The translations under genes were made by a program, and so were the position numbers. The notes below the pieces were generated by a model. The model saw only the letters and a program-made list of their open reading frames with translations. It was not told the DNA's origin and did no database searches. Below are positions 1 to 64,000 of a DNA stretch of 64,000 nt, one piece after another (the stretch's first letter is position 1; each line of letters starts with the position of its first letter). Location: NCBI GenBank assembly GCA_017549205.1, contig JAFYVH010000021.1, forward strand, positions 62,001 to 126,000. Reading direction: 5' to 3'. Source of the stretch: Clostridia bacterium. GTDB taxonomy: Bacteria > Bacillota > Clostridia > UBA1381 > UBA9506.

Positions 1-152
1 TCAGCTAAGCGACCTAATAATGAAAGCATTTCTTTGTTTTTAAAAATCATAAAACCATCTGTTTGAATGATGTTGGCATCGAAAAGGGAAGAAAGGCGAA
101 TTTTATCATATTTTCCCTCAACCACAATGGTTTCTTTAATAATCTCTTTCAT
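1..152 (-). CDS. TOPRIM-domain protein, N-terminal fragment
   Basis: About 50 N-terminal residues are visible and the gene runs off the left edge. The motif TIVVEGKYDKIRLSSLFDA resembles the first strand and catalytic Glu region of TOPRIM folds (RNase M5, primase-type). The start ATG (152-150) shares one base with the dnaN stop (TAATG), so the two are probably translationally coupled. RNase M5 is one option, but the sequence after the Glu looks more like the clostridial TOPRIM proteins of unknown role. The family call is reasonable and the exact function is open. Confidence 0.72.
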   Translation of the reverse strand, partial: MKEIIKETIVVEGKYDKIRLSSLFDANIIQTDGFMIFKNKEMLSLLGRLA

Positions 153-1255
153 TAGTGCAACCGTACCGGCAAAACAATATAATGGAAGCTATTACCCTCA
201 ACAGGTTGAATCACAACAGGATTTAACGCTGTTGAAAAACTCAATTTAATTTCTTTGCAATCAGCATTTTTAAAGGCTTCCATTAAATAGCGGGGGTTAA
301 AGGCAATTTCAATGGGATCACCCTGCATGTCTACCTCAAACTTATCTTTCACCTGGCCTAAAACCGTTTCACAATTAATGTTCACCTGTCCATCTTCAAT
401 CTGCAAAAGAACATGTGCTTTTACAGCCTCACTGGCGATTAAGGATGCACGGTCAATTGAATCTAAAATTTCTTTTGTTTCGGTGACAACAAAAAGCGTA
501 TTTTCGTGTTTTGCAACACCTTCATAATTTAAATAATCTCCATCAATTAACCGTGTGGTAACGATGCAGTTTTTAAGTGTCAGGCGAGCTTGCTTGTCAC
601 TTACTTTAATTTTCACTTCAAAATCAGATTCGCCAAGCAAGGTCAAAAGCTCTCTTGCAGTTTTACCCTGCATAATAAATTTTAAAGTGCCGGCATGAGC
701 TGTTTCTTCACGGCGAATGGCTAAACGGTAACCATCACAGCCAACAACATTTAAAACACCATCTTTAATATCAAACAAAATGCCGGTTAAATAAGGCTTG
801 GTGTCATTTTGGGAAATGGCATAAACTGTTTGACGAATCATATTTTTAAGTAAATGTTCCTGAATCGTAACCTCATCAATGGCAGTTATCTCTTGGGGAC
901 GAGGAAATTCATCGGCAGTTGCAATTGAAAAATTAAATTTTGCATTTCCGCAGGAAAGTAAAATAACATTGCTTTCATTTACTTCAATATTGGCTTCATC
1001 GGCATGAAAGGGGAGTTTTTTTACGGCATCAGAAAATAAATTGGCTTTAACAACACAACTTCCTTTTTTTTCTATTCTGCCGGGAATGCTGCAGTCAATG
1101 CACAATTCAAGATTATTGCCTAAAAATCTGATTTCATTGTCTTTTGCTTCAATAAAAATACCTTCCAGTATATTCATTGTGCTTTTGCTGGCAACAGCTC
1201 GTTCTACAATGTTAACAGCATCAAGCAAATCACTTCTGCGACAAGTAAACTTCAT
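152..1255 (-). CDS. dnaN: DNA polymerase III beta sliding clamp
   Basis: This is a 367-residue protein of normal clamp length with the three-repeat DnaN pattern. It starts MKFTCRRSDLLDAVNIVERA and ends in the typical IVLPVRLH tail that helps form the clamp-loader/polymerase binding pocket. The clamp encircles DNA and tethers DNA polymerase III; the replicative subunit gene dnaE lies at the other end of this window. The RBS GAGGAG precedes the ATG. dnaA is not upstream: a divergent glycosyltransferase gene lies there instead, across an AT-rich gap. Confidence 0.97.
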   Translation of the reverse strand: MKFTCRRSDLLDAVNIVERAVASKSTMNILEGIFIEAKDNEIRFLGNNLELCIDCSIPGRIEKKGSCVVKANLFSDAVKKLPFHADEANIEVNESNVILLSCGNAKFNFSIATADEFPRPQEITAIDEVTIQEHLLKNMIRQTVYAISQNDTKPYLTGILFDIKDGVLNVVGCDGYRLAIRREETAHAGTLKFIMQGKTARELLTLLGESDFEVKIKVSDKQARLTLKNCIVTTRLIDGDYLNYEGVAKHENTLFVVTETKEILDSIDRASLIASEAVKAHVLLQIEDGQVNINCETVLGQVKDKFEVDMQGDPIEIAFNPRYLMEAFKNADCKEIKLSFSTALNPVVIQPVEGNSFHYIVLPVRLH

Positions 1256-1786
1256 TTTTTTCTCCTCTTTTCTTTTATAATATAAAGTAAAAAATAATCG
1301 TTATAATAGTAAGGGTTGTTAGTTCTGTTAAAAACCTTTTTAAATGAGAACAGAAAAGGGTTTTTGGCTATTGATAACCTTGTTGATAAAAAGTTTATAA
1401 AAATAATAATTAACAGATAAAATTATGAAAATTTACAATAAATGTAAACAAAAAATCTATTCACAGTATTATTTACAAGAAGTAACAATAAAGAAACAGG
1501 TGGTTGTTGAAAAGTGTAAAATAACCCATAACAAAGAGAAAAAATAAGGTTATAAAAGGAAAAGAAATTGCGAAAAACCCCATAACTTCGTTAAAAAGTT
1601 ATGCACACATCTGTTAGTAAACAACCAAAAATATGTAATATATATAATATACTATAATTGTATCATATTTTAGTTATAAAAAAAAGAGAAAAGAGAAAAA
1701 AATTTTTAAAATTATAGATGTTTGTGTCAAAATTTGCTACAATAAGAGAGGAATATTTTTAAAATAAAAGAAAAGGGGGTAGTGGG
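1256..1786. other. AT-rich intergenic region with DnaA-box-like sites
   Basis: A 531-bp gap between the divergent dnaN and glycosyltransferase genes. It holds one exact match to TTATNCACA at 1599-1607 (TTATGCACA, plus strand). There are two one-mismatch sites, at 1457-1465 (CTATTCACA, plus) and 1381-1389 (TTATCAACA, minus). A very AT-rich stretch at 1630-1735 follows. Position next to dnaN makes an origin or origin remnant possible. No protein-coding gene was seen in it. Confidence 0.45.
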
Positions 1787-2491
1787 ATGATTTCTGTGAT
1801 TGTGCCGGCATTTAATGAAGAAAAAAGAATTGAAAAAACGGTTAAAGCCATCGAAGAAATACTTTTGAAACAAGAAGATGCATTTGAAATTATTGTGGTA
1901 AATGACGGTAGCCGTGATAAAACAGAGGAAGTTGTTAAAACTCTTGAAAATACCCATATACGCCTTTTATCGTATGAGAAGAATAAAGGAAAGGGTGGGG
2001 CGGTTAAATACGGTGTAAACAACGCTGTGGGCGATTATATTATATTTACTGATGCTGACCTGCCATACCCACCGGAAAACATAGAAAAAGCCAAAAATCT
2101 GCTTACAATAAATGATGTTGTTTTGGGAATCAGGCAGAAAAGTTTGACCGGACAAAAATATCCCTGGTATCGAACAGTGATGTCAAAAGCTTTTATTTTT
2201 TTTGTGCAAAGTGTTTTGCATTTAAAAGAAAAGGATACACAATGCGGTTTTAAAGGATTTCGTAAAGAGGCGGCACAGGCAATTTTTGAAAGGGTTTATT
2301 TAACCGGTTGGGGCTTTGATGTTGAAACTATTTTTGTGGCACACAAGTTAGGCCTGAAAATCGGTCGTATTGAGGTAGAGCTTTTTCATGAAAATAAAAA
2401 TTCCAAAATAAATGTGATTCAAACAACCCTTTCAATGATGCGTGAGGTTTTTCAGGTGAAAAAGAACAATAAAAAAGGATTATATAAATAA
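1787..2491 (+). CDS. Family 2 glycosyltransferase (dolichyl-phosphate glucosyltransferase-like)
   Basis: The 234-residue protein has a GT-A fold: an N-terminal VIVPAFNEEKRI nucleotide-binding segment, VNDGSRDKT, the DxD-type motif FTDADLPYPPENI and a C-terminal GWGFDVETIFVA segment. This pattern matches DPM1/ALG5-like enzymes that transfer a sugar from a nucleotide donor to a polyprenyl phosphate at the membrane. No transmembrane segment is seen, so it is probably a peripheral cytoplasmic enzyme. It is monocistronic, with its own terminator just downstream. The sugar and acceptor cannot be told from sequence. Confidence 0.85.
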   Translation: MISVIVPAFNEEKRIEKTVKAIEEILLKQEDAFEIIVVNDGSRDKTEEVVKTLENTHIRLLSYEKNKGKGGAVKYGVNNAVGDYIIFTDADLPYPPENIEKAKNLLTINDVVLGIRQKSLTGQKYPWYRTVMSKAFIFFVQSVLHLKEKDTQCGFKGFRKEAAQAIFERVYLTGWGFDVETIFVAHKLGLKIGRIEVELFHENKNSKINVIQTTLSMMREVFQVKKNNKKGLYK

Positions 2492-2493
2492 AA

Positions 2494-2525
2494 AAAGCAC
2501 TGCAAAAAGCAGTGCTTTCATTATT
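2494..2525. terminator. Bidirectional Rho-independent terminator
   Basis: Perfect 10-bp stem AAAGCACTGC / GCAGTGCTTT around an AAAAA loop at 2494-2518, with A and T runs outside. It sits between the converging glycosyltransferase and hom genes. Confidence 0.85.
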
Positions 2526-2529
2526 TTTA

Positions 2530-3723
2530 CTAATCTAACAGACGAATAAAGGCGCCACGACCGGATAAAGCATCTAAAAAGGCCTTTTCGGTCATTTCTT
2601 TTGTAACAAAGAACCATTCACCATTTTCAGAACCTAAAAGTTCGGCACCATCAAAGTCTTTTGAGACCGCTTCACTTTCTGCACGAACAAAGAAACGGAA
2701 AACAGCAGCATCGGGATCTGCCATAAAGTCCTTATCCACCTGCTTCCAGGTGATGAATTTGTTAATATGAATGTGTTTTGCTGCGTCAATCACATCGGCA
2801 ACAACGGCGCTTGCTGTGGGCAGCTTGCCTGCGCCACGACCATAAAACATAACATCGCCCAAAGAGTCGCCCTTAACCAAAATGGCATTGAACACATCAT
2901 TCACATCAGAAAGCTGATGATTTTTTGAAATAACCATGGGACAAACACGGCTGAAAACTTCGCCGTCTTCAGAAATTTTTGCAAAGCCAATCAGCTTAAT
3001 GACGGAATTATATTTTTCTGCAAAGGCAACATCGCTTCTGGTGATTTTTGTGATGCCTTCGGTTTTGATATTACGCCAGTTCACAAACTTGCCGGAGGCA
3101 AGAGATGCCAAAATGGCAATTTTGCGGCAGGCGTCATACCCCTCAACATCGGCCTCGGGATTCCGCTCGGCATAGCCTAAACACTGTGCATCAGCCAAAG
3201 CACCTGCAAAATCGGCACCATCGGTAATCATTTTTGTTAAAATGTAATTGGTTGTGCCGTTTAGGATGCCGTAAATTTCTTCAATCTCATTGGCAGCCAG
3301 ACATTGATTTAAAGGACGGATAATGGGGATACCACCGCCGACAGATGCCTCAAAAAGATAGTTAACATGGTTTTCTTTTGCAATGGCCATCAGCTCGGTG
3401 CCGTGCTCTGCAACCAGCTCTTTGTTTGAGGTAACCACATTTTTGCCGGCGCAAAGAGCCGCCTTTGAATATTCATAAGCGGGTTTTAATCCGCCCATAA
3501 CCTCAACAACAATGCTCACTTCGTCATCATTTAAAATGTCATCAAAGTTTTTGGTGAAAAGCTGGGGATTTTCGTGATCGGGAAAATCACGAAGGTCTAA
3601 AATATATTTAACATCAATGGTTTTGCCACCGGTTTTTTTAGCAATGCTTTTTTCGTTTTTCTTTAAAACTTCATACACACCGGAGCCAACAACACCATAG
3701 CCCATAATTGCAATTTTTATCAT
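2530..3723 (-). CDS. hom: Homoserine dehydrogenase
   Basis: NAD(P)-dependent reduction of aspartate semialdehyde to homoserine, the branch to threonine and methionine. The protein has 397 residues. The N-terminal Rossmann motif IAIMGYGVVGSG is followed by the catalytic domain with GILNGTTNYILTKM and GYAERNPEADVEGYDA. The C-terminal part after about residue 330 is shorter than the ACT domain of the roughly 430-residue Bacillus enzyme and may be a reduced ACT-like module. The start at 3723 was chosen over an upstream ATG because GGGAGG lies at the right distance. It stands alone, with no thrB or thrC beside it. Confidence 0.95.
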   Translation of the reverse strand: MIKIAIMGYGVVGSGVYEVLKKNEKSIAKKTGGKTIDVKYILDLRDFPDHENPQLFTKNFDDILNDDEVSIVVEVMGGLKPAYEYSKAALCAGKNVVTSNKELVAEHGTELMAIAKENHVNYLFEASVGGGIPIIRPLNQCLAANEIEEIYGILNGTTNYILTKMITDGADFAGALADAQCLGYAERNPEADVEGYDACRKIAILASLASGKFVNWRNIKTEGITKITRSDVAFAEKYNSVIKLIGFAKISEDGEVFSRVCPMVISKNHQLSDVNDVFNAILVKGDSLGDVMFYGRGAGKLPTASAVVADVIDAAKHIHINKFITWKQVDKDFMADPDAAVFRFFVRAESEAVSKDFDGAELLGSENGEWFFVTKEMTEKAFLDALSGRGAFIRLLD

Positions 3724-3801
3724 TGTGTACCTCCCGAAAGTTACAAAAACCAAAAATTTTGGCACAACTTTGCTTTGTAACAAATTTATTCCGCACCTTT
3801 A

Positions 3802-3830
3802 ATTATATCCAATAAACCCCATAAGGTCAA
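3802..3830 (-). promoter_or_regulatory. Promoter of hom
   Basis: Minus-strand TTGACC (3830-3825), 17-nt spacer, TATAAT (3807-3802), about 80 nt before the hom start codon. Confidence 0.8.
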
Positions 3831-3872
3831 GAGGTTTATGGAATTTTGGAAAATTTTTAGAGAAGGGATTAA

Positions 3873-3901
3873 GGAGGAACGACACATAGGTCGTTCCCTA
3901 C
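3873..3901. repeat. Dispersed palindromic element, copy A
   Basis: Arms GGAACGAC (3876-3883) and GTCGTTCC (3890-3897) around ACATAG, followed by CTAC. Nearly identical to the copy at 12978-13004. Confidence 0.75.
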
Positions 3902-3936
3902 ATACATAATATTTATATTCGGGAGAGTTTTAGGGA

Positions 3937-4202
3937 TTATTTATTTAATTTTTTATACTTGAATATTAAATAAGGAAGTATTAACAATCTCCATAATATA
4001 TAGATAATAGTATAAATAATCTTAAGTGGAAGAAAAAAATATTTAAATTTACGCATGTAATAACTCTTACGCATCATGATAATGATAGGCTTCCATTCTC
4101 CGCAACCCTCACATAACTCTAAATCTTTTGATAAAATAAATTTCTTTTCATTATCGTTGCTCTCGGTTATCCTATTCCAGCAATTAAACAAAATTCAGCC
4201 AT
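3937..4202 (-). pseudogene. Frameshifted small Cys-motif membrane protein gene
   Basis: A good RBS (AAGGAG) precedes ATG at 4202, giving MAEFCLIAGIG and then a stop. The next frame continues from a TTG at 4191 as ...NCWNRITESND...LCEGCGEWKP and two hydrophobic C-terminal stretches. One missing A in the TTTAATT stretch (4182-4188) would restore MAEFCLNCWNRI, the start known from a family of short clostridial proteins with N-terminal CxxC-type pairs. The gene is therefore probably intact with a one-base deletion, either genuine or a sequencing error. About 88 residues if repaired; function unknown. It is divergent from the XRE gene with shared promoters. Confidence 0.65.
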
Positions 4203-4230
4203 AATATCGTCTCCTTAATTATAATATATA

Positions 4231-4289
4231 TTTATTTAAATATATACTTTCTTATAGGAATTGTCAATAAGGTATATATTTAATAAAAT
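4231..4289. promoter_or_regulatory. Overlapping divergent promoters with inverted-repeat operator
   Basis: Plus strand: TTGTCA (4261-4266), 17 nt, TAAAAT (4284-4289), for the XRE gene. Minus strand: TTGACA (4267-4262), 17 nt, TATATT (4244-4239), for the small Cys-motif gene. The -35 boxes overlap. Arms TTTATTTAAATATATAC (4231-4247) and GTATATATTTAATAAA (4272-4287) form an inverted repeat covering both -10 regions, a likely binding site for the XRE repressor. Confidence 0.7.
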
Positions 4290-4307
4290 ATATTTAGAGG
4301 TGAGTTT

Positions 4308-4511
4308 ATGATAAGGATTATACTTGATTCTGCACTCAAAAATTATGATATATCTCGATATGAATTAGCAAAACGGACAGGGATTCGTTATCATATAATT
4401 GATAATTATTACAAAAACAAGGTTGTTCGATATGACAGTTTTATTTTAAATAAAATTTGCACAGCGTTAAATTGTAAAATTGAAGATATTATTAAATTTG
4501 AAAAAGAATAA
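4308..4511 (+). CDS. XRE-family (Cro/C1-type) HTH regulator
   Basis: A 67-residue single-domain protein. The helix-turn-helix is in ISRYELAKRTGIRYHIIDNY, with the family's usual C-terminal LNKICTALNCKIEDI helix. AGAGGTGAG precedes the ATG. It probably represses itself and the divergent gene through the inverted repeat between them. Low GC, like the surrounding accessory patch. Confidence 0.88.
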   Translation: MIRIILDSALKNYDISRYELAKRTGIRYHIIDNYYKNKVVRYDSFILNKICTALNCKIEDIIKFEKE

Positions 4512-4538
4512 AACCACCCGTTCGGGTGGTTTTTTGTT
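4511..4538 (+). terminator. Rho-independent terminator of the XRE gene
   Basis: Stem AAACCACCC (4511-4519) / GGGTGGTTT (4524-4532), then a T run. Confidence 0.88.
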
Positions 4539-4591
4539 TTATGTTTATAATGAATATAATGTGTTTTAGATGAAAATATTGCTTTGTGCTT

Positions 4592-4663
4592 GTAGGGACA
4601 GGCGTCCTCGACTATCCGTTTCTGAAAAAAGCTTTGCAGACCGTCCGAAAGGCCGGTCCCTAC
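4592..4663. repeat. GTAGGGAC-bounded intergenic element
   Basis: Perfect terminal inverted repeats GTAGGGAC (4592-4599) and GTCCCTAC (4656-4663) bound a 72-bp GC-rich element. It shares its ends in style with the palindromic elements elsewhere in this window. Confidence 0.7.
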
Positions 4664-4721
4664 GATTCAATTTGCCAAAAGCGTGGGAAGCACATCTATC
4701 TTACATAGGCGAATATAGCTG

Positions 4722-4757
4722 AAAAAAAGCGTACTGAATTTTCAGTACGCTTTTTTT
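4722..4757. terminator. Bidirectional terminator downstream of the csoR operon
   Basis: Perfect stem AAAAAAAGCGTACTGA (4722-4737) / TCAGTACGCTTTTTTT (4742-4757). It serves the minus-strand gene ending at 4787. Confidence 0.85.
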
Positions 4758-4786
4758 CGAAAAATCAGGACAATAGAGAAATTTTA

Positions 4787-4936
4787 TTATTTTTTCTCTA
4801 AAATCTTATTTGCTTCTTCTGCCGGAATTTCTTTCATAGTTTCACCACAACATTTAATGCCGCAGTTTTCACAAGTGCAGTCGATTAATACTTTTACCAT
4901 AGCACCGCATTTTTCACAAATTACGATTTTTTCCAT
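4787..4936 (-). CDS. Cys-rich mini-protein, desulforedoxin-like
   Basis: A 49-residue reading frame with seven Cys: ICEKCGAMVKVL, CTCENCGIKCCGETMKEI, then an acidic/basic tail. The CxxC...CC spacing and CCGETM ending resemble the metal-ribbon N-domain of desulfoferrodoxin, so it may bind iron, zinc or copper. An RBS (GGAGG) precedes the ATG. It lies 12 bp after csoR on the same strand and behind the CsoR operator, so metal-responsive expression is likely. The role as metal scavenger or redox protein is inference. Confidence 0.75.
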   Translation of the reverse strand: MEKIVICEKCGAMVKVLIDCTCENCGIKCCGETMKEIPAEEANKILEKK

Positions 4937-4948
4937 GTTTTCACCTCC

Positions 4949-5245
4949 TTATTGATTAAATCTTTTGAATAGACTAATTAATTCGTCAATAGTATCTAAA
5001 TCACCATTTTCCAAATCTCTGGTAACACACATATATAAATGATTCTCTAAAATGTGAGCAGACAAGCTTTTAACGGAATTCTGAACGGCAGATAATTGTA
5101 TTAACACATCATTACAGTATGCGTCGTTCTCAATCATTTTAGTTATTCCTTTTATTTGCCCATCTATCCTGTTCAATCTATTGACTATTAATTTTTTCTC
5201 ATCTGAACTTCTTTTCGTTTTCTTGTTGCAGCAATTGTTATCCAT
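4949..5245 (-). CDS. csoR: CsoR/RcnR-family metal-sensing repressor
   Basis: A 98-residue all-helical DUF156 protein. The family segment VNRLNRIDGQIKGI binds DNA. The Cys-His-Cys set needed for Cu(I) sensing appears as AYCNDV and ENHLYMC (His and Cys four apart), which favours copper over nickel. The start at 5245 has GGGAGG upstream. A longer in-frame extension upstream would overlap the promoter and was rejected. It heads an operon with the Cys-rich mini-protein; no copZ or copA is adjacent. Confidence 0.92.
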   Translation of the reverse strand: MDNNCCNKKTKRSSDEKKLIVNRLNRIDGQIKGITKMIENDAYCNDVLIQLSAVQNSVKSLSAHILENHLYMCVTRDLENGDLDTIDELISLFKRFNQ

Positions 5246-5263
5246 ATCAATCCTCCCGTTAAA

Positions 5264-5293
5264 ATAATATACCCTATCGGGGTATATTGTCAA
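5264..5293 (-). promoter_or_regulatory. csoR promoter with embedded CsoR operator
   Basis: Minus-strand TTGACA (5293-5288), 18-nt spacer, TATTAT (5269-5264). The spacer and -10 hold ATATACCC-TATC-GGGGTATAT (5267-5287), the G-tract palindrome typical of CsoR operators. A second half site, GGGGGTAT, lies at 5296-5303. Apo-CsoR would block polymerase directly. Confidence 0.82.
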
Positions 5294-5371
5294 TAGGGGG
5301 TATATTAATTTATGATATAAATCTTGCAAGGGATTTATATAGTTGAAAAAAGAACCATAGAGAGATTTATA

Positions 5372-5550
5372 CATTAGCTAAATTTTGCAACAAGTTGCAA
5401 AGCGAAATTATTGCTTTGCAATAGCTAAATAATTCCTGCGGAGTAGCTAAATTAAATTCGCTTTTAGCGTGCGAAGCACATTTAGCTGCCGCAGGCAATT
5501 TAGTTGAGCTTGCGGGGTTTAGCTCGCGTTAGCAAATTTAGCTGAAAAAA
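5372..5550. repeat. Cluster of TAGCTAAAT-type short repeats
   Basis: At least seven copies of TAGCTAAAT or its relative ATTTAGCT/ATTTAGTT occur in both orientations over about 170 bp, separated by GC-richer bits. The end (AGCTGAAAAAAAGC followed by AACAATAGAGA) recurs at 4717-4779 around a terminator. No gene was seen here. Confidence 0.55.
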
Positions 5551-5570
5551 AGCCGAACAATAGAGATATT

Positions 5571-5921
5571 TTAATTCTTGTTTTTCTTCGCAGTATTTAT
5601 TGAAGAAATAAGCATTCTTTTTATTTCTTCAGCAAGAATGATTGGATTGTCATAATCATATTCAAACAACTTTGTATTCTTTAAAAGAGTAAGCCAGTAT
5701 ATACTTTCGCTAACCTCTTTAAGAGAAATATGCAATTTTGCAATAAAATCCGGCTTGCTATTACCATAAATCGCTTCATTTATATTTGCACCGACACTTG
5801 TTGCACTACGAAGAAGTTGTTTTGCAATTGTTGTATCTCTTTTCGATTTTGAATATTCTTCATAAAATAATACAATTTTGGTCGCAAACTCCAATGATTT
5901 ATTTAAAAGTGGACTTTCCAT
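5571..5921 (-). CDS. Four-helix-bundle protein (23S rRNA intervening-sequence type)
   Basis: A 116-residue all-helical protein with the family pattern LLNKSLEFATKIVLFYEE, LLRSATSVGANINEA and KLHISLKEVSESIYWL. Such proteins are encoded in 23S rRNA intervening sequences of some bacteria but also as free-standing genes near mobile DNA, as here. The molecular role is not established. The ATG at 5921 was chosen because GAGGTG lies just upstream. The surroundings are repeat-rich and AT-rich, consistent with an accessory island. Confidence 0.85.
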   Translation of the reverse strand: MESPLLNKSLEFATKIVLFYEEYSKSKRDTTIAKQLLRSATSVGANINEAIYGNSKPDFIAKLHISLKEVSESIYWLTLLKNTKLFEYDYDNPIILAEEIKRMLISSINTAKKNKN

Positions 5922-5989
5922 TATTTTCACCTCAAATTTAGTATATCATAAATACATATACAAATCAATGTTTTGCAAAAGCAAAACTA

Positions 5990-6087
5990 CCTTTTCTTTT
6001 CTCTTCTCTATTCTCTTTTATCTATGATCTGGAAACGACAATTTTTAGTGAAGAGTGAAGAGAGAATAGTGAATAGTGAAGAGTACA
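5990..6087. repeat. GAATAGTGAAGAG-type low-complexity repeats
   Basis: AGTGAAGAG/GAATAGTG units repeat tandemly at 6046-6083. A partly complementary TTCTCTTCTCTATTCTCTTTT lies at about 5999-6019. GAAACGACAA occurs twice (6031-6041 and 6091-6102). Confidence 0.5.
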
Positions 6088-6132
6088 AAAAGAAACGACA
6101 ACTTTCTTGTCGAAAATTGTCGTTTCTTTTTG
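6088..6132 (-). terminator. Hairpin terminator after tRNA-Arg
   Basis: AAAAAGAAACGACAA and TTGTCGTTTCTTTTT can pair around a small inner hairpin. On the minus strand it follows the tRNA end and finishes in a T-rich run. Confidence 0.65.
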
Positions 6133-6205
6133 GTACGCCTGATAGGAGTCGAACCTACGCTCCCGCCTCCGGAGGGCGGTGCTCTATCCACTGAGCTACA
6201 GGCGC
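6131..6205 (-). tRNA. tRNA-Arg (anticodon CCG)
   Basis: Cloverleaf read on the minus strand: acceptor GCGCCTG/CAGGCGT (one G-U pair), D arm GCTC...GAGC, anticodon stem CCGCC/GGCGG with loop CTCCGGA (anticodon CCG) and T arm GTAGG/CCTAT with TTCGACT. The discriminator A and CCA are encoded. Confidence 0.96.
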
Positions 6206-6221
6206 ATATACAGGGGAAAAG

Positions 6222-6869
6222 TTATTTCCCCTTTTTTTCAGTTTGTGCAATTTTATAAGATAAAGTCATTAAACTGTCACTTAAGTGAACATTTTCAACG
6301 GCAACATCTTCCGGCACTTCAATTTCGGTATAAGAAAAGTTTAAAAGTCCTTTAATTTTTAACTTTAAAAGCCGGGGCACCACCATTTCAATAGCAGCTT
6401 TTGGCAAGGCTAAAATGGCGATATCAACGGTGTTGGCAGCACAAAAGGCTTCCAAATCGTCAACATCTTGCACAGGCAAATCGTGAATCTGTGTACCGAT
6501 GAGGGATGGGCTTTTATCGAAAATACCAACCAGCTCAAAACCGCGCTTTGCAAAATTTGAATGGTTTGCAAGGGCATGACCCAAGTTACCGGCGCCGATA
6601 ATAATGGTTTTATAGCCATGAGAAAGGCCTAAAATATCACCAATTTCTCTGTGCAAGGTTTCAATGTTATAGCCATAACCCTGCTGACCAAAACCACCAA
6701 AGCAGTTAAAGTCCTGCCGGACCTGAGATGCGGTTACGCCCATTTTTTCACTAAGTTCACCGGAGGAAATCCTTGTAATACCTTGACGGAGCAGGGCGCC
6801 TAAATAGCGGTAATACCGGGGAAGTCGTTTCACAACAACAAGTGGGACTTCTCTCTTTTCATGTTTCAT
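6222..6869 (-). CDS. rex: Redox-sensing transcriptional repressor Rex
   Basis: A 215-residue protein. The N-terminal winged helix (about 1-80) includes ISSGELSEKMGVTASQVRQD and FGQQGYGYNI. A Rossmann domain begins at IIIGAGNLGHALANH and senses NADH/NAD+. Rex homodimers leave DNA when NADH rises, so they match fermentation and respiration genes to redox state. It is the last gene of the acn-icd-rex operon, 13 bp after icd, suggesting that TCA-branch enzymes and the NADH sensor are made together. Confidence 0.96.
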   Translation of the reverse strand: MKHEKREVPLVVVKRLPRYYRYLGALLRQGITRISSGELSEKMGVTASQVRQDFNCFGGFGQQGYGYNIETLHREIGDILGLSHGYKTIIIGAGNLGHALANHSNFAKRGFELVGIFDKSPSLIGTQIHDLPVQDVDDLEAFCAANTVDIAILALPKAAIEMVVPRLLKLKIKGLLNFSYTEIEVPEDVAVENVHLSDSLMTLSYKIAQTEKKGK

Positions 6870-6882
6870 TTTTTATCTTCCT

Positions 6883-8043
6883 TTAAAGAGCCGCAATTGT
6901 CTCCATGACATATTCGGCAAATTCTTCACCGGTAGCACCTGTATCACGACCGGTAATAATAAGCTTTTTCTCCTGATACATGCAGATATCCAGTGCTTTT
7001 TCAAGCTTTTCAGAGAGGTCAGCATATCCAATGTGAGAAAGAAGCATAACGGCAGCACGAATCATGCTGCAGGGATCGGCATATTTATCGCGACCCTCTG
7101 CCACCATACGGGGTGCAGAGCCGTGAATGGCTTCAAACATGGCATAGCGCTTGCCTAAGTTAGCGCTGCCGGCGGTGCCAACACCACCCTGGAACTCGGC
7201 GGCTTCGTCAGTTAAAATATCGCCATACAGGTTAGGCAGAACCAAAACCTGGAACTGAGTCCGTCTTTTTTCGTCCACCAGCTTGGCGGTCATGATATCA
7301 ATATACCAATCGTCTAATTCAATGCCGGGATATTCTTTAGCCACGTCTTTGCAGATGTTTAAAAACTTACCGTCAGTTGTTTTGATAACATTTGCCTTTG
7401 TAACGGCAGTTACTCTTGTTTTGCCGTTCTTTTTAGCATAGTCAAAAGCGGCACGGGCAATACGCTCGCTGCCTTCTTTGGTTGTTACGGTGAAGTCGAT
7501 GGCGAGGTCTTCATTAAAGTGGATGCCTTGGCTGCCCAAAGCATAGCCGCCCTCGGTGTTTTCACGGAAGAAAGTCCAGTCAATGCCTTGCTCAGGCACT
7601 TTAACAGGGCGAACATTGGCAAACAAATCAAGCTCTTTGCGCATGGCAACATTGGCGCTTTCAATGTTGGGCCAGGGGTCGCCGGCGCGAGGGGTTGTGG
7701 TGGGGCCTTTCAAAATAACATGGCAGGCCTTGAGCTCTTCTAAAACATCGTCGGGAATGGCTTTGCCGGCTTTAACGCGGTTTTCAATGGTTAAACCATC
7801 GATTTGACGGAAAGCAATTCGTCCCTTTTCAACCTCGTCTTTTAATAAATATTCCAAAATCTTCTGCGAAGCCTTTGTGATGGCCGGACCAATGCCGTCA
7901 CCGCCGCAAACGCCGATGATGATGGTGTCTAACTTGCTATAGTCTATAAAATCCTTTTGTGCTTTCATATTTTCAATGCGCACAAGCTGTTTTTCAATTA
8001 TTTCTGCAAATTTTTGGGTGGCCTCTAAAATGGCTTCTGACAT
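6883..8043 (-). CDS. icd: NAD-type isocitrate dehydrogenase
   Basis: A 386-residue member of the isocitrate/isopropylmalate dehydrogenase family. It has GGDGIGPAIT at the N-terminus, the substrate segment SANVAMRKELDLFANVRPVK, FRENTEGGYA, LPNLYGDILTDEAAE and FEAIHGSAPRM. It oxidises isocitrate to 2-oxoglutarate and CO2. The position directly after aconitase supports isocitrate rather than isopropylmalate. NAD rather than NADP preference is inferred from family resemblance. GGAGAG precedes the ATG. Confidence 0.9.
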   Translation of the reverse strand: MSEAILEATQKFAEIIEKQLVRIENMKAQKDFIDYSKLDTIIIGVCGGDGIGPAITKASQKILEYLLKDEVEKGRIAFRQIDGLTIENRVKAGKAIPDDVLEELKACHVILKGPTTTPRAGDPWPNIESANVAMRKELDLFANVRPVKVPEQGIDWTFFRENTEGGYALGSQGIHFNEDLAIDFTVTTKEGSERIARAAFDYAKKNGKTRVTAVTKANVIKTTDGKFLNICKDVAKEYPGIELDDWYIDIMTAKLVDEKRRTQFQVLVLPNLYGDILTDEAAEFQGGVGTAGSANLGKRYAMFEAIHGSAPRMVAEGRDKYADPCSMIRAAVMLLSHIGYADLSEKLEKALDICMYQEKKLIITGRDTGATGEEFAEYVMETIAAL

Positions 8044-8062
8044 GATTTTCTCTCCTTAGTTT

Positions 8063-9991
8063 TTACTGATTTTGCATCTTGATAAAGTTAATCAAACCAC
8101 CGGCATAAAGCATCTCTTTCTGGCGGTCAGACGCAGTTAAGATTGTAGCATACTTAATACCCTTTGTCAAGTTTTCAACCACAATTTCGTCCCCGGCTGC
8201 AATCTGTTCCGGCGCGTTTTTAATGGTCAATTCGTCGCCCATTTCAATGGTGTCATAATCGGCTTCGTTTTTAAAGACTAAGGGCAAAATGCCGGAGTTA
8301 ATCAGGTTTGCCATGTGGATGCGGGCAAAGGATTTTGCCAACACGCCTTTAATGCCTAAATAAAGGGGTGCCAAAGCCGCATGCTCACGGCTTGAGCCCT
8401 GACCATAGTTCACGCCGCCAATGATAAATCCGCCGCCGTTTGCTTTGGCGCGGGCAGGGAATTCGGGGTCACAGGGGGTCAGACAAAACTCTGCCAGATG
8501 GGGAATGTTAGAGCGGAAAGGCAAAAGCTTTGCATTTGAGGGCATAATGTGGTCTGTGGTGATGTTATCTTCTACCTTAATCAAGGATTTGCCTGAAATG
8601 GTTTCGGGCATTTTCTGATTTAAGGGGAAAGGCTTAATGTTCGGACCACGCACAACCTCTACATCGGCGCTGTTTTCGGCCGGTGCAATCACCATGTTGT
8701 CCCGGGCCAAGAACTGCTCGGGCATGGAAACAACCGGTGCTTCGCCCCATTCTCTCGGGTCAGTTAACACGCCGGTGATGGCGCTGACAGCTGCAGTTTC
8801 GGGGCTGACAAGATAGACTTTAGCCGAAACCGTTCCGCTGCGACCCTCAAAGTTACGGTTAAAGGTACGCAGAGAAACCGCATCGGTTTTTGGGGACTGA
8901 CCCATGCCAATGCAAGGTCCGCAGGCAGACTCTAAAATGCGGGCGCCGGCTGCCACCATATCGGCTAAAGCGCCGTTTTGTGCCAGCATGGTGAGTACCT
9001 GCTTGGAGCCGGGGGCAATGACAAGGCTCACATCGGGGTGAACGGTTTTGCCACGCAGAACAGCAGCCACTTTCATCATGTCGGCATAAGAGGAGTTGGT
9101 GCAGCTGCCAATGGCAACCTGATCCACCTTGATTTTGCCGATTTTTTCAACCTCAAGTACATTGTCAGGGCTGTGAGGCTGCGCTGCCAAAGGCTCGATG
9201 GAGGATAAGTCCACGGTGATTTCTTCATCATAAACGCAATCAGCATCTGCCGCCAAGGGTTTGTAGTCAGCCTCTCTGCCTTGTGCCTTTAAAAAGGCCA
9301 GAGTTGCCTCGTCGCTGGGGAAGATGGAGGTGGTTGCACCCAGCTCAGCACCCATGTTGGTGATGGTTGCGCGTTCGGGAACGGAAAGGGTTTTAACGCC
9401 CTCGCCGGTATATTCTAAAATTTTGCCAACGCCGCCTTTAACAGAGAGCGTGCGCAAAACAGTTAAAATAACATCTTTTGCGGTAACCCAGGGGCGCAGC
9501 TTACCGGTTAAGCGAACATTTAAAATTTTGGGCATGGTGATGTAATAAGCGCCGCCGCCCATGGCAACAGCTACATCAAGACCGCCGGCACCAATAGCCA
9601 GCATGCCCAGGCCGCCGCCGGTGGGGGTGTGGCTATCAGAGCCCAAAAGGGTCATGCCGGGCACGCCGAAGCGCTCCAGCTGCACCTGATGGCAAATACC
9701 GTTACCGGGACGGGAAAAATAGATGCCGTGTTTGCTGGTTACGGTTTGAATATATTTATGGTCGTCCGCATTTTCAAAGCCGGACTGGATGGTGTTATGG
9801 TCAATGTAGGCCACCGATTTTTTGGTTTTAACCCGGTCAATGCCCATTGCTTCAAACTGCAGATAGGCCATGGTTCCTGTGGAGTCCTGTGTTAATGTCT
9901 GGTCAATACGAATGGAAATTTCGTTGCCGGCAATCATTTCGCCGCTGACCAGATGATCTTTAATAATTTTTTGCGCTAATGTGTAACCCAT
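8063..9991 (-). CDS. acn: Aconitate hydratase
   Basis: A 642-residue aconitase of the single-chain mitochondrial-like class. Citrate and isocitrate are interconverted on a 4Fe-4S cluster; Cys ligands are visible in SCTNSSYADM and SACGPCIGMG. The N-terminal half carries GSDSHTPTGGGLGML and the C-terminal swivel domain carries YGQGSSREHAALAP. The start at 9991 has GGAGGAAA upstream. An in-frame extension of about 180 codons upstream overlaps the promoter and has no family match, so it was rejected. First gene of acn-icd-rex. Confidence 0.96.
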   Translation of the reverse strand: MGYTLAQKIIKDHLVSGEMIAGNEISIRIDQTLTQDSTGTMAYLQFEAMGIDRVKTKKSVAYIDHNTIQSGFENADDHKYIQTVTSKHGIYFSRPGNGICHQVQLERFGVPGMTLLGSDSHTPTGGGLGMLAIGAGGLDVAVAMGGGAYYITMPKILNVRLTGKLRPWVTAKDVILTVLRTLSVKGGVGKILEYTGEGVKTLSVPERATITNMGAELGATTSIFPSDEATLAFLKAQGREADYKPLAADADCVYDEEITVDLSSIEPLAAQPHSPDNVLEVEKIGKIKVDQVAIGSCTNSSYADMMKVAAVLRGKTVHPDVSLVIAPGSKQVLTMLAQNGALADMVAAGARILESACGPCIGMGQSPKTDAVSLRTFNRNFEGRSGTVSAKVYLVSPETAAVSAITGVLTDPREWGEAPVVSMPEQFLARDNMVIAPAENSADVEVVRGPNIKPFPLNQKMPETISGKSLIKVEDNITTDHIMPSNAKLLPFRSNIPHLAEFCLTPCDPEFPARAKANGGGFIIGGVNYGQGSSREHAALAPLYLGIKGVLAKSFARIHMANLINSGILPLVFKNEADYDTIEMGDELTIKNAPEQIAAGDEIVVENLTKGIKYATILTASDRQKEMLYAGGLINFIKMQNQ

Positions 9992-10021
9992 GATTTTCCT
10001 CCTCAACATTACAATAGTATT

Positions 10022-10050
10022 ATTGTATCTTATTTTCACAGCCATGTCAA
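10022..10050 (-). promoter_or_regulatory. Promoter of the acn-icd-rex operon
   Basis: Minus-strand TTGACA (10050-10045), 17 nt, TACAAT (10027-10022). ACAATA-GTAT-TATTGT at 10011-10026 is a perfect inverted repeat over the -10 and start region and could be an operator. It is not a clear Rex box. Confidence 0.82.
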
Positions 10051-10117
10051 TAAAATCAGGGCAAAAGATGCTGAAAAAGTGGCATAAAAGGGTGAAATTG
10101 ACCAGGGCGGGACAGAC

Positions 10118-10146
10118 TTGCACTTTTTGTGCAGATGTGGTAAAAT
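10118..10146 (+). promoter_or_regulatory. Promoter of the HAD hydrolase gene
   Basis: TTGCAC (10118-10123), 17 nt, TAAAAT (10141-10146), about 30 nt before the start codon. Confidence 0.7.
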
Positions 10147-10177
10147 GGTGGCAGAAAATTTTGGATTGGAGAAAGAC

Positions 10178-10747
10178 ATGAATTGCTATGATTTTGACAA
10201 AACCATATATAAAAGTGACAGCAGTTGCGATTTTTACCTTTTTTGCCTGAAGCGGTATCCTGCCGTTATCAAGCACTGGCCGGCACAACTTGGTGCACTT
10301 ATCCGTCACTATGTTTTTCACAGCATCAGCAAAACAGCCATGAAAGAGGTGTTTTACCGCTATTTTCGTGAAATTTCCGATATGCAGGCGGCGCTTTCCG
10401 AGTTTTGGGCCGCTCATTTGCACAAAGTGAAGGATTTTTACAAGGCGCAACAGCAACCGGAAGACGTGATCATTTCCGCCTCGCCGGAATTTTTTCTCAA
10501 GCCTGCCTGTGAGGCTTTGGGCATTGTGCATTTAATCGCCTCACCGGTGAACAAAAAAACGGGAGCCTATGAAGGTGAAAATTGCCACGGAAAAGAAAAG
10601 GTACGCCGTTTCAGAGCGCTGTTCCCCGAGGCAGAGGTGGATGCCTTTTATTCGGACTCTCTGTCCGATACCCCCATGGCAGAGCTTTCTAAAGATGCCT
10701 ATCTGGTTAAGGGCGACAGCATCATGCCTTGGCCGGAAAAGGTGTGA
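10178..10747 (+). CDS. HAD-superfamily phosphatase (phosphoserine-phosphatase-like)
   Basis: A 189-residue protein starting MNCYDFDKTIY. The DFDKT motif holds the nucleophile and acid Asp (the second Asp of DxDxT is at the expected place). The motif II Ser is in VIISASPEF, a Lys in GKEKVRR and the acidic motif IV in YSDSLSDTPM. The helical cap follows motif I, as in HAD-IB enzymes. Substrate unknown. GGAG lies upstream of ATG 10178; an upstream ATG in the same frame lies at the promoter and was rejected. Confidence 0.85.
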   Translation: MNCYDFDKTIYKSDSSCDFYLFCLKRYPAVIKHWPAQLGALIRHYVFHSISKTAMKEVFYRYFREISDMQAALSEFWAAHLHKVKDFYKAQQQPEDVIISASPEFFLKPACEALGIVHLIASPVNKKTGAYEGENCHGKEKVRRFRALFPEAEVDAFYSDSLSDTPMAELSKDAYLVKGDSIMPWPEKV

Positions 10748-10752
10748 AAGAA

Positions 10753-10841
10753 GGTGGGGCGTCGGGGACGCCGCCCCTACGATTATGGGAGAGGGAAAAC
10801 GAGGCGCCCTATACGCCGCCCCTTACAATAATGTAAGGAAA
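10753..10841. repeat. GC-rich double palindromic intergenic element
   Basis: Two related units follow each other: GGGGCGTCGGGGACGCCGCC with CCTACGAT, then GAGGCGCCCTATACGCCGCC with CCTTACAAT. Each can fold as a short hairpin and ends CCCTAC or CCTTAC, like the other dispersed elements. Confidence 0.65.
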
Positions 10842-10855
10842 TTAAAAGGGTAAAA

Positions 10856-10890
10856 AGAAAGTCGAAGTTAATTTAACTTCGACTTTTTAT
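10856..10890. terminator. Bidirectional terminator
   Basis: Stem AAAGTCGAAGTTAA / TTAACTTCGACTTT with a minimal loop and a T run, between the converging HAD and TM2 genes. Confidence 0.85.
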
Positions 10891-10891
10891 T

Positions 10892-11227
10892 TTAAAGAAA
10901 CGTCAAAACAATATTAAAGTTTAAATTTTTTGTCCTTTTTGCGATTGTAAACCAATCAGCAAGCGTTAAAATGCCACAAACACCGCCGGTTAGAAGTTTT
11001 AACATACCCATGCCGGTATCGCAAATCATAAATCGGTCAATTCCAAAAACGCCCAAAAAAAGAGAAACAAAAAACACAGTTTTAGGATTTTTTAAGCCTA
11101 ACGAACAAATGAGCAAAAACCGTTCTTCGCTTACAGAACGAAGTTCTTTTTTTAGGTACATAATTTTCTCTGCCGGAAAAAATTTTTGATTTATCTTAAA
11201 AAAATTATCAATTTTTTGTTGGTCCAA
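10892..11227 (-). CDS. TM2-domain membrane protein
   Basis: A 111-residue protein. The C-terminal half is a TM2 module: two membrane helices (VFFVSLFLGVFGIDRFMI and KLLTGGVCGILTLADWF) joined by the GIDRF...GMLKLLTGG turn. The soluble N-terminus begins (L)DQQKIDNFFKINQKFFP, as in clostridial homologues. TTG at 11227 is taken as the start because GAGG lies 9 bases upstream and homologues begin here; a longer version would reach into the promoter. Divergent from an XRE gene. Function unknown. Confidence 0.85.
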   Translation of the reverse strand: MDQQKIDNFFKINQKFFPAEKIMYLKKELRSVSEERFLLICSLGLKNPKTVFFVSLFLGVFGIDRFMICDTGMGMLKLLTGGVCGILTLADWFTIAKRTKNLNFNIVLTFL

Positions 11228-11276
11228 TTTTAAAAACCTCATATAATCTTGACACATAGTGAATGTCATTGTGGGT

Positions 11277-11305
11277 AGTATAACATGATAGACTAAATTT
11301 GTCAA
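11277..11305 (-). promoter_or_regulatory. Promoter of the TM2 gene, with candidate operator repeats
   Basis: Minus-strand TTGACA (11305-11300), 17 nt, TATACT (11282-11277). Two AATGTCA direct repeats, at 11262-11268 and 11312-11318, flank the divergent promoter region and may be XRE sites. Confidence 0.75.
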
Positions 11306-11332
11306 GCACTAAATGTCAAAAAGGTGATATGA

Positions 11333-11578
11333 ATGTTTAAAAACAAATCAAAAACGGGAAAAAACAATATATGTGGCGAAAAGGTTTATTGTTTAAGAAA
11401 ACAACAAGAACCAAAAATGTCACAGCGAATTTTGGCAGAAAAGCTGCAACTGAAGGGTATTGATGTGGACAAAAATGCCATTCAGCGTATTGAAAGCGGC
11501 GAACGGTTTGTTACGGATATTGAAATAAAAGTGTTGGCGGAGATTTTTGATATATCCATTGATGAGCTTCTAAAGTAA
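11333..11578 (+). CDS. XRE-family HTH regulator
   Basis: An 81-residue protein. After a basic N-terminus with NNICGEKVYCLRKQ comes the HTH core MSQRILAEKLQLKG and DKNAIQRIESGERFVTDIE. This subtype is frequently paired with TM2-domain genes in Clostridia. An AAGGTG RBS precedes the ATG. It probably controls itself and the divergent TM2 gene. Confidence 0.9.
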   Translation: MFKNKSKTGKNNICGEKVYCLRKQQEPKMSQRILAEKLQLKGIDVDKNAIQRIESGERFVTDIEIKVLAEIFDISIDELLK

Positions 11579-11579
11579 T

Positions 11580-11610
11580 AAGGCTGAACGAATTTCGTTC
11601 AGCCTTTTAT
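11580..11610 (+). terminator. Rho-independent terminator (AAGGCTGAACGA type)
   Basis: Stem AAGGCTGAACGA (11580-11591) / TCGTTCAGCCTT (11595-11606), 3-nt loop, T run. The same 12-bp arms occur at 13033-13059. Confidence 0.88.
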
Positions 11611-11639
11611 TATGGGAGAGTTTCTAATTAACTCTGTTT

Positions 11640-11676
11640 TAGGGGATGGCGTCCTCGGCATCTCGCCAGCAAGGGA
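11640..11676. repeat. Fragment of a GTAGGG-type element
   Basis: TAGGGGATGGCGTCCTCGGC resembles the left end of the 4592-4663 element (GTAGGGACAGGCGTCCTCG). The matching right end is missing. Confidence 0.5.
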
Positions 11677-11744
11677 TTAAGATTAATCTAAAAACATAAA
11701 AAACGCTATATATTTTTCGATTTATTAAAATTTTGTACAGCCTG

Positions 11745-12617
11745 CTATCTGTTCGATCTTCCGGTTAGGTATATTTCAACTGAATCAAATTTTTCTTTAT
11801 ACACTGCAGAAACCTCATTTATTTCCATCATTCCAGCCTTGATTTCGTAATCGTCATCTGTACAATAACCCCAATCATAATCAACGACTTTGCCTCTGTA
11901 TTTAAATAAAATAGTATATTTTACAAACTTGGCAGGTTTCTTTCCGTTGTTTTTAACTTGAAGAATAACCTTTTCATTCGTTATCGAATGAGTAAATTCT
12001 AATTTTGATACACAATCTTCATAGTATTTTTCCTCATTTGCAGTGATTGTGTACTCATATTTTTCAAAAGGCTCATCGTTGTTAAAAACAAACGCAATTT
12101 CACTCCCGGGGCCAAATGCATTTTCAGACTGATTTTTTGCGCCTACAATTTTTCCTGAGTTGTCTTTAAACGAAATTTGTATTCTTGGTGAAAAGGTATA
12201 AGCGGAATTGTTTTTTATGATAATAGCAATATAATTACCGTAATCTGTTTCCCAGTAATATTCATTTACCACGCTAATTTCATTTGCCGTGGAAGTGGAG
12301 TCAAAACCGGTGGCAACATTTTCTGATTTTTGATTTGATAAAAGAACCGTGTTTGTTTTGTTGTCCCACTTAACATTAATGTCTAAAGCGTTTGCAACGG
12401 CACGAACCGGCAAATATGTTGTGCCATCAATAATGAAAGGCTCAACATAATTACCATTAGCATCCTTAGGCCGTATTTCTTGCCCATTTAGAGAAATTTT
12501 TATGTTATTGTAAAATATCACAGCAGTTTCTTTGATTTGCTTTGCAAAAACAGTTCCGCTTGTCAATGTTACACCAATCAACACGCCAGCAATGAAGCCT
12601 TGTAATCTTTTTTTCAT
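11745..12617 (-). CDS. Secreted protein with copper amine oxidase N-terminal-type domain
   Basis: A 290-residue protein with a signal peptide (MKKRLQGFIAGVLIGVTLTS, cleavage probably after VFA). Residues about 30-95 form the stalk-type domain found in Gram-positive surface proteins: KISLNGQEI, FIIDGTTYLPVRAVANAL, VKWDNKTNTVLL. The remaining 190 residues are beta-rich, with no catalytic motif seen. The domain name does not imply amine oxidase activity. RBS GGAGA before ATG 12617. Divergent from an XRE gene. Confidence 0.85.
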   Translation of the reverse strand: MKKRLQGFIAGVLIGVTLTSGTVFAKQIKETAVIFYNNIKISLNGQEIRPKDANGNYVEPFIIDGTTYLPVRAVANALDINVKWDNKTNTVLLSNQKSENVATGFDSTSTANEISVVNEYYWETDYGNYIAIIIKNNSAYTFSPRIQISFKDNSGKIVGAKNQSENAFGPGSEIAFVFNNDEPFEKYEYTITANEEKYYEDCVSKLEFTHSITNEKVILQVKNNGKKPAKFVKYTILFKYRGKVVDYDWGYCTDDDYEIKAGMMEINEVSAVYKEKFDSVEIYLTGRSNR

Positions 12618-12658
12618 TTTAATTCTCCATCCAAACAAAAAGACTTTTTATAGCCCAT

Positions 12659-12687
12659 ATTGTATCATATATAGCCTACCTTGTCAA
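12659..12687 (-). promoter_or_regulatory. Promoter of the secreted-protein gene
   Basis: Minus-strand TTGACA (12687-12682), 17 nt, TACAAT (12664-12659). Confidence 0.82.
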
Positions 12688-12695
12688 TACTAACA

Positions 12696-12709
12696 GACTA
12701 TAATTAGTC
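12696..12709. promoter_or_regulatory. Candidate XRE operator
   Basis: Perfect inverted repeat GACTA-TAAT-TAGTC. Its centre is a TATAAT-like -10 for the plus-strand XRE gene, so binding would autorepress. Confidence 0.6.
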
Positions 12710-12734
12710 CATAATGTTTATACGAGGTAGAAAA

Positions 12735-12977
12735 ATGGATACTTATACAACAGTTAAAAACAGACTTCTATGTTTATGTGAAGAAAAGGGGATTACGATT
12801 AATAAATTAGCTACTGAATCAGGTGTAGCTTCGTCAACTATTAAGAATATTTTATATGGGAAAAGTCAGAACCCCGGAATTGTAACCTTGAAAATGTTAT
12901 GTGATGGGTTAGGCATAACAATGGGAGAATTCTTTTCCACAGAAGAGTTTAATAATCTTGAGCAAGAAATAAAATAA
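12735..12977 (+). CDS. XRE-family HTH regulator
   Basis: An 80-residue single-domain regulator: NRLLCLCEEKGITINKLATE, SGVASSTIKNILYGKSQNPG, then LKMLCDGLGITMGEFF. This is the common Firmicute Cro/C1 type. GAGGTAG lies ahead of ATG 12735; an ATG at 12714 lacks an RBS and was rejected. Divergent from the secreted-protein gene. Confidence 0.9.
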   Translation: MDTYTTVKNRLLCLCEEKGITINKLATESGVASSTIKNILYGKSQNPGIVTLKMLCDGLGITMGEFFSTEEFNNLEQEIK

Positions 12978-13004
12978 GGAACGACACACAGGTCGTTCCC
13001 TACG
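12978..13004. repeat. Dispersed palindromic element, copy B
   Basis: GGAACGAC-ACACAG-GTCGTTCC plus CCTACG. Differs from the 3876-3901 copy at one base of the core. Confidence 0.75.
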
Positions 13005-13032
13005 GATTTAGGACAATTTGAGAACAAAAAGT

Positions 13033-13066
13033 AAGGCTGAACGAAAATCGTTCAGCCTTTTCATTT
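13033..13066. terminator. Rho-independent terminator (AAGGCTGAACGA type)
   Basis: Stem AAGGCTGAACGA (13033-13044) / TCGTTCAGCCTT (13048-13059) with an AAA loop, between the converging XRE and mrp genes. Arms are identical to those at 11580-11606. Confidence 0.85.
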
Positions 13067-13081
13067 TATTATCAAAAACAA

Positions 13082-13921
13082 TTATTCCCTCTCGGGCAGG
13101 GATTTTAAAAGCTCTGCTGCCTCGCAGAACCAGGGGGCGTCTAAGCTTTCGATTTCGCCCTTGTCGCAAGCGGCGGCAATAGAGGGGTCAATGGGGAGTC
13201 GTGCCAAAACAGGCAGACCATGTGTGGCGGCGATTTCGTCAATGTGGCTGTCACCAAAAACGGCATAGTTCTTGCCGTTGTCGGGGCAGGTAAAATAGGA
13301 AAGGTTTTCCACCAAACCCAAAATGGGAATGTTCATCATTTCGGCCATCTTCACGGCCTTTGCCACAATCATAGAAACCAGCTCCTGTGGTGATGTGACC
13401 ACAATGATGCCGTCAACAGCGATGGACTGGAAAACGGTCAGGGGCACATCGCCGGTTCCCGGGGGCATGTCCACGAACATATAGTCAATGTCGCCCCAGA
13501 TGACATCGGTCCAGAATTGTTTAACAGTGCCGGCGATAACAGGTCCGCGCCAAACAACCGGGTCGGTGTCGTTTTCAAGCAAAAGATTAACAGACATAAC
13601 CTCCACGCCGTTTTTGCTGGGAACGGGGAACAAGCCCAATTCGTTGCCCGTCGCTTTTTCGGTTATGCCAAAGGCTTTGGGAATGGATGGGCCGGTGATG
13701 TCGGCGTCTAAAATAGCCGTCCGGTAGCCCTGGCGGTTCATGGTTGCGGCCAGAAGTGAGGTCACCAGGCTTTTGCCCACACCGCCTTTACCGCTGACAA
13801 CGCCGATAACCTTTTTAATCTGACTTAAGTCGTGGGGCTGTTCACGAAAATCCTTTGCGGCGTGCTGACAGCCCTCACAGGATTCTTTGGAGCAGGAAGA
13901 GTTGTTACATGATTTTGCCAT
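13082..13921 (-). CDS. mrp: Mrp/ApbC-family iron-sulfur cluster carrier ATPase
   Basis: A 279-residue P-loop ATPase of the Mrp/NBP35 group, which holds and delivers Fe-S clusters. The deviant Walker A GKGGVGKS is at residues 44-51, with DADITGPSIPKAFG and DMPPGTGDVPLT after it. A Cys-rich N-terminus (SSCSKESCEGC) and a C-terminal FTCPDNGKNYAVFG offer cluster ligands; the usual CxxC of the C-terminal region is reduced to one Cys. An RBS (GAGG) precedes the ATG. Clients such as aconitase, encoded nearby, are plausible but not shown. Confidence 0.93.
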   Translation of the reverse strand: MAKSCNNSSCSKESCEGCQHAAKDFREQPHDLSQIKKVIGVVSGKGGVGKSLVTSLLAATMNRQGYRTAILDADITGPSIPKAFGITEKATGNELGLFPVPSKNGVEVMSVNLLLENDTDPVVWRGPVIAGTVKQFWTDVIWGDIDYMFVDMPPGTGDVPLTVFQSIAVDGIIVVTSPQELVSMIVAKAVKMAEMMNIPILGLVENLSYFTCPDNGKNYAVFGDSHIDEIAATHGLPVLARLPIDPSIAAACDKGEIESLDAPWFCEAAELLKSLPERE

Positions 13922-13979
13922 TTGATTTTGCCTCTTTTCCTTTTATTAAAATAAAATTATTAACTTTTTTAAATTTGGT

Positions 13980-15617
13980 TTATTGCAGGGATAGGGACTG
14001 TTTTTTGATTAAAGGCCGCAAAAAACCATCCCACAAAAACAACCAATCGTAATCAAATTTGCCGGTTTCACTAAGCACATGCTTTGTAATTCCCGTTGTT
14101 CTTTTGCCGGAAAGGGCATCAACGGTGGCCGCATTAAAGTCGGAAAGATTAACCCTTATAGCCGATTTGACTTCACCGTCCACCTCTGCCAGATATAAAG
14201 CGGGGGCAGTGCTCTCGGTGGTGTTATTATGAATGTAAAGACAAGAGCTTGTAATCTTTTCTGGCTTCTGTTCACTGCGGGTGTAGCCAAAGGAGATGGC
14301 ATAATCCGGCAGGCGATTTTGCGCGTCTAAATAGTCGACAATAGCCTCAATATCCAAAAGACCATGACCATAGATGATGTCCCGACCCTCTGTGCCTAAA
14401 TCCTTTGCTGTGGCGGATAAAATTGCCTGAATCTCGGCCGGTGTGCAGGTGGGCCATGCCTCGCGGATTAAAGCAACAGCGGCAGCAACCTGCGGTGCCG
14501 CAAAAGAGGTTCCGGTACCATAGTTTAGACCAGTGTTTGAGTTTTTGGCAAGGGAGTAGATAGCCGGTGTCTGGCTGGGGGTTGTAACCACGCCATTCAA
14601 AGTGGCTTTTCCGCCGCCCGGTGCAGAAATAAACACAGAGTCGTTTTTGCATGAAGTGTTTGCCGGGGCGATGGAGCCATCGGCATTTTGTGTCACGCTG
14701 GAAACACTGATAACACCGGAGCAACCCGCAGGGTAATTGGTTACGGTGGTGCTTGAGCCGTCGGTGCCGTTGTTTCCGGCAGCGGCAACCACCACAATGC
14801 CTGCATTTAGTGCTTCGTCAATAAAATATTGCATAGTTGAAAGGGCGGCAGTGTTCACAACAGGTCTGCCGGCCACAATATCGGTCAGGGAATCGCCAAG
14901 GCTTATGTTGATGACATCGCATTCTTCTATAATAGCGACCTGCAGGGCGATGAAAACATCGTTTAAATAAATGTTGCCGTCGGCGTCAGCAACTTTTATG
15001 GGTAAAATAGATGCGCCGCTTGCAACGCCGGCAATCCCTAAATTGTTATTGGTTTGTGCGGCAATAATGCCCGAAACCATGGTACCGTGTCCGCCTAAGT
15101 CTGTGACATCGTCGGCATCCTCCGGCCAGTTGGGTGTTTCGGTGCCGTCACCATTTGGTGTCCACACCATGGCACAGTTGTAGCCATAGGGAATGTTTTG
15201 GGGATTTAAATCTAAATGCGCCGTGTTAAGACCGCTGTCAATAACGCCAATGCGCACGCCCTTGCCGGAAAGACCTTTCTCCCGGGCGGCTGCGGCATGA
15301 ATTAAATCTAAATTCCACTGGTTTGCAAACGCCGAATCATTAGGCGAGGGGAAAGAAGACTCTTCAAAAAGGGTCATTTTATAGTTTGGGAAAGCGGTGA
15401 TTTTGCCCTGGTTACGGGCAATAAAATCCGCATCATCGGTCCAGTAATAGTTTTTTGCAATAGCGGTGGCATCAGCCGGCAATTCCCTGCTTTCAGCACC
15501 AAATAGAGAGGGACCCGAGGGGAGGGCAAAGATATAGCCACGGCTTTGGGAGGCGTGGGCAGAAAGGGGCAGCAAAAGCAAAAGCCCTAACAAGAAAAAA
15601 GTGAATTTTGTCTTCAT
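13980..15617 (-). CDS. Secreted subtilisin-like serine protease (S8)
   Basis: A 545-residue preproprotein with a signal peptide (LLGLLLLLPLSAHA). A short propeptide-like segment precedes the S8 domain: Asp in IGVIDSGLN, His in GGHGTMVSGI, oxyanion Asn in VVAAAGNNGTDG and Ser in GTSFAAPQVAAAV. About 110 residues of unassigned beta-rich sequence follow the catalytic domain. It is probably exported and self-processed. Start at 15617 chosen for the GAGGTG RBS. The substrate is unknown. Confidence 0.93.
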   Translation of the reverse strand: MKTKFTFFLLGLLLLLPLSAHASQSRGYIFALPSGPSLFGAESRELPADATAIAKNYYWTDDADFIARNQGKITAFPNYKMTLFEESSFPSPNDSAFANQWNLDLIHAAAAREKGLSGKGVRIGVIDSGLNTAHLDLNPQNIPYGYNCAMVWTPNGDGTETPNWPEDADDVTDLGGHGTMVSGIIAAQTNNNLGIAGVASGASILPIKVADADGNIYLNDVFIALQVAIIEECDVINISLGDSLTDIVAGRPVVNTAALSTMQYFIDEALNAGIVVVAAAGNNGTDGSSTTVTNYPAGCSGVISVSSVTQNADGSIAPANTSCKNDSVFISAPGGGKATLNGVVTTPSQTPAIYSLAKNSNTGLNYGTGTSFAAPQVAAAVALIREAWPTCTPAEIQAILSATAKDLGTEGRDIIYGHGLLDIEAIVDYLDAQNRLPDYAISFGYTRSEQKPEKITSSCLYIHNNTTESTAPALYLAEVDGEVKSAIRVNLSDFNAATVDALSGKRTTGITKHVLSETGKFDYDWLFLWDGFLRPLIKKQSLSLQ

Positions 15618-15678
15618 GTGATGCACCTCACTCAATATTTATAAAAACGGCAGAAAACCTATGATTGCCTTACTTTAA

Positions 15679-15707
15679 AATATAACACAGTTTGCAGGCG
15701 GTGTCAA
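15679..15707 (-). promoter_or_regulatory. Promoter of the S8 protease gene
   Basis: Minus-strand TTGACA (15707-15702), 17 nt, TATATT (15684-15679). Confidence 0.8.
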
Positions 15708-15749
15708 GGCATCCGGCAGGTTAAACCGTGAAGAAAAGCGGTATTTAAA

Positions 15750-15782
15750 GCAAAAACCCCCATGGCCGAAGCCATGGGGGTT
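15750..15782 (-). terminator. Terminator of the synthetase/ECF operon
   Basis: Perfect 12-bp stem AACCCCCATGGC (15755-15766) / GCCATGGGGGTT (15771-15782), loop CGAA. On the minus strand a T run follows. It closes the six-gene operon. Confidence 0.9.
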
Positions 15783-15850
15783 GCATTTTAAAACGCCAAA
15801 GAAAGTGGGGGAAAAACCACAATCTGTGAAGTTGCATTGAATGGGTAAAA

Positions 15851-17209
15851 TTACATTTTCATATGGTATTCACCGATATTTTCATGTTCAAGAATTGCTG
15901 GAAAAACCCTGTCCAATCCTATAAACAATCCTGTGGTTGTGGGCATACCATAATAATGCGCATGTAAAAAGGCAGTAAAATCTCTTTTTTCCTGTCTTCC
16001 CTTTTCGTTGAGTTCTGCTTTTTGTCTGGCCAATATAGCCTCAAGCTCGTCGGCATTTGTTTTCCCCACCGAAGACTCCATTAGCGTAGCTCCGTTAACT
16101 ATCAAATAGCTTCTATATAGAAAATGTTCATTTTTGTTTTGAATTAACGGGCTTATACCGGCAGGCAAATCGCTTACAATGACAGGCTCTATTTGTTTTG
16201 TAATGATTTTAGTTTTGAAATATTTATAAATTTCTTTAATGTAATTTTCGTCATTTATATCATACTTAAATGCCTCGTGGAGTAAGGCTTTTACCTGTTC
16301 CTTTTGAGTTAAAAAGTCGAGACCTGTATCGGCTCTAAAATAATCAGAAAACGAAATGGTTTTTATATCCTTCTTCATACAAGGATTAATTTCTATGTTG
16401 CGGTCAGCAAGTATTTCTTCAAGGCTGCTTACAAATGATTTAAAAATCTTTTTTATAAGCGCAAGATTCTCAGGTTCGCTACTATATGCAGTATAAATTT
16501 CTGCGGCCGAATAAGGAACAATAGATTTAGAGGTTATGTTTCCGTTTCTAAAGTAATATCCTAATTCATAAACTTTATTAAATCCGCCGGCGATATAGTG
16601 CTTCAATGCTATCTCAGAGGTTATTCTTAAATATACATCTTCTCCGCTGTCTACTACATGTGTAACAAACGGACGAGCGTTTCCGCCAAAAAAATTTTTT
16701 TGTAAAACAGGGGTAAGACACTCTATATATCCATTTTCTTGTAAAACATTTCTAAGAGACTGCATAATTCTATCTTGTGCGATAATTCGCAGAGAACAAA
16801 TATCGTCACTGGTGATGTAACTATGGAAAAATTGTTTTTTCTTTTCGTTTGTAAACGGATTGTTTGGAAGCAAACCCGTATCATTCTCCTTTAATAAGCA
16901 AGGGGCAACAATATGTATGGATGTAAGCAGGAATTCACATTCTCCGAACTGAGTTTTTGTTTCTTCAGAAAAACCACAAATTACATCCCCGATTTGAAGA
17001 GAAGTTGCTATTTCCCCATAATTATTTATTGTATCTTCTATTCTGCATTTATATTTTTTTCCATTAGAAATCACTTGTAATAAAATTTTTTTCTTAATGC
17101 GAAAAAGCTTCACGATTCTTCCGGAAAAGAAAGTCTCATTCTGTTTTAACTCCAAGAGCGTCTCGGGATCACATAAAATGTGTTGTGGTATATTTCTTTC
17201 TTTTATCAT
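15851..17209 (-). CDS. LysRS-like class II aminoacyl-tRNA synthetase paralogue
   Basis: A 452-residue protein laid out like lysyl-tRNA synthetase: OB-fold at about 25-100, then a class II core with motif 1 LTPVLQ (165-170), GGNARPFVTH (175-184), motif 2 YYFRNGNI (about 218-225) and motif 3 GLFIGLDR (427-434). Key positions differ from true LysRS. The motif 2 FRNE is FRNG, the NPEFTMLE stretch is replaced by VPYSAAE, and the ALEYGMPP segment used in lysine recognition reads AHYYGMPT. It may therefore activate another amino acid or modify a non-tRNA target, as PoxA/GenX does. The ATG overlaps the previous stop (ATGA). Last gene of the operon. Confidence 0.85.
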   Translation of the reverse strand: MIKERNIPQHILCDPETLLELKQNETFFSGRIVKLFRIKKKILLQVISNGKKYKCRIEDTINNYGEIATSLQIGDVICGFSEETKTQFGECEFLLTSIHIVAPCLLKENDTGLLPNNPFTNEKKKQFFHSYITSDDICSLRIIAQDRIMQSLRNVLQENGYIECLTPVLQKNFFGGNARPFVTHVVDSGEDVYLRITSEIALKHYIAGGFNKVYELGYYFRNGNITSKSIVPYSAAEIYTAYSSEPENLALIKKIFKSFVSSLEEILADRNIEINPCMKKDIKTISFSDYFRADTGLDFLTQKEQVKALLHEAFKYDINDENYIKEIYKYFKTKIITKQIEPVIVSDLPAGISPLIQNKNEHFLYRSYLIVNGATLMESSVGKTNADELEAILARQKAELNEKGRQEKRDFTAFLHAHYYGMPTTTGLFIGLDRVFPAILEHENIGEYHMKM

Positions 17210-18042
17210 TGTAATTCTCCGTTCCATGATGCATTGCAAACTTCTTCAAACAGCTCCAAGGCTTTTCGGCAGAACAGGGACAATTCGTTCCAGTTGTGAA
17301 TAGGGTACCGCTCAGAATGCCAGATTTTTTCAATTAACTCTTTGTATTGAGGAAAGAGCAGACTTAATTCATAACAACATGTGGTTAAATGCATGGAAAA
17401 AATATTTTTCTTAAGAAAAATTGGGACAGCAAATCCCCTAATTATATTCCTCATAAACCAGACACATAAAAAATCGCAGCCTTTTTGTTTTCCCATATAG
17501 AAAATATTCTCGGCTGTATCAATCATTTTCAGCGTTTCGGCAGAATCACCAACTGTTTGTCTATATAATTTCTTAAGGAGCTCCGGGTTACAAATGCAAG
17601 GGGGTAGTTTTGATATAAAATCTGCTCCATACAAGGTTTTTCCAGTCAGTTTAAGATTTAAATACAAACGAGTATTTTTTTCGTTTTGACACACATCTTC
17701 AAAATCAACACCGCTTATATCTACCATTTGAAATAAATGGCTATATTTGCTGGATGCAACACCCGCGATTTTTTCTAAAATGGATTCTCCGTCAGCAGTA
17801 TGTTTGTTTAAAAAAACGACTAAATCCAAGTCTGAAATCTTTTTGATAAAGCCGCCGTAAGCCAGGCTTCCCCTGAGCACGATGGATTTTACATCGTCAT
17901 TCAGTTCCGCAATAATACTATTTTTTATATCATCTATTGCTTTTTTTAATTCTTCTGATTCTTCAATCATTTTAGCATTTGCGATTGAAGTCAGCTCGTT
18001 TGCGTTATTAGATGGAATATAAAATCTTTTTTCTTGTTCCAT
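17206..18042 (-). CDS. Nucleotidyltransferase-domain protein
   Basis: A 278-residue protein with a polymerase-beta-type fold near the N-terminus. The family signature is VLRGSLAYGG followed by SDLDLVVF, giving the two metal-binding Asp; a third Asp is plausible in MVDISGVD. The C-terminal 150 residues are helical, as in kanamycin-nucleotidyltransferase-like enzymes. Such proteins move a nucleoside monophosphate onto a small molecule or protein; the acceptor here is unknown. GAGGTG overlaps the upstream stop. Its TGA overlaps the next ATG, so expression is coupled to the LysRS-like gene. Confidence 0.82.
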   Translation of the reverse strand: MEQEKRFYIPSNNANELTSIANAKMIEESEELKKAIDDIKNSIIAELNDDVKSIVLRGSLAYGGFIKKISDLDLVVFLNKHTADGESILEKIAGVASSKYSHLFQMVDISGVDFEDVCQNEKNTRLYLNLKLTGKTLYGADFISKLPPCICNPELLKKLYRQTVGDSAETLKMIDTAENIFYMGKQKGCDFLCVWFMRNIIRGFAVPIFLKKNIFSMHLTTCCYELSLLFPQYKELIEKIWHSERYPIHNWNELSLFCRKALELFEEVCNASWNGELQ

Positions 18043-18056
18043 ATGGATTACACCTC

Positions 18057-20009
18057 TTAAAACACAATTTTCTCATTAATATGTGACTGGAAACAATCAA
18101 GGGTTTGATCGCTGAGGACATAACAAATCCCTGACCGCTTTTGATATTCAACCAAAAGATCAATTAGTTTTTTTCTGTTTTTTTCATCAATGAACTCAAA
18201 GGGTTCGTCTAAAATGATTACATCTGGTCTTTGAGCAATAAAACACAGTAAAAGGAGAATTCGTTTTTGACCACCACTTAAAAAGTAAGGAGGAAAATCC
18301 TTGTATTTTAAAAGTCCGACATATTCTAAAAGCAAATACACAAACTGTTTAAATTCGTTGTTGACACGACAACACAAGAAAATCTCATCTTCAACAGAGG
18401 ATGTAAAAAATTGCTTGTTTACTTCTTGCAACATCATTAAACACCGAATCCTTGCCTTGCTTTTTCTAAGACATTCAAAAATGTTTTTATCCAAGGTGGT
18501 TTTTCCACAGCCGTTTTTCCCTAAAATGGCTATATTTTTACCATTTTCTATCTCGATGCTTTCTACCGGGACATTAAAATCGCTGATAAAGTCATTGCGG
18601 AGCTTCACCCTTTTTTTAAAAACTTTTTTTTCTGTTTTACAACCATCAAGCAAATCGAGATTTGAGTCTATTGTTTCGTCATCTTTTTGAGGTATGCAAA
18701 AAGATTCTTTTACGATTCCGGAATCAATCATATGGTGCCATGTTGCTTCCTTATCTTTAAAGTAAGTATCGTGAGTGATTATGACAATTATTTTATTGTT
18801 TTTAACAGAGGTTAACAACTCAAACAAAGCATCTTTTGAAGAGTCGTCTAAGAATGCGGTTGGCTCGTCCAACAAAACAATTTTATGATTATCATACAAT
18901 AATTCCGAAATAAGCTCAAACTTTTTTCTTTCTCCGCTTGAAAGCTCGTTCATATTTCGTGTTTCCATATCAATATGTGAAAGCATAAACTTTTTAAGCC
19001 ATATTTCCCTTTTTGAGATGGGAACATCTTTCAACATGCTTTCCGGCGTATCAAACAATAACGAGCGTTCAACGCCCTGCGGAACATATCCAGTAATATT
19101 TTTATCGGTTTCATCAAGGTTAAGCAGAATGCTTCCTTCTGCTTTGATAATATTTGGAATAACGCCAGTGATTGCATCGAACAATGTACTTTTCCCAATG
19201 CCGTTTTCACCCCAAACAATATTTAAGGTGCCTAAAGGAAAAAAAGTTTCCAAATCGCGTATAACAGGGTCTTTGCAATCGTAATAACTAATATCTTTTA
19301 GGTTTACATTCAATTCGCTGATTACGGTGTTGTTCGGACTGTCAGGAACGGGCTTGTTGACAATATTCTTTATTCTATTGTCGTCGATAAAAAGAATTTT
19401 TCGACAGTTAACAATCATAGACAAGGCTTCAAAAGTTAATGACGAAAAAACATAATACATTTTTTTGAACACATTAGATTTTATACATCTCATTTCATAG
19501 CTTCTCTTTATATCAGAGTAAAAAGAAATGAAATAGGCGATAGAATTAAATATTAATACAATTGTTATTACAACGATTGCCGGCAAATCAACTTTTTTTA
19601 AATCGGTTAATAGCTCATGCTGCGAAGTTAAACCCAAAAACAACTGTCCGCCCGTGAAAAAACCATACAGTCTCAAAATGGCAATTTTAAAATCATGGGA
19701 GGTGTATACACGAAGCAGTGCTTCTTTTATGTTGGTCTGGGTCCACAACTGACCGACAAACACGCCCCACACCACAATTAAAACCGCAGAAGACAACAAG
19801 AGAAATTTGGCTATTTTAAAAGAATTGCGCCCTAAAAACAAGAGGTTACAAAAAACAGTTATAGCCAAAATTACACACATAATATTAATGTTGTTTCCCA
19901 AAAAGAAAACGGCTGACACGCCAAAAAGAATCGCCTTTAAAAAAAACGCCTCTAAAATCGGTTTTCGGTAAATTCCAAGAAAGGTTTTATACTCTTTTTT
20001 TATTTCCAT
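18057..20009 (-). CDS. Fused ECF transporter EcfT-EcfA-EcfA protein
   Basis: A 650-residue fusion. Residues 1-200 hold several membrane helices consistent with a divergent EcfT. Two ABC ATPase modules follow: Walker A GENGIGKST (267-275), signature LSSGE (356-360) and Walker B VLLDEP; then GKNGCGKTT (497-505), LSGGQ (577-581) and IILDEP. Energy-coupling factor modules import vitamins and other micronutrients with a separate S protein, which is probably the adjacent gene. All three shared subunits in one chain is unusual, since they are normally separate genes. The start overlaps the previous gene by 10 nt; GAGG precedes it. Confidence 0.85.
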   Translation of the reverse strand: MEIKKEYKTFLGIYRKPILEAFFLKAILFGVSAVFFLGNNINIMCVILAITVFCNLLFLGRNSFKIAKFLLLSSAVLIVVWGVFVGQLWTQTNIKEALLRVYTSHDFKIAILRLYGFFTGGQLFLGLTSQHELLTDLKKVDLPAIVVITIVLIFNSIAYFISFYSDIKRSYEMRCIKSNVFKKMYYVFSSLTFEALSMIVNCRKILFIDDNRIKNIVNKPVPDSPNNTVISELNVNLKDISYYDCKDPVIRDLETFFPLGTLNIVWGENGIGKSTLFDAITGVIPNIIKAEGSILLNLDETDKNITGYVPQGVERSLLFDTPESMLKDVPISKREIWLKKFMLSHIDMETRNMNELSSGERKKFELISELLYDNHKIVLLDEPTAFLDDSSKDALFELLTSVKNNKIIVIITHDTYFKDKEATWHHMIDSGIVKESFCIPQKDDETIDSNLDLLDGCKTEKKVFKKRVKLRNDFISDFNVPVESIEIENGKNIAILGKNGCGKTTLDKNIFECLRKSKARIRCLMMLQEVNKQFFTSSVEDEIFLCCRVNNEFKQFVYLLLEYVGLLKYKDFPPYFLSGGQKRILLLLCFIAQRPDVIILDEPFEFIDEKNRKKLIDLLVEYQKRSGICYVLSDQTLDCFQSHINEKIVF

Positions 20010-20935
20010 ATTTCTTTATCCTCTATTACATGCACATGCAGGTCTTTTTTTAAGCTCTCTAATTTTTTTGCAAGGTCTTTTAAAGCAAAAAGTTCACTTT
20101 GATAATGGGAAACACAAAAAACATTTAAAGGCATGTTTTCCAGATAGGTTAGCACTTTTGCAGAGCGGTCACTTCGGTTTCGTATGATGACATCTCCACA
20201 AAGACAAAAATCGCACTTTTGATTTTCCATTTCTTTTAAAATATCTGTTGTATTTGTCATTCCTGACCAAACCGCTACCTTTAAAGGACGACTGTCACAG
20301 ATTGTTCTTAAGCCCTGTATTGCATCATTACAGTTTGCATATTGATTTCCATAATACAGAATTTTATCGAACTGTTCAACAAAATTGAAAGCCTCTTTTT
20401 CTAAATGCAGATAATATCCCATTTCGGCAAAAGGAAAAGAGTAAATGGCTTGCTGCAGCTTTTTTGCGCCCCAAACATTTTCTAAAAAAGACTTGTGTGT
20501 ATTAATCCTTGAACTGTTGATGTCCAGAGGGAGATGCAGTACGCAGATTTGTACCTTGCTAGCATATAATCTTTTATACAGTTCCGGTTCACAAAAAAAG
20601 GAATCTGTTCCGGAACTGCTTTCTTGGTATCCGCAATCTATATCAAAAAAGTGGTGCACGACAATTAGTACCTTTTTACCGTCTAATTGATTTAATACAT
20701 AATCCAAACAATTTTGATCGAGAAATACAGAGAACACAACAGTATCTATTTCCCGGTCTTTTAGATCGAAAAAAAGACCATTTGCATACTTCAAAAATTC
20801 GCTACTGAAAAGCGATCTAACATCTTCTGAAACAGAGCCTATTCGTTTTAAACCGGAAGTATCATTATATCGCTCTAAAACAGAAAAATCCACGCAAGAA
20901 GACATTATTTCCTTTACGCTGCTAACTCTAACCAT
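20000..20935 (-). CDS. Nif3-like dinuclear-metal protein
   Basis: A 311-residue protein with scattered Nif3/YbgI features: VLIVVHHFFDIDC (metal His pair), LHLPLDINSSRIN at the place of the AHTNLD motif, a GDVIIRN segment and HYQSELFALKDL matching the family's C-terminal HYxSE. The sequence is divergent and the central GGG motif is reduced (SGMTN). Nif3-like proteins bind two metals; their biochemical role is poorly settled. GGAG before ATG 20935 sets the start. Its place between transporter subunit genes suggests a hydrolase or metal-handling role for the imported compound, which is speculative. Confidence 0.68.
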   Translation of the reverse strand: MVRVSSVKEIMSSCVDFSVLERYNDTSGLKRIGSVSEDVRSLFSSEFLKYANGLFFDLKDREIDTVVFSVFLDQNCLDYVLNQLDGKKVLIVVHHFFDIDCGYQESSSGTDSFFCEPELYKRLYASKVQICVLHLPLDINSSRINTHKSFLENVWGAKKLQQAIYSFPFAEMGYYLHLEKEAFNFVEQFDKILYYGNQYANCNDAIQGLRTICDSRPLKVAVWSGMTNTTDILKEMENQKCDFCLCGDVIIRNRSDRSAKVLTYLENMPLNVFCVSHYQSELFALKDLAKKLESLKKDLHVHVIEDKEIWK

Positions 20936-20969
20936 CACAATCTCCAAAATAATATTATTTTAATAATGA

Positions 20970-21002
20970 AGCAGAAGGCGAGTCCAAACATCACCTTCTG
21001 CT
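20970..21002 (-). other. Intra-operon hairpin
   Basis: AGCAGAAGG / CCTTCTGCT stem between the EcfS and Nif3-like genes. No T run follows on the transcribed strand, so it looks like a processing or stability element, not a terminator. Confidence 0.5.
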
Positions 21003-21009
21003 TTTTTGT

Positions 21010-21555
21010 TTAAAGATTATATTTTTTGGCTATTGGCGAGATAAACTTAAGCAACGGAGTTGCAATTATAAAGTAAACGCATACACCGCCAAACCACCAG
21101 GGGAATAAAGCCGGGAGGAAAGCTTCTTTTGGGATGATTCCCACAACAACCCATCCGCCTAATACCCAAAAAGCTGAAATTAACGGAGCGATCAGATATA
21201 AAACCGCGAGAGTTATGAAATCAACAGCGTTTTTAATGCTGCAGTTCCGTTTAAGAGCTTTCATAACATAAACGATAAATACCGAAGCTAACACATTGCC
21301 CCATGCGCCGTATATCGGGAAGAAGGAAAAACCGCCTGAGGTAATTGATGCAAGGATAAGTCCTATATATATACCTATGCTTCCTCTCCAACCAAACAAA
21401 TACACAAACAAAACATAAAAGGCAGAACTTACATAAAACGAAGAAACGGATAAAATACCTGTCGGGAAACCAATCACGGCAAAGAGATCAAGAACGGCGG
21501 ATAAGCCGGCAATAATGGCTATTATAATACAATTCGTAATCACATTTTTTTTCAT
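21010..21555 (-). CDS. Probable ECF transporter S component
   Basis: A 181-residue polytopic membrane protein with five or six predicted helices, e.g. IIIAIIAGLSAVLDLFAVIG and FYVLFVYLFGWRGSIGIYIG. Length, basic N-terminus and position beside the fused EcfT-A-A gene fit a substrate-binding S subunit. The family cannot be named and S components are poorly conserved, so the substrate is unknown. The ATG overlaps the thrS-like stop (ATGA), with GGAGG upstream inside that gene. Confidence 0.68.
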   Translation of the reverse strand: MKKNVITNCIIIAIIAGLSAVLDLFAVIGFPTGILSVSSFYVSSAFYVLFVYLFGWRGSIGIYIGLILASITSGGFSFFPIYGAWGNVLASVFIVYVMKALKRNCSIKNAVDFITLAVLYLIAPLISAFWVLGGWVVVGIIPKEAFLPALFPWWFGGVCVYFIIATPLLKFISPIAKKYNL

Positions 21556-23324
21556 TTTTTAAAGTCCTCCTCATTTAATGGTAAATTTAATGTTTTTTCG
21601 TTAACTAATTTTGTGCACAAACCAACAAAATCTTCCAGAGGCACATTATCCACCTTGTTGCCACCGCGAATGTTGATAGAAACAGTATTGTTGTTTGCTT
21701 CGTTTTCACCGACAACTAAAACATAGGGGGTTTTGGCGTTGCGGAAGGCCTTTATCTTCTTGTTCATATGGTTTTCAGATAAGTCTGCTTCACAACGAAT
21801 GCCGGCAGCTTTTAACGCCTTGAGAACTTTGGATGCATATGCATTATGCTCTTCGCGAATGGGCACAACGGCGACTTGAAGCGGTGCTACCCAGAACGGG
21901 AAAGCGCCTTTAAAGTTTTCAATTAAAATACCAATAAACCGCTCCACAGAGCCATAAATAACACGATGGATGATAACGGGCACTTTTTCTTTGCCATCTT
22001 TGTCAGTATATGTGATATCAAAATTGCGTGGCAACTGGAAGTCTAACTGAATGGTACCCATTTGCCATTGTCTCTTGAGCGCGTCGTTCATCATAATATC
22101 GATTTTCGGGCCGTAGAAAGCGCCGTCGCCCTCGTTAATATCATAACCACCTTCGCCGTAACGCTTATCGAGGATTTCTTTAAGCTCTCTTTCTGCCTTG
22201 TCCCACAACTGGATATCACCCATAAAATCTGCAGGTCTTGTGGAGAGTTCAGGACGATAAGTCAAGCCAAAAACATTATAGAACAAATCAGCAATATCAA
22301 GAATTGCATTTACTTCATCATAGATTTGCTCTTCGGTTATAAAGTTGTGAGAGTCGTCCTGCCGGAACATTTGAACGCGCAACAAACCGTTTAATTCACC
22401 GGATTTTTCATTGCGGTGAAGTACATCACAATCGGACAAGCGCAAGGGGAGCTCCCTATAACTGCGATTCTTTCTCTTATAAACTAAAATAGAGTTTGGA
22501 CAGTTCATGGGTTTAACGCCATAGGCGTTGTTTTCATCAACCGGAATGACAAACATTCCATCTTTATAGTGATCCCAATGGCCGGAGGTGATCCACAGAG
22601 AGTTGCTGTTGATTAAGGGAGAAGAAATTTCTTGATAGCCTCTGTTTTCGTGTTCCTCACGCCAGAAATCTAAAATGGTGTTAAAGAGTTTCCAGCCTCT
22701 TGGCAACCAATAGGGCATGCCTGGAGCGGTAGGATCTAAAAAGAACAAGTCAAGCTGGGGACCTAATACTTTGTGGTCACGCTCTTTTGCTTCTTTTAAG
22801 AAATCCATGTGCTCTTTTAACGCTTCTTTATTCTCAAAAGCGAACACATAAATTCTTTGCAGAACTTCATTGTTTTCGTCGCCTCTCCAATAAGCAGATG
22901 AAACAGATTTTATTTTAAAAGCACAGCCTAAAAGCTCAGAGGCGTTATCAACATGAGGACCTCTACATAAATCTGCAAAATCGTCACCGGTATAGTAAAC
23001 GCCCACCGTTTCATCCGGGAGTTCGTTAATGAGTTCTTCTTTAAACCGCTGGCCTTTAAACAGGTTCAAGGCTTCTTCGTGAGAGACATCGACTTTTTTA
23101 AAGTCTTCCTTACGCTTCAAGATTTCCCTCATTTTGCTTTCGATGGTGGGAAAATCTTCAGGCGTAACCTGTCTTGGCAGAACAAAATCATAGTAAAAAC
23201 CTTCGTCTATTTGAGGGCCTATTGCCAGTTGCACATTCTCTGCCCCAAAAATTTCCAGGATTGCTTTTGCTAAAATGTGTGACAAAGAGTGTCTGTAGCA
23301 CTCTGAAAACATACTTGAGTTCAT
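21552..23324 (-). CDS. thrS: Threonyl-tRNA synthetase lacking TGS domain
   Basis: A 590-residue ThrRS that starts directly at the editing domain; the N-terminal TGS domain of standard enzymes (about 640 residues) is absent. Editing residues are present (HSLSH at 12-16, CRGPH at 120-124). The catalytic zinc ligands are kept: Cys in MNCP, His in DDSHNF and His in VIIHRVIYGS. Motif 2 is the DCDVLHRNEKSG variant, and CPGH is changed to CPNS. The C-terminal anticodon-binding domain is intact. No T-box leader is seen. Start chosen 7 nt after GGAGG; an adjacent ATG at 23327 is possible. First gene of the operon. Confidence 0.92.
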   Translation of the reverse strand: MNSSMFSECYRHSLSHILAKAILEIFGAENVQLAIGPQIDEGFYYDFVLPRQVTPEDFPTIESKMREILKRKEDFKKVDVSHEEALNLFKGQRFKEELINELPDETVGVYYTGDDFADLCRGPHVDNASELLGCAFKIKSVSSAYWRGDENNEVLQRIYVFAFENKEALKEHMDFLKEAKERDHKVLGPQLDLFFLDPTAPGMPYWLPRGWKLFNTILDFWREEHENRGYQEISSPLINSNSLWITSGHWDHYKDGMFVIPVDENNAYGVKPMNCPNSILVYKRKNRSYRELPLRLSDCDVLHRNEKSGELNGLLRVQMFRQDDSHNFITEEQIYDEVNAILDIADLFYNVFGLTYRPELSTRPADFMGDIQLWDKAERELKEILDKRYGEGGYDINEGDGAFYGPKIDIMMNDALKRQWQMGTIQLDFQLPRNFDITYTDKDGKEKVPVIIHRVIYGSVERFIGILIENFKGAFPFWVAPLQVAVVPIREEHNAYASKVLKALKAAGIRCEADLSENHMNKKIKAFRNAKTPYVLVVGENEANNNTVSINIRGGNKVDNVPLEDFVGLCTKLVNEKTLNLPLNEEDFKK

Positions 23325-23352
23325 CATTTTGCCTCCAATTACATTTTTTTTC

Positions 23353-23381
23353 ATTGTATCACAACTCAAAAAAAAAAGCAA
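23353..23381 (-). promoter_or_regulatory. Promoter of the ThrRS/ECF/LysRS-like operon
   Basis: Minus-strand TTGCTT (23381-23376), 17 nt, TACAAT (23358-23353). Only about 20 nt separate the likely start site from the ATG, too short for a T-box or other riboswitch. Confidence 0.78.
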
Positions 23382-23508
23382 GGGTTTTTATAAACTCGCA
23401 GGGGGGTTGAAGGGCAACAAAATTTTTGCTTTTTTAAAGCCCTGCAGGAATATATACAAGGAATTTATTGATGGTTTTGTAATGGTGATACGCCTTAAAC
23501 AGCGGAAA

Positions 23509-23546
23509 ACCCCCTTGACAAGAAGGGATGCCTCTGTCAAGGGGGT
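23509..23546 (-). terminator. Terminator of the ferritin gene
   Basis: Stem ACCCCCTTGACA (23509-23520) / TGTCAAGGGGGT (23535-23546). A short T run follows on the minus strand. Confidence 0.8.
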
Positions 23547-23554
23547 CATTACAA

Positions 23555-24070
23555 TTAATCAAGAACAAGAGAGGGAGCGGTGTAAATTCTGGCGGCATAT
23601 TCTGCGTCGAGAGAATAAAGCCCTTTTGGGTCGCTGCCGAAAAGCTCCATTTTTTTAATCATGTCGTCAGCGTTCTTTTCCTCTTCCAGCTGCTCTTTAA
23701 CAAACCAGTCTAAAAACTGCATGGTTCTGAAGTCTTTTACATCATAAGCTGCGCCGTAGATGTCATTGATCAGGCTGGTTACATACTGCTCGTGCTCAAG
23801 ACCTGCTTTTAAGGGATCCATAAGCGAAGCGTAGGTTTTTTCCGGCTTTGCAACGGCTTCTAAGGTCACCTTTTCGCCGTTGTTTTGCAAATATTTTAAA
23901 AACAGCATGGCGTGGTCACGCTCTTCCTGTGCCTGCACCATATACCAGTTGGCAAAGCCATCAAGACCCTGCTCGTCATAGTAAACAGAAAAATCAAGGT
24001 ATAGGTAAGCCGAATATAATTCTTTGTTAATTTGGTCGTTAATCAAATCTCTCACTTTTTTATCCATCAT
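23555..24070 (-). CDS. ftn: Ferritin
   Basis: A 171-residue four-helix ferritin. Ferroxidase-centre residues are seen in KELYSAYLYLDFSVYY, AQEERDHAMLFLKYL and FVKEQLEEEKNADDMI. It oxidises and stores iron as a 24-mer in the cytoplasm. GAGGA precedes the ATG. It lies downstream of rubrerythrin and perR on the same strand, an iron and peroxide defence neighbourhood typical of anaerobes. Confidence 0.95.
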   Translation of the reverse strand: MMDKKVRDLINDQINKELYSAYLYLDFSVYYDEQGLDGFANWYMVQAQEERDHAMLFLKYLQNNGEKVTLEAVAKPEKTYASLMDPLKAGLEHEQYVTSLINDIYGAAYDVKDFRTMQFLDWFVKEQLEEEKNADDMIKKMELFGSDPKGLYSLDAEYAARIYTAPSLVLD

Positions 24071-24126
24071 GTGTTCCTCGCTTTCTTAATACTATAATGT
24101 AAATATACCCATAAAAGACTTGCCAA

Positions 24127-24169
24127 AGCCCCTTGAAAAAGGGGGTCTGTTTCAAGGGGCTCTTTTTTT
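24127..24169. terminator. Hairpin between rubrerythrin and ferritin genes
   Basis: Stem AGCCCCTTGAAA (24127-24138) / TTTCAAGGGGCT (24150-24161). The T run is good on the plus strand but poor on the minus strand, where the genes lie, so it may only attenuate read-through. Confidence 0.6.
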
Positions 24170-24181
24170 ATGGCAAAATGA

Positions 24182-24769
24182 TTAAGCGAAATATCTCTTC
24201 AAGAGACCTTCTAAGCCTCTGCCGTGGCGAGCCTCGTCACGGGCCATTTCATGGACGGTATCGTGGATAGCGTCCAGACCGTTTTTCTTAGCGCAGGAAG
24301 CCAAATCGAATTTGCCCTGTGTTGCACCATATTCGCAGTCAACTCTCCACTTTAAGTTATCTTTTGTGGTGGCTTTCATGTTGGGCTCTAAGTCTTCGCC
24401 TAACAGCTCTGCAAATTTAGCAGCATGCTCTGCTTCTTCATAAGCTGCCTTTTCCCAGTAAAGACCAACCTCGGGATAACCCTCGCGGTGTGCAATGCGG
24501 GCCATGCAGAGATACATACCAACCTCGGCACATTCGCCGTTGAAGTTTGCCATCAACTGCTCAAAGATGAACTTTTTATCATCTTCAGAGATGTCAGGAT
24601 TGTTTTTAACGGTTTTACCGTAAACGCCATACTCATGCTCAGCAGCCAGTGCAGCGCCTTCTACCATTTCTTTAAACTTTTCTGCCGGCACTTTGCAAAC
24701 CGGGCAATTAGCGGGAGCGCTGTCACCCTCGTGAACATAACCGCATACGGAACATACAAACTTTTTCAT
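24182..24769 (-). CDS. rbr: Reverse rubrerythrin
   Basis: A 195-residue protein with an N-terminal rubredoxin domain (FVCSVCGYVHEGD and CPVCKVPAEKF) followed by a diiron ferritin-like domain with ECAEVGMYLCMARIAHREG and EEAEHAAKFAELLG. The order is inverted relative to classical rubrerythrin, hence reverse. It reduces hydrogen peroxide and, in clostridia, oxygen with electrons from NADH:rubredoxin reductase. GGAGG precedes the ATG. A TTATAAT half-site at about 24790 may be a weak PerR site. Confidence 0.94.
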   Translation of the reverse strand: MKKFVCSVCGYVHEGDSAPANCPVCKVPAEKFKEMVEGAALAAEHEYGVYGKTVKNNPDISEDDKKFIFEQLMANFNGECAEVGMYLCMARIAHREGYPEVGLYWEKAAYEEAEHAAKFAELLGEDLEPNMKATTKDNLKWRVDCEYGATQGKFDLASCAKKNGLDAIHDTVHEMARDEARHGRGLEGLLKRYFA

Positions 24770-24822
24770 AATAAAACCTCCAAAAAATTTATAATATAGT
24801 TTTTTATTTCATACAGACCGGG

Positions 24823-25203
24823 TTAACCTTGGTTACAGCCATCACAAACGCCGTATATATACAGCGAGTGGCTGCTGACCGAAAAGGCTTTTCCTAAAGC
24901 ATCCTCTAAGGATTTCGGCTCAATCAGAGTTTCAAACACATCGGATACACGCCTGCATTTTGAACAAATGAAGTGATTATGTGCCGACAGGTCGGCATCA
25001 AACCGGTCGACCCCTTCGCCTGTATCAAGTCGGCGGATGATGCCGTCTTCAGCCAAAAGCCGCAGGTTGCGATAGACAGTGGAAAGGCTTAAGGCAGGGT
25101 ATTGGGGCTTTAAATCTGCATAAATCTGCTCTGCCGAGGGGTGAGCAGTGGTTTGATACAGATATTCTAAAATGATTTCTCGTTGTCGACTATATTTTCT
25201 CAT
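24823..25203 (-). CDS. perR: Peroxide-responsive Fur-family repressor PerR
   Basis: A 126-residue Fur-family protein. The winged helix contains HPSAEQIYADLKP and LSTVYRNLRLLAEDGII. The metal-sensing region DRFDADLSAHNHFICSKC supplies the His/Asp set of the Fe site. Structural zinc pairs are CSKC and CDGC. PerR rather than Fur is supported by the Asp in DRFDAD, by the peroxide-defence neighbours and by the operator-like site upstream. Confidence 0.9.
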   Translation of the reverse strand: MRKYSRQREIILEYLYQTTAHPSAEQIYADLKPQYPALSLSTVYRNLRLLAEDGIIRRLDTGEGVDRFDADLSAHNHFICSKCRRVSDVFETLIEPKSLEDALGKAFSVSSHSLYIYGVCDGCNQG

Positions 25204-25221
25204 AGCATCAAATCCTTAAAA

Positions 25222-25236
25222 TAATAATGATTATTG
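25222..25236. promoter_or_regulatory. PerR-box-like operator upstream of perR
   Basis: AATAAT-G-ATTATT (25223-25235) is a perfect 6-1-6 inverted repeat close to the PerR box TTATAATNATTATAA, 20 nt before the perR start. Suggests autorepression. Confidence 0.75.
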
Positions 25237-25352
25237 ATTTCAATTTCATTATACAGGGCAAAGGGCAAGTTGTCAATAGGAATTTTTAAATTACATTCAA
25301 AAAGGTGTAAAAAGTTTTAGAAAGGAAAGATGATAAAGGAGCAGGAATGCAG

Positions 25353-25391
25353 AGGTGGTTTGCGGGGCGCCCCAGATGCCACCCCCTACGA
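25353..25391. repeat. GC-rich palindromic intergenic element
   Basis: AGGTGGTTTGCGGGGCGCCC and the ending CCACCCCCTACG. It has an inner GGGGCGCCCC palindrome and the CCCTACG end shared with the other elements. The rest of 25204-25543 holds only the PerR box and the next promoter. Confidence 0.6.
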
Positions 25392-25447
25392 AAGAGATGT
25401 GTTATGAAAACGCTTCTCCATGAGAAAGGATTCTGCGGTAGCCTTTG

Positions 25448-25476
25448 TTGACAAAAAAAGGGAAATGTGATATTCT
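25448..25476 (+). promoter_or_regulatory. Promoter of the cation efflux gene
   Basis: TTGACA (25448-25453), 17 nt, TATTCT (25471-25476). Confidence 0.78.
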
Positions 25477-25543
25477 AAACGGGAGAATTTCCTTCATATA
25501 TAATAGGAAGAAAAATTTGTTCAATAAAAGCAGGAGGAACTTT

Positions 25544-26710
25544 ATGATTAAGTTACTCATTCGTCGTTTTGTGAAAAATTATGAGGCAACAGGCGATGCA
25601 ACCGTGCGGGCGTCCTATGGCCGCTTGGCCGGTGTGCTGGGCATTTTATGCAATCTGCTGCTTTTTGTTTTAAAGCTGTGCGCCGGATTTGTTTCGGGCT
25701 CTATTGCTGTTATATCGGATGCGTTTAACAATTTGTCTGACATGGGTGCCTCGGTGGTTTCTGTGGTGGGCACAGCGGCTGCCGGTCGTCATGCGGATGA
25801 GGAGCATCCCTTTGGCCATGGGCGGTCGGAATATATTGCTTCTCTCATCGTTTCCTTCCTTATTATAATGGTAGGTTTTGAATTATTAAAATCCTCAGTT
25901 GGTAACATCATTCATTTTGAAGTGAAAGAATTCAGCTGGCTGTCGGTGGGCATTTTATCTTTTTCTGTTTTGCTTAAATTGTGGATGTTTTTGTATAACC
26001 GCTACATCGGTGAAAAAATTCAGTCGGTTGTGATTTGCGCGGCGGCGCAAGACAGCATTAACGATGTATATGCCACGGCGGCAGTGCTTGTCTCCCTCTT
26101 TTTAGGTCGTGTGGTTGCAGCACCTGTTGACGGCATTATGGGTCTTGCCATCTCTGTCATGATTATGCTGACAGGCTATGGTATTGCCCGGGACACCATC
26201 ACAATCTTACTGGGCGCACCCCCTGACCCTGCGGTGTGCGAAAAAATTTGCAGCACGATTTTAAAGCAGGAGGGCATAGAGGGTGTTCACGATTTAATTG
26301 TGCATGACTATGGTCCGGGTCGCTGCATGGCTTCAGTTCATGCAGAAGTGCCTGTTGATGGCGACATTGTAAAGGTACATGAAATCATTGACGCCACAGA
26401 AAAGCAGATTGAGCAGGAACTGGGCGTGCACATTGTAATCCACATGGACCCCATCATGGTGAACTGTGAGCGGTCAGAGAGCATGCGTCAGTTGGTTTTA
26501 GACTGTGTGCATGAGGTGAACAGTGTTTTTGGTATTCACGACTTTCGCATGACAGACGGCGAACAAACCATAAATCTAATATTTGATTTAGAAGTGCCAT
26601 ACAGCATGAAGCCGGAAGAGCGGGAAAAGGCTGTTGGGGCAATTAAAACAAAATTGCAGGAAAAAGATGAGCGCTTAAATGCGGTGATTCAGGTGGATAA
26701 CAAGATGTAA
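25544..26710 (+). CDS. Cation diffusion facilitator (CDF) metal exporter
   Basis: A 388-residue CDF protein with about six membrane helices and a cytoplasmic C-terminal domain. Transport-site residues appear as SDAFNNLSD in TM2 and DSINDVYAT in TM5; the HPFGHGRSEYIASL loop is typical. The C-terminal region is longer than in FieF and includes IHDFRMTDG. It exports divalent cations (Mn, Fe or Zn) by proton antiport. Proximity to perR, ferritin and rubrerythrin suggests iron or manganese, but this is inference. AGGAGG precedes ATG 25544. Confidence 0.92.
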   Translation: MIKLLIRRFVKNYEATGDATVRASYGRLAGVLGILCNLLLFVLKLCAGFVSGSIAVISDAFNNLSDMGASVVSVVGTAAAGRHADEEHPFGHGRSEYIASLIVSFLIIMVGFELLKSSVGNIIHFEVKEFSWLSVGILSFSVLLKLWMFLYNRYIGEKIQSVVICAAAQDSINDVYATAAVLVSLFLGRVVAAPVDGIMGLAISVMIMLTGYGIARDTITILLGAPPDPAVCEKICSTILKQEGIEGVHDLIVHDYGPGRCMASVHAEVPVDGDIVKVHEIIDATEKQIEQELGVHIVIHMDPIMVNCERSESMRQLVLDCVHEVNSVFGIHDFRMTDGEQTINLIFDLEVPYSMKPEEREKAVGAIKTKLQEKDERLNAVIQVDNKM

Positions 26711-26840
26711 AACCCCAAAACAACAAGGTGTTGTGTATTGATAAAAGAGAAACACAATTATACTAAAAAGTGCACAAAGAAATAGACGAAACAGACAAAA
26801 AGTTTGGTAAAAATTTATTTTGCTTTTTTTCTCATAAAGC

Positions 26841-26869
26841 TTGCAATTTGGCTCAATTTAGTGTATCAT
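26841..26869 (+). promoter_or_regulatory. Promoter of the S10 ribosomal operon
   Basis: TTGCAA (26841-26846), 17 nt, TATCAT (26864-26869), about 400 nt before rpsJ. Confidence 0.72.
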
Positions 26870-26875
26870 TAAAGG

Positions 26876-27271
26876 GCTGTGACATGACATACGATGATGC
26901 GGGAGGTTGCTGCCAGAGGGCAGGTTTTTCCGCGGAGAATGTCCGATTCAAGAAACCGGGCGACTAGTCATACGCAAATGGAGAGAAAAAAAGCTTGTTA
27001 GAGGCGGTTTTGTCTGCCTTTTTGTCCTTTTTTATTTTCGTTTGTGTTCGGGATTTCCAATGGGGAAGACCGCAAAAAGCGTGACTGAGCCCAGAACCGT
27101 GAGGTTTTTGGGTTTTATTTATGGCAAGGGTTGCAACACCCGGCCGTGTGTACGCTTTTTAAAAATGCCATTTGGTTTTCGTGTGGCATTGGCGAGCCGT
27201 TTCTTCATGCACAGACAAAAATTTGCTTCCTATTATATAGGGGCTCCAAAATTTAGAAGGAGGAAAGACAA
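26876..27271 (+). ncRNA. Long structured 5' leader of the S10 operon
   Basis: About 395 nt of transcribed leader without a credible gene. The first part (26890-26970) is GC-rich with GCGGGAGGTTGCTGCC and CGGAGAATGTCCGATTC blocks, and several pairings are possible. Later come a terminator-like hairpin (27090-27120) and an AATGCCA/TGGCATT hairpin (27167-27193). Length and structure suggest r-protein-mediated attenuation. The ligand is not identified. The stretch 26711-26840 upstream shows nothing definite. Confidence 0.55.
27090..27120 (+). terminator. Putative attenuator in the S10 leader
   Basis: CCCAGAACC (27090-27098), loop GTGA, GGTTTTTGGG (27103-27112), then TTTTATTT. Looks like an intrinsic terminator inside the leader. 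Confidence 0.6.
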
Positions 27272-27583
27272 ATGGCACAAAGTCAGAAAATCAGAATCAG
27301 ACTCAAGGCATATGATCATGTTCTTTTAGATCAGTCTGCCGAAAAAATTGTTGAAACAGCCAAAAGAACCGGCGCAAAGGTTTCAGGACCTATCCCCCTG
27401 CCGACCAAGAAAGAGGTTGTTACAATCCTGCGTGCTGTTCACAAGTACAAAGACTCCCGTGAGCAGTTCGAAACCAGAACACACAAGCGTTTAATCGACA
27501 TTTTGCTGCCCACCAACAAGACAGTTGATGCTCTGATGAGAATCGAGCTGCCCGCCGGTGTGGACATCGAAATGAAATACTAA
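27272..27583 (+). CDS. rpsJ: 30S ribosomal protein S10
   Basis: A 103-residue S10 beginning [16 protein letters not shown] with the conserved [16 protein letters not shown] loop. It is part of the 30S head and, as NusE, of antitermination complexes. First gene of the S10-spc-alpha run, behind the long leader. Strong AGAAGGAGG RBS. No tuf or fusA is upstream, unlike many Firmicutes. Confidence 0.98.
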
Positions 27584-27711
27584 TGTGTTTCGCAAACCGA
27601 AAGGCTCTTGTCGGCCCCAAGGTTTGTTAAAAGGCACTGCTGCGCAAGCAGCGGGTCATGTTCCTCCCTTTTGGGATGAACCAATAACCAATTTATTTAG
27701 GAGGTGCTTTT

Positions 27712-28344
27712 GTGAAGAAAGCGATTTTAGGCAAGAAGCTCGGCATGACTCAGCTTTTTGGCGAAGACGGCGTTTTAATTCCCGTTACCGTCATTGAAGC
27801 AGGTCCCTGCAGAGTCATCCAGAAAAAAACCGCTGAAAACGATGGCTATGAAGCTGTTCAGGTTGGTTTTCTGGAAAAGAAGGAAAAACACACCACAAAG
27901 CCCTTACAGGGTCATTTCAAAAAGGCCGGCACCGGCTACATGAAATACCTGAAGGAGTTCAAGCTGGAAAATGCAGCTGAAATGAACGTGGGCGACGAAA
28001 TCAAGGTAGATGTCTTTGCCGAAGGTGATGCTGTTGATGTAACAGGCATCAGCAAAGGTAAAGGTTATGCCGGTACAATCAAGCGCTGGGGAACCCACCG
28101 CGGTCCTATGACTCACGGTTCCGGTTACCACAGAGGCCCCGGTTCAATGGGTGCCTGCTCCTCCCCTTCCCGTGTTATGAAGGGTAAGAAGCTGGCCGGT
28201 CACCTGGGTGTTGAAAAGGTTACCATTCAGAACCTGTCAATCGTTAAGATTGATGCCGAAAAGAACATCCTGGCCATTCGCGGCGCAGTGCCCGGACCCA
28301 AAGGCGGTTTGGTTGTAATTAAAAATTCTGTAAAGGCGCGGTAA
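27712..28344 (+). CDS. rplC: 50S ribosomal protein L3
   Basis: A 210-residue L3 starting at GTG 27712 after TAGGAGG. It carries [15 protein letters not shown] and the long loop with [14 protein letters not shown] that reaches the peptidyl-transferase region. A 128-nt spacer from rpsJ contains a CTGCTGCGCAAGCAGCG hairpin. Confidence 0.98.
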
Positions 28345-28372
28345 GCGACCTGTATCGAAAGGAGGAAGTATC

Positions 28373-28996
28373 ATGCCGAACGTGGTATTATACAATATGG
28401 AAGGCAAAGAAGTCGGCAGCTATGAATTAAACGATGCTGTATTTGGTATTGAACCCAATGAAGCAGCTGTTCATTCAACTGTAGTGGCTTATCTTGCTAA
28501 TCAAAGACAAGGCACACAAAGCGCTTTAACACGTGCTGAGGTTCGTGGCGGCGGCGCAAAGCCTTGGAGACAAAAAGGTACCGGTCGTGCCAGACAGGGC
28601 TCTATCCGGGCACCGCAGTGGACAGGCGGTGGCGTTGTTTTTGCGCCGAAGCCGAGAAGCTACGCAATGAGCGTTAACAAGAAGATTCGTGCACTGGCTC
28701 TTAAGTCTGCACTGTCTGCTAAAGCCGGCGAACAGGCAATCAAGGTTATTGACGAGATTGCAGTTCCCGAAATCAAAACCAAGCAAATCGCAGCAATGCT
28801 GAAGAGCTTGAATGTAAGCGGCAAAGCTTTGATTGTTCTGCCGGAAAATAACGAAGCTGTTTATCGCAGTGCTAAAAACATTGAAGGTGTTAAAACAAGC
28901 TTTGTTGGCATGTTGAATGTTTACGATTTGTTAAACTGCAACACAATCATCATGGCAAAAGGTGCTGCTGACAAATTAGGGGAGGTGTATGCATAA
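28373..28996 (+). CDS. rplD: 50S ribosomal protein L4
   Basis: A 207-residue L4 with the extended loop [19 protein letters not shown] that lines the exit tunnel. L4 often regulates the S10 operon, which makes the long leader here interesting. Its TAA shares a base with the rplW start (TAATG). Confidence 0.98.
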
Positions 28997-29289
28997 TGAC
29001 ATATGCACATGATATTATCATTAAGCCTATCATTTCCGAGCAAAGCATGGATCAGATTGCCGATAAGAAATACACCTTCGAAGTGAAGAAATCAGCAAAC
29101 AAGATCGAAATCAAAAAAGCGGTTGAAGAAATCTTCGGTGTGAAGGTTGAAAGTGTCAACACGCTGAATATGCTGGGTAAAATGAAGCGCATGGGTCGTA
29201 ACGAAGGCAGAAGACCGAGCTGGAAAAAAGCCATCGTTAAATTAACACCCGACAGCAAGACCATCGAGTTCTTTGATGGCATGGCATAA
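28996..29289 (+). CDS. rplW: 50S ribosomal protein L23
   Basis: A 97-residue L23 at the exit-tunnel rim, where trigger factor and SRP dock. Features: [13 protein letters not shown] and [14 protein letters not shown]. Coupled to rplD by a TAATG overlap. Confidence 0.98.
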
Positions 29290-29322
29290 GCCGATTATTA
29301 ATTTAGTATAGGAGGAAAAAGG

Positions 29323-30156
29323 ATGCCTACCAAAAAGTTTAATCCTACCTCTCCTGCAAGACGTTTCATGACAGTTTCTACTTTTGAGGAAATTACAAAG
29401 CATGAGCCCGAACGCTCACTGCTTGCACCCCTCAGCAAAAATGGCGGTAGAAACAGCTATGGTAGAATTACAGTACGTCACAGGGGCGGCGGAAATAAAA
29501 GAAAATACAGAATCATTGACTTTAAGAGAAACAAGATTGGCGCAGCTACCGTTATTGGTATCGAATACGATCCTAACCGCTCTGCCAACATTGCACTGGT
29601 GCAGTATGAAGATGGCGAAAAACGCTACTTCTTAGCTCCCCTGGGCGTAACCGACGGTACCGTTTTGATTACCGATCCTCAGGGTGCTGACATTAAGCCC
29701 GGTAATGCAATGCAGATTCAGTTCATTCCCGTGGGTACTTTAATCCACAACATCGAGTTAATGCCCGGTAAGGGTGGTCAGCTTGTCCGCAGTGCGGGCG
29801 GTGCTGCACAGCTCATGTCTAAGGAAGAAAAGTATGCGCAGGTTAGACTGCCTTCCGGTGAAGTTCGTTACATCCGCTTAAACTGCATGGCCACCATTGG
29901 TCAGGTTGGTAACTTGGATCACGAAAACATCTCCATCGGTAAAGCCGGTCGTAAACGTCACATGGGTATTCGTCCCACCGTTAGAGGTTCTGTTATGAAC
30001 CCGAATGACCATCCTCATGGTGGTGGTGAAGGTCGTTCACCCATTGGTCGTCCCGGACCTGTTACTCCTTGGGGTAAACCTGCACTGGGTCTTAAGACCA
30101 GAAAGAAAAAGAATCTTAATGATAAGTTTATCGTTAAACGTCGCGGCGCTCGCTAA
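29323..30156 (+). CDS. rplB: 50S ribosomal protein L2
   Basis: A 277-residue L2 with [16 protein letters not shown] and the conserved C-terminal [19 protein letters not shown]. It supports subunit joining and peptidyl transfer. RBS AGGAGG. A GC-rich hairpin fills the spacer to rpsS (30168-30200). Confidence 0.98.
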
Positions 30157-30229
30157 GATAGCCGCGTGACGCTGCCGGGCCGCAAGAGAGCGGCTCTGGC
30201 AAGCCAATTTGGGCGAAGGAGGAAAAAGA

Positions 30230-30508
30230 ATGGGCAGATCGATTAAAAAAGGGCCTTTCGTTGCAGAAAGCCTGATGAAGAAGATTGTTGCTATGAACGA
30301 GTCCGGCGACAAGAAAGTTGTCAAGACTTGGTCCAGAAGCTCTACCATATTCCCTGAAATGGTAGGACACACAATTGCAGTACATGACGGCAAAAAGCAT
30401 GTTCCGGTTTTTGTTTCCGAGGACATGGTTGGACACAAGCTGGGCGAATTTGCACCGACCAGAACTTACAAAGGTCATGCCGGTAATAAAACGTCAGGCA
30501 ATAAATAA
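30230..30508 (+). CDS. rpsS: 30S ribosomal protein S19
   Basis: A 92-residue S19 beginning [15 protein letters not shown], with the usual [12 protein letters not shown]. The start at 30230 follows AAGGAGGAAAAAGA. An upstream start 7 codons earlier would bury the RBS and was rejected. Confidence 0.98.
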
Positions 30509-30537
30509 TATTTCCTTGTAGGAAAGGAGGAATCTTT

Positions 30538-30873
30538 GTGGAAGCCAGAGCAAAACTGAGCTATGCACGTATTTCATCAAGAAAAGTTAAGATTGTGATA
30601 GATTTAATCAGAAACAAGCCCGTAGGTGCTGCACTGGGTATTTTGAAGAATACACCGAAAGCAGCCAGCGAGCCGGTTGAAAAGCTTTTAAAATCTGCAA
30701 TTGCCAACGCAGAAAACAACCATGCTATGGATGTTAACAAGCTGTATGTGGCAGAGATTTTCGCTTGTCAGGGTCCGACACTGAAAAGAATCAGACCCAG
30801 AGCACAGGGCAGAGCTTTCCGCATCAGAAAGCGGACCAGCCACATCACAATCGTTTTAAAAGAAAAGGAATAA
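30538..30873 (+). CDS. rplV: 50S ribosomal protein L22
   Basis: A 111-residue L22 from a GTG start after AAAGGAGG. Contains [18 protein letters not shown] and the tunnel hairpin [20 protein letters not shown], a site of macrolide-resistance changes in other species; nothing unusual is evident here. Confidence 0.98.
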
Positions 30874-30894
30874 GATAAGAAGGAGGTAAGAAGC

Positions 30895-31563
30895 TTGGGT
30901 CAGAAAGTAAATCCGCATGGATTAAGAGTCGGTATCATCAAGGATTGGGATTCCAGATGGTTTGCACAGGATTCTCAGTTCGGTGATCTTTTGGTTGAAG
31001 ACTATAACATAAGAAAGTTCTTAAAGAACAAACTGTTTGCAGCCGGCGTTTCAAAGATTGAAATCGAACGTACTGCAAAACGCCTTAAGGTTAGCATCTT
31101 TGCTGCAAAGCCCGGTATCATCATTGGTCGTGGCGGCACAGAGATTGAAAAGATTAAGAAGGAACTGGAAACAATGACCGGTAAAGCCGTTGCGCTTAAT
31201 ATCGAAGAGGTTAAACACCCCGATGTTGATGCTCAGCTGGTAGCCGAAAACATTGCAGCACAGCTTGAGAAGAGAATTTCCTTCAGAAAAGCAATGAAGT
31301 CCACCATGGGCCGTGCCATGAAAATGGGCGCAAAGGGTATCAAAACCAGTTGTGCAGGTCGTCTGGGCGGTGCTGAAATTGCCAGAACAGAACATTATCA
31401 CGAGGGAACAATTCCCCTGCAGACACTGCGCGCTGATATTGATTACGGTTTTTGGGAGGCTAACACCACCTACGGTAAAATTGGCGTAAAGGTTTGGATT
31501 TATAAGGGCGAAATTCTCCCCGAAAGCAAAAAAGTTCAGAAGCCTGCAGCTGCAAAAGCGTAA
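30895..31563 (+). CDS. rpsC: 30S ribosomal protein S3
   Basis: A 222-residue S3 from a TTG start (30895) after AGGAGG, beginning (M)[12 protein letters not shown]. It has a KH domain with [16 protein letters not shown] and forms part of the mRNA entry helicase. Usual length. Confidence 0.98.
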
Positions 31564-31605
31564 TGCACGGCACTGGAGCATTCTGAAAGAAAGGAATGAA
31601 AAAGC

Positions 31606-32031
31606 ATGTTATTGCCTAAAAGAGTGAAATACAGAAGAGTCATGCGTGGCAGAATGACCGGTAAAGCGACTCGCGGCAACACCGTCACCTATGGTGAATA
31701 TGGTTTGCAGGCACAGAGCGCAGCATGGATCACCTCAAATCAGATTGAGGCTGCCCGTATTGCCATGACCCGTTATATTAAGAGAGGCGGACAGGTCTGG
31801 ATTAAGATTTTCCCGGATAAGCCCATCACCGAGAAACCGGCTGAAACCCGTATGGGTAGCGGTAAAGGTTCTCCTGAGTACTGGGTAGCTGTCGTTAAGC
31901 CCGGTCGGGTTATGTTTGAAATCGGCGGCGTTTCCGAGGAGGTAGCAAGAGAGGCGATGCGTCTTGCATCTCACAAACTGCCTGTTAAATGCAAGTTCGT
32001 AACGCGCGCCGAGAAAGAAGAGGAGGCGTAA
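31606..32031 (+). CDS. rplP: 50S ribosomal protein L16
   Basis: A 141-residue L16 starting [17 protein letters not shown], with [19 protein letters not shown]. It sits near the A-site tRNA elbow. Preceded by AAAGGAA. Confidence 0.98.
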
Positions 32032-32035
32032 GCAC

Positions 32036-32239
32036 ATGAAGGTTACAGAAATTCGCGATTTTACAAATCAAGAGCTCGAAAGCAATTTAGCTGACCTGAA
32101 AAAAGAATTGTTTAACCTGCGTTTCCAGAACGCGACGAATCAGCTGGAAAACCCCATGCGTATCGTCGAGGTTAAGAAAACAATTGCCAGAATCAAAACT
32201 GTTTTAGCAGAAAGAAAGCTGGAAGAAGAAGCTAACTAA
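32036..32239 (+). CDS. rpmC: 50S ribosomal protein L29
   Basis: A 67-residue L29: [20 protein letters not shown] and [17 protein letters not shown] form its two-helix hairpin near the exit tunnel. Begins 4 bp after rplP, whose end holds the RBS GAGGAGG. Confidence 0.98.
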
Positions 32240-32267
32240 TTGCAACTGAGTGGAAAGGAGTGAAATC

Positions 32268-32522
32268 ATGGAACGCAATTTCAGAAAACAAAGAACCGGT
32301 AAAGTCGTCAGTGATAAGATGGATAAGACCATCGTTGTGGCGATTGAATATAACGTGAAGCATCCGCTTTACGGTAAAATTGTTAAACGTACCTACAAGC
32401 TCAAAGCCCATGATGAAAACAACGAATGCCGCATTGGTGATCGCGTTCGCGTTATGGAAACCAGACGTTTGTCAAAAGATAAGAGATGGCGCTTGGTTGA
32501 GATTGTAGAAAAAGCTAAGTAA
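32268..32522 (+). CDS. rpsQ: 30S ribosomal protein S17
   Basis: An 84-residue S17 OB-fold protein beginning [19 protein letters not shown]. Start chosen after AAAGGAGTG; an in-frame upstream start would place the RBS inside the gene. Confidence 0.98.
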
Positions 32523-32560
32523 GATTGCTTGGTGCGATACTAAATAAGGAGGAAACCGAA

Positions 32561-32929
32561 ATGATTCAACAGCAAACGCTTTTGAAGGTTGCCGACAACA
32601 CCGGTGCAAAGGAACTGATGTGTATCCGCGTTTTAGGTGGTTCCAAGAGAAGATATGCAGCAATCGGTGACGTTGTAGTTGCTTCTGTTAAAAAGGCGAC
32701 ACCCGGCGGTGTTGTTAAAAAAGGCGACGTTGTCAAGGCTGTTATTGTACGGTCCGCCAGCGGCGTAAGACGCAATGACGGAACTTACATCAAATTTGAT
32801 GAAAATGCAGCCGTTATTATAAGAGAAGATAAAAACCCCAGAGGAACCCGTATTTTTGGGCCCGTTGCAAGAGAGCTTCGTGAAAAAGAATATATGAAGA
32901 TTCTCTCTCTGGCTCCTGAGGTGCTGTAA
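32561..32929 (+). CDS. rplN: 50S ribosomal protein L14
   Basis: A 122-residue L14 beginning [18 protein letters not shown], with the conserved [14 protein letters not shown] at the C-terminus. It forms an intersubunit bridge and the RsfS docking face. RBS AAGGAGG. Confidence 0.98.
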
Positions 32930-32946
32930 GGAGGAGGAACGCTATT

Positions 32947-33270
32947 ATGGCAAAAATGCATATTAAATCCGGCGACGAAGTCATCGTTATCTCCGGTAAG
33001 GATAAAGGCAAAAAGGGTAAAGTGCTCAGCGTTTTCCCTGAAAAAGGTCGGGCAATTGTTGAAGGTGTTGCCATTGCAACAAAGCACCAAAAACCCCGCC
33101 GTGCCGGCGATCCGGGTGGCATCGTTAAACAGGAAGCTTCTGTTGATGCTTCTAACCTGATGAACATCTGCGCAAAATGCAATAAGCCTGCACGAATCGG
33201 CCGCAAAGTTTTAGAAAACGGCCAAAAAGTGAGATATTGCAAGAAGTGCAAAGAAGTTTTCAGTGAGTAA
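32947..33270 (+). CDS. rplX: 50S ribosomal protein L24
   Basis: A 107-residue L24 with the KOW motif SGKDKGKKGKV. The C-terminal pairs CAKC and CKKC suggest a bound zinc, in line with the zinc-type S4, S14 and L36 of this operon. Confidence 0.98.
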   Translation: MAKMHIKSGDEVIVISGKDKGKKGKVLSVFPEKGRAIVEGVAIATKHQKPRRAGDPGGIVKQEASVDASNLMNICAKCNKPARIGRKVLENGQKVRYCKKCKEVFSE

Positions 33271-33295
33271 TTGAGTAAAGGAGGTTTACAGGCTC

Positions 33296-33838
33296 ATGTC
33301 TAGAATGCAAGATAAATACATCGGCGAGGTTGCACCTGCTTTGATGACCAAGTTTGGTTACAAGAGCACAATGCAAATTCCGAAGCTGGAAAAAATCGTT
33401 GTTAATATCGGCTTAGGCGAAGCAAAAGATAATGCAAAAGCTTTAGACAGCGCTGTTGAAGATTTAACAGCTATCACAGGTCAAAAGCCCGTTATCACAA
33501 AAGCAAAGAAATCTGTTGCTGCGTTTAAGATCAGAGAAGGCATGAATATCGGCTGCAAAGTTACACTGCGCGGCAAGAAAATGTATGAGTTCTTAGACAG
33601 ACTCTTCTCCGTGGCTCTGCCTCGCGTAAGAGACTTCAGAGGTATTAATCCCGACGCTTTTGACGGTCGCGGTAACTACTCTCTGGGTATTAAAGAACAA
33701 CTCATTTTCCCGGAAATAGATTATGATAAGATCGATAAAATCAGAGGTATGGACATTATTGTCGTTACCACAGCCAAAACTGACGAAGAAGCAAGAGAAT
33801 TGCTCACATTGATGGGCGCTCCCTTCGCTAGTCGCTAA
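33296..33838 (+). CDS. rplE: 50S ribosomal protein L5
   Basis: A 180-residue L5, the 5S rRNA-binding protein of the central protuberance. Features: [58 protein letters not shown] precedes it. Confidence 0.98.
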
Positions 33839-33863
33839 GCTCTGATTGTGAAGGAGGAGAATC

Positions 33864-34049
33864 ATGGCTAAAAAATCGATGGTAAACAAACAGCAGAAAG
33901 CGCCTAAGTTTAGCACCAGAGCGTACAATCGCTGCAAAATTTGCGGACGCCCCCATGCTTATTTAAGAAAGTATGGTATTTGCCGTATCTGCTTCAGAGA
34001 ACTGGCATATAAGGGTCAAATCCCCGGTGTGAAAAAGGCCAGCTGGTAA
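33864..34049 (+). CDS. rpsN: 30S ribosomal protein S14, zinc-binding type
   Basis: A 61-residue short S14 (type Z). Zinc ligands are in CKICGRPH and CRICFRE. It lies in the spc operon, so it is the main S14. A zinc-free paralogue would be expected elsewhere if zinc limitation is managed as in Bacillus. Confidence 0.98.
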
Positions 34050-34076
34050 AACAGAATTTGGAAGGAGGCTAAAATA

Positions 34077-34472
34077 ATGCAAGTGACCGATCCTATCGCG
34101 GATATGTTAACAAGAATCCGTAATGCAAATTCCGCAAGACATGAAACGGTTGATGTGCCCGCCTCTAACATGAAGAAGGCTATTGCTGCCATTCTGCTTG
34201 AGGAAGGGTATATAAAGAATTATCAGGTCATCGAAGACGGAAAACAGGGCATCATCAGAATTGCTCTGAAATATGTGGGTAAAGAAAAGGTTATTTCCGG
34301 CATTCAGAGAATTTCCAAGCCGGGCCTCAGAATTTATAAAAATACAGAGGAGCTGCCCAAGGTTTTAAAGGGCCTGGGTATTGCAATCATTTCTACATCC
34401 AAGGGTATTATGACCGATAAAAAGGCAAGACAGGAGAACGTCGGTGGCGAGGTCCTGGCTTTTGTCTGGTAA
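34077..34472 (+). CDS. rpsH: 30S ribosomal protein S8
   Basis: A 131-residue S8, an early-assembly 16S-binding protein and spc-operon regulator in E. coli. Features: [14 protein letters not shown] and C-terminal [14 protein letters not shown]. Confidence 0.98.
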
Positions 34473-34496
34473 AAACTAATCAGGAGGTATCAGAAA

Positions 34497-35042
34497 ATGT
34501 CCAGAATTGGTAGAATGCCGATTACGGTTCCCGCCGGTGTTGATGTCACCATTGGTGCAGACAACGATATTACCGTTAAGGGTCCTAAAGGCACATTAAA
34601 CAAAAAATTACATTCTGATATGCTTATTGCGAAGGAAGACGGCGTTATCACCGTTTCCAGACCTTCAGAAATTAAGGCACACAAAGCTCTGCATGGTCTG
34701 ACCCGTACGCTTTTAAACAACATGATTGTTGGCGTAACAGAAGGCTATGAAAAGACTTTAGAAATTAACGGCGTTGGTTACAGAGCGCAGCTTCAGGGCA
34801 AAAACCTGCTCTTAAACCTGGGTTATTCCCATCCTGTTGAAATGGCTCCGGTTGACGGAATCACCATTGAAGTTCCCAACCCGAACACCATTATTGTTAA
34901 GGGTATTGACAAACAGGTTGTTGGCGAATTTGCCGCAAAGGTTAGAGAAAAGAGATTGCCTGAGCCTTATAAAGGAAAGGGTATCAAATACTCTTATGAG
35001 CACATCAGACGCAAGGAAGGTAAAGCAGGCGGTAAGAAATAA
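34497..35042 (+). CDS. rplF: 50S ribosomal protein L6
   Basis: A 181-residue L6 of two similar domains; the C-terminal motif is PEPYKGKGIKYSYEHIRRKEGK. Near the sarcin-ricin loop and factor site. AGGAGG precedes it. Confidence 0.98.
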   Translation: MSRIGRMPITVPAGVDVTIGADNDITVKGPKGTLNKKLHSDMLIAKEDGVITVSRPSEIKAHKALHGLTRTLLNNMIVGVTEGYEKTLEINGVGYRAQLQGKNLLLNLGYSHPVEMAPVDGITIEVPNPNTIIVKGIDKQVVGEFAAKVREKRLPEPYKGKGIKYSYEHIRRKEGKAGGKK

Positions 35043-35104
35043 TAATCTTCCTTTGCTAAAAGAGCATGGCAAAATCCATGCAGCATAAAAAAGGAGTGAA
35101 TAAA

Positions 35105-35467
35105 GTGATTAAGAAACCTGTCAGTAATGTGGCAAGACTTAGAAGACATAAGCGCGTTCGTAAGCTGATCAGCGGTACTGCTGAACGTCCCAGACTGAAC
35201 GTGTTCAGAAGCTTAAAGAACATTTATGCGCAGATCATCGATGATACAAAAGGCATTACACTGGTTTCCGCCTCAACCTTAGACAAAGAGCTTAAGGAAA
35301 ATTACGGCGGTAACAAAGACGCGGCCAGAGCTGTTGGTAAATTAGTTGCCCAGCGTGCACTTGATGCCGGTATTAAAACGGTTGTTTTTGACCGTGGCGG
35401 TTATATTTATCACGGCCGTGTACAAGAATTAGCCGAGGGCGCCCGTGAAGGCGGCCTGGAATTTTAA
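35105..35467 (+). CDS. rplR: 50S ribosomal protein L18
   Basis: A 120-residue L18 binding 5S rRNA. The start is GTG 35105, after AAGGAG with 8-nt spacing. An ATG 13 codons earlier would make it longer than family members. C-terminal [20 protein letters not shown] is conserved. Confidence 0.97.
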
Positions 35468-35485
35468 GAAAAGGAGGAAATCAGT

Positions 35486-35989
35486 TTGGCTCAGTTAATA
35501 GATGCAAGCGTATTAGACATCAAAGAAAAAGTTGTGAAGCTCAGCCGTGTTGCCAAGGTTGTTAAGGGCGGTCGTACCTTCCGTTTTTCTGCACTGGTTG
35601 TCGTTGGCGACGAAAACGGCCATGTTGGCTGTGGTACCGGTAAAGCTGCTGAAATTCCCGAAGCAATCCGCAAGGGTATTGAAGATGCAAAGAAAAACAT
35701 GATTAAAGTTAATCTGGTTGGTAGCACAATTCCTCACGAAACAATCGGCGAATTTGGTGCAGGCAGAATTTTATTAAAGCCTGCTGCTCCCGGTACCGGT
35801 GTTATTGCCGGCGGCGCAGCCAGAGCAGTTATTGAGCTCGCAGGCATTCGTGATATCAGAACCAAATCCCTTCGTTCTAACAACGCAAGGAACGTGGTAA
35901 AGGCTACAATTGCCGGATTGCTCTCCTTGAAGGATGCCGGTGAAGTGGCAGCCCTCCGGGGTAAATCCAAGGAAGACTTAGTAGATTAA
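35486..35989 (+). CDS. rpsE: 30S ribosomal protein S5
   Basis: A 167-residue S5 from TTG 35486 after AAAGGAGG. Contains [18 protein letters not shown] and [17 protein letters not shown]. It acts in decoding accuracy and mRNA unwinding. Confidence 0.98.
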
Positions 35990-36003
35990 GGAGGTATGGT
36001 GTT

Positions 36004-36183
36004 ATGGCAATGCTAAAGGTTAAGCTTATTAAAAGCACCATCGGCAGAAAGAAAGACCATATTGCTACGGTACACGCACTCGGACTTAAAAAAGTTCGTG
36101 ACGAAAAAGAACACCAGGACAATGCAGCCATTCGTGGCATGATTGCCAAGGTGGACTATATGCTCGAGGTAGAAGAAATATAG
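36004..36183 (+). CDS. rpmD: 50S ribosomal protein L30
   Basis: A 59-residue L30: [20 protein letters not shown] followed by [18 protein letters not shown]. It sits 14 bp after rpsE, with AAGGAGG at the end of the spacer. Classic spc position between S5 and L15. Confidence 0.97.
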
Positions 36184-36202
36184 TAGAAGGAGGTGCTTTA
36201 TA

Positions 36203-36646
36203 ATGAAACTGAACGAATTAAAGCCGGCAGAAGGCTCTAAGAAGGCAGCTTTCAGAGTTGGTCGTGGTCACGGTTCCGGTAACGGTAAAACTGCTGGCAA
36301 AGGCCACAAAGGTCAGAACGCTCGTTCCGGCGGTGGTGTTAGACCGGGCTTTGAAGGCGGACAGATGCCTCTTTACAGACGCCTGCCGAAAAAAGGCTTT
36401 ACCAATATTTTTGCAAAGACTTATACCCAGATTAATGTTTCAGATTTAAACAGATTTGCTGACGGCGCTGAAGTAACAGCTGAGGCGCTGAAGGCTGAAG
36501 GAATCATCAAGAAGCTTAATGACGGAGTTGTCGTTTTAGGCCGAGGTGATTTAACGGCAAAAAATCTGACAGTTAAAGCAGCACGCTTCTCTGCTACTGC
36601 GGCGGAAAAAATTGCATCCGCCGGAGGAAAGGCGGAGGTGGTATAA
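36203..36646 (+). CDS. rplO: 50S ribosomal protein L15
   Basis: A 147-residue L15 with the glycine/lysine-rich N-terminus [19 protein letters not shown] and [19 protein letters not shown]. Its stop directly abuts the secY start. Confidence 0.98.
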
Positions 36647-37939
36647 ATGCTGCAAACGCTCAGAAACGCATGGAAAATCCCCGAACTGAGAAAGAAAATG
36701 CTTTACACCCTTTTGTTGTTGGTTATTTTCAGACTTGGTTCTTATATCCCGGTTCCCGGACTTAGCGCCGGTGCCGTAGCCGCAATGATGGGCGGTTTTT
36801 CAGAAGGTCTGCAAGGTCTTTTGAACAACTTTTCCGGTGGTGCATTAGAGCGTGGATCCATTTTTGCCATGAGTATTTCGCCCTACATCAATGCGTCGAT
36901 TATCATTCAGCTGTTATCAGTTGCTATCCCTGCATGGGAGCGCTTATCCAAAGAGGGTGAAGAGGGCAGAAAAAAGCTTTCTTCCTACACCCGTTATGGT
37001 ACTGTTATTTTAGGCTTTCTCCAGGCAACCGGTCTGTATTTCGGACTGCGTAACAACCTGGTTGGCGGCCCCAGCTTTATGAACTATGTGATTTTGACAC
37101 TGTCATTCACAGCAGGTACTGCATTTTTGATGTGGTTAGGCGAAGAGATTACAGATAAAGGTATTGGTAATGGTATTTCTCTGTTAATCTTCACAGGTAT
37201 CGTTTCTCGTGGACCGGCCATGATCCAGTCCCTGCGCGCTACCCTGATTACAGCAGAAGGCATGAGCATTCAAGGCCTTATCACTTTAGTTGGTATTGTT
37301 GTTGTTGCAATTGCTGCAGTTGCATTTGTTGTGCTGATGAACGATGCAGAACGCCGTGTTCCGGTTCAGTATGCAAAACGCGTTGTTGGCAGAAAAATGT
37401 ATGGCGGCCAGAGCACACACATTCCCATCAAAGTGGCAATGGCAGGTGTTATGCCCATTATCTTTGCAATTTCCATTATGTCTTTCCCCCAAACAATTAA
37501 CATGTTTATCAACGGAGAGACAATGCCGACAGGCTTTTGGGGAACGGTGCTCAGTCTGTTCCAGCAGACACATCCGTTTTACATTATCGTTTACTTCTTG
37601 TTAATTGTGTTCTTCACATATTTCTACACAGCGATACAGTTTAACCCCATTGAAATTGCGAATAACATGAAGAAGAACGGTGGCTTTGTTCCGGGTATTC
37701 GTCCCGGCAAACCGACTTCTGACTTTATTGCAAGAATTCTGTCCAAAATCACACTGTTTGGTTCACTGTTTTTGGCAGTCGTTGCAATTTTCCCGATTCT
37801 CTTAGCGTTTGTGCCGAACCTTTCCGGCATCTCCATCGGCGGTACATCTTTGTTGATCGTTGTTGGTGTTGCACTTGAAACGGTTAAGCAAATGGAATCC
37901 CAGATGCTTATGCGTCACTATAAGGGCTTTTTAGAGTAA
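36647..37939 (+). CDS. secY: Protein translocase subunit SecY
   Basis: A 430-residue polytopic protein of about ten helices forming the Sec channel. Hallmarks: RLGSYIPVPGL in TM1, SPYINASIIIQLL, the cytoplasmic loop with VVGRKMYGGQSTHIPIK and NGGFVPGIRPGKPT. It starts on the base after the rplO stop, with its RBS inside rplO. Confidence 0.98.
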   Translation: MLQTLRNAWKIPELRKKMLYTLLLLVIFRLGSYIPVPGLSAGAVAAMMGGFSEGLQGLLNNFSGGALERGSIFAMSISPYINASIIIQLLSVAIPAWERLSKEGEEGRKKLSSYTRYGTVILGFLQATGLYFGLRNNLVGGPSFMNYVILTLSFTAGTAFLMWLGEEITDKGIGNGISLLIFTGIVSRGPAMIQSLRATLITAEGMSIQGLITLVGIVVVAIAAVAFVVLMNDAERRVPVQYAKRVVGRKMYGGQSTHIPIKVAMAGVMPIIFAISIMSFPQTINMFINGETMPTGFWGTVLSLFQQTHPFYIIVYFLLIVFFTYFYTAIQFNPIEIANNMKKNGGFVPGIRPGKPTSDFIARILSKITLFGSLFLAVVAIFPILLAFVPNLSGISIGGTSLLIVVGVALETVKQMESQMLMRHYKGFLE

Positions 37940-37954
37940 GGAGATCGTTGCAAT

Positions 37955-38596
37955 ATGAAAATAGTATTTTTTGGACCGCCGGGTGCCGGCAAAGGCACCC
38001 AAGCGGCTAAGCTTTCAGAAGCCCTTGAGATTCCCACCATTTCCACCGGATTAATCATCCGTCAGGCAATGGCAGCAGGAACTGAAGTGGGCAAAATCGC
38101 AGAGGATTACATCAAAAGCGGCGCGCTGCTGCCAGATGATGTGGTTGCAGCCTTAGTAGCAGAGCGTTTGAAAGAGGACGACTGCCAAAAGGGATATATC
38201 TTAGACGGTTTCCCCAGAACGCTGGTTCAAGCCGAAATTATGGATAAAACCGGCATTGTGGTAGACTTTGTTTTAGATATTGAAGTGCCTGACGAAGCGA
38301 TTGTTAAACGCATGTCCGGTCGTCGCGTTTGCAACAAATGCGGTGCGGCGTTCCACACAGAGTTTAATCCCCCGCAGGCAGAAAATGTTTGCGATATCTG
38401 CGGCGAAGCGCTCAGCATCAGAGCCGACGATGCACCGGAAGTTGTGCTGAATCGTTTATCTGTTTACCATGAGCAGACCGAACCGCTGAAAGCATATTAT
38501 GAAAAGCAAGGCAAGCTGATTGTTATTGACGGCGAGGGAACCGTTGAGGAAATCTTCTCCCGGGTGCAAGCAGCATGCGACGGGGCAGGCGAATAA
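37955..38596 (+). CDS. adk: Adenylate kinase, zinc-LID type
   Basis: A 213-residue enzyme for ATP + AMP = 2 ADP. The P-loop is FGPPGAGKGTQA, and LDGFPRTLVQAE is the AMP/ATP site. The LID carries CNKCGAAFH and CDICGEA, four Cys for structural zinc as in Gram-positive enzymes. Confidence 0.98.
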   Translation: MKIVFFGPPGAGKGTQAAKLSEALEIPTISTGLIIRQAMAAGTEVGKIAEDYIKSGALLPDDVVAALVAERLKEDDCQKGYILDGFPRTLVQAEIMDKTGIVVDFVLDIEVPDEAIVKRMSGRRVCNKCGAAFHTEFNPPQAENVCDICGEALSIRADDAPEVVLNRLSVYHEQTEPLKAYYEKQGKLIVIDGEGTVEEIFSRVQAACDGAGE

Positions 38597-38597
38597 G

Positions 38598-39347
38598 ATG
38601 ATTAAAATCAAAGCCTCCCACGAAATTGAAGCAATGCGCGGAGCGGGAAAAATTACCGCAGCAACCTTTGAGCGTTTAGCCGAGGCAATTGTGCCCGGTG
38701 TGACAACGGCAGAGCTTGATGCGATAGCGGCAAAGTTCATTAAACAGAACAATGCAACCTGTTCCTTCTGGCATTACAATGGCTATCCTGCCCATATCTG
38801 CACATCTGTTAACGGACAGGTTGTGCATGGCATTCCCTCAAAGCAGGTGGTGCTGCACGAGGGTGACATTGTCAGCATTGACATTGGCGTTTGCTACAAA
38901 GGCTATCATGGCGACAGCGCAAAAACTTTTGCTGTCGGCAAGATTAGCCCTGAGGCAGAACGGTTAATCCGTGTCACGCAGGAGTGCTTTTATGAAGGCT
39001 TGCGGCAGGCTTATGCCGGCAATCGAGTGCAAGATATTGGCGCGGCTGTACAAGGCCATGCTGAAAAAAACGGCTATTCGGTTGTGAGAAGTCTGGTGGG
39101 TCACGGTGTGGGCAGCTGCCTGCATGAAGATCCTGAGGTGCCTAACTTTGGCACAGCGGGTCGTGGCGCACGGCTTTTATCGGGCATGACCCTGGCCATT
39201 GAGCCGATGGTAAATCAAGGTACGTATCATGTCAATACACTGGCCGACCAGTGGACAGTGGTAACGGCGGATGGAAAGCTTTCTGCTCACTATGAACATT
39301 CCGTTTTAATCCGGGATGGCGAGGCGGAAATTTTGACCACCTGCTAA
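38598..39347 (+). CDS. map: Methionine aminopeptidase type I
   Basis: A 249-residue M24A enzyme removing initiator Met. Metal ligands: Asp in VSIDIGVCYKGYHGD, His in GHGVGSCLHEDPE and Glu in AIEPMVNQG and HYEHSVL. Start taken at 38598, one base after the adk stop; a longer in-frame start inside adk was rejected. Confidence 0.97.
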   Translation: MIKIKASHEIEAMRGAGKITAATFERLAEAIVPGVTTAELDAIAAKFIKQNNATCSFWHYNGYPAHICTSVNGQVVHGIPSKQVVLHEGDIVSIDIGVCYKGYHGDSAKTFAVGKISPEAERLIRVTQECFYEGLRQAYAGNRVQDIGAAVQGHAEKNGYSVVRSLVGHGVGSCLHEDPEVPNFGTAGRGARLLSGMTLAIEPMVNQGTYHVNTLADQWTVVTADGKLSAHYEHSVLIRDGEAEILTTC

Positions 39348-39368
39348 AGTTTTTTGAGGTGATGATGT

Positions 39369-39644
39369 TTGGAAGTTTTTGCCGGTGATATTGTTTATTC
39401 AAAGGCAGGCAGGGACAAAGGAAAACCCTTTATCGTTTTAGAGGTTTTGGATGCGCAGTATGTTATGCTGGCCGATGGTCGCAAACGGCGCATTGATAAA
39501 CCAAAGAAGAAAAAGATGAAACATCTATTAAAAAGCGGTCATGCTGCAGAGCAAATCGGAGAAAAGCTCCGTGGTGGCATGAAGGTTACCAATCCTGATT
39601 TGAAAAAGGCTTTGGCCGAGTTATTAGAGGACTATGATGCATAA
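39369..39644 (+). CDS. KOW-domain RNA-binding protein (L14e-like)
   Basis: A 91-residue protein from TTG 39369 after GAGGTGATGATG. The N-terminal KOW unit GDIVYSKAGRDKGKPFIVLE is followed by a lysine-rich segment (DKPKKKKMKHL). Proteins of this kind sit between map and infA in many Clostridia and presumably bind rRNA. Exact role unknown. Confidence 0.88.
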   Translation: MEVFAGDIVYSKAGRDKGKPFIVLEVLDAQYVMLADGRKRRIDKPKKKKMKHLLKSGHAAEQIGEKLRGGMKVTNPDLKKALAELLEDYDA

Positions 39645-39656
39645 GGAGGTTTTACT

Positions 39657-39875
39657 ATGGCAAAAGAAGGCGTTTTAGAGCTGGAGGGTACGGTTTTAGA
39701 ATCGCTCCCTAACGCAATGTTTCAGGTTGAGCTGGAAAATGGACACCAGATTTTAGCTCATATTTCCGGTAAACTCCGGATGAACTTTATCAGAATTTTA
39801 CCGGGCGACCGCGTGACTGTGGAATTATCGCCCTATGACCTGACGAAAGGCAGAATCACTTGGCGTGCAAAATAA
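39657..39875 (+). CDS. infA: Translation initiation factor IF-1
   Basis: A 72-residue OB-fold factor: [50 protein letters not shown]. It binds the 30S A site during initiation. RBS AAGGAGG. Confidence 0.98.
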
Positions 39876-39931
39876 TTTCGTCAGAAATAACCAGCCATAT
39901 AAAGATTTAAGATGCGAATCGCGTCTTTTAA

Positions 39932-40057
<126 letters not shown>

Positions 40058-40170
40058 GCAATAGCGGCCCCTTTTGCGGGGCGTTGCTGCATGTAAAAAC
40101 CCACGCGGGGCGGCTGCACGCCATGAGCGTGACCCGCGAGGTTAGGCATATACACGATTGAAATGTATTG
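40058..40170 (+). other. GC-rich structured spacer before rpsM
   Basis: GCGGCCCCTTTTGCGGGGC can fold, as can CACGCGGGGCGGCTGCACGC with GAGCGTGACCCGCG. The block is far more GC-rich than other spacers in the operon. It may be an mRNA element acting on rpsM. Confidence 0.45.
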
Positions 40171-40181
40171 GAGGTGCAAAA

Positions 40182-40550
40182 ATGGCAAGAATTTCAGGTG
40201 TTGACTTACCCAGAGAAAAAAGAGTTGAAATCGGCTTGACCTATGTTTATGGTATCGGCCTGTCCAGCTCCCGTAAGATTCTGGCAGCCACCGGTATCAA
40301 TCCCGATACTCGTGTTAAAGATTTAACCGAGGATGAGGTATCCAAGTTGAGAGAAATCATCGACAGAGACTACACTGTTGAAGGTGATTTAAGACGAAAT
40401 GTAGCCTTAGATATCAAACGGCTCATGGAAATCGGCTGTTATAGAGGCATCCGTCACAGAAAGGGCTTACCGGTTCGCGGTCAAAGAACCAAGACCAATG
40501 CCAGAACCAGAAAGGGTCCGGCCAGAACCATTGCGAACAAGAAGAAGTAA
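40182..40550 (+). CDS. rpsM: 30S ribosomal protein S13
   Basis: A 122-residue S13 beginning [19 protein letters not shown], with [20 protein letters not shown] near the C-terminus. It contacts P-site tRNA and the central protuberance. RBS GGAGGTG sets the start. Confidence 0.98.
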
Positions 40551-40617
40551 ACCTTTCTAAAATACATGATTCGGATTTCCGAATACGATTTTGAGCTTTT
40601 TGAAAGGAGGAGCAAAC

Positions 40618-41010
40618 ATGGCTAAAGTAGCAAGAAGAACTACTCGCAGAAAGGCGAAGAAAAATATTGAGCGTGGTGCGGTTCATATTCGTTCCAGCTT
40701 CAACAATACCATTGTTACCATCACTGACGTAGCCGGCAACGCAATCAGCTGGGCGTCTTCAGGCGGACTGGGTTTCCGTGGCTCCAGAAAGAGCACACCC
40801 TTCGCAGCTCAGATGGCAGCAGAAACAGCAGCTAAAGCAGCACAGGAGCATGGCCTGAAAACCGTTGAGGTTTATGTTAAAGGTCCCGGTTCCGGCCGTG
40901 AAGCTGCAATCCGTGCACTGCAGGCAGCAGGTCTTGAGGTTAGCATGATTAAAGATGTTACCCCCATTCCTCACAACGGCTGCAGACCGCCGAAAAGAAG
41001 AAGAGTTTGA
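40618..41010 (+). CDS. rpsK: 30S ribosomal protein S11
   Basis: A 130-residue S11 of the 30S platform, with [18 protein letters not shown] and [23 protein letters not shown] precedes ATG 40618. Confidence 0.98.
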
Positions 41011-41080
41011 TTTTATACACAGTTTGTCGTGCCTTTTTTCAGGCAGGCAAACGTCAATAATTGAGGAGGTGTAAATCCGA

Positions 41081-41710
41081 ATGGCACGTTATACAGGAGC
41101 AGTGTGCAGACTTTGCCGTAGAGAAGGCCAAAAGCTGTTCTTAAAGGGTGAACGTTGTTACACTGGAAAATGCGGATTCGATAGAAGAAGTTATGCTCCC
41201 GGCATGCATGGCCAGGGCAGAAAAAAGCTGTCTGAGTACGGCGTACAGCTGAGAGAAAAACAGAAAGCCAGAAGATATTATGGCGTTTTGGAATCTCAGT
41301 TTGAAAAATATTTTGAAATGGCTAACAAGATGAAGGGTATCACCGGTGAAAACCTGCTGACCATTTTGGAAAGCAGATTGGACAATGTGGTATATCGTTT
41401 AGGTTTTGCTATGTCAAGACCTGAAGCTCGTCAGCTTGTTACTCATGGCCACTTTACCGTTAATGGTAAAAAGGTTAACATCCCGTCTTTCCTGGTTAAC
41501 CCCGGCGATGTGATTGCAATCTGCGAAAAGAGCAGAAACAGCGCAAAAATCAAAGAGGTTGTGGAAAAGACAGAATCCAGAATCATCCCCAAGTGGCTTG
41601 ACCTGGATCGCAACACGCTTTCCGGTAAGGTATTAACCCTTGCACAGCGTGACGATATCGATTTAGAGCTGGAAGAGCACTTAATCGTCGAGTTGTATTC
41701 AAAGAACTAA
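41081..41710 (+). CDS. rpsD: 30S ribosomal protein S4, zinc-binding type
   Basis: A 209-residue S4. The N-terminal Cys set [17 protein letters not shown] binds zinc, unlike the Cys-free form. The S4 domain is [21 protein letters not shown]4 is a known translational regulator of its own or the alpha operon; note the structured spacer that follows. Confidence 0.98.
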
Positions 41711-41821
41711 TGGAACTTTTGTCCGTCGCCCCGGCAGAAAAACCTTTTGGGTTGCAGCTCTTTTATTGGAGCGTGGGGTGCGGCAGGCAAAAATCGTTGG
41801 TTTTATGGAACCAAACCTAAG

Positions 41822-41869
41822 AAAGTGTTCGGTGCGCGACCATCGAAACACGCGAAAGAACACTTTTTT
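41822..41869 (+). promoter_or_regulatory. Attenuator-like hairpin between rpsD and rpoA
   Basis: AAAGTGTTC (41822-41830) pairs with GAACACTTT (41858-41866) and is followed by TTT, inside a 218-nt spacer with no gene. It could reduce transcription into rpoA or be an S4-bound element. Confidence 0.5.
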
Positions 41870-41928
41870 GTTGGTGGAAGCAAGCAGACGCTTCTTCTAT
41901 ACAATAAAAAAGAGGGAGGGTTTAGTCT

Positions 41929-42879
41929 ATGTTGGAAATTGAAAAACCAAATGTTGAGTGTTTGGAACTTTCTCCGGATGGAAAGTATGGAAAATTTACA
42001 GCTGAGCCGCTGGAACGCGGTTATGGCACAACCCTGGGTAACTCTCTGAGAAGAATGCTTTTGTCGTCTCTGCCGGGTGCAGCAGCGACCAGCGTTAAAA
42101 TCGACGGAGTGCTCCACGAATTTTCCACAATTCCGGGCGTTAAAGAGGATGTAACGGAGATTATCCTTAATATCAAACAGATTGCCGTTAAACTTCATTG
42201 CGACACACCGAAAGTTGTGTACATCGAAATGGAAGGCGAAGGCGAGATTAAAGCCGGCGACATTAAGCTGGATTCTGATATTGAGATTTTCAATCCCGAT
42301 CTTCACATTGCCACACTTAACAAGGACGCGAAGCTTTACATGGAAATTACTTTCTGCAAAGGCAGAGGTTATGTTTCCGCTGAACGGAATAAGCAGCTCA
42401 ACCAAAACATCATTGGTGTGATTCCTGTGGATTCCATTTATACACCTGTTCACCGTGTTAACTATGTTGTAGAAAACACCCGTGTTGGACAGATTACCGA
42501 TTATGATAAGCTCACACTGGAAGTTTGGACCGATGGCTCCATTCGTCCTGATGAAGCAGTTAGCCTTGCCGCTAAAATCATTAACGAGCATTTGATGCAG
42601 TTCATCGACTTGTCTGAAGAAGCAAAGAATGCCGAGATTATGATTGAAAAAGAAGAAGGCAAGAAGGAAAAAGTTCTGGAAATGACCATCGAAGAGCTGG
42701 ATCTTTCCGTTCGTTCCTACAACTGCTTGAAGAGAGCTGGTATCAATACAGTTGAAGATTTGACCAAGCGTACTGAGGAAGACATGGTTAAGGTTCGTAA
42801 CCTGGGCCGCAAGTCCTTAGAAGAAGTGATTGAAAAGCTTCATGGTTTAGGTCAGGCTTTTGCTAAAAAAGAAGACTAA
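41929..42879 (+). CDS. rpoA: RNA polymerase subunit alpha
   Basis: A 316-residue alpha subunit. The N-terminal dimerisation domain has [21 protein letters not shown]. The C-terminal DNA- and activator-binding domain is [24 protein letters not shown] and [11 protein letters not shown]. Usual length and position in the alpha operon. RBS GAGGGAGG. Confidence 0.98.
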
Positions 42880-42983
42880 GCTTCGTAATTTGATAGGAAC
42901 AAAAACCACTTTGGTGAGGCCTTTTTAAGCAGCGATGCTTACAGGGCCTGCTGAATCAAACCGATTAAAAGGAGGGCAATACG

Positions 42984-43328
42984 ATGCCGGGAACAAGAAA
43001 ACTCGGTCGTCCTACCGACCAGAGAAACGCTATGCTCAGAAACCTTGTCACCTCTCTTTTAGAGAATGGCCGCGTTGAAACAACACTGGCCCGTGCTAAG
43101 GAAACCAGAAGCATGGCTGAAAAAATGATTACACTGGGTAAGGAGAATACCCTTGCATCCAGAAGAAGTGCTCTCGCTTATGTTATGAAGAAGAGCGTGG
43201 TATATAAGCTGTTTGAAGAAATCGCACCCAAGTATGCGGAGCGTAACGGCGGTTATACCAGAATCATCAAGGCTGGTCCCAGACGCGGTGATGCTGCTGA
43301 AATGGCAATCATTGAGCTGGTTGACTAA
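42984..43328 (+). CDS. rplQ: 50S ribosomal protein L17
   Basis: A 114-residue L17: [20 protein letters not shown] and [20 protein letters not shown]. Last gene of the superoperon, followed by a strong terminator. The ecfA1-ecfA2-ecfT genes that commonly follow rplQ in Firmicutes are absent. Confidence 0.98.
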
Positions 43329-43345
43329 GACTTTGTATAAAAAAT

Positions 43346-43379
43346 GGTTGCTTCCATTGCGGAGGCAGCCGTTTTTTTT
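43346..43379 (+). terminator. Terminator of the ribosomal superoperon
   Basis: GGTTGCTTCC (43346-43355) / GGAGGCAGCC (43361-43370) with G-U pairs, then GTTTTTTTT. Confidence 0.88.
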
Positions 43380-43426
43380 ATGAGAAAAGCCAGAAACCCT
43401 TAATTGTAAAAGAACTGTTAACAGCC

Positions 43427-43454
43427 TTGACAAACAGGAAAAATGTGATACAAT
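43427..43454 (+). promoter_or_regulatory. Promoter of htpG
   Basis: TTGACA (43427-43432), 16 nt, TACAAT (43449-43454); the CIRCE element starts 5 bases downstream. Confidence 0.88.
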
Positions 43455-43458
43455 AATA

Positions 43459-43485
43459 TTAGCACTCTAAAGACGGGAGTGCTAA
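43459..43485. promoter_or_regulatory. CIRCE element (HrcA operator)
   Basis: TTAGCACTC-N9-GAGTGCTAA, an exact match to the CIRCE consensus, directly after the htpG -10 box. HrcA bound here should repress htpG until heat stress. Confidence 0.97.
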
Positions 43486-43509
43486 ATCTTGTTTTTGGAG
43501 GCGGCTTAA

Positions 43510-45390
43510 GTGACCAAAAAAGCATTTAAATCTGAATCGAAACGATTGCTGGAATTGATGATTAATTCCATTTACACACACAAAGAAATTTTTCTGCGTG
43601 AGCTGATTTCAAACGCCAGCGATGCCATGGACAAGCTCTACTACAAAACGCTGTCGGATGAAAACTTGAGCTTTAATCGTGACGACTTTTTCATCCGCAT
43701 TGATGCGGATAAAGAAAAAAGAACCCTGACCATTTTGGATACCGGCATTGGCATGACCAAAGAAGAACTGGAGGAAAACCTGGGCACCATTGCCAAAAGC
43801 GGCTCGCTGCAGTTTAAAAAGGACAACGAAAAGCTGGAGGATGTGGACATCATCGGTCAGTTTGGTGTTGGCTTTTATTCTGCCTTTATGATTGCCGACA
43901 AGGTTACCGTCACCAGTCGTGCCCTGGGTGCAGACGAGGCCTATCAATGGGAAGCTGAAGACACAGAGGGTTACACCATCAGCTCAGCCGAAAAAGAGAG
44001 CGTGGGCACCGAAATTGTTTTATATTTGAAAGAAAATACAGAAGATGAACAATATGACGAGTTTTTAGACGAATATCGTCTGCGTGCCATTGTGAAAAAA
44101 TATTCGGACTACATTCGTTATCCCATCCAAATGGAGGTGACCAAGACAAGAGCCAAGGAGGACAATAAGGAAGAATTTGAGGAATATAAAGAGCTTGAAA
44201 CCTTAAATTCCATGGTCCCCATCTGGAAAAAGTCAAAGGCCGAGCTTAGCGACGAGGATTATAACGGATTTTATAAAGACAAGTTTTTTGATTTTGAAGA
44301 CCCTCTGTCGGTGATTCACACCAGTGCTGACGGCATCACCAGCTACATCGCCCTCTTATACATCCCCGCCCATGCGCCCTATGATTATTATACAAAAGAC
44401 TTTGAAAAGGGACTGGGTCTTTACACAAACGGCGTGATGATTATGGATAAATGCGCTGAGCTTTTGCCCGATTGCTTCCGCTTTGTGAAGGGCCTTGTGG
44501 ATTCGGCGGATCTTTCATTGAACATCTCCCGTGAGATTTTGCAACACGACCGTCAGCTGAAAACCATTGCCAACCACCTGCAAAAGAAGATTAAGAGCGA
44601 GCTTGCAGGCATGCTGAAAAATGACCGGGAAAAATATGAAATTTTCTATAAAAACTTTGCCCGTCAGTTGAAATTTGGCATTTATGATAATTTTGGTCGG
44701 GATAAAGAGCTGCTGCAAGACTTGCTCATGTTCTATTCTTCCAGCGAGAAGAAAATGGTTACACTGTCTGAATATGTTTCCCGCATGAAAGAGGACCAGA
44801 AATATATTTACTATGCCAGCGGTGAGAGCATTGAAAAAATTGATAAGCTGCCCCAGACCGAGCTGGTTGCCGAGCGTGGCTGTGAAATTTTGTATCTTAC
44901 CGAGGATGTGGATGAATTTGCCCTTCAAATGCTGCACGCTTATGAGGAGAAGGAATTCAAGTCCGTTTCTGCCGGCGATTTAGACATTGAAACCGAGGCA
45001 GAAAAGAAAGAGAACGAAAAGAAAAAAGAAGAAAACAAAGACCTCTTTTTGTTCTTAAAGGATGCTTTGGGGGATAAGGTTAAAGAGGTTCGCGCCTCTT
45101 CCCGCTTGAAATCCCATCCGGTGTGCTTAACCAGTGAGGGCGCTCTTTCCATCGAGATGGAAAAGATTTTAAATGCCATGCCCCATGACCAGAAGGTGAA
45201 GGCGGACCGCATCCTGGAAATCAATGTGAACCATCCGATTTTTGAAAAGATTGTAGCGCTTTTGGAGAGTGACAAGGATAAGCTGAAGCAATATGCTGCG
45301 GTGCTCTATGACAGCGCCCTGCTGATTGAGGGCCTGCCCATTGAAGATCCGGTGGCCTATACCAACGCGGTTTGTGAATTGATGCAATAA
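43510..45390 (+). CDS. htpG: Hsp90-family chaperone HtpG
   Basis: A 626-residue Hsp90 from GTG 43510 (RBS TTGGAGG). The N-terminal GHKL ATPase shows [34 protein letters not shown] and [12 protein letters not shown]. Middle and C-terminal dimerisation domains follow, with a charged linker at about 500. It refolds clients in the cytosol. HrcA/CIRCE control is seen directly upstream; in Bacillus htpG is not in the CIRCE regulon. Confidence 0.97.
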
Positions 45391-45400
45391 AAAAGGAATA

Positions 45401-45433
45401 AAAAAGGGACTGCTTTAAAAGCAGTCCCTTTTT
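45401..45433. terminator. Bidirectional terminator after htpG
   Basis: AAAAAGGGACTGC (45401-45413) / GCAGTCCCTTTTT (45421-45433), between converging genes. Confidence 0.88.
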
Positions 45434-45459
45434 AAATGAAACAAAGAATTATTTAGAAT

Positions 45460-45654
45460 CTATTTTTCTTTGGTTAATCCCAATATATAATCGGTAGAAA
45501 CTTTATAAAATTGAGCCAGTTTTATGAGGATGTCGATGGGTAATTGTCTTTGTCCGTTTTCATATTGTGAGTAGGTGTTTTGTTTTATGTGTAAATATTC
45601 TGCAATGTCTTTTTGTTTTATATCAGAATCTTCTCTTAAATCTTTTAATCTCAT
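45460..45654 (-). CDS. XRE-family HTH regulator
   Basis: A 64-residue regulator: MRLKDLREDSDIKQKDIAEY, IKQNTYSQYENGQRQLP, then LIKLAQFYKVSTDYILGLT. Start at 45654 after GAGGTG. Divergent from the lipoprotein/membrane pair, with two palindromes between; likely their repressor. Confidence 0.9.
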   Translation of the reverse strand: MRLKDLREDSDIKQKDIAEYLHIKQNTYSQYENGQRQLPIDILIKLAQFYKVSTDYILGLTKEK

Positions 45655-45684
45655 ACAACAGCACCTCAATAAATATTATATAAA

Positions 45685-45729
45685 ATCTCATAATGAGATA
45701 TTGACATATATCTCAATTTGTGATATAAT
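45685..45729 (+). promoter_or_regulatory. Promoter and XRE operators of the lipoprotein cassette
   Basis: TTGACA (45701-45706), 17 nt, TATAAT (45724-45729). ATCTCA-TAA-TGAGAT (45685-45699) is a perfect inverted repeat. ATATCTCA-ATT-TGTGATAT (45709-45727) is a related one inside the spacer and -10. Confidence 0.8.
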
Positions 45730-45761
45730 TTTTTTAAAATTAAAATTGGAGGTTTTTTAAA

Positions 45762-46232
45762 ATGGAAAAATGTAAATTTGTAGGGAGAGTTATTACAATT
45801 TTGGTTTCCTTGGTATTGGTGCTGTCGTTAGTAGCTTGTGGCGACAAAAGCACTTCAGATGAAGAGATTTTATCTGATTTGGAAGTTGTGTTAGATAGTG
45901 AAGAGGAAGCTACACCGGTTACAACAAACAACGATGAAAATGTAACTGAAAATACAGAAACCGCGGTTAAAACAGTAGAATGGAGAGAATTTTTAAAGGA
46001 ATATGAAAATTGGGTAGATAGTTATGTTGCTATATTAAAAAAGTACAGCAATAATCCAACGGACATGTCTATTTTATCTGATTACACAAAAATGGTGACA
46101 GAACTGGCAGAATGGCAGACAAGAACCGATGACATGCAGCAGGAATTAGAAGAAGCTTCCCCTGCCGAAATAGCAGAATATTCCGCAGAATTATTAAGAA
46201 TTGCAGCCAAAATTGCGGAGGCGGCCTATTAA
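45762..46232 (+). CDS. Small predicted lipoprotein
   Basis: A 156-residue protein. The signal peptide is ITILVSLVLVLSLVAC with a lipobox (LSLVAC), so Cys would be lipid-modified and the protein anchored outside. A Ser/Asp/Glu/Thr-rich linker is followed by a helical domain (EWREFLKEYENWVDSYVAIL). Similar clostridial lipoproteins exist, without a known function. Cotranscribed with the membrane protein 29 bp downstream. Confidence 0.8.
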   Translation: MEKCKFVGRVITILVSLVLVLSLVACGDKSTSDEEILSDLEVVLDSEEEATPVTTNNDENVTENTETAVKTVEWREFLKEYENWVDSYVAILKKYSNNPTDMSILSDYTKMVTELAEWQTRTDDMQQELEEASPAEIAEYSAELLRIAAKIAEAAY

Positions 46233-46261
46233 TTCATAACAACAAAAAAGAGGTGAAATTT

Positions 46262-46675
46262 ATGAGAAGTAAGATCCTGTTGGTTTCAAACATTTTATCA
46301 ACAATTTATACCGCTTGTCTTTTATGGATTTTTGGCGGTGCAATAATTGCGGCCGGCGGCTTGGACTATATTGAATATTGTCAGCAGGCATTTGGTGTTG
46401 TTTTTGATTTGTTTGGATTTAGTTCTGCATCGGTAAATGCAATTTATGCAGTAATAATTTTAATGGCTATACATATCTCTGCGTTTACGATTGGAGCAAT
46501 TTTTGGTTGGATTGGTTACTTTGCAAAGAAAAGTGGGTGGGCAAAGTTTGCCGCAACTCTATATCTCCTTGGGACATTGTCCTTTCTGCTTTATATCTTT
46601 TGGAGCTTGCCGATTACTATTATTGGCTTTGTAGGCGGCAGTAAGCAAAAAAAATTAAATACTTCAGTTGCGTAA
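46262..46675 (+). CDS. Small polytopic membrane protein
   Basis: A 137-residue protein with about four hydrophobic helices: ILLVSNILSTIYTACLLWIF, AIYAVIILMAIHISAFTIGA, ATLYLLGTLSFLLYIFW and a short loop between. GAGGTG precedes ATG 46262. No family recognised. Expression is linked to the lipoprotein and probably controlled by the XRE protein. Confidence 0.75.
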   Translation: MRSKILLVSNILSTIYTACLLWIFGGAIIAAGGLDYIEYCQQAFGVVFDLFGFSSASVNAIYAVIILMAIHISAFTIGAIFGWIGYFAKKSGWAKFAATLYLLGTLSFLLYIFWSLPITIIGFVGGSKQKKLNTSVA

Positions 46676-46683
46676 CGAGAGAA

Positions 46684-46720
46684 AAAGGGTGATGCATATG
46701 CGGCATCACCCTTTTTATTT
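46684..46720. terminator. Bidirectional terminator
   Basis: AAAAAGGGTGATGC / GCATCACCCTTTTT around ATATGCG, between converging genes. Confidence 0.85.
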
Positions 46721-46723
46721 TTT

Positions 46724-47185
46724 TTACGGTAAAAACTTTCGGTCAAGGGGCAGCATGAAACCGTCAATGGCTGTTGACATGATGTCGCCACCGATTAGGT
46801 TGTCTTCATAAATCAGCAGGTTGGCAAACACGGGGTCGTGGATTTCATAAGGAAAGTTTGTGATGCGATAAGTGTAGCACTCAATGTGCTTGCCACGGTA
46901 GCGCTCTAAGTTAAAACCACAGGGGGTTTGTAGGCGGTTATATTTTTGATAAACAGCATCCAGCGGGTCGGGCACAAGTGCAGTGCGCCTCTCTTCACTA
47001 CCGGGGTCGCAGGTCCAGCCGTAGCTAGACAGGCAGTTGAGCCGAGCCTCTTTTGTTGTCAGGTCGTGAGCATAGGTATTAAGCCGCATTTCCCGCACAA
47101 TCATTCTGCCCCACAAAAGAAACAAAAGCCCCAGCAAAAGAGCCAGCAAAATGCCAATCAGATTTTCTTTTAAAAATGTTTTCAT
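46724..47185 (-). CDS. DUF4830-type membrane-anchored protein
   Basis: A 153-residue protein with one N-terminal helix (LIGILLALLLGLLFLLWG) and an extracytoplasmic domain matching the DUF4830 pattern as I recall it: YGWTCDPGS, YQKYNRLQTPCGFNLERYRG, NLLIYEDNLIGGDI, DGFM. Function unknown. Start at 47185 for GAGGG upstream. Confidence 0.72.
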   Translation of the reverse strand: MKTFLKENLIGILLALLLGLLFLLWGRMIVREMRLNTYAHDLTTKEARLNCLSSYGWTCDPGSEERRTALVPDPLDAVYQKYNRLQTPCGFNLERYRGKHIECYTYRITNFPYEIHDPVFANLLIYEDNLIGGDIMSTAIDGFMLPLDRKFLP

Positions 47186-47236
47186 GGTTTCCCTCATGCT
47201 ATGACAAAATTATATACTATTATCCTATGAAAACAG

Positions 47237-47265
47237 TTGAAAACATATGAAAAAAATGGTAAGAT
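47237..47265 (+). promoter_or_regulatory. Promoter of the M24 peptidase gene
   Basis: TTGAAA (47237-47242), 17 nt, TAAGAT (47260-47265). Confidence 0.65.
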
Positions 47266-47289
47266 AATGATAATAAGGGAGGCGACAAG

Positions 47290-48342
47290 ATGTTTACAAA
47301 GCGAGTTAAAGCATTGCTTTCATCGGCAAAAGCAGATGTTATTTATATCACATCACCGGAAAATCTGCGGTATTTTAGTGGCTTCACCGGTGTCGAGGGT
47401 GCGTTGATTTTGAGCCCAAAAGAACAGCTTTTGCTGACGGACTCCCGCTATTTATTGCAGGCGGCAGAAGAGGCACCCGATTTTGCCATTGTGGATGTGG
47501 CAAAAACAAAGCCGATTGATTGCTTGTCGTCTTATCATCCCAAAACCATTGCCTTTGAAGAAAGCTATGTTTCGGCAGAGGCATATAAAAAGCTGTGCGA
47601 AGCGCTGCCCGACTGCGCATGGCAAGGCATTGATAAAGAAATTTTGCTGCAGCGGGCAGTTAAAGATGAAGAGGAGCTTGCCTGCACCCGCAAAGCAGCA
47701 AAATTAGCCGACGAGGCTTTTTCAGAAGTTTTGCCCATGATTAAAGAGGGGGCAGCAGAAAAAGACATTGCTTTGGCTTTAGAATGGAGCATGCGAAAAG
47801 GTGGCGCAGAGGCGGCCTCTTTTTCCATCATTTGTGCCTCGGGGGTGCGGTCTGCCCTGCCTCATGGGGTTGCCACCGACAAAAAACTGGAAAAAGGCGA
47901 TTTTGTCACCATGGATTTTGGCTGTTTTTATAAAGGCTATGCCAGCGACATGACCCGTACTGTGGTGGTGGGCAAGGCCAGCGACCGACAAAAGAAGATT
48001 TATGAAACAGTTCTTTTGGCGCAAGAGACAGCCCTTTCCGTTTTGCGCCCCGGTCTTTTGTGCAAAGAAGCAGATGCCGCAGCAAGAGATGTGATTGCAT
48101 CTGCTGGCTATGGTGACTGCTTTGGTCATTCTTTAGGTCATGGCACGGGGCTTTTAATCCACGAACAGCCCACGCTTTCGCCCCGGTCGGAAGGTTTTTT
48201 AACCCCCGGCATGCTTGTGACGGTTGAGCCGGGCATTTACATTGAAAATTTTGGTGGCGTGCGCATTGAAGATTTGGTTTATATTACAGAGCAGGGCTAT
48301 GAAAATCTGACCCATACAGATAAGAGACTGTTAGAACTGTAA
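47290..48342 (+). CDS. pepP: Xaa-Pro aminopeptidase-type M24 peptidase
   Basis: A 350-residue protein with an N-terminal creatinase-type domain (1-120, [14 protein letters not shown]) and an M24 catalytic domain. Metal ligands: [48 protein letters not shown]. Cleaves N-terminal residues before proline in the cytosol. RBS GGGAGG. efp, its frequent neighbour, is absent. Family certain; the pepP versus pepQ name less so. Confidence 0.92.
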
Positions 48343-48377
48343 AAGGTTTATGGATAGAATCCGAAAGGAAGAACAAC

Positions 48378-49910
48378 ATGATTGCAAAAATTAAGAGCTG
48401 TGGTCTTTTGGGCATTGATGGCTATATTGTTGAGGTGGAAACCGACATTTCAAATGGCATGCCTGCCTTTGATGTGGTTGGCTTGCCGGATGCAGCGGTG
48501 AAAGAATCCCGCGAGCGTGTGCGCTCGGCCATGAAAAATTCTGAGTTGACCTTTCCTCAAAAGCGCATCACGGTGAATCTGGCACCGGCACACATTCGCA
48601 AGGAGGGTCCTTTTTATGACCTGCCCATTTGTTTGGGGCTGCTCAGAAGCTCCGGTCAGCTGCCCGGAGAGGAGCCGGATGAATATTTATTTTTAGGCGA
48701 GCTTTCTTTAAATGGCACGCTGCGTCCTGTAACCGGCGCGTTGCCCATGGTGCTTTGTGCGGCACAGGCAGGCATTAAAAAGGTTATTTTGCCTCAGGAA
48801 AATGCTTTAGAGGCGGCAGTGGTAACTGATGTTGAGGTGTATCCGGCACGCACGCTGGGTCAGATTATGGCACACTTTTTAAGCATCGAAAGGTTAAAGC
48901 GAGTTACAGTTAAGGTTGAAGATATTTTTCAAAAGCAGGCCACAGAGGGACCGGACTTTTCGGATGTTCGCGGGCAGGAAAGCGTAAAAAGAGCCCTTGA
49001 GGTAGCCGCCGCCGGCGGACATAATGTCCTGCTCATTGGCTCCCCGGGCTCAGGTAAAACAATGCTTGCACAGCGGTTGCCGGGCATTTTGCCCCAGACC
49101 ACTCTGGCAGAAGCTCTGGAAATTACAAAAGTTCATAGTATTGCGGGGCTGTTGCCCTCTGACACATCTCTCATCACAACCCGACCCTTCCGCAGTCCTC
49201 ATCACACCATATCGGCGGTGGGGCTTTCAGGCGGCGGGCAGATTCCACGACCGGGCGAGGTGAGCCTTTCTCATAACGGCGTGCTGTTTTTGGACGAGCT
49301 GCCGGAATTTAATAAAAACGCTTTGGAGGTTTTGCGCCAACCCTTAGAAGATGGCGTTGTGACCATCTCACGAGTGAGTGCAACCCTTACCTATCCCTGC
49401 CGCACCATGCTGGTTGCGGCCATGAACCCCTGCAAATGCGGTTATCACGGGGACCCGACTCGTCCCTGCTCATGCAGCGATGCGCAAATTCATCAATATC
49501 TTTCTAAAATCAGTGGTCCTCTTTTAGACCGCATCGATTTACATGTTGAGGTTTTAGCGGTGCCCTATCAGGAGCTTAATTCTAAAACCAAGGGCGAGAC
49601 ATCGGCGGTGATTCGTGAGCGTGTTAACGAGGCAAGACGCCGTCAGGCTATGCGGTTTAAAGATACGCCCAACATTTTCTGCAACGCGCAAATGACCACA
49701 CCCATGACAGACAAATTCTGTGCCCTGGGCGAAACCGAAAGCCAGCTGATGCAGTCGGTTTTTGACTCTATGGGCTTATCGGCACGAGCGCACAATCGCA
49801 TTTTAAAGGTGGCAAGAACCATTGCCGATTTAGCGGATAGTGAAACCATTTTAACAGAGCATTTGGCAGAAGCCATTCAATATAGAAGTTTAGACAGAAA
49901 GTATTGGTAG
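48378..49910 (+). CDS. comM: YifB/ComM-family magnesium-chelatase-like AAA ATPase
   Basis: A 510-residue protein. The N-terminal ChlI-like domain has [20 protein letters not shown] and [20 protein letters not shown]. The AAA core has [28 protein letters not shown] and [10 protein letters not shown], and a Cys-containing insert ([15 protein letters not shown]). The ComM branch promotes branch migration in natural transformation in some bacteria; a role here is unproven. 35 bp after pepP, probably in one transcript. Confidence 0.93.
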
Positions 49911-49912
49911 GC

Positions 49913-50593
49913 TCATAAAACCACCGGCACAAAGTCGGCAATGCTGAGCTTTTCGGGTGTAACGATGCAATCCACTGCCAAGATGTTAACGCCTGCAGTG
50001 TGAGCCTCGCGGAGTGCTTGGCCAAAGGTCGCATCGGTGCGGTCGTTGGGTGAGAAATAGTGTACATTTTTCATTTGTACCACAAAGACCACATAGGCAT
50101 CATAGCCTTCGTGGGTGGCGTCTATAAGCTCACGGAGATGCCGTGCGCCACGCTCTGTGGGGGCGTCGGGAAACAAAACGACGCCATTTTCTTCTAAGGT
50201 GACGCCTTTTACTTCAACGAAGATTTTGCGGCCGTCTGCCTCGAGATAGAAATCAAAGCGAGAATTTTTATAGCGGGTTTCAGGGTGAAAAAGGGTGATA
50301 TTTTGAAACAAATTGCCTGCCTGCACCCACTGGGCAAAGAGTTTGTTGGGGGCTTGACTGTCAATATTAATCAGGCGGTGGTTTTTATACACCGCAATTA
50401 AATCGAATTTGGTTTTGCGGCCAGGATTTTTGGCAACCTCCACAAAGGCAGAGGCGCCGGGCGCCAAAAGCTCACGACAACGACCGGTATTTTTTACATG
50501 ACAAACAATTTCTTCACCGCCCAGTTCTGCCAAGGCAATAAACCGATTGGGCCGCGACAGAAAACGAACGGGTTTAATTTCGCCATATTCCAT
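49913..50593 (-). CDS. sfsA: SfsA family DNA/RNA nuclease
   Basis: A 226-residue SfsA: RFIALAELGGEEIVCHVKNT, GRCRELLAPGA, then a restriction-endonuclease-like core RFDFYLEADGRKIFVEVKGVTL. SfsA proteins have been called sugar-fermentation stimulators; the fold suggests a nuclease. Convergent with comM, ending 2 bp from it. Confidence 0.94.
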   Translation of the reverse strand: MEYGEIKPVRFLSRPNRFIALAELGGEEIVCHVKNTGRCRELLAPGASAFVEVAKNPGRKTKFDLIAVYKNHRLINIDSQAPNKLFAQWVQAGNLFQNITLFHPETRYKNSRFDFYLEADGRKIFVEVKGVTLEENGVVLFPDAPTERGARHLRELIDATHEGYDAYVVFVVQMKNVHYFSPNDRTDATFGQALREAHTAGVNILAVDCIVTPEKLSIADFVPVVL

Positions 50594-50617
50594 AAAAATG
50601 CCACCTTTCTATTTTTG

Positions 50618-50646
50618 ATTGTATCACAGGGAAAGGGCGAAAGCAA
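50618..50646 (-). promoter_or_regulatory. Promoter of sfsA
   Basis: Minus-strand TTGCTT (50646-50641), 17 nt, TACAAT (50623-50618). Confidence 0.72.
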
Positions 50647-50704
50647 CAGCAGGACAAAAAAGATGGTAAAGAAAGAGAAAAATAAAATATTTTTAAAAAA
50701 ACCC

Positions 50705-50733
50705 TTTACAAATTCTTTTTTTTGTGCTATACT
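50705..50733 (+). promoter_or_regulatory. Promoter of tRNA-Thr
   Basis: TTTACA (50705-50710), 17 nt, TATACT (50728-50733). Confidence 0.75.
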
Positions 50734-50752
50734 AATCGGGTATTAGAGCTGT

Positions 50753-50828
<76 letters not shown>

Positions 50829-50830
50829 TG

Positions 50831-50864
50831 AATCCAGAATGCAGTAGCGTTCTGGATTTTTGCT
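50831..50864 (+). terminator. Terminator of tRNA-Thr
   Basis: AATCCAGAA / TTCTGGATT stem followed by TTTGCTTTT. Confidence 0.82.
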
Positions 50865-50928
50865 TTTATATATTTTGTTTCATGTGAAATAATAGAGTCA
50901 GAAAGCATTTTAAGACGGAAGTGATGGT

Positions 50929-51468
50929 ATGAAAGACTTATTTAAGCTTTTTTTCACCTTTGCACGCATCGGCGGTTTCACCTTTGGCGGCGGTTATGCC
51001 ATGCTGCCCATGCTGCAAAAGGAATTGGTTGAAAAACAAAAATGGACAACGGAAGAAGATTTGATGGATTATTACGCCCTGGCACAATGCACACCGGGGG
51101 TTATAGCTGTTAATGTGGCAACCATGATAGGATGCCGCAAAAAAGGATACCTCGGGGGCATTATAGCAACCTTGGGCGTGGTGTTTCCGTCTTTTGTAAT
51201 CATTGTTATCATTGCGGCGGTATTGAAAAATTATGCCGAGCTTTCCATTGTTAAAAATGCCTTTGTAGGTATTCGTGCCTGTGTTTGCGCTTTGATTTTA
51301 GACTCGGTTATCAAACTGGGCAAAAAAGCGGTTTTAGATGTACCCACCTTGCTGATTGCTGCTGTTGTTTTTCTTTTGGTATGCTTTTATTCAATTTCTC
51401 CCATCATTTTGGTTATCGCAGCCGGTCTTTTGGGTCTGTTATTGCAAGGGAGGCGGTTTTTGAAATGA
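50929..51468 (+). CDS. Chromate-transporter-family protein, first half
   Basis: A 179-residue membrane protein of the CHR family short form: FFTFARIGGFTFGGGYAMLP, LAQCTPGVIAVNVATMIG and GVVFPSFVIIVIIAAV. Short CHR proteins act as a pair of adjacent half-length genes, as here. Chromate or related oxyanion export is only a family-based guess. Its stop overlaps the next start (ATGA). Confidence 0.9.
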   Translation: MKDLFKLFFTFARIGGFTFGGGYAMLPMLQKELVEKQKWTTEEDLMDYYALAQCTPGVIAVNVATMIGCRKKGYLGGIIATLGVVFPSFVIIVIIAAVLKNYAELSIVKNAFVGIRACVCALILDSVIKLGKKAVLDVPTLLIAAVVFLLVCFYSISPIILVIAAGLLGLLLQGRRFLK

Positions 51469-52025
51469 TGTATTTGCGTTTGTTTTATGAATTTTTTAAA
51501 ACGGGGCTGTTTGCCATTGGCGGCGGTCTTGCAACCCTGCCTTTTTTGCGTGAGATGGCGGCAAAATATCCAAATTGGTTCACAGAGGCACAACTGGCGG
51601 ATATGATTGCCATTTCTGAATCGACGCCGGGTCCCATCGGCGTGAACATGGCTACCTATGCCGGCTTTTCATCCGGTAATGTTTTTGGTGCTCTTTGTGC
51701 CACCCTGGGCATAATCACCCCTGCCATTCTCACCATTTTCTTGGTGACAAAAATTTTAGATGCCTTTCGTGGTAACAAGTATGTCAATGGGGTTTTCTAT
51801 GGTCTTCGTCCTGCTGTTGCAGGGCTGATTGGTGCAGCCGGCATAACCGTTGCCAAGACGGCCCTTTTGTGTCTGCCCTATGCAGGGAATGTTTTGACCT
51901 TGTTTCATTGGCCCTCTGTGGCGATTTTTGTGGTTGTCTTTGTGTTGCTTAAGGTTTTTAAAAAACACCCGCTTTGGTATCTGGCGGCATCTGCCCTGGT
52001 GGGAATTTTATTGGGTTACATTTAA
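51465..52025 (+). CDS. Chromate-transporter-family protein, second half
   Basis: A 186-residue partner: FYEFFKTGLFAIGGGLATLP, ISESTPGPIGVNMATYAGF and GIITPAILTIFLV. Start at 51465 (ATGATG), overlapping the first gene, with GGGAGG upstream. Duplicate-and-invert topology is typical of CHR proteins. Confidence 0.9.
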   Translation: MMYLRLFYEFFKTGLFAIGGGLATLPFLREMAAKYPNWFTEAQLADMIAISESTPGPIGVNMATYAGFSSGNVFGALCATLGIITPAILTIFLVTKILDAFRGNKYVNGVFYGLRPAVAGLIGAAGITVAKTALLCLPYAGNVLTLFHWPSVAIFVVVFVLLKVFKKHPLWYLAASALVGILLGYI

Positions 52026-52039
52026 TTAAAAGAAACCTC

Positions 52040-52068
52040 TTGACAAAAACAGGGAATCGTGCTACAAT
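52040..52068 (+). promoter_or_regulatory. Promoter of tRNA-Leu
   Basis: TTGACA (52040-52045), 17 nt, TACAAT (52063-52068). Confidence 0.88.
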
Positions 52069-52096
52069 AATAAAGTCGTTTAAAGATAATATCTTC

Positions 52097-52183
52097 GCCG
52101 CTGTGGTGGAATTGGCAGACACCCGGGACTTAAAATCCCGTGGGAGCAATCCCGTACCGGTTCAAGTCCGGTCAGCGGCACCA
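52097..52183 (+). tRNA. tRNA-Leu (anticodon TAA)
   Basis: Class II tRNA with long variable arm: acceptor GCCGCTG/CAGCGGC, anticodon stem CGGGA/TCCCG with loop CTTAAAA (TAA), variable arm TGGGAGCAATCCCG, T loop TTCAAGT. CCA encoded. Confidence 0.96.
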
Positions 52184-52222
52184 TGTCGGAGCAAAGTTTA
52201 CTTTGCTTCGACTTTTTTTATT
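52184..52222 (+). terminator. Terminator of tRNA-Leu
   Basis: GTCGGAGCAAAGT pairs with ACTTTGCTTCGAC, followed by a run of T. Confidence 0.85.
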
Positions 52223-52239
52223 CAAAAAAGTCATCCGCC

Positions 52240-52350
52240 CGCTTCCTTGCTCCTCCTTTTTCGTAAAAGGTCACGCTCAAGCCGGCTATTCGCTTGCAAG
52301 TGCGCTCATAACGCCTTTGTTTCGCTATCGACCTTTTACGAGCGTGCCTG
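52240..52350. repeat. Inverted-repeat element downstream of tRNA-Leu
   Basis: TCGTAAAAGGTC (52261-52272) and GACCTTTTACGA (52330-52341) bound a 57-nt interior. CACGCTC (52272-52278) and GAGCGTG (52340-52346) offer a competing pairing. Minus-strand translation gives a 73-codon frame that I reject as a gene. Confidence 0.5.
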
Positions 52351-52369
52351 TGGCACATTAAGAAAAACA

Positions 52370-52408
52370 ACTGCCCCACAGCATTTTGCTGCGGGGCAGT
52401 CTTTTTGT
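52370..52408. terminator. Bidirectional terminator at the htrA end
   Basis: ACTGCCCCACAGC / GCTGCGGGGCAGT with an ATTTT loop; T-rich on both flanks. Confidence 0.82.
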
Positions 52409-52428
52409 GTTTTATAAGAAAGGTTGTG

Positions 52429-53790
52429 TTACCAGCCAAACCATGAGAACGGGAAAGGAATTTGCTGGGGTGTTTGTTGTTGGGGGATTTGCTGAATTTC
52501 AGGCGCCTCTGTTTCCGTTGTAGGTTTTTCTTCCTGCAGAATCAGCCGCAGCTCAACGGTCTGACCGTTTCTGTCAACCTTCATGGTCATAATTTCGCCC
52601 ACCTTGTGCACGTCGCGAATTTTGTTAATTTCGTCAATGGTGGTGACTTTTTGACCGTCGCATGCGATGATAACGTCACCCACCCGCACACCTGCTTTTT
52701 GTGCGGCGCTATCTTCTAAAATGGAGCCAACATAAACACCTACAGGGAGATTGTTTGCTTTTGCAATGGCCTCGGTTATGGTTTGACCAGAAATACCAAT
52801 CACAACTCGACCGGTGACATAGCCATGGGCAATAATGGACTCGATGATGGGTTTTGCTTCATTGATAGGAATGGCAAAACCAAGACCCTCTACATCATAG
52901 CCGGTAGATTTTGCCGTGTTAATACCAATGAGCTGACCACGGAGATTCAAAAGAGCACCGCCGGAATTACCGGGATTGATAGCAGCATCGGTTTGCAGCA
53001 TGGTCATTTGCTTGCCGTCAATGACCATAGAACGATTGATGGCACTGATATAGCCAACGGTCAGCGTGCCGGCAAGCTCTTCGCGCAGGGGGTTACCGAT
53101 GGCAAGAGCCATTTCACCTACCCGGAGCTTTGACGAGTCACCCAGCTCAACAAAGGGCAGTGCCGCATCGCTTTCAATTTTTAAAACAGCTAAATCGGTG
53201 CGCTCGTCTTTGCCAACAACAGAGGCAACAATATTTTGTCCGGCAATGGTAGTAACGGTGATTTGGGAGGCTCCGTCAATCACATGATTGTTTGTTACAA
53301 TGTAGCCGTCACTCCGCAGAATAACGCCGGAGCCGCTGGACATTTGTGTTTGCACATAGCCATCCGACTGACTTTTGCACACGATGCTGACAACAGCCGG
53401 TGAAACAAGCTCATACACCTCAGGAATGCCAAAGCTGCCGTTGTTTGTGGCGGTTGCTAGCTGCTCATAGTCGCCATAGCCGGCGGCAAAATAAGCTTCC
53501 CCCGGTGCAGGCAGAACATTGCCCGCCGTTTTGGGACGGTAGTAAGCAGAAAAAACGCCAAGGCAGAGGCAGCAGGTTACCAGTGAGCTGACAACAGCGG
53601 CAAAAACAGGGCTTTTAAACAGTTTGCGAAACCGCTTGGGTCTGGGTCTGTAAACCGTCAGAGAACGATGACGGGGAACAGCGCGCCTAAAGCTTGTTTC
53701 AAAATCGTCAGAAAACCAGTTTGATTCCCTTGTCTCCGGTTCCGGAGTTGTATTCACTTTATCATGATTAAAAAAATCTTTTTCGTACAT
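52429..53790 (-). CDS. htrA: HtrA/DegP-like membrane-anchored serine protease
   Basis: A 453-residue protein with a cytoplasmic N-terminus, one helix (VFAAVVSSLVTCCLCLGVF) and an extracytoplasmic trypsin-like domain. Catalytic His is in VTNNHVID, Asp in ERTDLAVLKIE and Ser in NPGNSGGALLN. One PDZ domain follows (AGVRVGDVIIACDG), then a Gln/Pro-rich tail ending FPFSWFGW. It degrades misfolded envelope proteins. AGGAGGG precedes the ATG. Confidence 0.94.
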   Translation of the reverse strand: MYEKDFFNHDKVNTTPEPETRESNWFSDDFETSFRRAVPRHRSLTVYRPRPKRFRKLFKSPVFAAVVSSLVTCCLCLGVFSAYYRPKTAGNVLPAPGEAYFAAGYGDYEQLATATNNGSFGIPEVYELVSPAVVSIVCKSQSDGYVQTQMSSGSGVILRSDGYIVTNNHVIDGASQITVTTIAGQNIVASVVGKDERTDLAVLKIESDAALPFVELGDSSKLRVGEMALAIGNPLREELAGTLTVGYISAINRSMVIDGKQMTMLQTDAAINPGNSGGALLNLRGQLIGINTAKSTGYDVEGLGFAIPINEAKPIIESIIAHGYVTGRVVIGISGQTITEAIAKANNLPVGVYVGSILEDSAAQKAGVRVGDVIIACDGQKVTTIDEINKIRDVHKVGEIMTMKVDRNGQTVELRLILQEEKPTTETEAPEIQQIPQQQTPQQIPFPFSWFGW

Positions 53791-53834
53791 ACAGGGCCCT
53801 CCTGTTTAAGATTGAAATTTTGTATGTATTTATC

Positions 53835-53863
53835 ATAATACAATTTTTTGACCTGAGTGTGAA
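53835..53863 (-). promoter_or_regulatory. Probable promoter of htrA
   Basis: Minus-strand TTCACA (53863-53858), 17 nt, TATTAT (53840-53835). Confidence 0.55.
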
Positions 53864-53930
53864 CAAATTGTAAATAATGCGACAAAAAAGAGTTTAATTT
53901 TCATGTCAAAGTTCAAACAGGCAAAAAGAG

Positions 53931-53967
53931 AAGCCACAAAGACAAAATGATCTTTGTGGCTTTTAGT
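53931..53967 (-). terminator. Terminator of the 74-residue protein gene
   Basis: AAGCCACAAAGA / TCTTTGTGGCTT hairpin with T-rich flank. Confidence 0.75.
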
Positions 53968-53981
53968 TTTAAAAAGAAAGA

Positions 53982-54206
53982 TTAACGATTTTCATCATCT
54001 TCGTCTGTCTCGATGGGCGGTTGATAATCATAAATAGACATATAAGATTCTATTTCTGCCGCAGACTGAGGGGGCGTGGGAATCAAACCCGTGCAGTCCA
54101 TCGTCGAGCAGGCGTTGCATAAATCAAATTTGTCATAATTGTCCGGCTCTTTGGGTGTTGGTGCATTACTAACAGGACGGGCGTTTTTCTTTTTATTCTC
54201 CGGCAC
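53982..54206 (-). CDS. Small conserved clostridial protein with CNAC motif
   Basis: A 74-residue soluble acidic protein from GTG 54206 (AAGGAGA 8 nt upstream). The core FDLCNACSTMDCTGLIPTPP has three Cys and is followed by AAEIESYMSIYD. I recall similar short proteins in Clostridia but no function. It lies directly after the flavodiiron protein gene on the same strand. Confidence 0.7.
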   Translation of the reverse strand: MPENKKKNARPVSNAPTPKEPDNYDKFDLCNACSTMDCTGLIPTPPQSAAEIESYMSIYDYQPPIETDEDDENR

Positions 54207-54269
54207 ATAACCATCTCCTTTTGGGCTTTCCCTTTTATAGCATGTGCCGATTTATTCCTTGTTATTCAG

Positions 54270-56060
54270 TTAAGCGATGGGTTCAAAATCAGAAGCACCA
54301 TGCTTGCACAAAGGACAGATAAAATCATCCGGAAGCTCGTCGGCTTCATGAATATAGCCGCAAATTTTGCAAACATAGCCTTTTTTGCCTTCGGTTTGGG
54401 GCTTCGGCTTAACATTGTTATGATAATAGGTGTAGGTCATGGTTTCTGCTTCGGATATCACGCGGGATTCGGTGATGCTGCAGATAAACATGCCGTGCGT
54501 ACCTAAATCCAGATATTGCTCAACCTTTAATGAGAAAAAGGAGTTAATATAGCGGGGTAAAAAGACAAGGCCGTTATCAGAGTGCAGAACCTCGGCGCCT
54601 GCAAACTTGTCTTTGGCGCGTCCGCTGGCAAAACCAAAGGTTTCAAAAACGGAGAACGGCGCATCAACAGAAAGACAGTTCACATTCATGATGCCGCTTT
54701 GTAAAATCACATGATGGGAATAATTTTCCTTGTTAATGGTAACAGCAATGCGGTTTGGTGTGCTGGTCACCTGCGTAATGGTGTTCACAATTAAGCCGTT
54801 ATCCTTTTTGCCGTCATGAGAGGTAACCACATAAAGACCGTAACCAATGTTGAACAGCGCTGACAAATCGTTTTTATTGGCAGTTTCGCTGTGTTGTGCA
54901 ATGTAATCACGGCACAGCTCGTCGGCCAAAGCGTCAAGCTGTGACATGCTTTCGTCATTTAAAGCAGACTGAATGGTAACGGTTGTATCGGCAAAAGAAA
55001 GATTGCGGCAAGGGGCAAGCATGTTCTTCATGGTTTTGGTAGCCATGGGTGCCCATGTGCCGTTTTCAATAAATGCTACAGTACGGTTTTTATAAGCCCG
55101 TTCGGTTAAATGGTCAATGAAAACACGCATAAAGGGGAAGATGTCGGCATTGTATGTTGTTGTGGCCAGCACCAGCTTGCTGTAACGAAAAGCATCTTCA
55201 ACAGCTTCAGCCATGTCGCACCGTGCCAAATCGTTCACCACAACCTTGGGGCAACCTTTGGCGGTCAGCTTTTCGGCAAGTTTTTCAACAGCCTTTTTTG
55301 TGTTGCCGTAAACAGAGGTGTAAGCAATGACGATGCCCTCGGTTTCAACAGCATAAGAGGACCAGATGTTATATAAATTCAGGTAATAGCCTAAGTTTTC
55401 GTTGAGTACGGGACCATGTAGGGGACAAATGGTTTGAATGTCGAGCCCTGCGGCTTTTTTTAAAAGGGCCTGCACCTGTGCACCATACTTACCCACAATG
55501 CCAATGTAGTAGCGGCGGGCTTCGCACGCCCAATCCTCTTCCACATCCAAAGCACCGAATTTACCAAATCCGTCAGCGGAAAACAGCACCTTATCTGTGC
55601 TGTCATAGGTCACGATAACCTCCGGCCAGTGCACCATAGGTGCGGTGACAAAGGACAGAGTATGAGCGCCTAAAGAGAGGGTGTCGCCTTCAGCCACAAC
55701 CACTTGACGGTCAGCAAAATCTGTGCCGAAAAATTGCCGCATCATGCGAAAGGCTTTGTCGCTTGAAACAATTTTGGCGGATGTATATAAATTCATAAAA
55801 TTGGCAATGTTAGCCGAGTGGTCGGGCTCCATGTGCTGCACAATGAGATAGTCAGGAGTGCGGCCGGCAAGCACGTGCTCAATATTATCAAGCCATTCAT
55901 GAGTAAAGCGGGCATCTACCGTGTCCATAATGGCAATTTTTTCATCTATAATGGCGTAGGAGTTATATGACATGCCGTTTGGCACAACATATTGACCTTC
56001 AAACAAATCAATTTTGTGGTCGTTCACGCCCACATATTGAATATCCTTTGTTATGTTCAT
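54270..56060 (-). CDS. Multidomain flavodiiron protein
   Basis: A 596-residue enzyme. The N-terminal metallo-beta-lactamase-like diiron domain holds HMEPDHSAN with later His ligands in MVHWPE and PLHGP. A flavodoxin domain follows (IAYTSVYGNTKKAVEKL), then a flavin-reductase-like domain (about 400-540), then a C-terminal rubredoxin (CKICGYIHEADELP, CPLCKHG). This one-chain layout carries its own electron path to reduce oxygen or NO to harmless products in the cytosol of anaerobes. No GGAGG-class RBS is obvious; GGAGCG precedes the ATG. Confidence 0.93.
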   Translation of the reverse strand: MNITKDIQYVGVNDHKIDLFEGQYVVPNGMSYNSYAIIDEKIAIMDTVDARFTHEWLDNIEHVLAGRTPDYLIVQHMEPDHSANIANFMNLYTSAKIVSSDKAFRMMRQFFGTDFADRQVVVAEGDTLSLGAHTLSFVTAPMVHWPEVIVTYDSTDKVLFSADGFGKFGALDVEEDWACEARRYYIGIVGKYGAQVQALLKKAAGLDIQTICPLHGPVLNENLGYYLNLYNIWSSYAVETEGIVIAYTSVYGNTKKAVEKLAEKLTAKGCPKVVVNDLARCDMAEAVEDAFRYSKLVLATTTYNADIFPFMRVFIDHLTERAYKNRTVAFIENGTWAPMATKTMKNMLAPCRNLSFADTTVTIQSALNDESMSQLDALADELCRDYIAQHSETANKNDLSALFNIGYGLYVVTSHDGKKDNGLIVNTITQVTSTPNRIAVTINKENYSHHVILQSGIMNVNCLSVDAPFSVFETFGFASGRAKDKFAGAEVLHSDNGLVFLPRYINSFFSLKVEQYLDLGTHGMFICSITESRVISEAETMTYTYYHNNVKPKPQTEGKKGYVCKICGYIHEADELPDDFICPLCKHGASDFEPIA

Positions 56061-56105
56061 TTTAAACGCTCCTTTTCTATGCGAAGTGATTTCATTATCT
56101 TCTCC

Positions 56106-56134
56106 ATTTTAACATAAAAATATTTTTCAGTCAA
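56106..56134 (-). promoter_or_regulatory. Promoter of the flavodiiron protein gene
   Basis: Minus-strand TTGACT (56134-56129), 17 nt, TAAAAT (56111-56106). Confidence 0.78.
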
Positions 56135-56170
56135 TCATTTGAAAGGCTCATTTTGAGGGGATTAAGTCTT

Positions 56171-57616
56171 TTATTTAAGGTGGAGTTCAACCACACAAAC
56201 GCCCTGGGTTTCATAAGTTTCTCCGGGCAAAACGGGCACAATGCGGCGAGGCAAAAGGCTTTCCATTTCGGCACGCACAGCGCCGGTGAGTGCCCAGTCG
56301 GAATCGAAAACGCTTTTAACATGGTCCTTATACATAGTGTTTTGCGCTGTTTCTACCGATTTGGGCAACAGAACAACCACATCACAGCCTCCGGATTTGG
56401 CTTCTTCATTCATTTGTGACACCACCTGCTTTAACAGGTGACGGTCCTGCTCGTGCACACGCCGATATACATCATATTCATTCACCCCGGCGGTTATAAA
56501 CAAAAAGGCAACGGCAAACAAAAGAGCCTGACGCCATGTTTTTTTGAAAAGGGAAAAAAGCGGCTCGACCAAGAGCGCAAGACCAATAAAAGAAACAAAA
56601 AGACTGCGATGAGTCAGCCATACCTCGCTGACCAAGAGATTGGGAACCAAGGGTGCAAAAAACAGCAGAATGCCGCAGCAAATCATGGAAAGACGCAGGA
56701 TTTTGCTTTTTTGTATTTGCCTTGATTCACAGCGACAAAGGAAAAAGGCAATGATGAGGGCGGTGCACAAAAGCAAAATGCCCCAAAGACCATGGCTAAC
56801 CAGAATTTTACAGCCCTCGACGCTGCCTTTTATTACCGCATCAAAGGTTTGTGACAAAATTTCGCCCAGCTGCCGAAACAGTGCTGCAATGTTTTCGGAC
56901 AAACGCCAAAGTTCCAGGCCGGCAGCCCGGCTTTCGTTGTGACCCAAGCCTGCAAAAAGGCGATAGTAATAAAACATAAAGCCGATGTTGGCACAAGAAA
57001 CAAGGGGGACAAAAAGCAATTTAGCTTTTCTGCTTTCATAAAAGCTCACCAAAAACAGCAAAACGGCTGCCGAAACAGAAAAGACCGAAACCGACTCATA
57101 AAAGCCGCAGGAGATAAGCTGAAAAAGAGCAAAGAGAACAAAAAGAAAAACGCTTTGCTTTTTTTGGAGAAAGAGGCTTAACATCCATAAAGACAAAGAG
57201 GCAAAGAAAAGCCCCGTGATAAGTCTTGTTGAGGCAGAGAGCCAAAAACGGCCCTCCATGCCCAAAGGGAAAAGCCAATAAATCAGCAAAAACAGAGGGG
57301 ATAGAGAAACATGATAATTCTCCAGCGTTTTTACAAAAAAACAGCCTGATATCAGGTGCATAATGAGGATTAAGAAAAGTGCGAGCCACAAAAAAGACCA
57401 CATTTGCCCCCAAAAAGCAGGGTCTAAAAGTGAGGCTAAAGGTCGGGTCGACAGGGTGCCGATTTCTGTATATACATAGGTGAGGTTCTGTCGGGCGGGA
57501 TAGCCCCAGTACTGAATGTAGTCATCTAAAACGGGGAAATACTGAAATCCATATAAAAAATAAGGCAGAAAAGCCGCAAAGGCTGCTAGAATAAAGGCTT
57601 TTTTTCGGTTTTTCAT
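56171..57616 (-). CDS. Polytopic membrane protein, possible glycosyltransferase
   Basis: A 481-residue protein with about ten to eleven helices and a roughly 90-residue soluble C-terminal domain. An acidic FPVLDDYIQYWG after TM1 resembles the first-loop Asp pair of GT-C glycosyltransferases. No close family recognised. Start at 57616 for GGGAGGTG. It has its own consensus promoter and stands alone. Confidence 0.7.
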   Translation of the reverse strand: MKNRKKAFILAAFAAFLPYFLYGFQYFPVLDDYIQYWGYPARQNLTYVYTEIGTLSTRPLASLLDPAFWGQMWSFLWLALFLILIMHLISGCFFVKTLENYHVSLSPLFLLIYWLFPLGMEGRFWLSASTRLITGLFFASLSLWMLSLFLQKKQSVFLFVLFALFQLISCGFYESVSVFSVSAAVLLFLVSFYESRKAKLLFVPLVSCANIGFMFYYYRLFAGLGHNESRAAGLELWRLSENIAALFRQLGEILSQTFDAVIKGSVEGCKILVSHGLWGILLLCTALIIAFFLCRCESRQIQKSKILRLSMICCGILLFFAPLVPNLLVSEVWLTHRSLFVSFIGLALLVEPLFSLFKKTWRQALLFAVAFLFITAGVNEYDVYRRVHEQDRHLLKQVVSQMNEEAKSGGCDVVVLLPKSVETAQNTMYKDHVKSVFDSDWALTGAVRAEMESLLPRRIVPVLPGETYETQGVCVVELHLK

Positions 57617-57659
57617 AGGCACCTCCCAGAAGGCCGTGTGTTCTTAAAATCATATGTAT

Positions 57660-57688
57660 ATTATATGAAATCTGCTCTGGCTTGTCAA
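57660..57688 (-). promoter_or_regulatory. Promoter of the polytopic membrane protein gene
   Basis: Minus-strand TTGACA (57688-57683), 17 nt, TATAAT (57665-57660): perfect boxes. Confidence 0.9.
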
Positions 57689-57704
57689 GGCACAGGCAGG
57701 CAAA

Positions 57705-57735
57705 GAAAAAGGTCTGCAAGCCTGCAGACCTTAAG
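57705..57735 (-). terminator. Terminator of the degV gene
   Basis: AAGGTCTGCA / TGCAGACCTT hairpin; T run on the minus strand. Confidence 0.82.
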
Positions 57736-57756
57736 GGAGAAAATTGTGTTTTAATC

Positions 57757-58629
57757 CTAATAACGATTGGCGCCCAGGAAAAACAGAGCAACAGTGCCGG
57801 GACCGGCATGAGCGCCGATGACAGGGTCGATATAATGAACAATGATGTCTTTAACAGAGAATTTATTTTCAACTAATTTTTTAATATACAAAGCATCTTC
57901 TTCGCAATCGGCATGTGCAATAAAAAGAGTTTGCTTTTGGGGCTCTTCCACAGTTTTTTCCATTTGAGCCACCAATGCTGCCAGTGCCTGTTTGCGTCCC
58001 CGGGCCTTGCTGACAGAAACCAGCTTGCCCTCGTCATTTACATGCAGAACAGGCTTAACCTGCAAAAGGGAGCCCACAACAGCCGTAGCACCGGAGATGC
58101 GGCCGCCGCGTTTTAAGAAAAACAAATCGTCACAAGTGAACCAGTGTGCCATGCGCAAAATATTTTCTTTAAGCCATGTGGCCACTTCGTCAATGGTGCT
58201 GCCCTGCTCCCGCATTTGAGCGGCATATAAAACCATAAGACCCTGTCCGCCGCAAGCGCACAGCGAGTCAACCGTGATAACCTGGCGCTGGGGATAAAGA
58301 CCCTTAAGGTCATCGGCTGCAATGGTAGCCGACTGGTATGTACCGCTTAAACCGGATGAAAAACCAAGATAAAGGACATCCTGGCCTGCTTCTAAAAGGG
58401 GCTTGAAAAAGTCAATAAACTTTTCGGGGCTGACCAAACTCGTGGTGATGACTTCTTTATTGCGCATCATGTCATAAAACTGCTTAAAATCGGTAACCTT
58501 TCCCTTTTCATAGCTTTTAAGTTCCCGGTCGCCTACATGAAAGGAGAGGGGAACAATGGAAATATCATACTGGTCAATAATCGTTTCGGGAAGATTGGCG
58601 CAAGAATCGGTTACAATAACATAACTCAT
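57757..58629 (-). CDS. DegV-family fatty-acid-binding protein
   Basis: A 290-residue DegV protein: IVTDSCANLPETI, TTSLVSPEKFIDFF, YLGFSSGLSGTYQSA, RGGRISGATAVVGSLLQVKP and HAGPGTVALFF. FakB proteins of this family hold fatty acids for FakA kinase before lipid synthesis; no fakA is nearby. AAGGAG precedes the ATG. Confidence 0.93.
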   Translation of the reverse strand: MSYVIVTDSCANLPETIIDQYDISIVPLSFHVGDRELKSYEKGKVTDFKQFYDMMRNKEVITTSLVSPEKFIDFFKPLLEAGQDVLYLGFSSGLSGTYQSATIAADDLKGLYPQRQVITVDSLCACGGQGLMVLYAAQMREQGSTIDEVATWLKENILRMAHWFTCDDLFFLKRGGRISGATAVVGSLLQVKPVLHVNDEGKLVSVSKARGRKQALAALVAQMEKTVEEPQKQTLFIAHADCEEDALYIKKLVENKFSVKDIIVHYIDPVIGAHAGPGTVALFFLGANRY

Positions 58630-58646
58630 AAAAAACTCCTTCTGTC

Positions 58647-58674
58647 ATAATACGACAAAAAATTAAGTGTACAA
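58647..58674 (-). promoter_or_regulatory. Promoter of the degV gene
   Basis: Minus-strand TTGTAC (58674-58669), 16 nt, TATTAT (58652-58647). Confidence 0.6.
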
Positions 58675-58798
58675 GATAATCTAATATCGTATATTATATT
58701 ATCACATAAAGCAAATTCTGTCAAGAAAAATTATAAATAACAAAACAAAACCCCTTCCTTTTCAACAAGGTGAAAAAGAAAGGGCAAAAGAGACAGTA

Positions 58799-59650
58799 TC
58801 AAATTTTTCTTGCCGAGACAACCCGGTGAATGCCGGCTAAATCGTCGGACAAGACAACGGAGGAAAAGGCGCCGGTATTTTTAATTAAATCGGCAACGGT
58901 GTTTGCCTGGTCGTGCCCCACCTCTAAAGCCAAAAGACCCTTTGGTGCAAGGAGCGAAGCGGTAGAATTTGCAATGTGACGGTAAAAACAAAGTCCGTCA
59001 TCACCGCCATCTAAAGCAAGGTGCGGCTCAAAGTCACGCACATCTGCTTCTAATGAAAGAAGCACTTTTGAGGGAATGTATGGCGGATTGGAAACCACAC
59101 AATCAAAAGGCGCAGGCGGGGAAAAAGGCTTTAAGATGTCTTTTTCTTCAATGTGTACCCTATCTGCCACGCCGTTTTGTTCGGCGTTTTTTTGCGCCAC
59201 CTCCACACAGAGAGGAGAAATGTCATAAGCTGTGATGCGGGATTTTGGCAAATAATGAGCCAAGCTCACCGAAATGGCGCCCGAGCCGCAGCAAAGCTCT
59301 AAAACAGAGGGAGCGGGCGCGTCTTTAAGCTCGTTTATTACCAGTTCGGTCACGGTTTCGGTATCCGGGCGGGGAATGAGTACCCCGGGTTGGACAGAAA
59401 AAGGCAAAGACATAAACTCTTTATATCCCACAAGGTATGCCACAGGGGTGTGGGCGGCACGGCGGTCTATCAAAGAGAGAAAGGCATCACAGAGGTCTTC
59501 GGCTACGGCGTCGTCCCGATGCATCAGTAAAAACATGCGGTCTTTTTTGAGTACATGGGCAAGAAGCACCTCGGCATCTAAACGGGGTGAGGAGATGCCG
59601 GCAAGCTGAAGTTTTTGGACGCCTTTTTGGAGCAAGGTGTTGATTACCAC
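58799..59650 (-). CDS. prmC: Release factor glutamine N5-methyltransferase
   Basis: A 283-residue SAM-dependent enzyme methylating the GGQ glutamine of RF1/RF2. A helical N-terminal domain precedes the SAM site VLELCCGSGAISVSL and the catalytic NPPY in VVSNPPYIPS. It overlaps the upstream DUF1385 gene by 7 bp, so the two are coupled. prfA, its usual partner, is not in view. Confidence 0.95.
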   Translation of the reverse strand: MVINTLLQKGVQKLQLAGISSPRLDAEVLLAHVLKKDRMFLLMHRDDAVAEDLCDAFLSLIDRRAAHTPVAYLVGYKEFMSLPFSVQPGVLIPRPDTETVTELVINELKDAPAPSVLELCCGSGAISVSLAHYLPKSRITAYDISPLCVEVAQKNAEQNGVADRVHIEEKDILKPFSPPAPFDCVVSNPPYIPSKVLLSLEADVRDFEPHLALDGGDDGLCFYRHIANSTASLLAPKGLLALEVGHDQANTVADLIKNTGAFSSVVLSDDLAGIHRVVSARKI

Positions 59651-60600
59651 TTGTCGTCCTCCCGGTTGCCTGTAAGCACGGCAGAAAGAGAGGCAATGGC
59701 CACTTCCAGCTGGCTGTCATCCGGCTCATTTGTTGTAATTTTCTGCAGCCACATGCCCGGCAGACTGATAAGCTTCATGGCCTTGCTTTTTGAACGACCG
59801 GCAAACTTGATAATTTCATAGGACAAGCCGGCGACCACGGGCAAAAGCAACAGCCTGAGAACAATGCGCATTAAGGGATTGTCCCAGGAGACGAAAGAAA
59901 ACAAAATGATGCTCACAACCATGACAATCAACAAAAAGCTGGTGCCGCAACGGGGATGCAGGCGCGAGAACTTGCGGGCGTTTTCCACAGTGAGCTCTTC
60001 GCCGCTTTCATAACAAAAAATGGTTTTATGCTCGGCGCCGTGATATTCAAAAACACGGCGGATATCTTCCATGCGGGAAACAAGAGCAATATAAAGCAAG
60101 AAAAGAATGATGCGCACAACGCCCTCTAAAAGCGTTGCCAAAACGCCGCTGCCGATAAAGGATTTTACAAAACCCACCAAAACAGTTGGGAGCAGCATGA
60201 AAAGAGCGATGCCAAAAATCAGGGCAAAAACAACAGAGCCATAGATGGCGGCGGTTTTCATTTTGCTTTCTTTGGCTTCAAAGGCTGCCCGCTCTTCTTC
60301 TGTCATAGCTTCTTTTTTTGCCTTGTCTTCCTCTTCTTCAATGTCGAAAAACTCGGCAGAGTACATGAGAGCTTTTGTGCCGATGATTAAGGATTCAATA
60401 AAAGAAACAACGCCGCGAATGATGGGCAGCTTTAAAAATTTATATTTTTGCAGGATAGATGCAACAGGCTTTTTATCCACAACGATTTCACCATCGGGTG
60501 TGCGGACAGCCACGGCAATTTCTTTGGGGCCGCGCATCATAACGCCTTCCATAACGGCCTGACCGCCAATGCTGGTGATGTGGCATTTATTATCGTTCAT
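59644..60600 (-). CDS. DUF1385 (YqhQ-like) membrane protein
   Basis: A 318-residue protein: ITSIGGQAVMEGVMMRGPKE, several helices in the middle, and the family block EHKTIFCYESGEELT followed by FSRLHPRCGTSFL. Common in Firmicutes next to prmC and prfA; function unknown. Start at 60600, about 10 nt after AAAGGA; longer in-frame starts upstream were rejected. Confidence 0.92.
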   Translation of the reverse strand: MNDNKCHITSIGGQAVMEGVMMRGPKEIAVAVRTPDGEIVVDKKPVASILQKYKFLKLPIIRGVVSFIESLIIGTKALMYSAEFFDIEEEEDKAKKEAMTEEERAAFEAKESKMKTAAIYGSVVFALIFGIALFMLLPTVLVGFVKSFIGSGVLATLLEGVVRIILFLLYIALVSRMEDIRRVFEYHGAEHKTIFCYESGEELTVENARKFSRLHPRCGTSFLLIVMVVSIILFSFVSWDNPLMRIVLRLLLLPVVAGLSYEIIKFAGRSKSKAMKLISLPGMWLQKITTNEPDDSQLEVAIASLSAVLTGNREDDKW

Positions 60601-60634
60601 AAAACTCATTCCTTTCAGAATTTCACTACAAATC

Positions 60635-60663
60635 ATTGTATCATAGGCGATTTTAAAATTCAA
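60635..60663 (-). promoter_or_regulatory. Promoter of the DUF1385-prmC pair
   Basis: Minus-strand TTGAAT (60663-60658), 17 nt, TACAAT (60640-60635). Confidence 0.72.
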
Positions 60664-60700
60664 GGTCTTTTAGAGGATGTTTACAGATTTGTGATAATTG

Positions 60701-60734
60701 AAAAACTCCACCCGAGCAAATAGCGCAGGTGGAG
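60701..60734 (-). terminator. Terminator of dnaE
   Basis: CTCCACC (60706-60712) / GGTGGAG (60728-60734) stem; five T follow on the minus strand. Confidence 0.75.
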
Positions 60735-60752
60735 CATTCGTTATAAAAATTT

Positions 60753-63700
60753 TTATTTCAGCACAACATTTTCCTTGCCCAAAAGGTCATAAAGTGCACA
60801 AAGAAGCGCATCGTTGGGAGTGACCCAAAGAGACCGGGGCGCCATGGCGGTGGATTTTGTTTCTTCAATGTGAATGCAAACCGGCACCGCACCCGTGTGA
60901 GATGCCAAAAGGGGCTTTACTCTGTCTAAAAGATAGTCCTTGCCCAAAGCAAATTTTAAGAAAAGCTTTTCGGATTCTTTTTTCTCGGTGGCGGGCGCAG
61001 TGGGCACTGCCTGTTTTTTCGCCTCTGACAAGGGCTGTGCTGTATTCAGCACCAGTTTAGGCTCTTCCTCTTCCCGCAGGCTGAGACGACCTGATACGGC
61101 CACAATGCTGTCTTCATACAAAAAGGGTTTTAGCTGTGTATAAATTTTGGGAAAGACAATACATTCAACAGCGCCGGTGGCGTCTTCTAAAGTTACAAAG
61201 GCCATAATCTGATTGTTTTTTGTTACCTTTTCCCGAACAAAAGAAACAATGCCGCACAAAGAGAGAATCTGCCCATCGTTGTAGGGGCTCTCCTCCTGCC
61301 CTGCCTCTGTAAGCTCAATGAAGCTGCAGTCTGAAAAAGCGGCAGCCTCCCCGGCATAGCTATCCAAAGGATGTCCTGTGAGGTAAAAGCCCACGCTTTC
61401 TTTTTCTAAAGCCAAAAGGCGCTTTGGCGGAAATTCCGGTCGCCGGGTAACCGTCATGGCAGTAGGCTCTGCGTCGCCACCCATATCCAAAAGTGAAATT
61501 TGACCTGCCACATTTTGTTTTTTGTCGGCAGCGGCAGCGGCGAGCAAGGCCTCATAGTCATAAAGGAGAGAGGCACGGGTTTCGCCCAAAGTGTCAAAGG
61601 CGCCGGCTTTAATCAAAAATTCGTGAACACGCTTGGTCACATTTAAGTGTGCGGTGCGCTTCACAAAATCGCCATAACTGCGGAATGTGCCGGTTTTTTC
61701 TCTTTCTGCTACCACGGTATCAATAATGCCGGTGCCCACATTTTTAATCACCGCCAAACCAAAACGGATGTCGCCGCCTGAAACGGTGAAGCCGCTGCGG
61801 CTTTTGTTAATATCCGGCGGCAGAATTTTAATGCCCATGCGCTTACATTCGGCAGAATAGCGAGCGACTTTTTCGGGGCTGTCTAAAACCGAGGATAAAA
61901 GGGCGGCCATATATTCAGCGGGATAGAAGCATTTTAAATAAGCAGTTTGATAAGTGATGGCAGCATACGCTGCGGCGTGGGACTTGTTAAAGGCATATTG
62001 TGCAAAGTCCATCATTTCGTCAAAAATGCTGTTGGCAACCGCTTCTGAAACGCCGCGGCGAACCGCGCCATCCACCAAAACCTTGCCATTTTCATCCGTG
62101 ATGCCGTGAATGAAGTTCTTTCGCTCTTCTGCCATGACGGCAGCCTTTTTCTTGCTCATGGCACGGCGGACAAGGTCGGCACGACCCAAAGAATAACCCG
62201 CCATTTCACGAACAATTTGCATTACCTGTTCCTGATAGACCATGCAGCCATAGGTTACATCCAGAATTTTTTCTAAAATGGGATGCTTATAGGTGACATG
62301 CTCGGGATGGCGCTTGTTTTCTATGTAACGGGGGATTTGATCCATGGGTCCCGGGCGGTAAAGAGAGATGACAGCAATGATATCTTCAATGCTGCGGGGC
62401 TCGAGCTCTTTAATCACCTGCTTCATGCCGGCAGATTCAAGCTGAAAAACGCCCTCGGTTTCCCCGCGGGACAGCATGGCATACACTTCGGGACGGTCAA
62501 TGGGAATGGTGCTCATGTCAGGGCGCTTGCCACCGGAAGCTTCAATGATGGAAAGGGCTTCGTCAATAATGGAAAGATTTCGAAGACCCAAAAAGTCCAT
62601 TTTCAAAAAGCCCAGCTCTTCAATGTTACCCATGGGGAACTGGGTTGTGATTACATCATCATTGGTTTGAATGGGAATGTGGTCACAAATCACATCCCGG
62701 GCAATCACCACGCCTGCAGCATGGGTGCCGGCGTTGCGAATTAAACCCTCAAGGGCTAAGGCTTCGTCAATCAGCTCTTTCACCACGGGATCTTCATCAA
62801 AGGCCTTTTTTAGCTCGGGATTCATGGTGAGGGCCTTTTCTAAAGTCATGCCCAATTCGTTAGGAATCATTTTGGCAACCGCATCGGTTTCAGCATAGCC
62901 AACATCTAAAACGCGGCCCACATCACGAATGGCAGCGCGGGCTTTCATGGCGTTAAAGGTGATAATCTGTGCCACGCGTTCACGGCCATATTTACTCACA
63001 ACATAATCAATAACACGCTGGCGACCTTCGTTGCAAATGTCAACATCAATATCCGGCATGCTGACACGCTCGGGGTTTAAAAAGCGCTCAAACAGCAGGT
63101 TAAACTGCAGAGGGTCAATATTGGTAATGCCAAGGCAGTAAGCAACAATGCTGCCGGCGGCACTGCCACGGCCGGGGCCAACGGGAATGCCGTTATCTTT
63201 TGCATATTTAATGAAATCCCAAACAATTAAAAAGTAATCCACATAGCCCATATGGTTGATGACACCCAGCTCGTATTCAAGCCGTGCTTTTGCTTCCGGT
63301 CTGTCACCATAACGCTTTTTAAGGCCGGCCTCACAGAGTGCCGTTAAATAGGCGAGAGAGTCGCCATCGCCCGGCACAGCATATTTGGGCAAAAGAAGAT
63401 TGCCAAAGGCAAAATCGACCTGACAGCGCTGGGCAATTTTTGCGGTGTTTTCTATCGCCTGGGGCACAGCGCCAAACAGAGCTTTCATTTCGTCTTCACT
63501 TTTTAAGTAAAATTCGTCGGTTTCAAAGCGCATGCGGTCTTCTTCAGCCACCTTGCGGTTGGTTTGAATGCACAGCAAAACATCCTGATGCTTTGCATCT
63601 TCCTTGCGGATGTAGTGCACATCGTTGGTGGCAACAAGACCCAAGCCATATTCTTCAGCCAAGGCAATTAAGCGGGCGTTCACCTTTTTTTGCTCGGGGA

Positions 63701-64000
63701 TGCCGTGGTCCTGAAGCTCTAAAAAGAAGTTATCTTTGCCAAAGAGGGCTATATATTCTTGGATGGTCTGGCGGGCTTTTTTCTCGTCGTTGTTCATCAG
63801 GGCATTGGGTATGTCACCTGCCAGACAGGCAGACAGAGCAATAAGACCCTCGGTGTGCCGGACCAAAAGAGCCTTGTCCACACGGGGTTTATAATAAAAA
63901 CCATCGGTAAAGCCGGCAGAGACCAGGCGCACCAAATTTTGATAGCCCGTCATGTTTTCGGCAAGCAAAACAAGATGTCCTGTGCGGTTGCCGCCCTCGT
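60753..64000 (-). CDS. dnaE: DNA polymerase III alpha subunit DnaE, 5' end outside window
   Basis: About 1,082 codons are visible. The frame is open to the window edge, so only part of the N-terminal PHP domain (roughly the first 80-100 residues) is missing. Seen in order: the PHP remainder (ATNDVHYIRKEDA), polymerase palm with GPGRGSAAGSIVAYCLGITN and PDIDVDICNEGRQRV, fingers (SLYRPGPMDQIPRYIENK), helix-hairpin-helix region and a C-terminal OB domain (LCGIVSFVREKVTKNNQIMA). DnaE elongates DNA with the DnaN clamp. Clostridia usually also carry PolC, not seen here. Confidence 0.96.
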   Translation of the reverse strand, partial: EGGNRTGHLVLLAENMTGYQNLVRLVSAGFTDGFYYKPRVDKALLVRHTEGLIALSACLAGDIPNALMNNDEKKARQTIQEYIALFGKDNFFLELQDHGIPEQKKVNARLIALAEEYGLGLVATNDVHYIRKEDAKHQDVLLCIQTNRKVAEEDRMRFETDEFYLKSEDEMKALFGAVPQAIENTAKIAQRCQVDFAFGNLLLPKYAVPGDGDSLAYLTALCEAGLKKRYGDRPEAKARLEYELGVINHMGYVDYFLIVWDFIKYAKDNGIPVGPGRGSAAGSIVAYCLGITNIDPLQFNLLFERFLNPERVSMPDIDVDICNEGRQRVIDYVVSKYGRERVAQIITFNAMKARAAIRDVGRVLDVGYAETDAVAKMIPNELGMTLEKALTMNPELKKAFDEDPVVKELIDEALALEGLIRNAGTHAAGVVIARDVICDHIPIQTNDDVITTQFPMGNIEELGFLKMDFLGLRNLSIIDEALSIIEASGGKRPDMSTIPIDRPEVYAMLSRGETEGVFQLESAGMKQVIKELEPRSIEDIIAVISLYRPGPMDQIPRYIENKRHPEHVTYKHPILEKILDVTYGCMVYQEQVMQIVREMAGYSLGRADLVRRAMSKKKAAVMAEERKNFIHGITDENGKVLVDGAVRRGVSEAVANSIFDEMMDFAQYAFNKSHAAAYAAITYQTAYLKCFYPAEYMAALLSSVLDSPEKVARYSAECKRMGIKILPPDINKSRSGFTVSGGDIRFGLAVIKNVGTGIIDTVVAEREKTGTFRSYGDFVKRTAHLNVTKRVHEFLIKAGAFDTLGETRASLLYDYEALLAAAAADKKQNVAGQISLLDMGGDAEPTAMTVTRRPEFPPKRLLALEKESVGFYLTGHPLDSYAGEAAAFSDCSFIELTEAGQEESPYNDGQILSLCGIVSFVREKVTKNNQIMAFVTLEDATGAVECIVFPKIYTQLKPFLYEDSIVAVSGRLSLREEEEPKLVLNTAQPLSEAKKQAVPTAPATEKKESEKLFLKFALGKDYLLDRVKPLLASHTGAVPVCIHIEETKSTAMAPRSLWVTPNDALLCALYDLLGKENVVLK

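Follow-up and report, generated by a model that had tools for sequence, protein, structure and literature searches.

A candidate import-and-processing gene cassette behind a putatively transferred thrS gene in a Clostridia bacterium

What could join a threonyl-tRNA synthetase gene, a putative importer, a Nif3-like gene, a nucleotidyltransferase gene and a lysyl-tRNA synthetase-like gene at a single locus? These six consecutive open reading frames, all on the minus strand, are present as claimed in the window, i.e., the whole 64,000-nucleotide stretch of DNA that we analyzed from a Clostridia bacterium genome (1.39 Mb, 21 contigs, 92% complete; G000). The junctions given in a preliminary description of the locus are also exact, with ATGA overlaps at 21552-21555 and 17206-17209 and a 10-nt overlap at 20000-20009. 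The features are, in the direction of transcription:

23353-23381, minus strand: possible weak thrS promoter, TTGCTT-17-TACAAT (read directly; below the scan threshold)
23337-23355, minus strand: 19-nt copy (18/19) of the S gene start, just before thrS (other copy at 21538-21556)
21552-23327, minus strand: thrS, encoding a threonyl-tRNA synthetase (ThrRS) without TGS domain, 591 aa (TIGR00418)
21010-21555, minus strand: gene for a putative S (substrate-binding) component, 181 aa (six predicted helices, weak MASE1 match, adjoins the ECF-type module)
20968-21001 (about), minus strand: terminator- or processing-like hairpin in the S gene/nif3 gap (folding energy)
20000-20935, minus strand: divergent Nif3/DUF34 gene, 311 aa (PF01784 and metal motifs)
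18057-20009, minus strand: gene for a single-chain CbiQ-like + ABC + ABC transporter, 650 aa (two PF00005 matches, sub-threshold PF02361)
17206-18042, minus strand: gene for a Pol-beta-type nucleotidyltransferase, 278 aa (PF01909 and GS...DxD)
15851-17209, minus strand: gene for a LysRS-like paralogue with an altered active site, 452 aa (NF001756, PF00152, residue comparison)
15755-15782, minus strand: intrinsic terminator closing the cassette (terminator scan and folding)

The thrS start is most likely the ATG at 23327, which follows a GGAGG, because two close ThrRS homologues have their starts at roughly the corresponding place; 23381 lies too far upstream. The nif3 and LysRS-like genes probably start at 20935 and 17209, respectively. 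The last four genes of the cassette overlap or lie 14 nt apart, and the S8 peptidase gene downstream of them is not conserved in genus mates. Pfam and NCBIfam searches bore out the family assignments made earlier for all genes but that of the S component, which no curated ECF-S model matched and MASE1 matched weakly. The description of the locus as an unusual gene set with a probable importer and modifying enzymes was supported.

The ThrRS is an ordinary enzyme. It scored 630 bits against TIGR00418 (cut-off 384) and matched PF00587, PF07973 and PF03129 i.e., the core, editing and anticodon domains, with TGS unmatched. The preliminary description had raised the idea of a resistant target copy and of a second thrS elsewhere, which a search of this 92% complete genome contradicted, as a single ThrRS was found. 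As thrS is single, housekeeping and above the curated cut-off, and its closest homologues occur without the cassette, a role as resistant or extra copy was rejected. ThrRS proteins of genus mates are only 36-46% identical to it, as against 64% and 63% for those of two genomes from other families of the class (G061 and G192, respectively). In a 26-sequence tree, which is to be read with caution as to long branches and composition, the host grouped with G061 and G192 with support of 100/100. Because the tree sets it with distant relatives and not with genus mates, thrS is, on its sequence, a laterally transferred housekeeping gene. Transfer had been suggested from AT-rich codon use, and for thrS the tree provides the backing. 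Composition alone is insufficient: GC content is 34-35% in the last four genes, 39% in the S gene and 41% in thrS, compared with about 45% nearby, but the window has AT-rich genes elsewhere on the chromosome too, dnaN (37% GC) among them. The possibility that the cassette is conserved alongside this type of thrS was rejected, since in G061 and G192 the gene has different neighbours.

The one genus contains at least four lineages of ThrRS, at thrS loci L050-L073, i.e., those of G000, of G005 and G009, of G003 and G004, and of G001, G002, G006, G007 and G008. G003 carries two ThrRS copies, a pattern that points to repeated ThrRS displacement.

The transporter protein contains two PF00005 ABC domains with Walker A/B and signature motifs. 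Its N-terminal CbiQ-like domain scored 20.7 bits (E 3.5e-4) against PF02361, and 24.1 in another search, the cut-off being 25. As the second ABC domain of this gene product (18057-20009) reads LSDQT where the H-loop histidine is expected, one of the ATP sites may be degenerate. The only other CbiQ in the host genome is the canonical one. None of the curated ECF-S models matched the S protein, for which the best hit was a weak one to MASE1 (E 0.0016), and a fold search with its low-confidence six-helix model (pLDDT 60) gave no match and was uninformative. The fold of S components is known to recur in the membrane domains of some receptors, MASE1 not being named in that study (PMC11109136). The six-helix protein is the only candidate at the locus, and a putative one, for the S component. 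A riboswitch or T-box hinting at the substrate was not found at the locus.

Genus mates and one member of the order (L088-L095) carry a second ECF system in which ABC, ABC and S domains are fused in proteins of 829 and 896 aa; owing to this fused S domain, their second CbiQ was rejected as belonging to an orthologous transporter. Since the neighbours of these systems are large secreted proteins and, in one locus (L090), a CobO-like gene, they probably serve corrinoid uptake.

The nucleotidyltransferase scored 30.2 bits against PF01909 (cut-off 21), and its GS...DxD motif is intact, with RGS at residues 57-59 followed by D71xD73; its single-sequence structure model had a pLDDT of 43. The only relative in the plasmid collection was a Pantoea protein of 23% identity encoded in a peptide-synthetase (NRPS) locus, and the neighbourhoods of the Vibrio and Pseudomonas relatives of that protein gave no functional context. 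Matches to CBASS cyclases were weak (E 7e-7) and limited to the N-terminal catalytic part; the cassette as a defence system was rejected, the matches being generic and weak. Weak NCBIfam matches to ANT(3''), ANT(4') and ANT(9) (E 0.003-0.06) raise the alternative that the locus confers resistance or self-protection. The nucleotidyltransferase would then inactivate a drug in the manner of ANT enzymes, the ABC protein would export it or protect the ribosome, and thrS would be the resistant target. Consistent with this, both obafluorin and borrelidin target ThrRS (PMC10619133, PMC11252418), thrS is foreign by the tree, and the ABC domains obtained their best NCBIfam score against ribosomal-protection ABC-F proteins. 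That score, however, was 126.7 bits against a cut-off of 380, all other resistance-model matches likewise fell far below cut-off, and the N-terminal membrane domain of the ABC protein is unlike ABC-F. With no second ThrRS copy, no such neighbours beside the relatives of thrS and no biosynthetic core gene recognized in the cluster, we consider the resistance reading improbable.

The Nif3-like protein, at 38.8 bits against PF01784 (cut-off 23.4), keeps the main metal motifs of its family, i.e., HH at 94-95, H134...D138 and H277...E281. It is very divergent, with 28 bits against TIGR00486 (cut-off 131), and a PDB search yielded no match. A role in metal handling has been proposed for the DUF34/NIF3 family, the function of which is unsettled (PMC8469502). 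The closest Nif3 found was 26% identical and lies in a sugar-metabolism locus of G349 (L031, 1414-2268), beside sugar isomerase-like, alcohol dehydrogenase and glycosidase genes.

For the LysRS-like protein, LysRS was the best-scoring HMM, with 176 bits against NF001756 (cut-off 468) and 172 against a second LysRS model (cut-off 428), ahead of EpmA (74); the match to PF00152 reached 128.8 bits. Compared with 72 canonical LysRS, the protein keeps E199, R221, E237, Y239 and R434, which we take to be E. coli LysU E240, R262, E278, Y280 and the arginine of motif 3; among the retained residues are the arginines of motifs 2 and 3 and the glutamate that binds the alpha-amino group. At near-invariant core positions, T375 and G382 each replace a glutamate, E378 replaces an asparagine, FRNE reads FRNG (G223) and S229 replaces a histidine; T375, E378 and G382 presumably correspond to LysU E421, N424 and E428. 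Y368 aligns with LysU E414. Invariant OB-fold residues are also replaced (R by F36, F by L43, D by S48 and Q by K54), at positions that we presume to contact the anticodon. Because anticodon-contact residues, Mg2+ glutamates and two ATP contacts are lost, classical aminoacylation is unlikely and a role as tRNA synthetase very unlikely, and the aminoacylation suggested earlier is weakened to that extent. The canonical lysS expected elsewhere in the genome was found, as a normal LysRS on contig 12.

These residues bear on a further explanation, in which the LysRS-like enzyme would still activate an amino acid and transfer it to the imported or nucleotidylated molecule, as part of modified-peptide or aminoacyl-conjugate biosynthesis. 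LysRS paralogues with new acceptors do exist i.e., PoxA/EpmA acting on EF-P and LysX on lipid (PMC9437257), and the retained arginines and alpha-amino-binding glutamate would suit such an activity. The two glutamates that bind Mg2+, the one of FRNE and a conserved histidine are all replaced, however, and HisZ is a described aminoacyl-tRNA synthetase paralogue without adenylation (PMC9437257). We therefore regard conjugate biosynthesis as quite improbable. By analogy with HisZ, the protein may bind an amino acid without adenylating it, or it may have a changed chemistry.

The strong terminator reported at the end of the operon was confirmed at 15755-15782, where a 66-nt region folds at -31.5 kcal/mol (z -5.1). 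The single promoter proposed at 23353-23381 fared less well; TTGCTT-17-TACAAT can be read there, but only 3/6 positions agree at -35 and a consensus scan did not return it. There may be more than one transcription unit. In the gap that separates the S gene from nif3, an 83-nt region folds at -24.9 kcal/mol (z -5.0; 0/200 shuffles as good), a T-rich stretch follows the hairpin, and the promoter scan gave a weak promoter-like match at 20986-20957. Given this strong hairpin, the promoter-like match and the tight packing of the last four genes, there may be two separately adjustable transcription segments, one with thrS and the membrane gene, the second with the remaining four genes. A second, weaker stem lies beside the 20968-21001 hairpin, just before the nif3 start, where an attenuator or processing site is possible.

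The start of the S gene (21538-21556) is copied at 18/19 positions as a direct repeat at 23337-23355. Of the window's roughly 2,350 ATGs, no other besides this copy reaches 17/18 identity to the S gene start. The repeat is probably the scar of a rearrangement, which from its position just before thrS would have joined thrS to the cassette, in either direction. Together with the hairpin and its weak promoter-like match and the difference in GC content between thrS and the S gene (39-41%) and the other genes (34-35%), this duplication is consistent with two unrelated units joined by insertion, one made up of thrS and a small membrane gene, the other a cassette of the nif3, ABC, nucleotidyltransferase and LysRS-like genes, which would have a promoter and a function of their own. 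On the other hand, a T-A-A' protein of the CbiQ-like kind depends on an S partner, for which the adjoining membrane gene is the obvious candidate, and the one other CbiQ of the genome is canonical. We hold two unrelated units to be a minor, if real, possibility.

The cassette proteins are missing from genus mates. An orthologous set was not found in the 862 genomes touched overall (each cassette protein being searched in part of them) or among plasmids, phages and IMG/VR. Neither 60 relatives nor a further 397 genomes from the phylum sample yielded an orthologue of the LysRS-like protein, the matches being canonical LysRS or more distant; the Nif3-like protein had none in about 390 genomes of the class, in 94 from the order or in 26 from a different class; and the transporter had none at E 1e-45 in 320 genomes of the class. 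Searches of plasmid, phage and viral collections found no close relatives, and a phage or plasmid origin was rejected on that account. LysRS-like pattern scans of about 85,000 genomes returned nothing or, with the conserved pieces joined, only canonical LysRS, an absence that is not proof because the scan requires an exact 8-residue match and its sensitivity is low. Viral scans with two hand-made alignments, in which invented rows and not real homologues steered the patterns, also returned nothing. L139 and L144, metagenome assemblies titled Chlamydia trachomatis, appeared beside uncultured gut bacteria in the LysRS pattern scan, and their titles look doubtful. A literature search found no paper on this gene set, whose parts are known and whose combination is rare and seemingly undescribed, but not a proven new system.

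We tentatively favor, at somewhat short of an even chance, an accessory cassette (S, nif3, T-A-A', nucleotidyltransferase and LysRS-like) that imports and processes one small molecule behind an unrelated, acquired thrS. The preliminary description had itself named a chance cluster with this thrS as the only ThrRS as the contrary case; thrS is indeed the only one found, but the five remaining genes do not look like a chance cluster because four of them overlap or nearly touch. In the favored reading, the six-helix protein would bind the compound outside the cell and dock on the single-chain CbiQ-ABC-ABC module for ATP-driven uptake. The nucleotidyltransferase would attach a nucleotide, probably AMP, thereby trapping, activating or inactivating the compound. 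The LysRS-like protein would bind an amino acid or aminoacyl-like ligand as a ligand-binding or regulatory partner, or perform a changed ligation, and the Nif3-like protein would provide a metal or a metal-dependent step. At the level of sequence, gene order, close packing, domain identities, the intact nucleotidyltransferase site, the degraded synthetase site and the single foreign ThrRS support it, as does the fusion of T, A and A' into a single chain beside a six-helix protein. Against it, the S assignment draws on protein size, predicted helices, gene position and a weak match to MASE1, the CbiQ match lies below the Pfam cut-off, the S gene/nif3 hairpin may separate both parts, and the set is known from one genome. 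Import with cytoplasmic processing of a micronutrient appears to be the best and most economical reading. The more specific proposal of an undescribed uptake-and-modification pathway, in which the altered LysRS paralogue would be an amino-acid sensor or a regulatory or ligase partner of a small-molecule nucleotidyltransferase, with a single-chain ECF importer and a Nif3 metalloprotein, we consider unlikely.

If the genes cooperate, they would represent a new import-and-activate route for a micronutrient and a new role for a synthetase paralogue outside translation. They would also tie Nif3/DUF34 to one small molecule, giving a handle on the function of this family (PMC8469502). If they do not cooperate, the locus would still illustrate how transfer can replace a housekeeping thrS, here one that has come to adjoin an orphan cassette.

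Each part resembles a known system and departs from it. Like class II LysRS, EpmA/PoxA and LysX, the LysRS-like protein has an OB fold and a class II core with the motif 2 and 3 arginines, whereas it scores far below every cut-off and its anticodon, Mg2+ and two ATP residues are gone. Its likeness to HisZ, an aminoacyl-tRNA synthetase paralogue without adenylation beside a metabolic enzyme, is solely one of possible working, and HisZ is derived from HisRS and partners with HisG. The nucleotidyltransferase shares the GS...DxD core and a similar length with NTP_transf_2 enzymes i.e., ANT/KNTase-like enzymes and the Pantoea NRPS-locus protein, but at no more than 23% identity. The Nif3-like protein shares the HH, H..D and H..E metal motifs of the DUF34/NIF3 family, yet is very divergent from it. 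With dedicated ECF transporters such as LhaSTA and CbiMQO, finally, the module has in common a T-like membrane domain, two ABC domains and a small partner with six predicted helices. Unlike those systems, it holds T, A and A' in one 650-aa chain with a sub-threshold T match, its S protein matches none of the curated S families, its second ABC domain lacks the H-loop histidine, and it adjoins nucleotidyltransferase, Nif3 and LysRS-like genes.

Follow-up and report, generated by a model that had tools for sequence, protein, structure and literature searches.

A two-domain leader RNA of the clostridial S10 operon with a candidate antiterminator between the known S10 domain and a terminator-like hairpin

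The leader of the S10 operon in this Clostridia genome appears, with somewhat more confidence than doubt, to be a two-domain RNA that responds to a ribosomal protein and attenuates transcription through competition between P3, the last hairpin of the S10 domain, and hairpin A, a terminator-like hairpin further downstream. The best reading of the comparative data is autogenous transcription attenuation in the order of the source genome, with leaders in the rest of the class coupled in other ways. The finding is partly known already, since domain 1 is a full-length match to a catalogued Rfam family (RF03136); the model of that family does not extend to the conserved RNA at 27074-27216, which holds a second domain (domain 2). 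Positions are those of the window, the whole stretch of 64,000 nucleotides that was analysed. The gene, its start signals and domain 1 are as follows.

26841 to 26869, forward strand: promoter-like site TTGCAA-17-TATCAT, with a TTGC block invariant in 16 aligned family leaders
26885 to 26966, forward strand: domain 1, the S10-Clostridia ribosomal protein leader (Rfam RF03136; 48.4 bits, gathering score 35.1, full model 1-81)
26940 to 26962, forward strand: P3, the last hairpin of domain 1 (26940-26945 with 26957-26962), from folding and as the last stem of the Rfam consensus
27257 to 27263, forward strand: Shine-Dalgarno (SD) sequence AAGGAGG of rpsJ, from sequence and aligned across family leaders
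27272 to 27583, forward strand: rpsJ (S10), first gene of the S10 operon, from the open reading frame call

The gap between the upstream open reading frame (end 26710) and rpsJ is genuine, and rpsJ is followed by a run of ribosomal protein-like open reading frames (gene names assigned by eye). The first-pass annotation had proposed a long leader of about 395 nt here, which is supported by a conserved promoter-like site some 400 nt 5' of rpsJ; from this site to the rpsJ start the leader measures 396 nt, and the sequence places the probable transcript start near 26876. Promoter-like sites are no rarer in this region than expected by chance (2 found, 1.6 expected), and the promoter call rests on the invariance of the TTGC block in the family leaders, not on the rarity of the site. 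A second promoter-like site of equal score lies at 27208-27236, so a transcript may also start close to rpsJ. The predicted fold of the whole leader was more stable than all of 100 dinucleotide shuffles (z = -3.67). When family leaders were aligned from promoter to rpsJ, conservation was strong well past the Rfam domain and continued through the order and much of the class, which agrees with the GC-rich, conserved-looking blocks first remarked on in the single sequence.

The same annotation had suggested a clostridial ribosomal protein leader, and this proved correct and already catalogued, with RF03136 covering 26885-26966, upstream of rpsJ at the head of the S10 operon. Only RF03136 and tRNA reached their gathering scores in an Rfam scan of the window; at 27074-27216 no family did so, and the matches up to E = 10 there fell far below gathering scores. 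At E <= 0.001, RF03136 matched 17 of 20 genomes of the family, 77 of 95 of the order, 236 of 393 of the class and 120 of 299 of the phylum, as well as 2 of 14 control genomes (Bacillus subtilis and Lactococcus lactis). One S10 leader (L179) has a domain 1-like sequence and the strict core described below while its RF03136 match stays below the gathering score.

Two terminator-like hairpins lie downstream of domain 1.

27003 to 27033, forward strand: T1, a terminator-like hairpin (stem 27003-27018) with a U-rich tail, inside a larger predicted hairpin at about 26972-27048
27089 to 27120, forward strand: hairpin A (27089-27113) with a U-rich tail, terminator-like, from score, folding, complementarity and covariation

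Hairpin A, with the sequence CCCAGAACC-GUGA-GGUUUUUGGG followed by UUUUAUUUA (27090-27120), is present about 150 nt before rpsJ, as had been annotated, and its terminator score is borderline: d was 1.2, a value that 2 of 20 shuffled leaders also reached with their best hairpin, and a simple terminator scan did not list it. Among order leaders its score was above zero in 37 of 68 and zero or below in 31 of 68. By rule, a terminator-like hairpin occupied this position in 58 of 68 core-bearing order leaders and was absent from 10; in core-bearing leaders of other families outside the order it was found in 22 of 76, and in one class family (L079-L097), which keeps domain 1 and the core, in 1 of 17. 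Where hairpin A was present, 17-20 nt separated its U tract from the core segment downstream in 56 of 58 leaders of the order and 18 of 22 others, and this near-constant distance suggests that the hairpin may also serve structurally. A terminator hairpin with a U tract is thus conserved in relatives, and its stem covaries.

T1 scored slightly better than hairpin A (d = 3.3) and was present in the 9 aligned leaders of the same genus. Being located 5' of hairpin A, it is not accounted for by a switch between P3 and hairpin A, and when the transcript was folded to 27030 it showed no competition with domain 1; it may be a pause site or a constitutive attenuator. By eye, a hairpin with a CUAUGCC-like arm and a U tract recurs at the position of 26972-27048 in some other leaders (L016, L128). 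T1, the two-domain build of the leader and the competition between the S10 domain and the terminator had all been missed in the first reading of the sequence.

The candidate switch itself is a short complementarity. The 5' strand of hairpin A begins GCCC (27089-27092), and its base is usually CCC in relatives; it is complementary to GGGC (26958-26961) in the 3' strand of P3, which makes this strand the candidate switching strand in the modelled structures. At least 4 Watson-Crick pairs between the base of the hairpin A 5' strand and the P3 3' strand were possible in 67 of 76 leaders and in 43 of 215 control hairpins, a comparison that ignores relatedness and draws its controls, terminator-like hairpins from elsewhere in clostridial DNA, by a similar but not identical rule (a stricter first control comprised 56 hairpins). 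The order subset gave 50 of 54, or 54 of 54 when G-U pairs were counted, as the four exceptions (L021, L030, L038, L050) carry C-to-U changes that preserve hairpin A as well as its pairing with P3. When the transcript was folded to 27100, 26958-26961 paired with 27089-27092 at a probability of 0.99-1.0 and P3 was open. In the ensemble to 27122, hairpin A accounted for about 75% and the antiterminator for 25%, while the single best structure retained GGGC:GCCC; by 27165 both P3 and hairpin A had re-formed. Because the best fold to 27122 keeps GGGC:GCCC and the fold to 27165 restores P3 and hairpin A, the timing of transcription must decide the outcome. In these models the candidate antiterminator would exclude both the terminator and folded P3, so that the predicted geometry of the leader is that of anti-antiterminator, antiterminator and terminator. 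The attenuation RNA that had been raised as a possibility thereby gains comparative support, from the terminator shape in most order leaders and from the conserved complementarity of the antiterminator; on the link to NusA raised with it, the data are neutral.

Downstream of T1, the leader folds into a second domain, with hairpin A inside its closing helix, and into a long-range helix near the SD.

26877 to 26887, forward strand: 5' strand of the long-range closing helix, pairing with 27205-27214 in the fold to the SD
27074 to 27083, forward strand: 5' strand of P0, the closing helix of domain 2, from folding; the P0 of the order covaries
27120 to 27148, forward strand: hairpin B (hairpin D/B), with outer stem UAUGGC/GCCGUG and inner stem GGGU/ACCC, from folding and from covariation among order leaders (U-A to C-G in the inner stem)
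27136 to 27151, forward strand: domain 2 core ACACCCGG-NNNN-GUGU, from alignment A2 and pattern counts
27151 to 27160, forward strand: 3' strand of P0, from folding and covariation
27196 to 27200, forward strand: 3' element GCCGU, at the position of (U)GUCG in most order leaders and a third predicted partner of the P3 3' strand (probability 0.73-0.91)
27205 to 27214, forward strand: 3' strand of the long-range closing helix (UCAUGCACAG), from folding

The consensus of the core is GAAAC-R-C-M-CGG, about 4 variable bases and GUGU (ACRCMCGG...GUGU in its short form). The strict form of the pattern matched 106 of 158 clostridial S10 leaders, compared with 1 of 3160 dinucleotide shuffles, and a lenient, hand-tuned form matched 144 of 161 leaders, 7 of 168 loci having given no usable leader; some of the 17 without the lenient core are mis-anchored, and a core-like stretch can be seen by eye in L103, L104 and L108. 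The class leaders comprised 60 hand-picked regions and the best 30 loci by score from the class RF03136 search. Several core positions are invariant in alignment A2, which holds 71 of 84 dereplicated leaders; the core deviates in some of the 13 that were excluded by hand (L117, L122, L124, L137), so A2 overstates the conservation of the core. The core hairpin ACRC/GUGU was paired in 91.9% of the aligned leaders' cells, with no two-sided change in the covariation count, and the core is found amid differing surrounding hairpins. One leader (L117) appears by eye to carry two core-like stretches in tandem.

The core keeps close company with the S10 leader. When named genomes were scanned for the pattern, at least 120 core matches emerged, 80 of the names being taken as those of Clostridia; among the 120 listed, 117 stood no more than 400 nt 5' of rpsJ and in the same orientation, and the other three lay near a contig end (L239), between gmk-like and rpoZ-like genes (L242) and at a locus without rpsJ (L320). 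In the source genome, the core model had a single strong match, the S10 leader (45.3 bits), followed by one at 21.8 bits (E = 0.11). Across the phylum the 52-position core model R1 matched 8 of 299 genomes, one of which (L181) has no core upstream of rpsJ; as R1 is weak at genome scale, leaders were read at RF03136 matches instead. Mimicry of rRNA by the core was considered and rejected: as 20 family genomes yielded no 23S rRNA, three further genomes of the class were searched for rRNA, and in the 16S and 23S loci screened (two each, from two class genomes) R1 and a core weight matrix matched nothing beyond an S10 leader that stands beside an rRNA operon (L210). Domain 1 was represented in this screen solely by its GGAGNAUGUCCG block. 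The L210 leader lies, in its class genome (G320), about 0.3 kb downstream of a 23S rRNA gene on the same strand.

The helices around the core show the covariation across relatives' leaders that the first-pass annotation had named as a check. Alignment A1 holds 50 of 54 dereplicated order leaders, four (L016, L019, L059, L062) having been left out by eye as seemingly rearranged in this region. In it, P0, hairpin A and hairpin B together were paired in 81.8% of cells, with two-sided changes in 14 of 20 pairs and a covariation score of 0.211, compared with at most 0.108 in slid controls. Hairpin B was paired in just 70% of cells; its inner pair was U-A in 46 leaders, C-G in 7 and a mismatch in 3, and the GGGY strand was absent from 12. 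RNAalifold applied to A1 predicted hairpin A alone. Outside the order the P0 strands co-evolve, native duplexes being 9.6 standard deviations better in energy than swapped ones (z = -9.6, n = 54, 0 of 2000 permutations); 89% of native combinations and 55% of swapped ones had 8 or more closing pairs. Within the order the same swap tests were not significant (240 of 2000 permutations; at least 8 closing pairs in 60% native and 59% swapped), and many of its sequences are alike. The order also has a long insert before domain 2; in class leaders outside it, P0 starts immediately after the Rfam domain.

In the fold to the SD, the long-range helix between the 5' end and 27205-27214 had a pairing probability of 0.99-1.0 at 9 of its 10 pairs and of 0.6 at the last one; the 3' strand of P3 shifted to 27196-27200. 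Lineage variants of this helix could be seen by eye. Its order-wide swap test was not significant (z = -1.46, with 389 of 5000 permutations at least as good), and a swap test of longer segments for a 5'-3' helix of this kind gave no signal.

Leaders from beyond the class throw light on how domain 2 may have arisen. The best 30 RF03136 loci from the 120 matched phylum genomes supplied 26 leaders (L184-L209), two of which (L187, L202) belong to this class; by eye, domain 2 is missing from 22 of the 24 other-class leaders, in which the SD follows the S10 domain after a few bases at most, often at a junction GGGCGA-AAGGAGG, and many stand shortly after a tuf-like gene. The remaining two (L194, L198, from one genus, which also appears as L182) show both a closing helix and a core-like stretch. 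Given its absence from 22 of 24 other-class leaders, domain 2 looks like a class-typical insert placed between the sensor and the SD. Some members of the class have, at the end of this insert, a hairpin adjoining the SD (UCGUACUU/AAGUGCGA and variants), which has its GUCG strand in common with P0. The strands of this SD-side hairpin fitted better natively than when swapped (z = 4.8, 0 of 5000 permutations), and 16 of 37 leaders had 6 or more pairs; in the source order the swap test did not detect such a hairpin (z = 0.1). Several L079-L097 leaders hold the SD between GUCG and CGAC strands, which suggests a translational switch there.

A separate conserved hairpin element was observed between rpsJ and rplC, at 27652-27689 directly before the SD of rplC (GGUCAUGUU...AACCAAUAACC, with AUGA...CCGCUGU in other families). 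In either form it occurred in 222 of 249 rpsJ-rplC gaps (loci other than L184-L209, nearly all of this class, with relatives kept); the figures for shuffles and for the gaps of L184-L209 were 3 of 1245 and 2 of 23. The Rfam scan of the window gave no match at 27652-27689. It is possibly a leader of rplC (L3).

The proposed mechanism would run as follows. A ribosomal protein of the operon, when in excess, would bind domain 1 and stabilise it, P3 included; closed P3 would withhold GGGC from the GCCC of hairpin A, hairpin A would form, and RNA polymerase would stop about 150 nt before rpsJ, both termination and its direction being predicted from the structures. When the protein is scarce, P3 would open, the GGGC:GCCC antiterminator would form and the polymerase would read through, after which domain 2 would close via P0 and, in this genus, the 5' end would pair just before the SD. 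The core may act as a binding or docking site. By analogy, L4 and S10 are the natural ligand candidates.

The principal competitor holds that control is primarily translational, with domains 1 and 2 gating the SD through exchange of CGAC and GUCG strands and hairpin A a mere structural arm. It is given a minor but appreciable share of belief, as the 22 domain 2-free leaders from other classes place the SD directly after domain 1, the SD-side hairpin elsewhere in the class uses the same GUCG (z = 4.8) and the distance from hairpin A to the core is near-constant; that hairpin goes undetected in the source order, however, and the U-rich tail of hairpin A and its complementarity to P3, found in most order leaders, would be needless in a mere arm. 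Domain 2 might instead be an independent second sensor, of another ribosomal protein or an assembly factor, making the leader an integrator of two inputs. The invariant core positions of A2 (drawn up without 13 leaders, some with a deviating core), the occurrence of the core with different surrounding hairpins and its attachment to the S10 leader, seen in the 117 listed matches upstream of rpsJ and the one strong match in the source genome, are what such a sensor would explain, but the 16S and 23S loci of two class genomes hold no look-alike of the core, and this account is judged rather unlikely.

Much less credence still attaches to the view that domain 2 serves the long S10-spc-alpha operon in processive antitermination or in polymerase loading: its site directly before a very long operon and the single strong core copy in the genome would suit such a role, but the Rfam scan of the window found no family at gathering score besides RF03136 and tRNA, and domain 2 is linked instead to domain 1, through the closing helix and the complementarity to P3. 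Attenuation by competition between P3 and hairpin A is retained as the preferred reading for this order. As a more speculative extension, held as doubtful, the Clostridia S10 leader as a whole could be a two-input RNA in which the core reads a second, protein ligand; domain 2 would have been inserted between sensor and SD early in the class and would have rewired SD occlusion into attenuation in some orders, elsewhere into an SD-side switch.

A large part of the ribosomal protein set is encoded by the S10-spc-alpha cluster. A conserved domain beyond the catalogued leader, together with a concrete candidate antiterminator (26958-26961 with 27089-27092), makes its regulation directly testable, and the leaders form a natural series in which one sensor adjoins the SD, an SD-side hairpin or a terminator. 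The S10 leader of Firmicutes was reportedly first described by Yao et al. in 2007.

A later survey treats this leader as already established in Firmicutes, adds many further examples from Clostridia and notes that the ligands of most such ribosomal protein leaders are predictions (Eckert and Weinberg, 2020; PMC7247131). The full 81-position match 5' of rpsJ shows that domain 1 here is the same RNA as RF03136, but the model ends before domain 2 and is without P0, hairpin A, the core, a terminator or the SD. Neither a second S10-leader domain nor competition between P3 and a terminator is described in Rfam or in the available portions of open-access main texts (PMC7247131, PMC2965389, PMC6429828, PMC4342826 and PMC10931766 among them), a scope that leaves aside supplements and the founding 2007 paper. 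The S10 domain is thus known, and domain 2 and the competition between P3 and the terminator are apparently new, with the supplementary alignments perhaps showing more. The Escherichia coli S10 leader, which is regulated by L4, is likewise a long structured leader of the same operon and is believed to work by premature termination together with an effect on translation (PMC10931766). An E. coli-type S10 element gave no Rfam match in the window, the presence of such a model in Rfam being unconfirmed. In the bL20 and L10(L12)4 leaders of Bacillus subtilis, the ribosomal protein favours a terminator over an alternative structure, as proposed here (PMC10931766); those leaders belong to other operons, and the likeness noted is one of logic.
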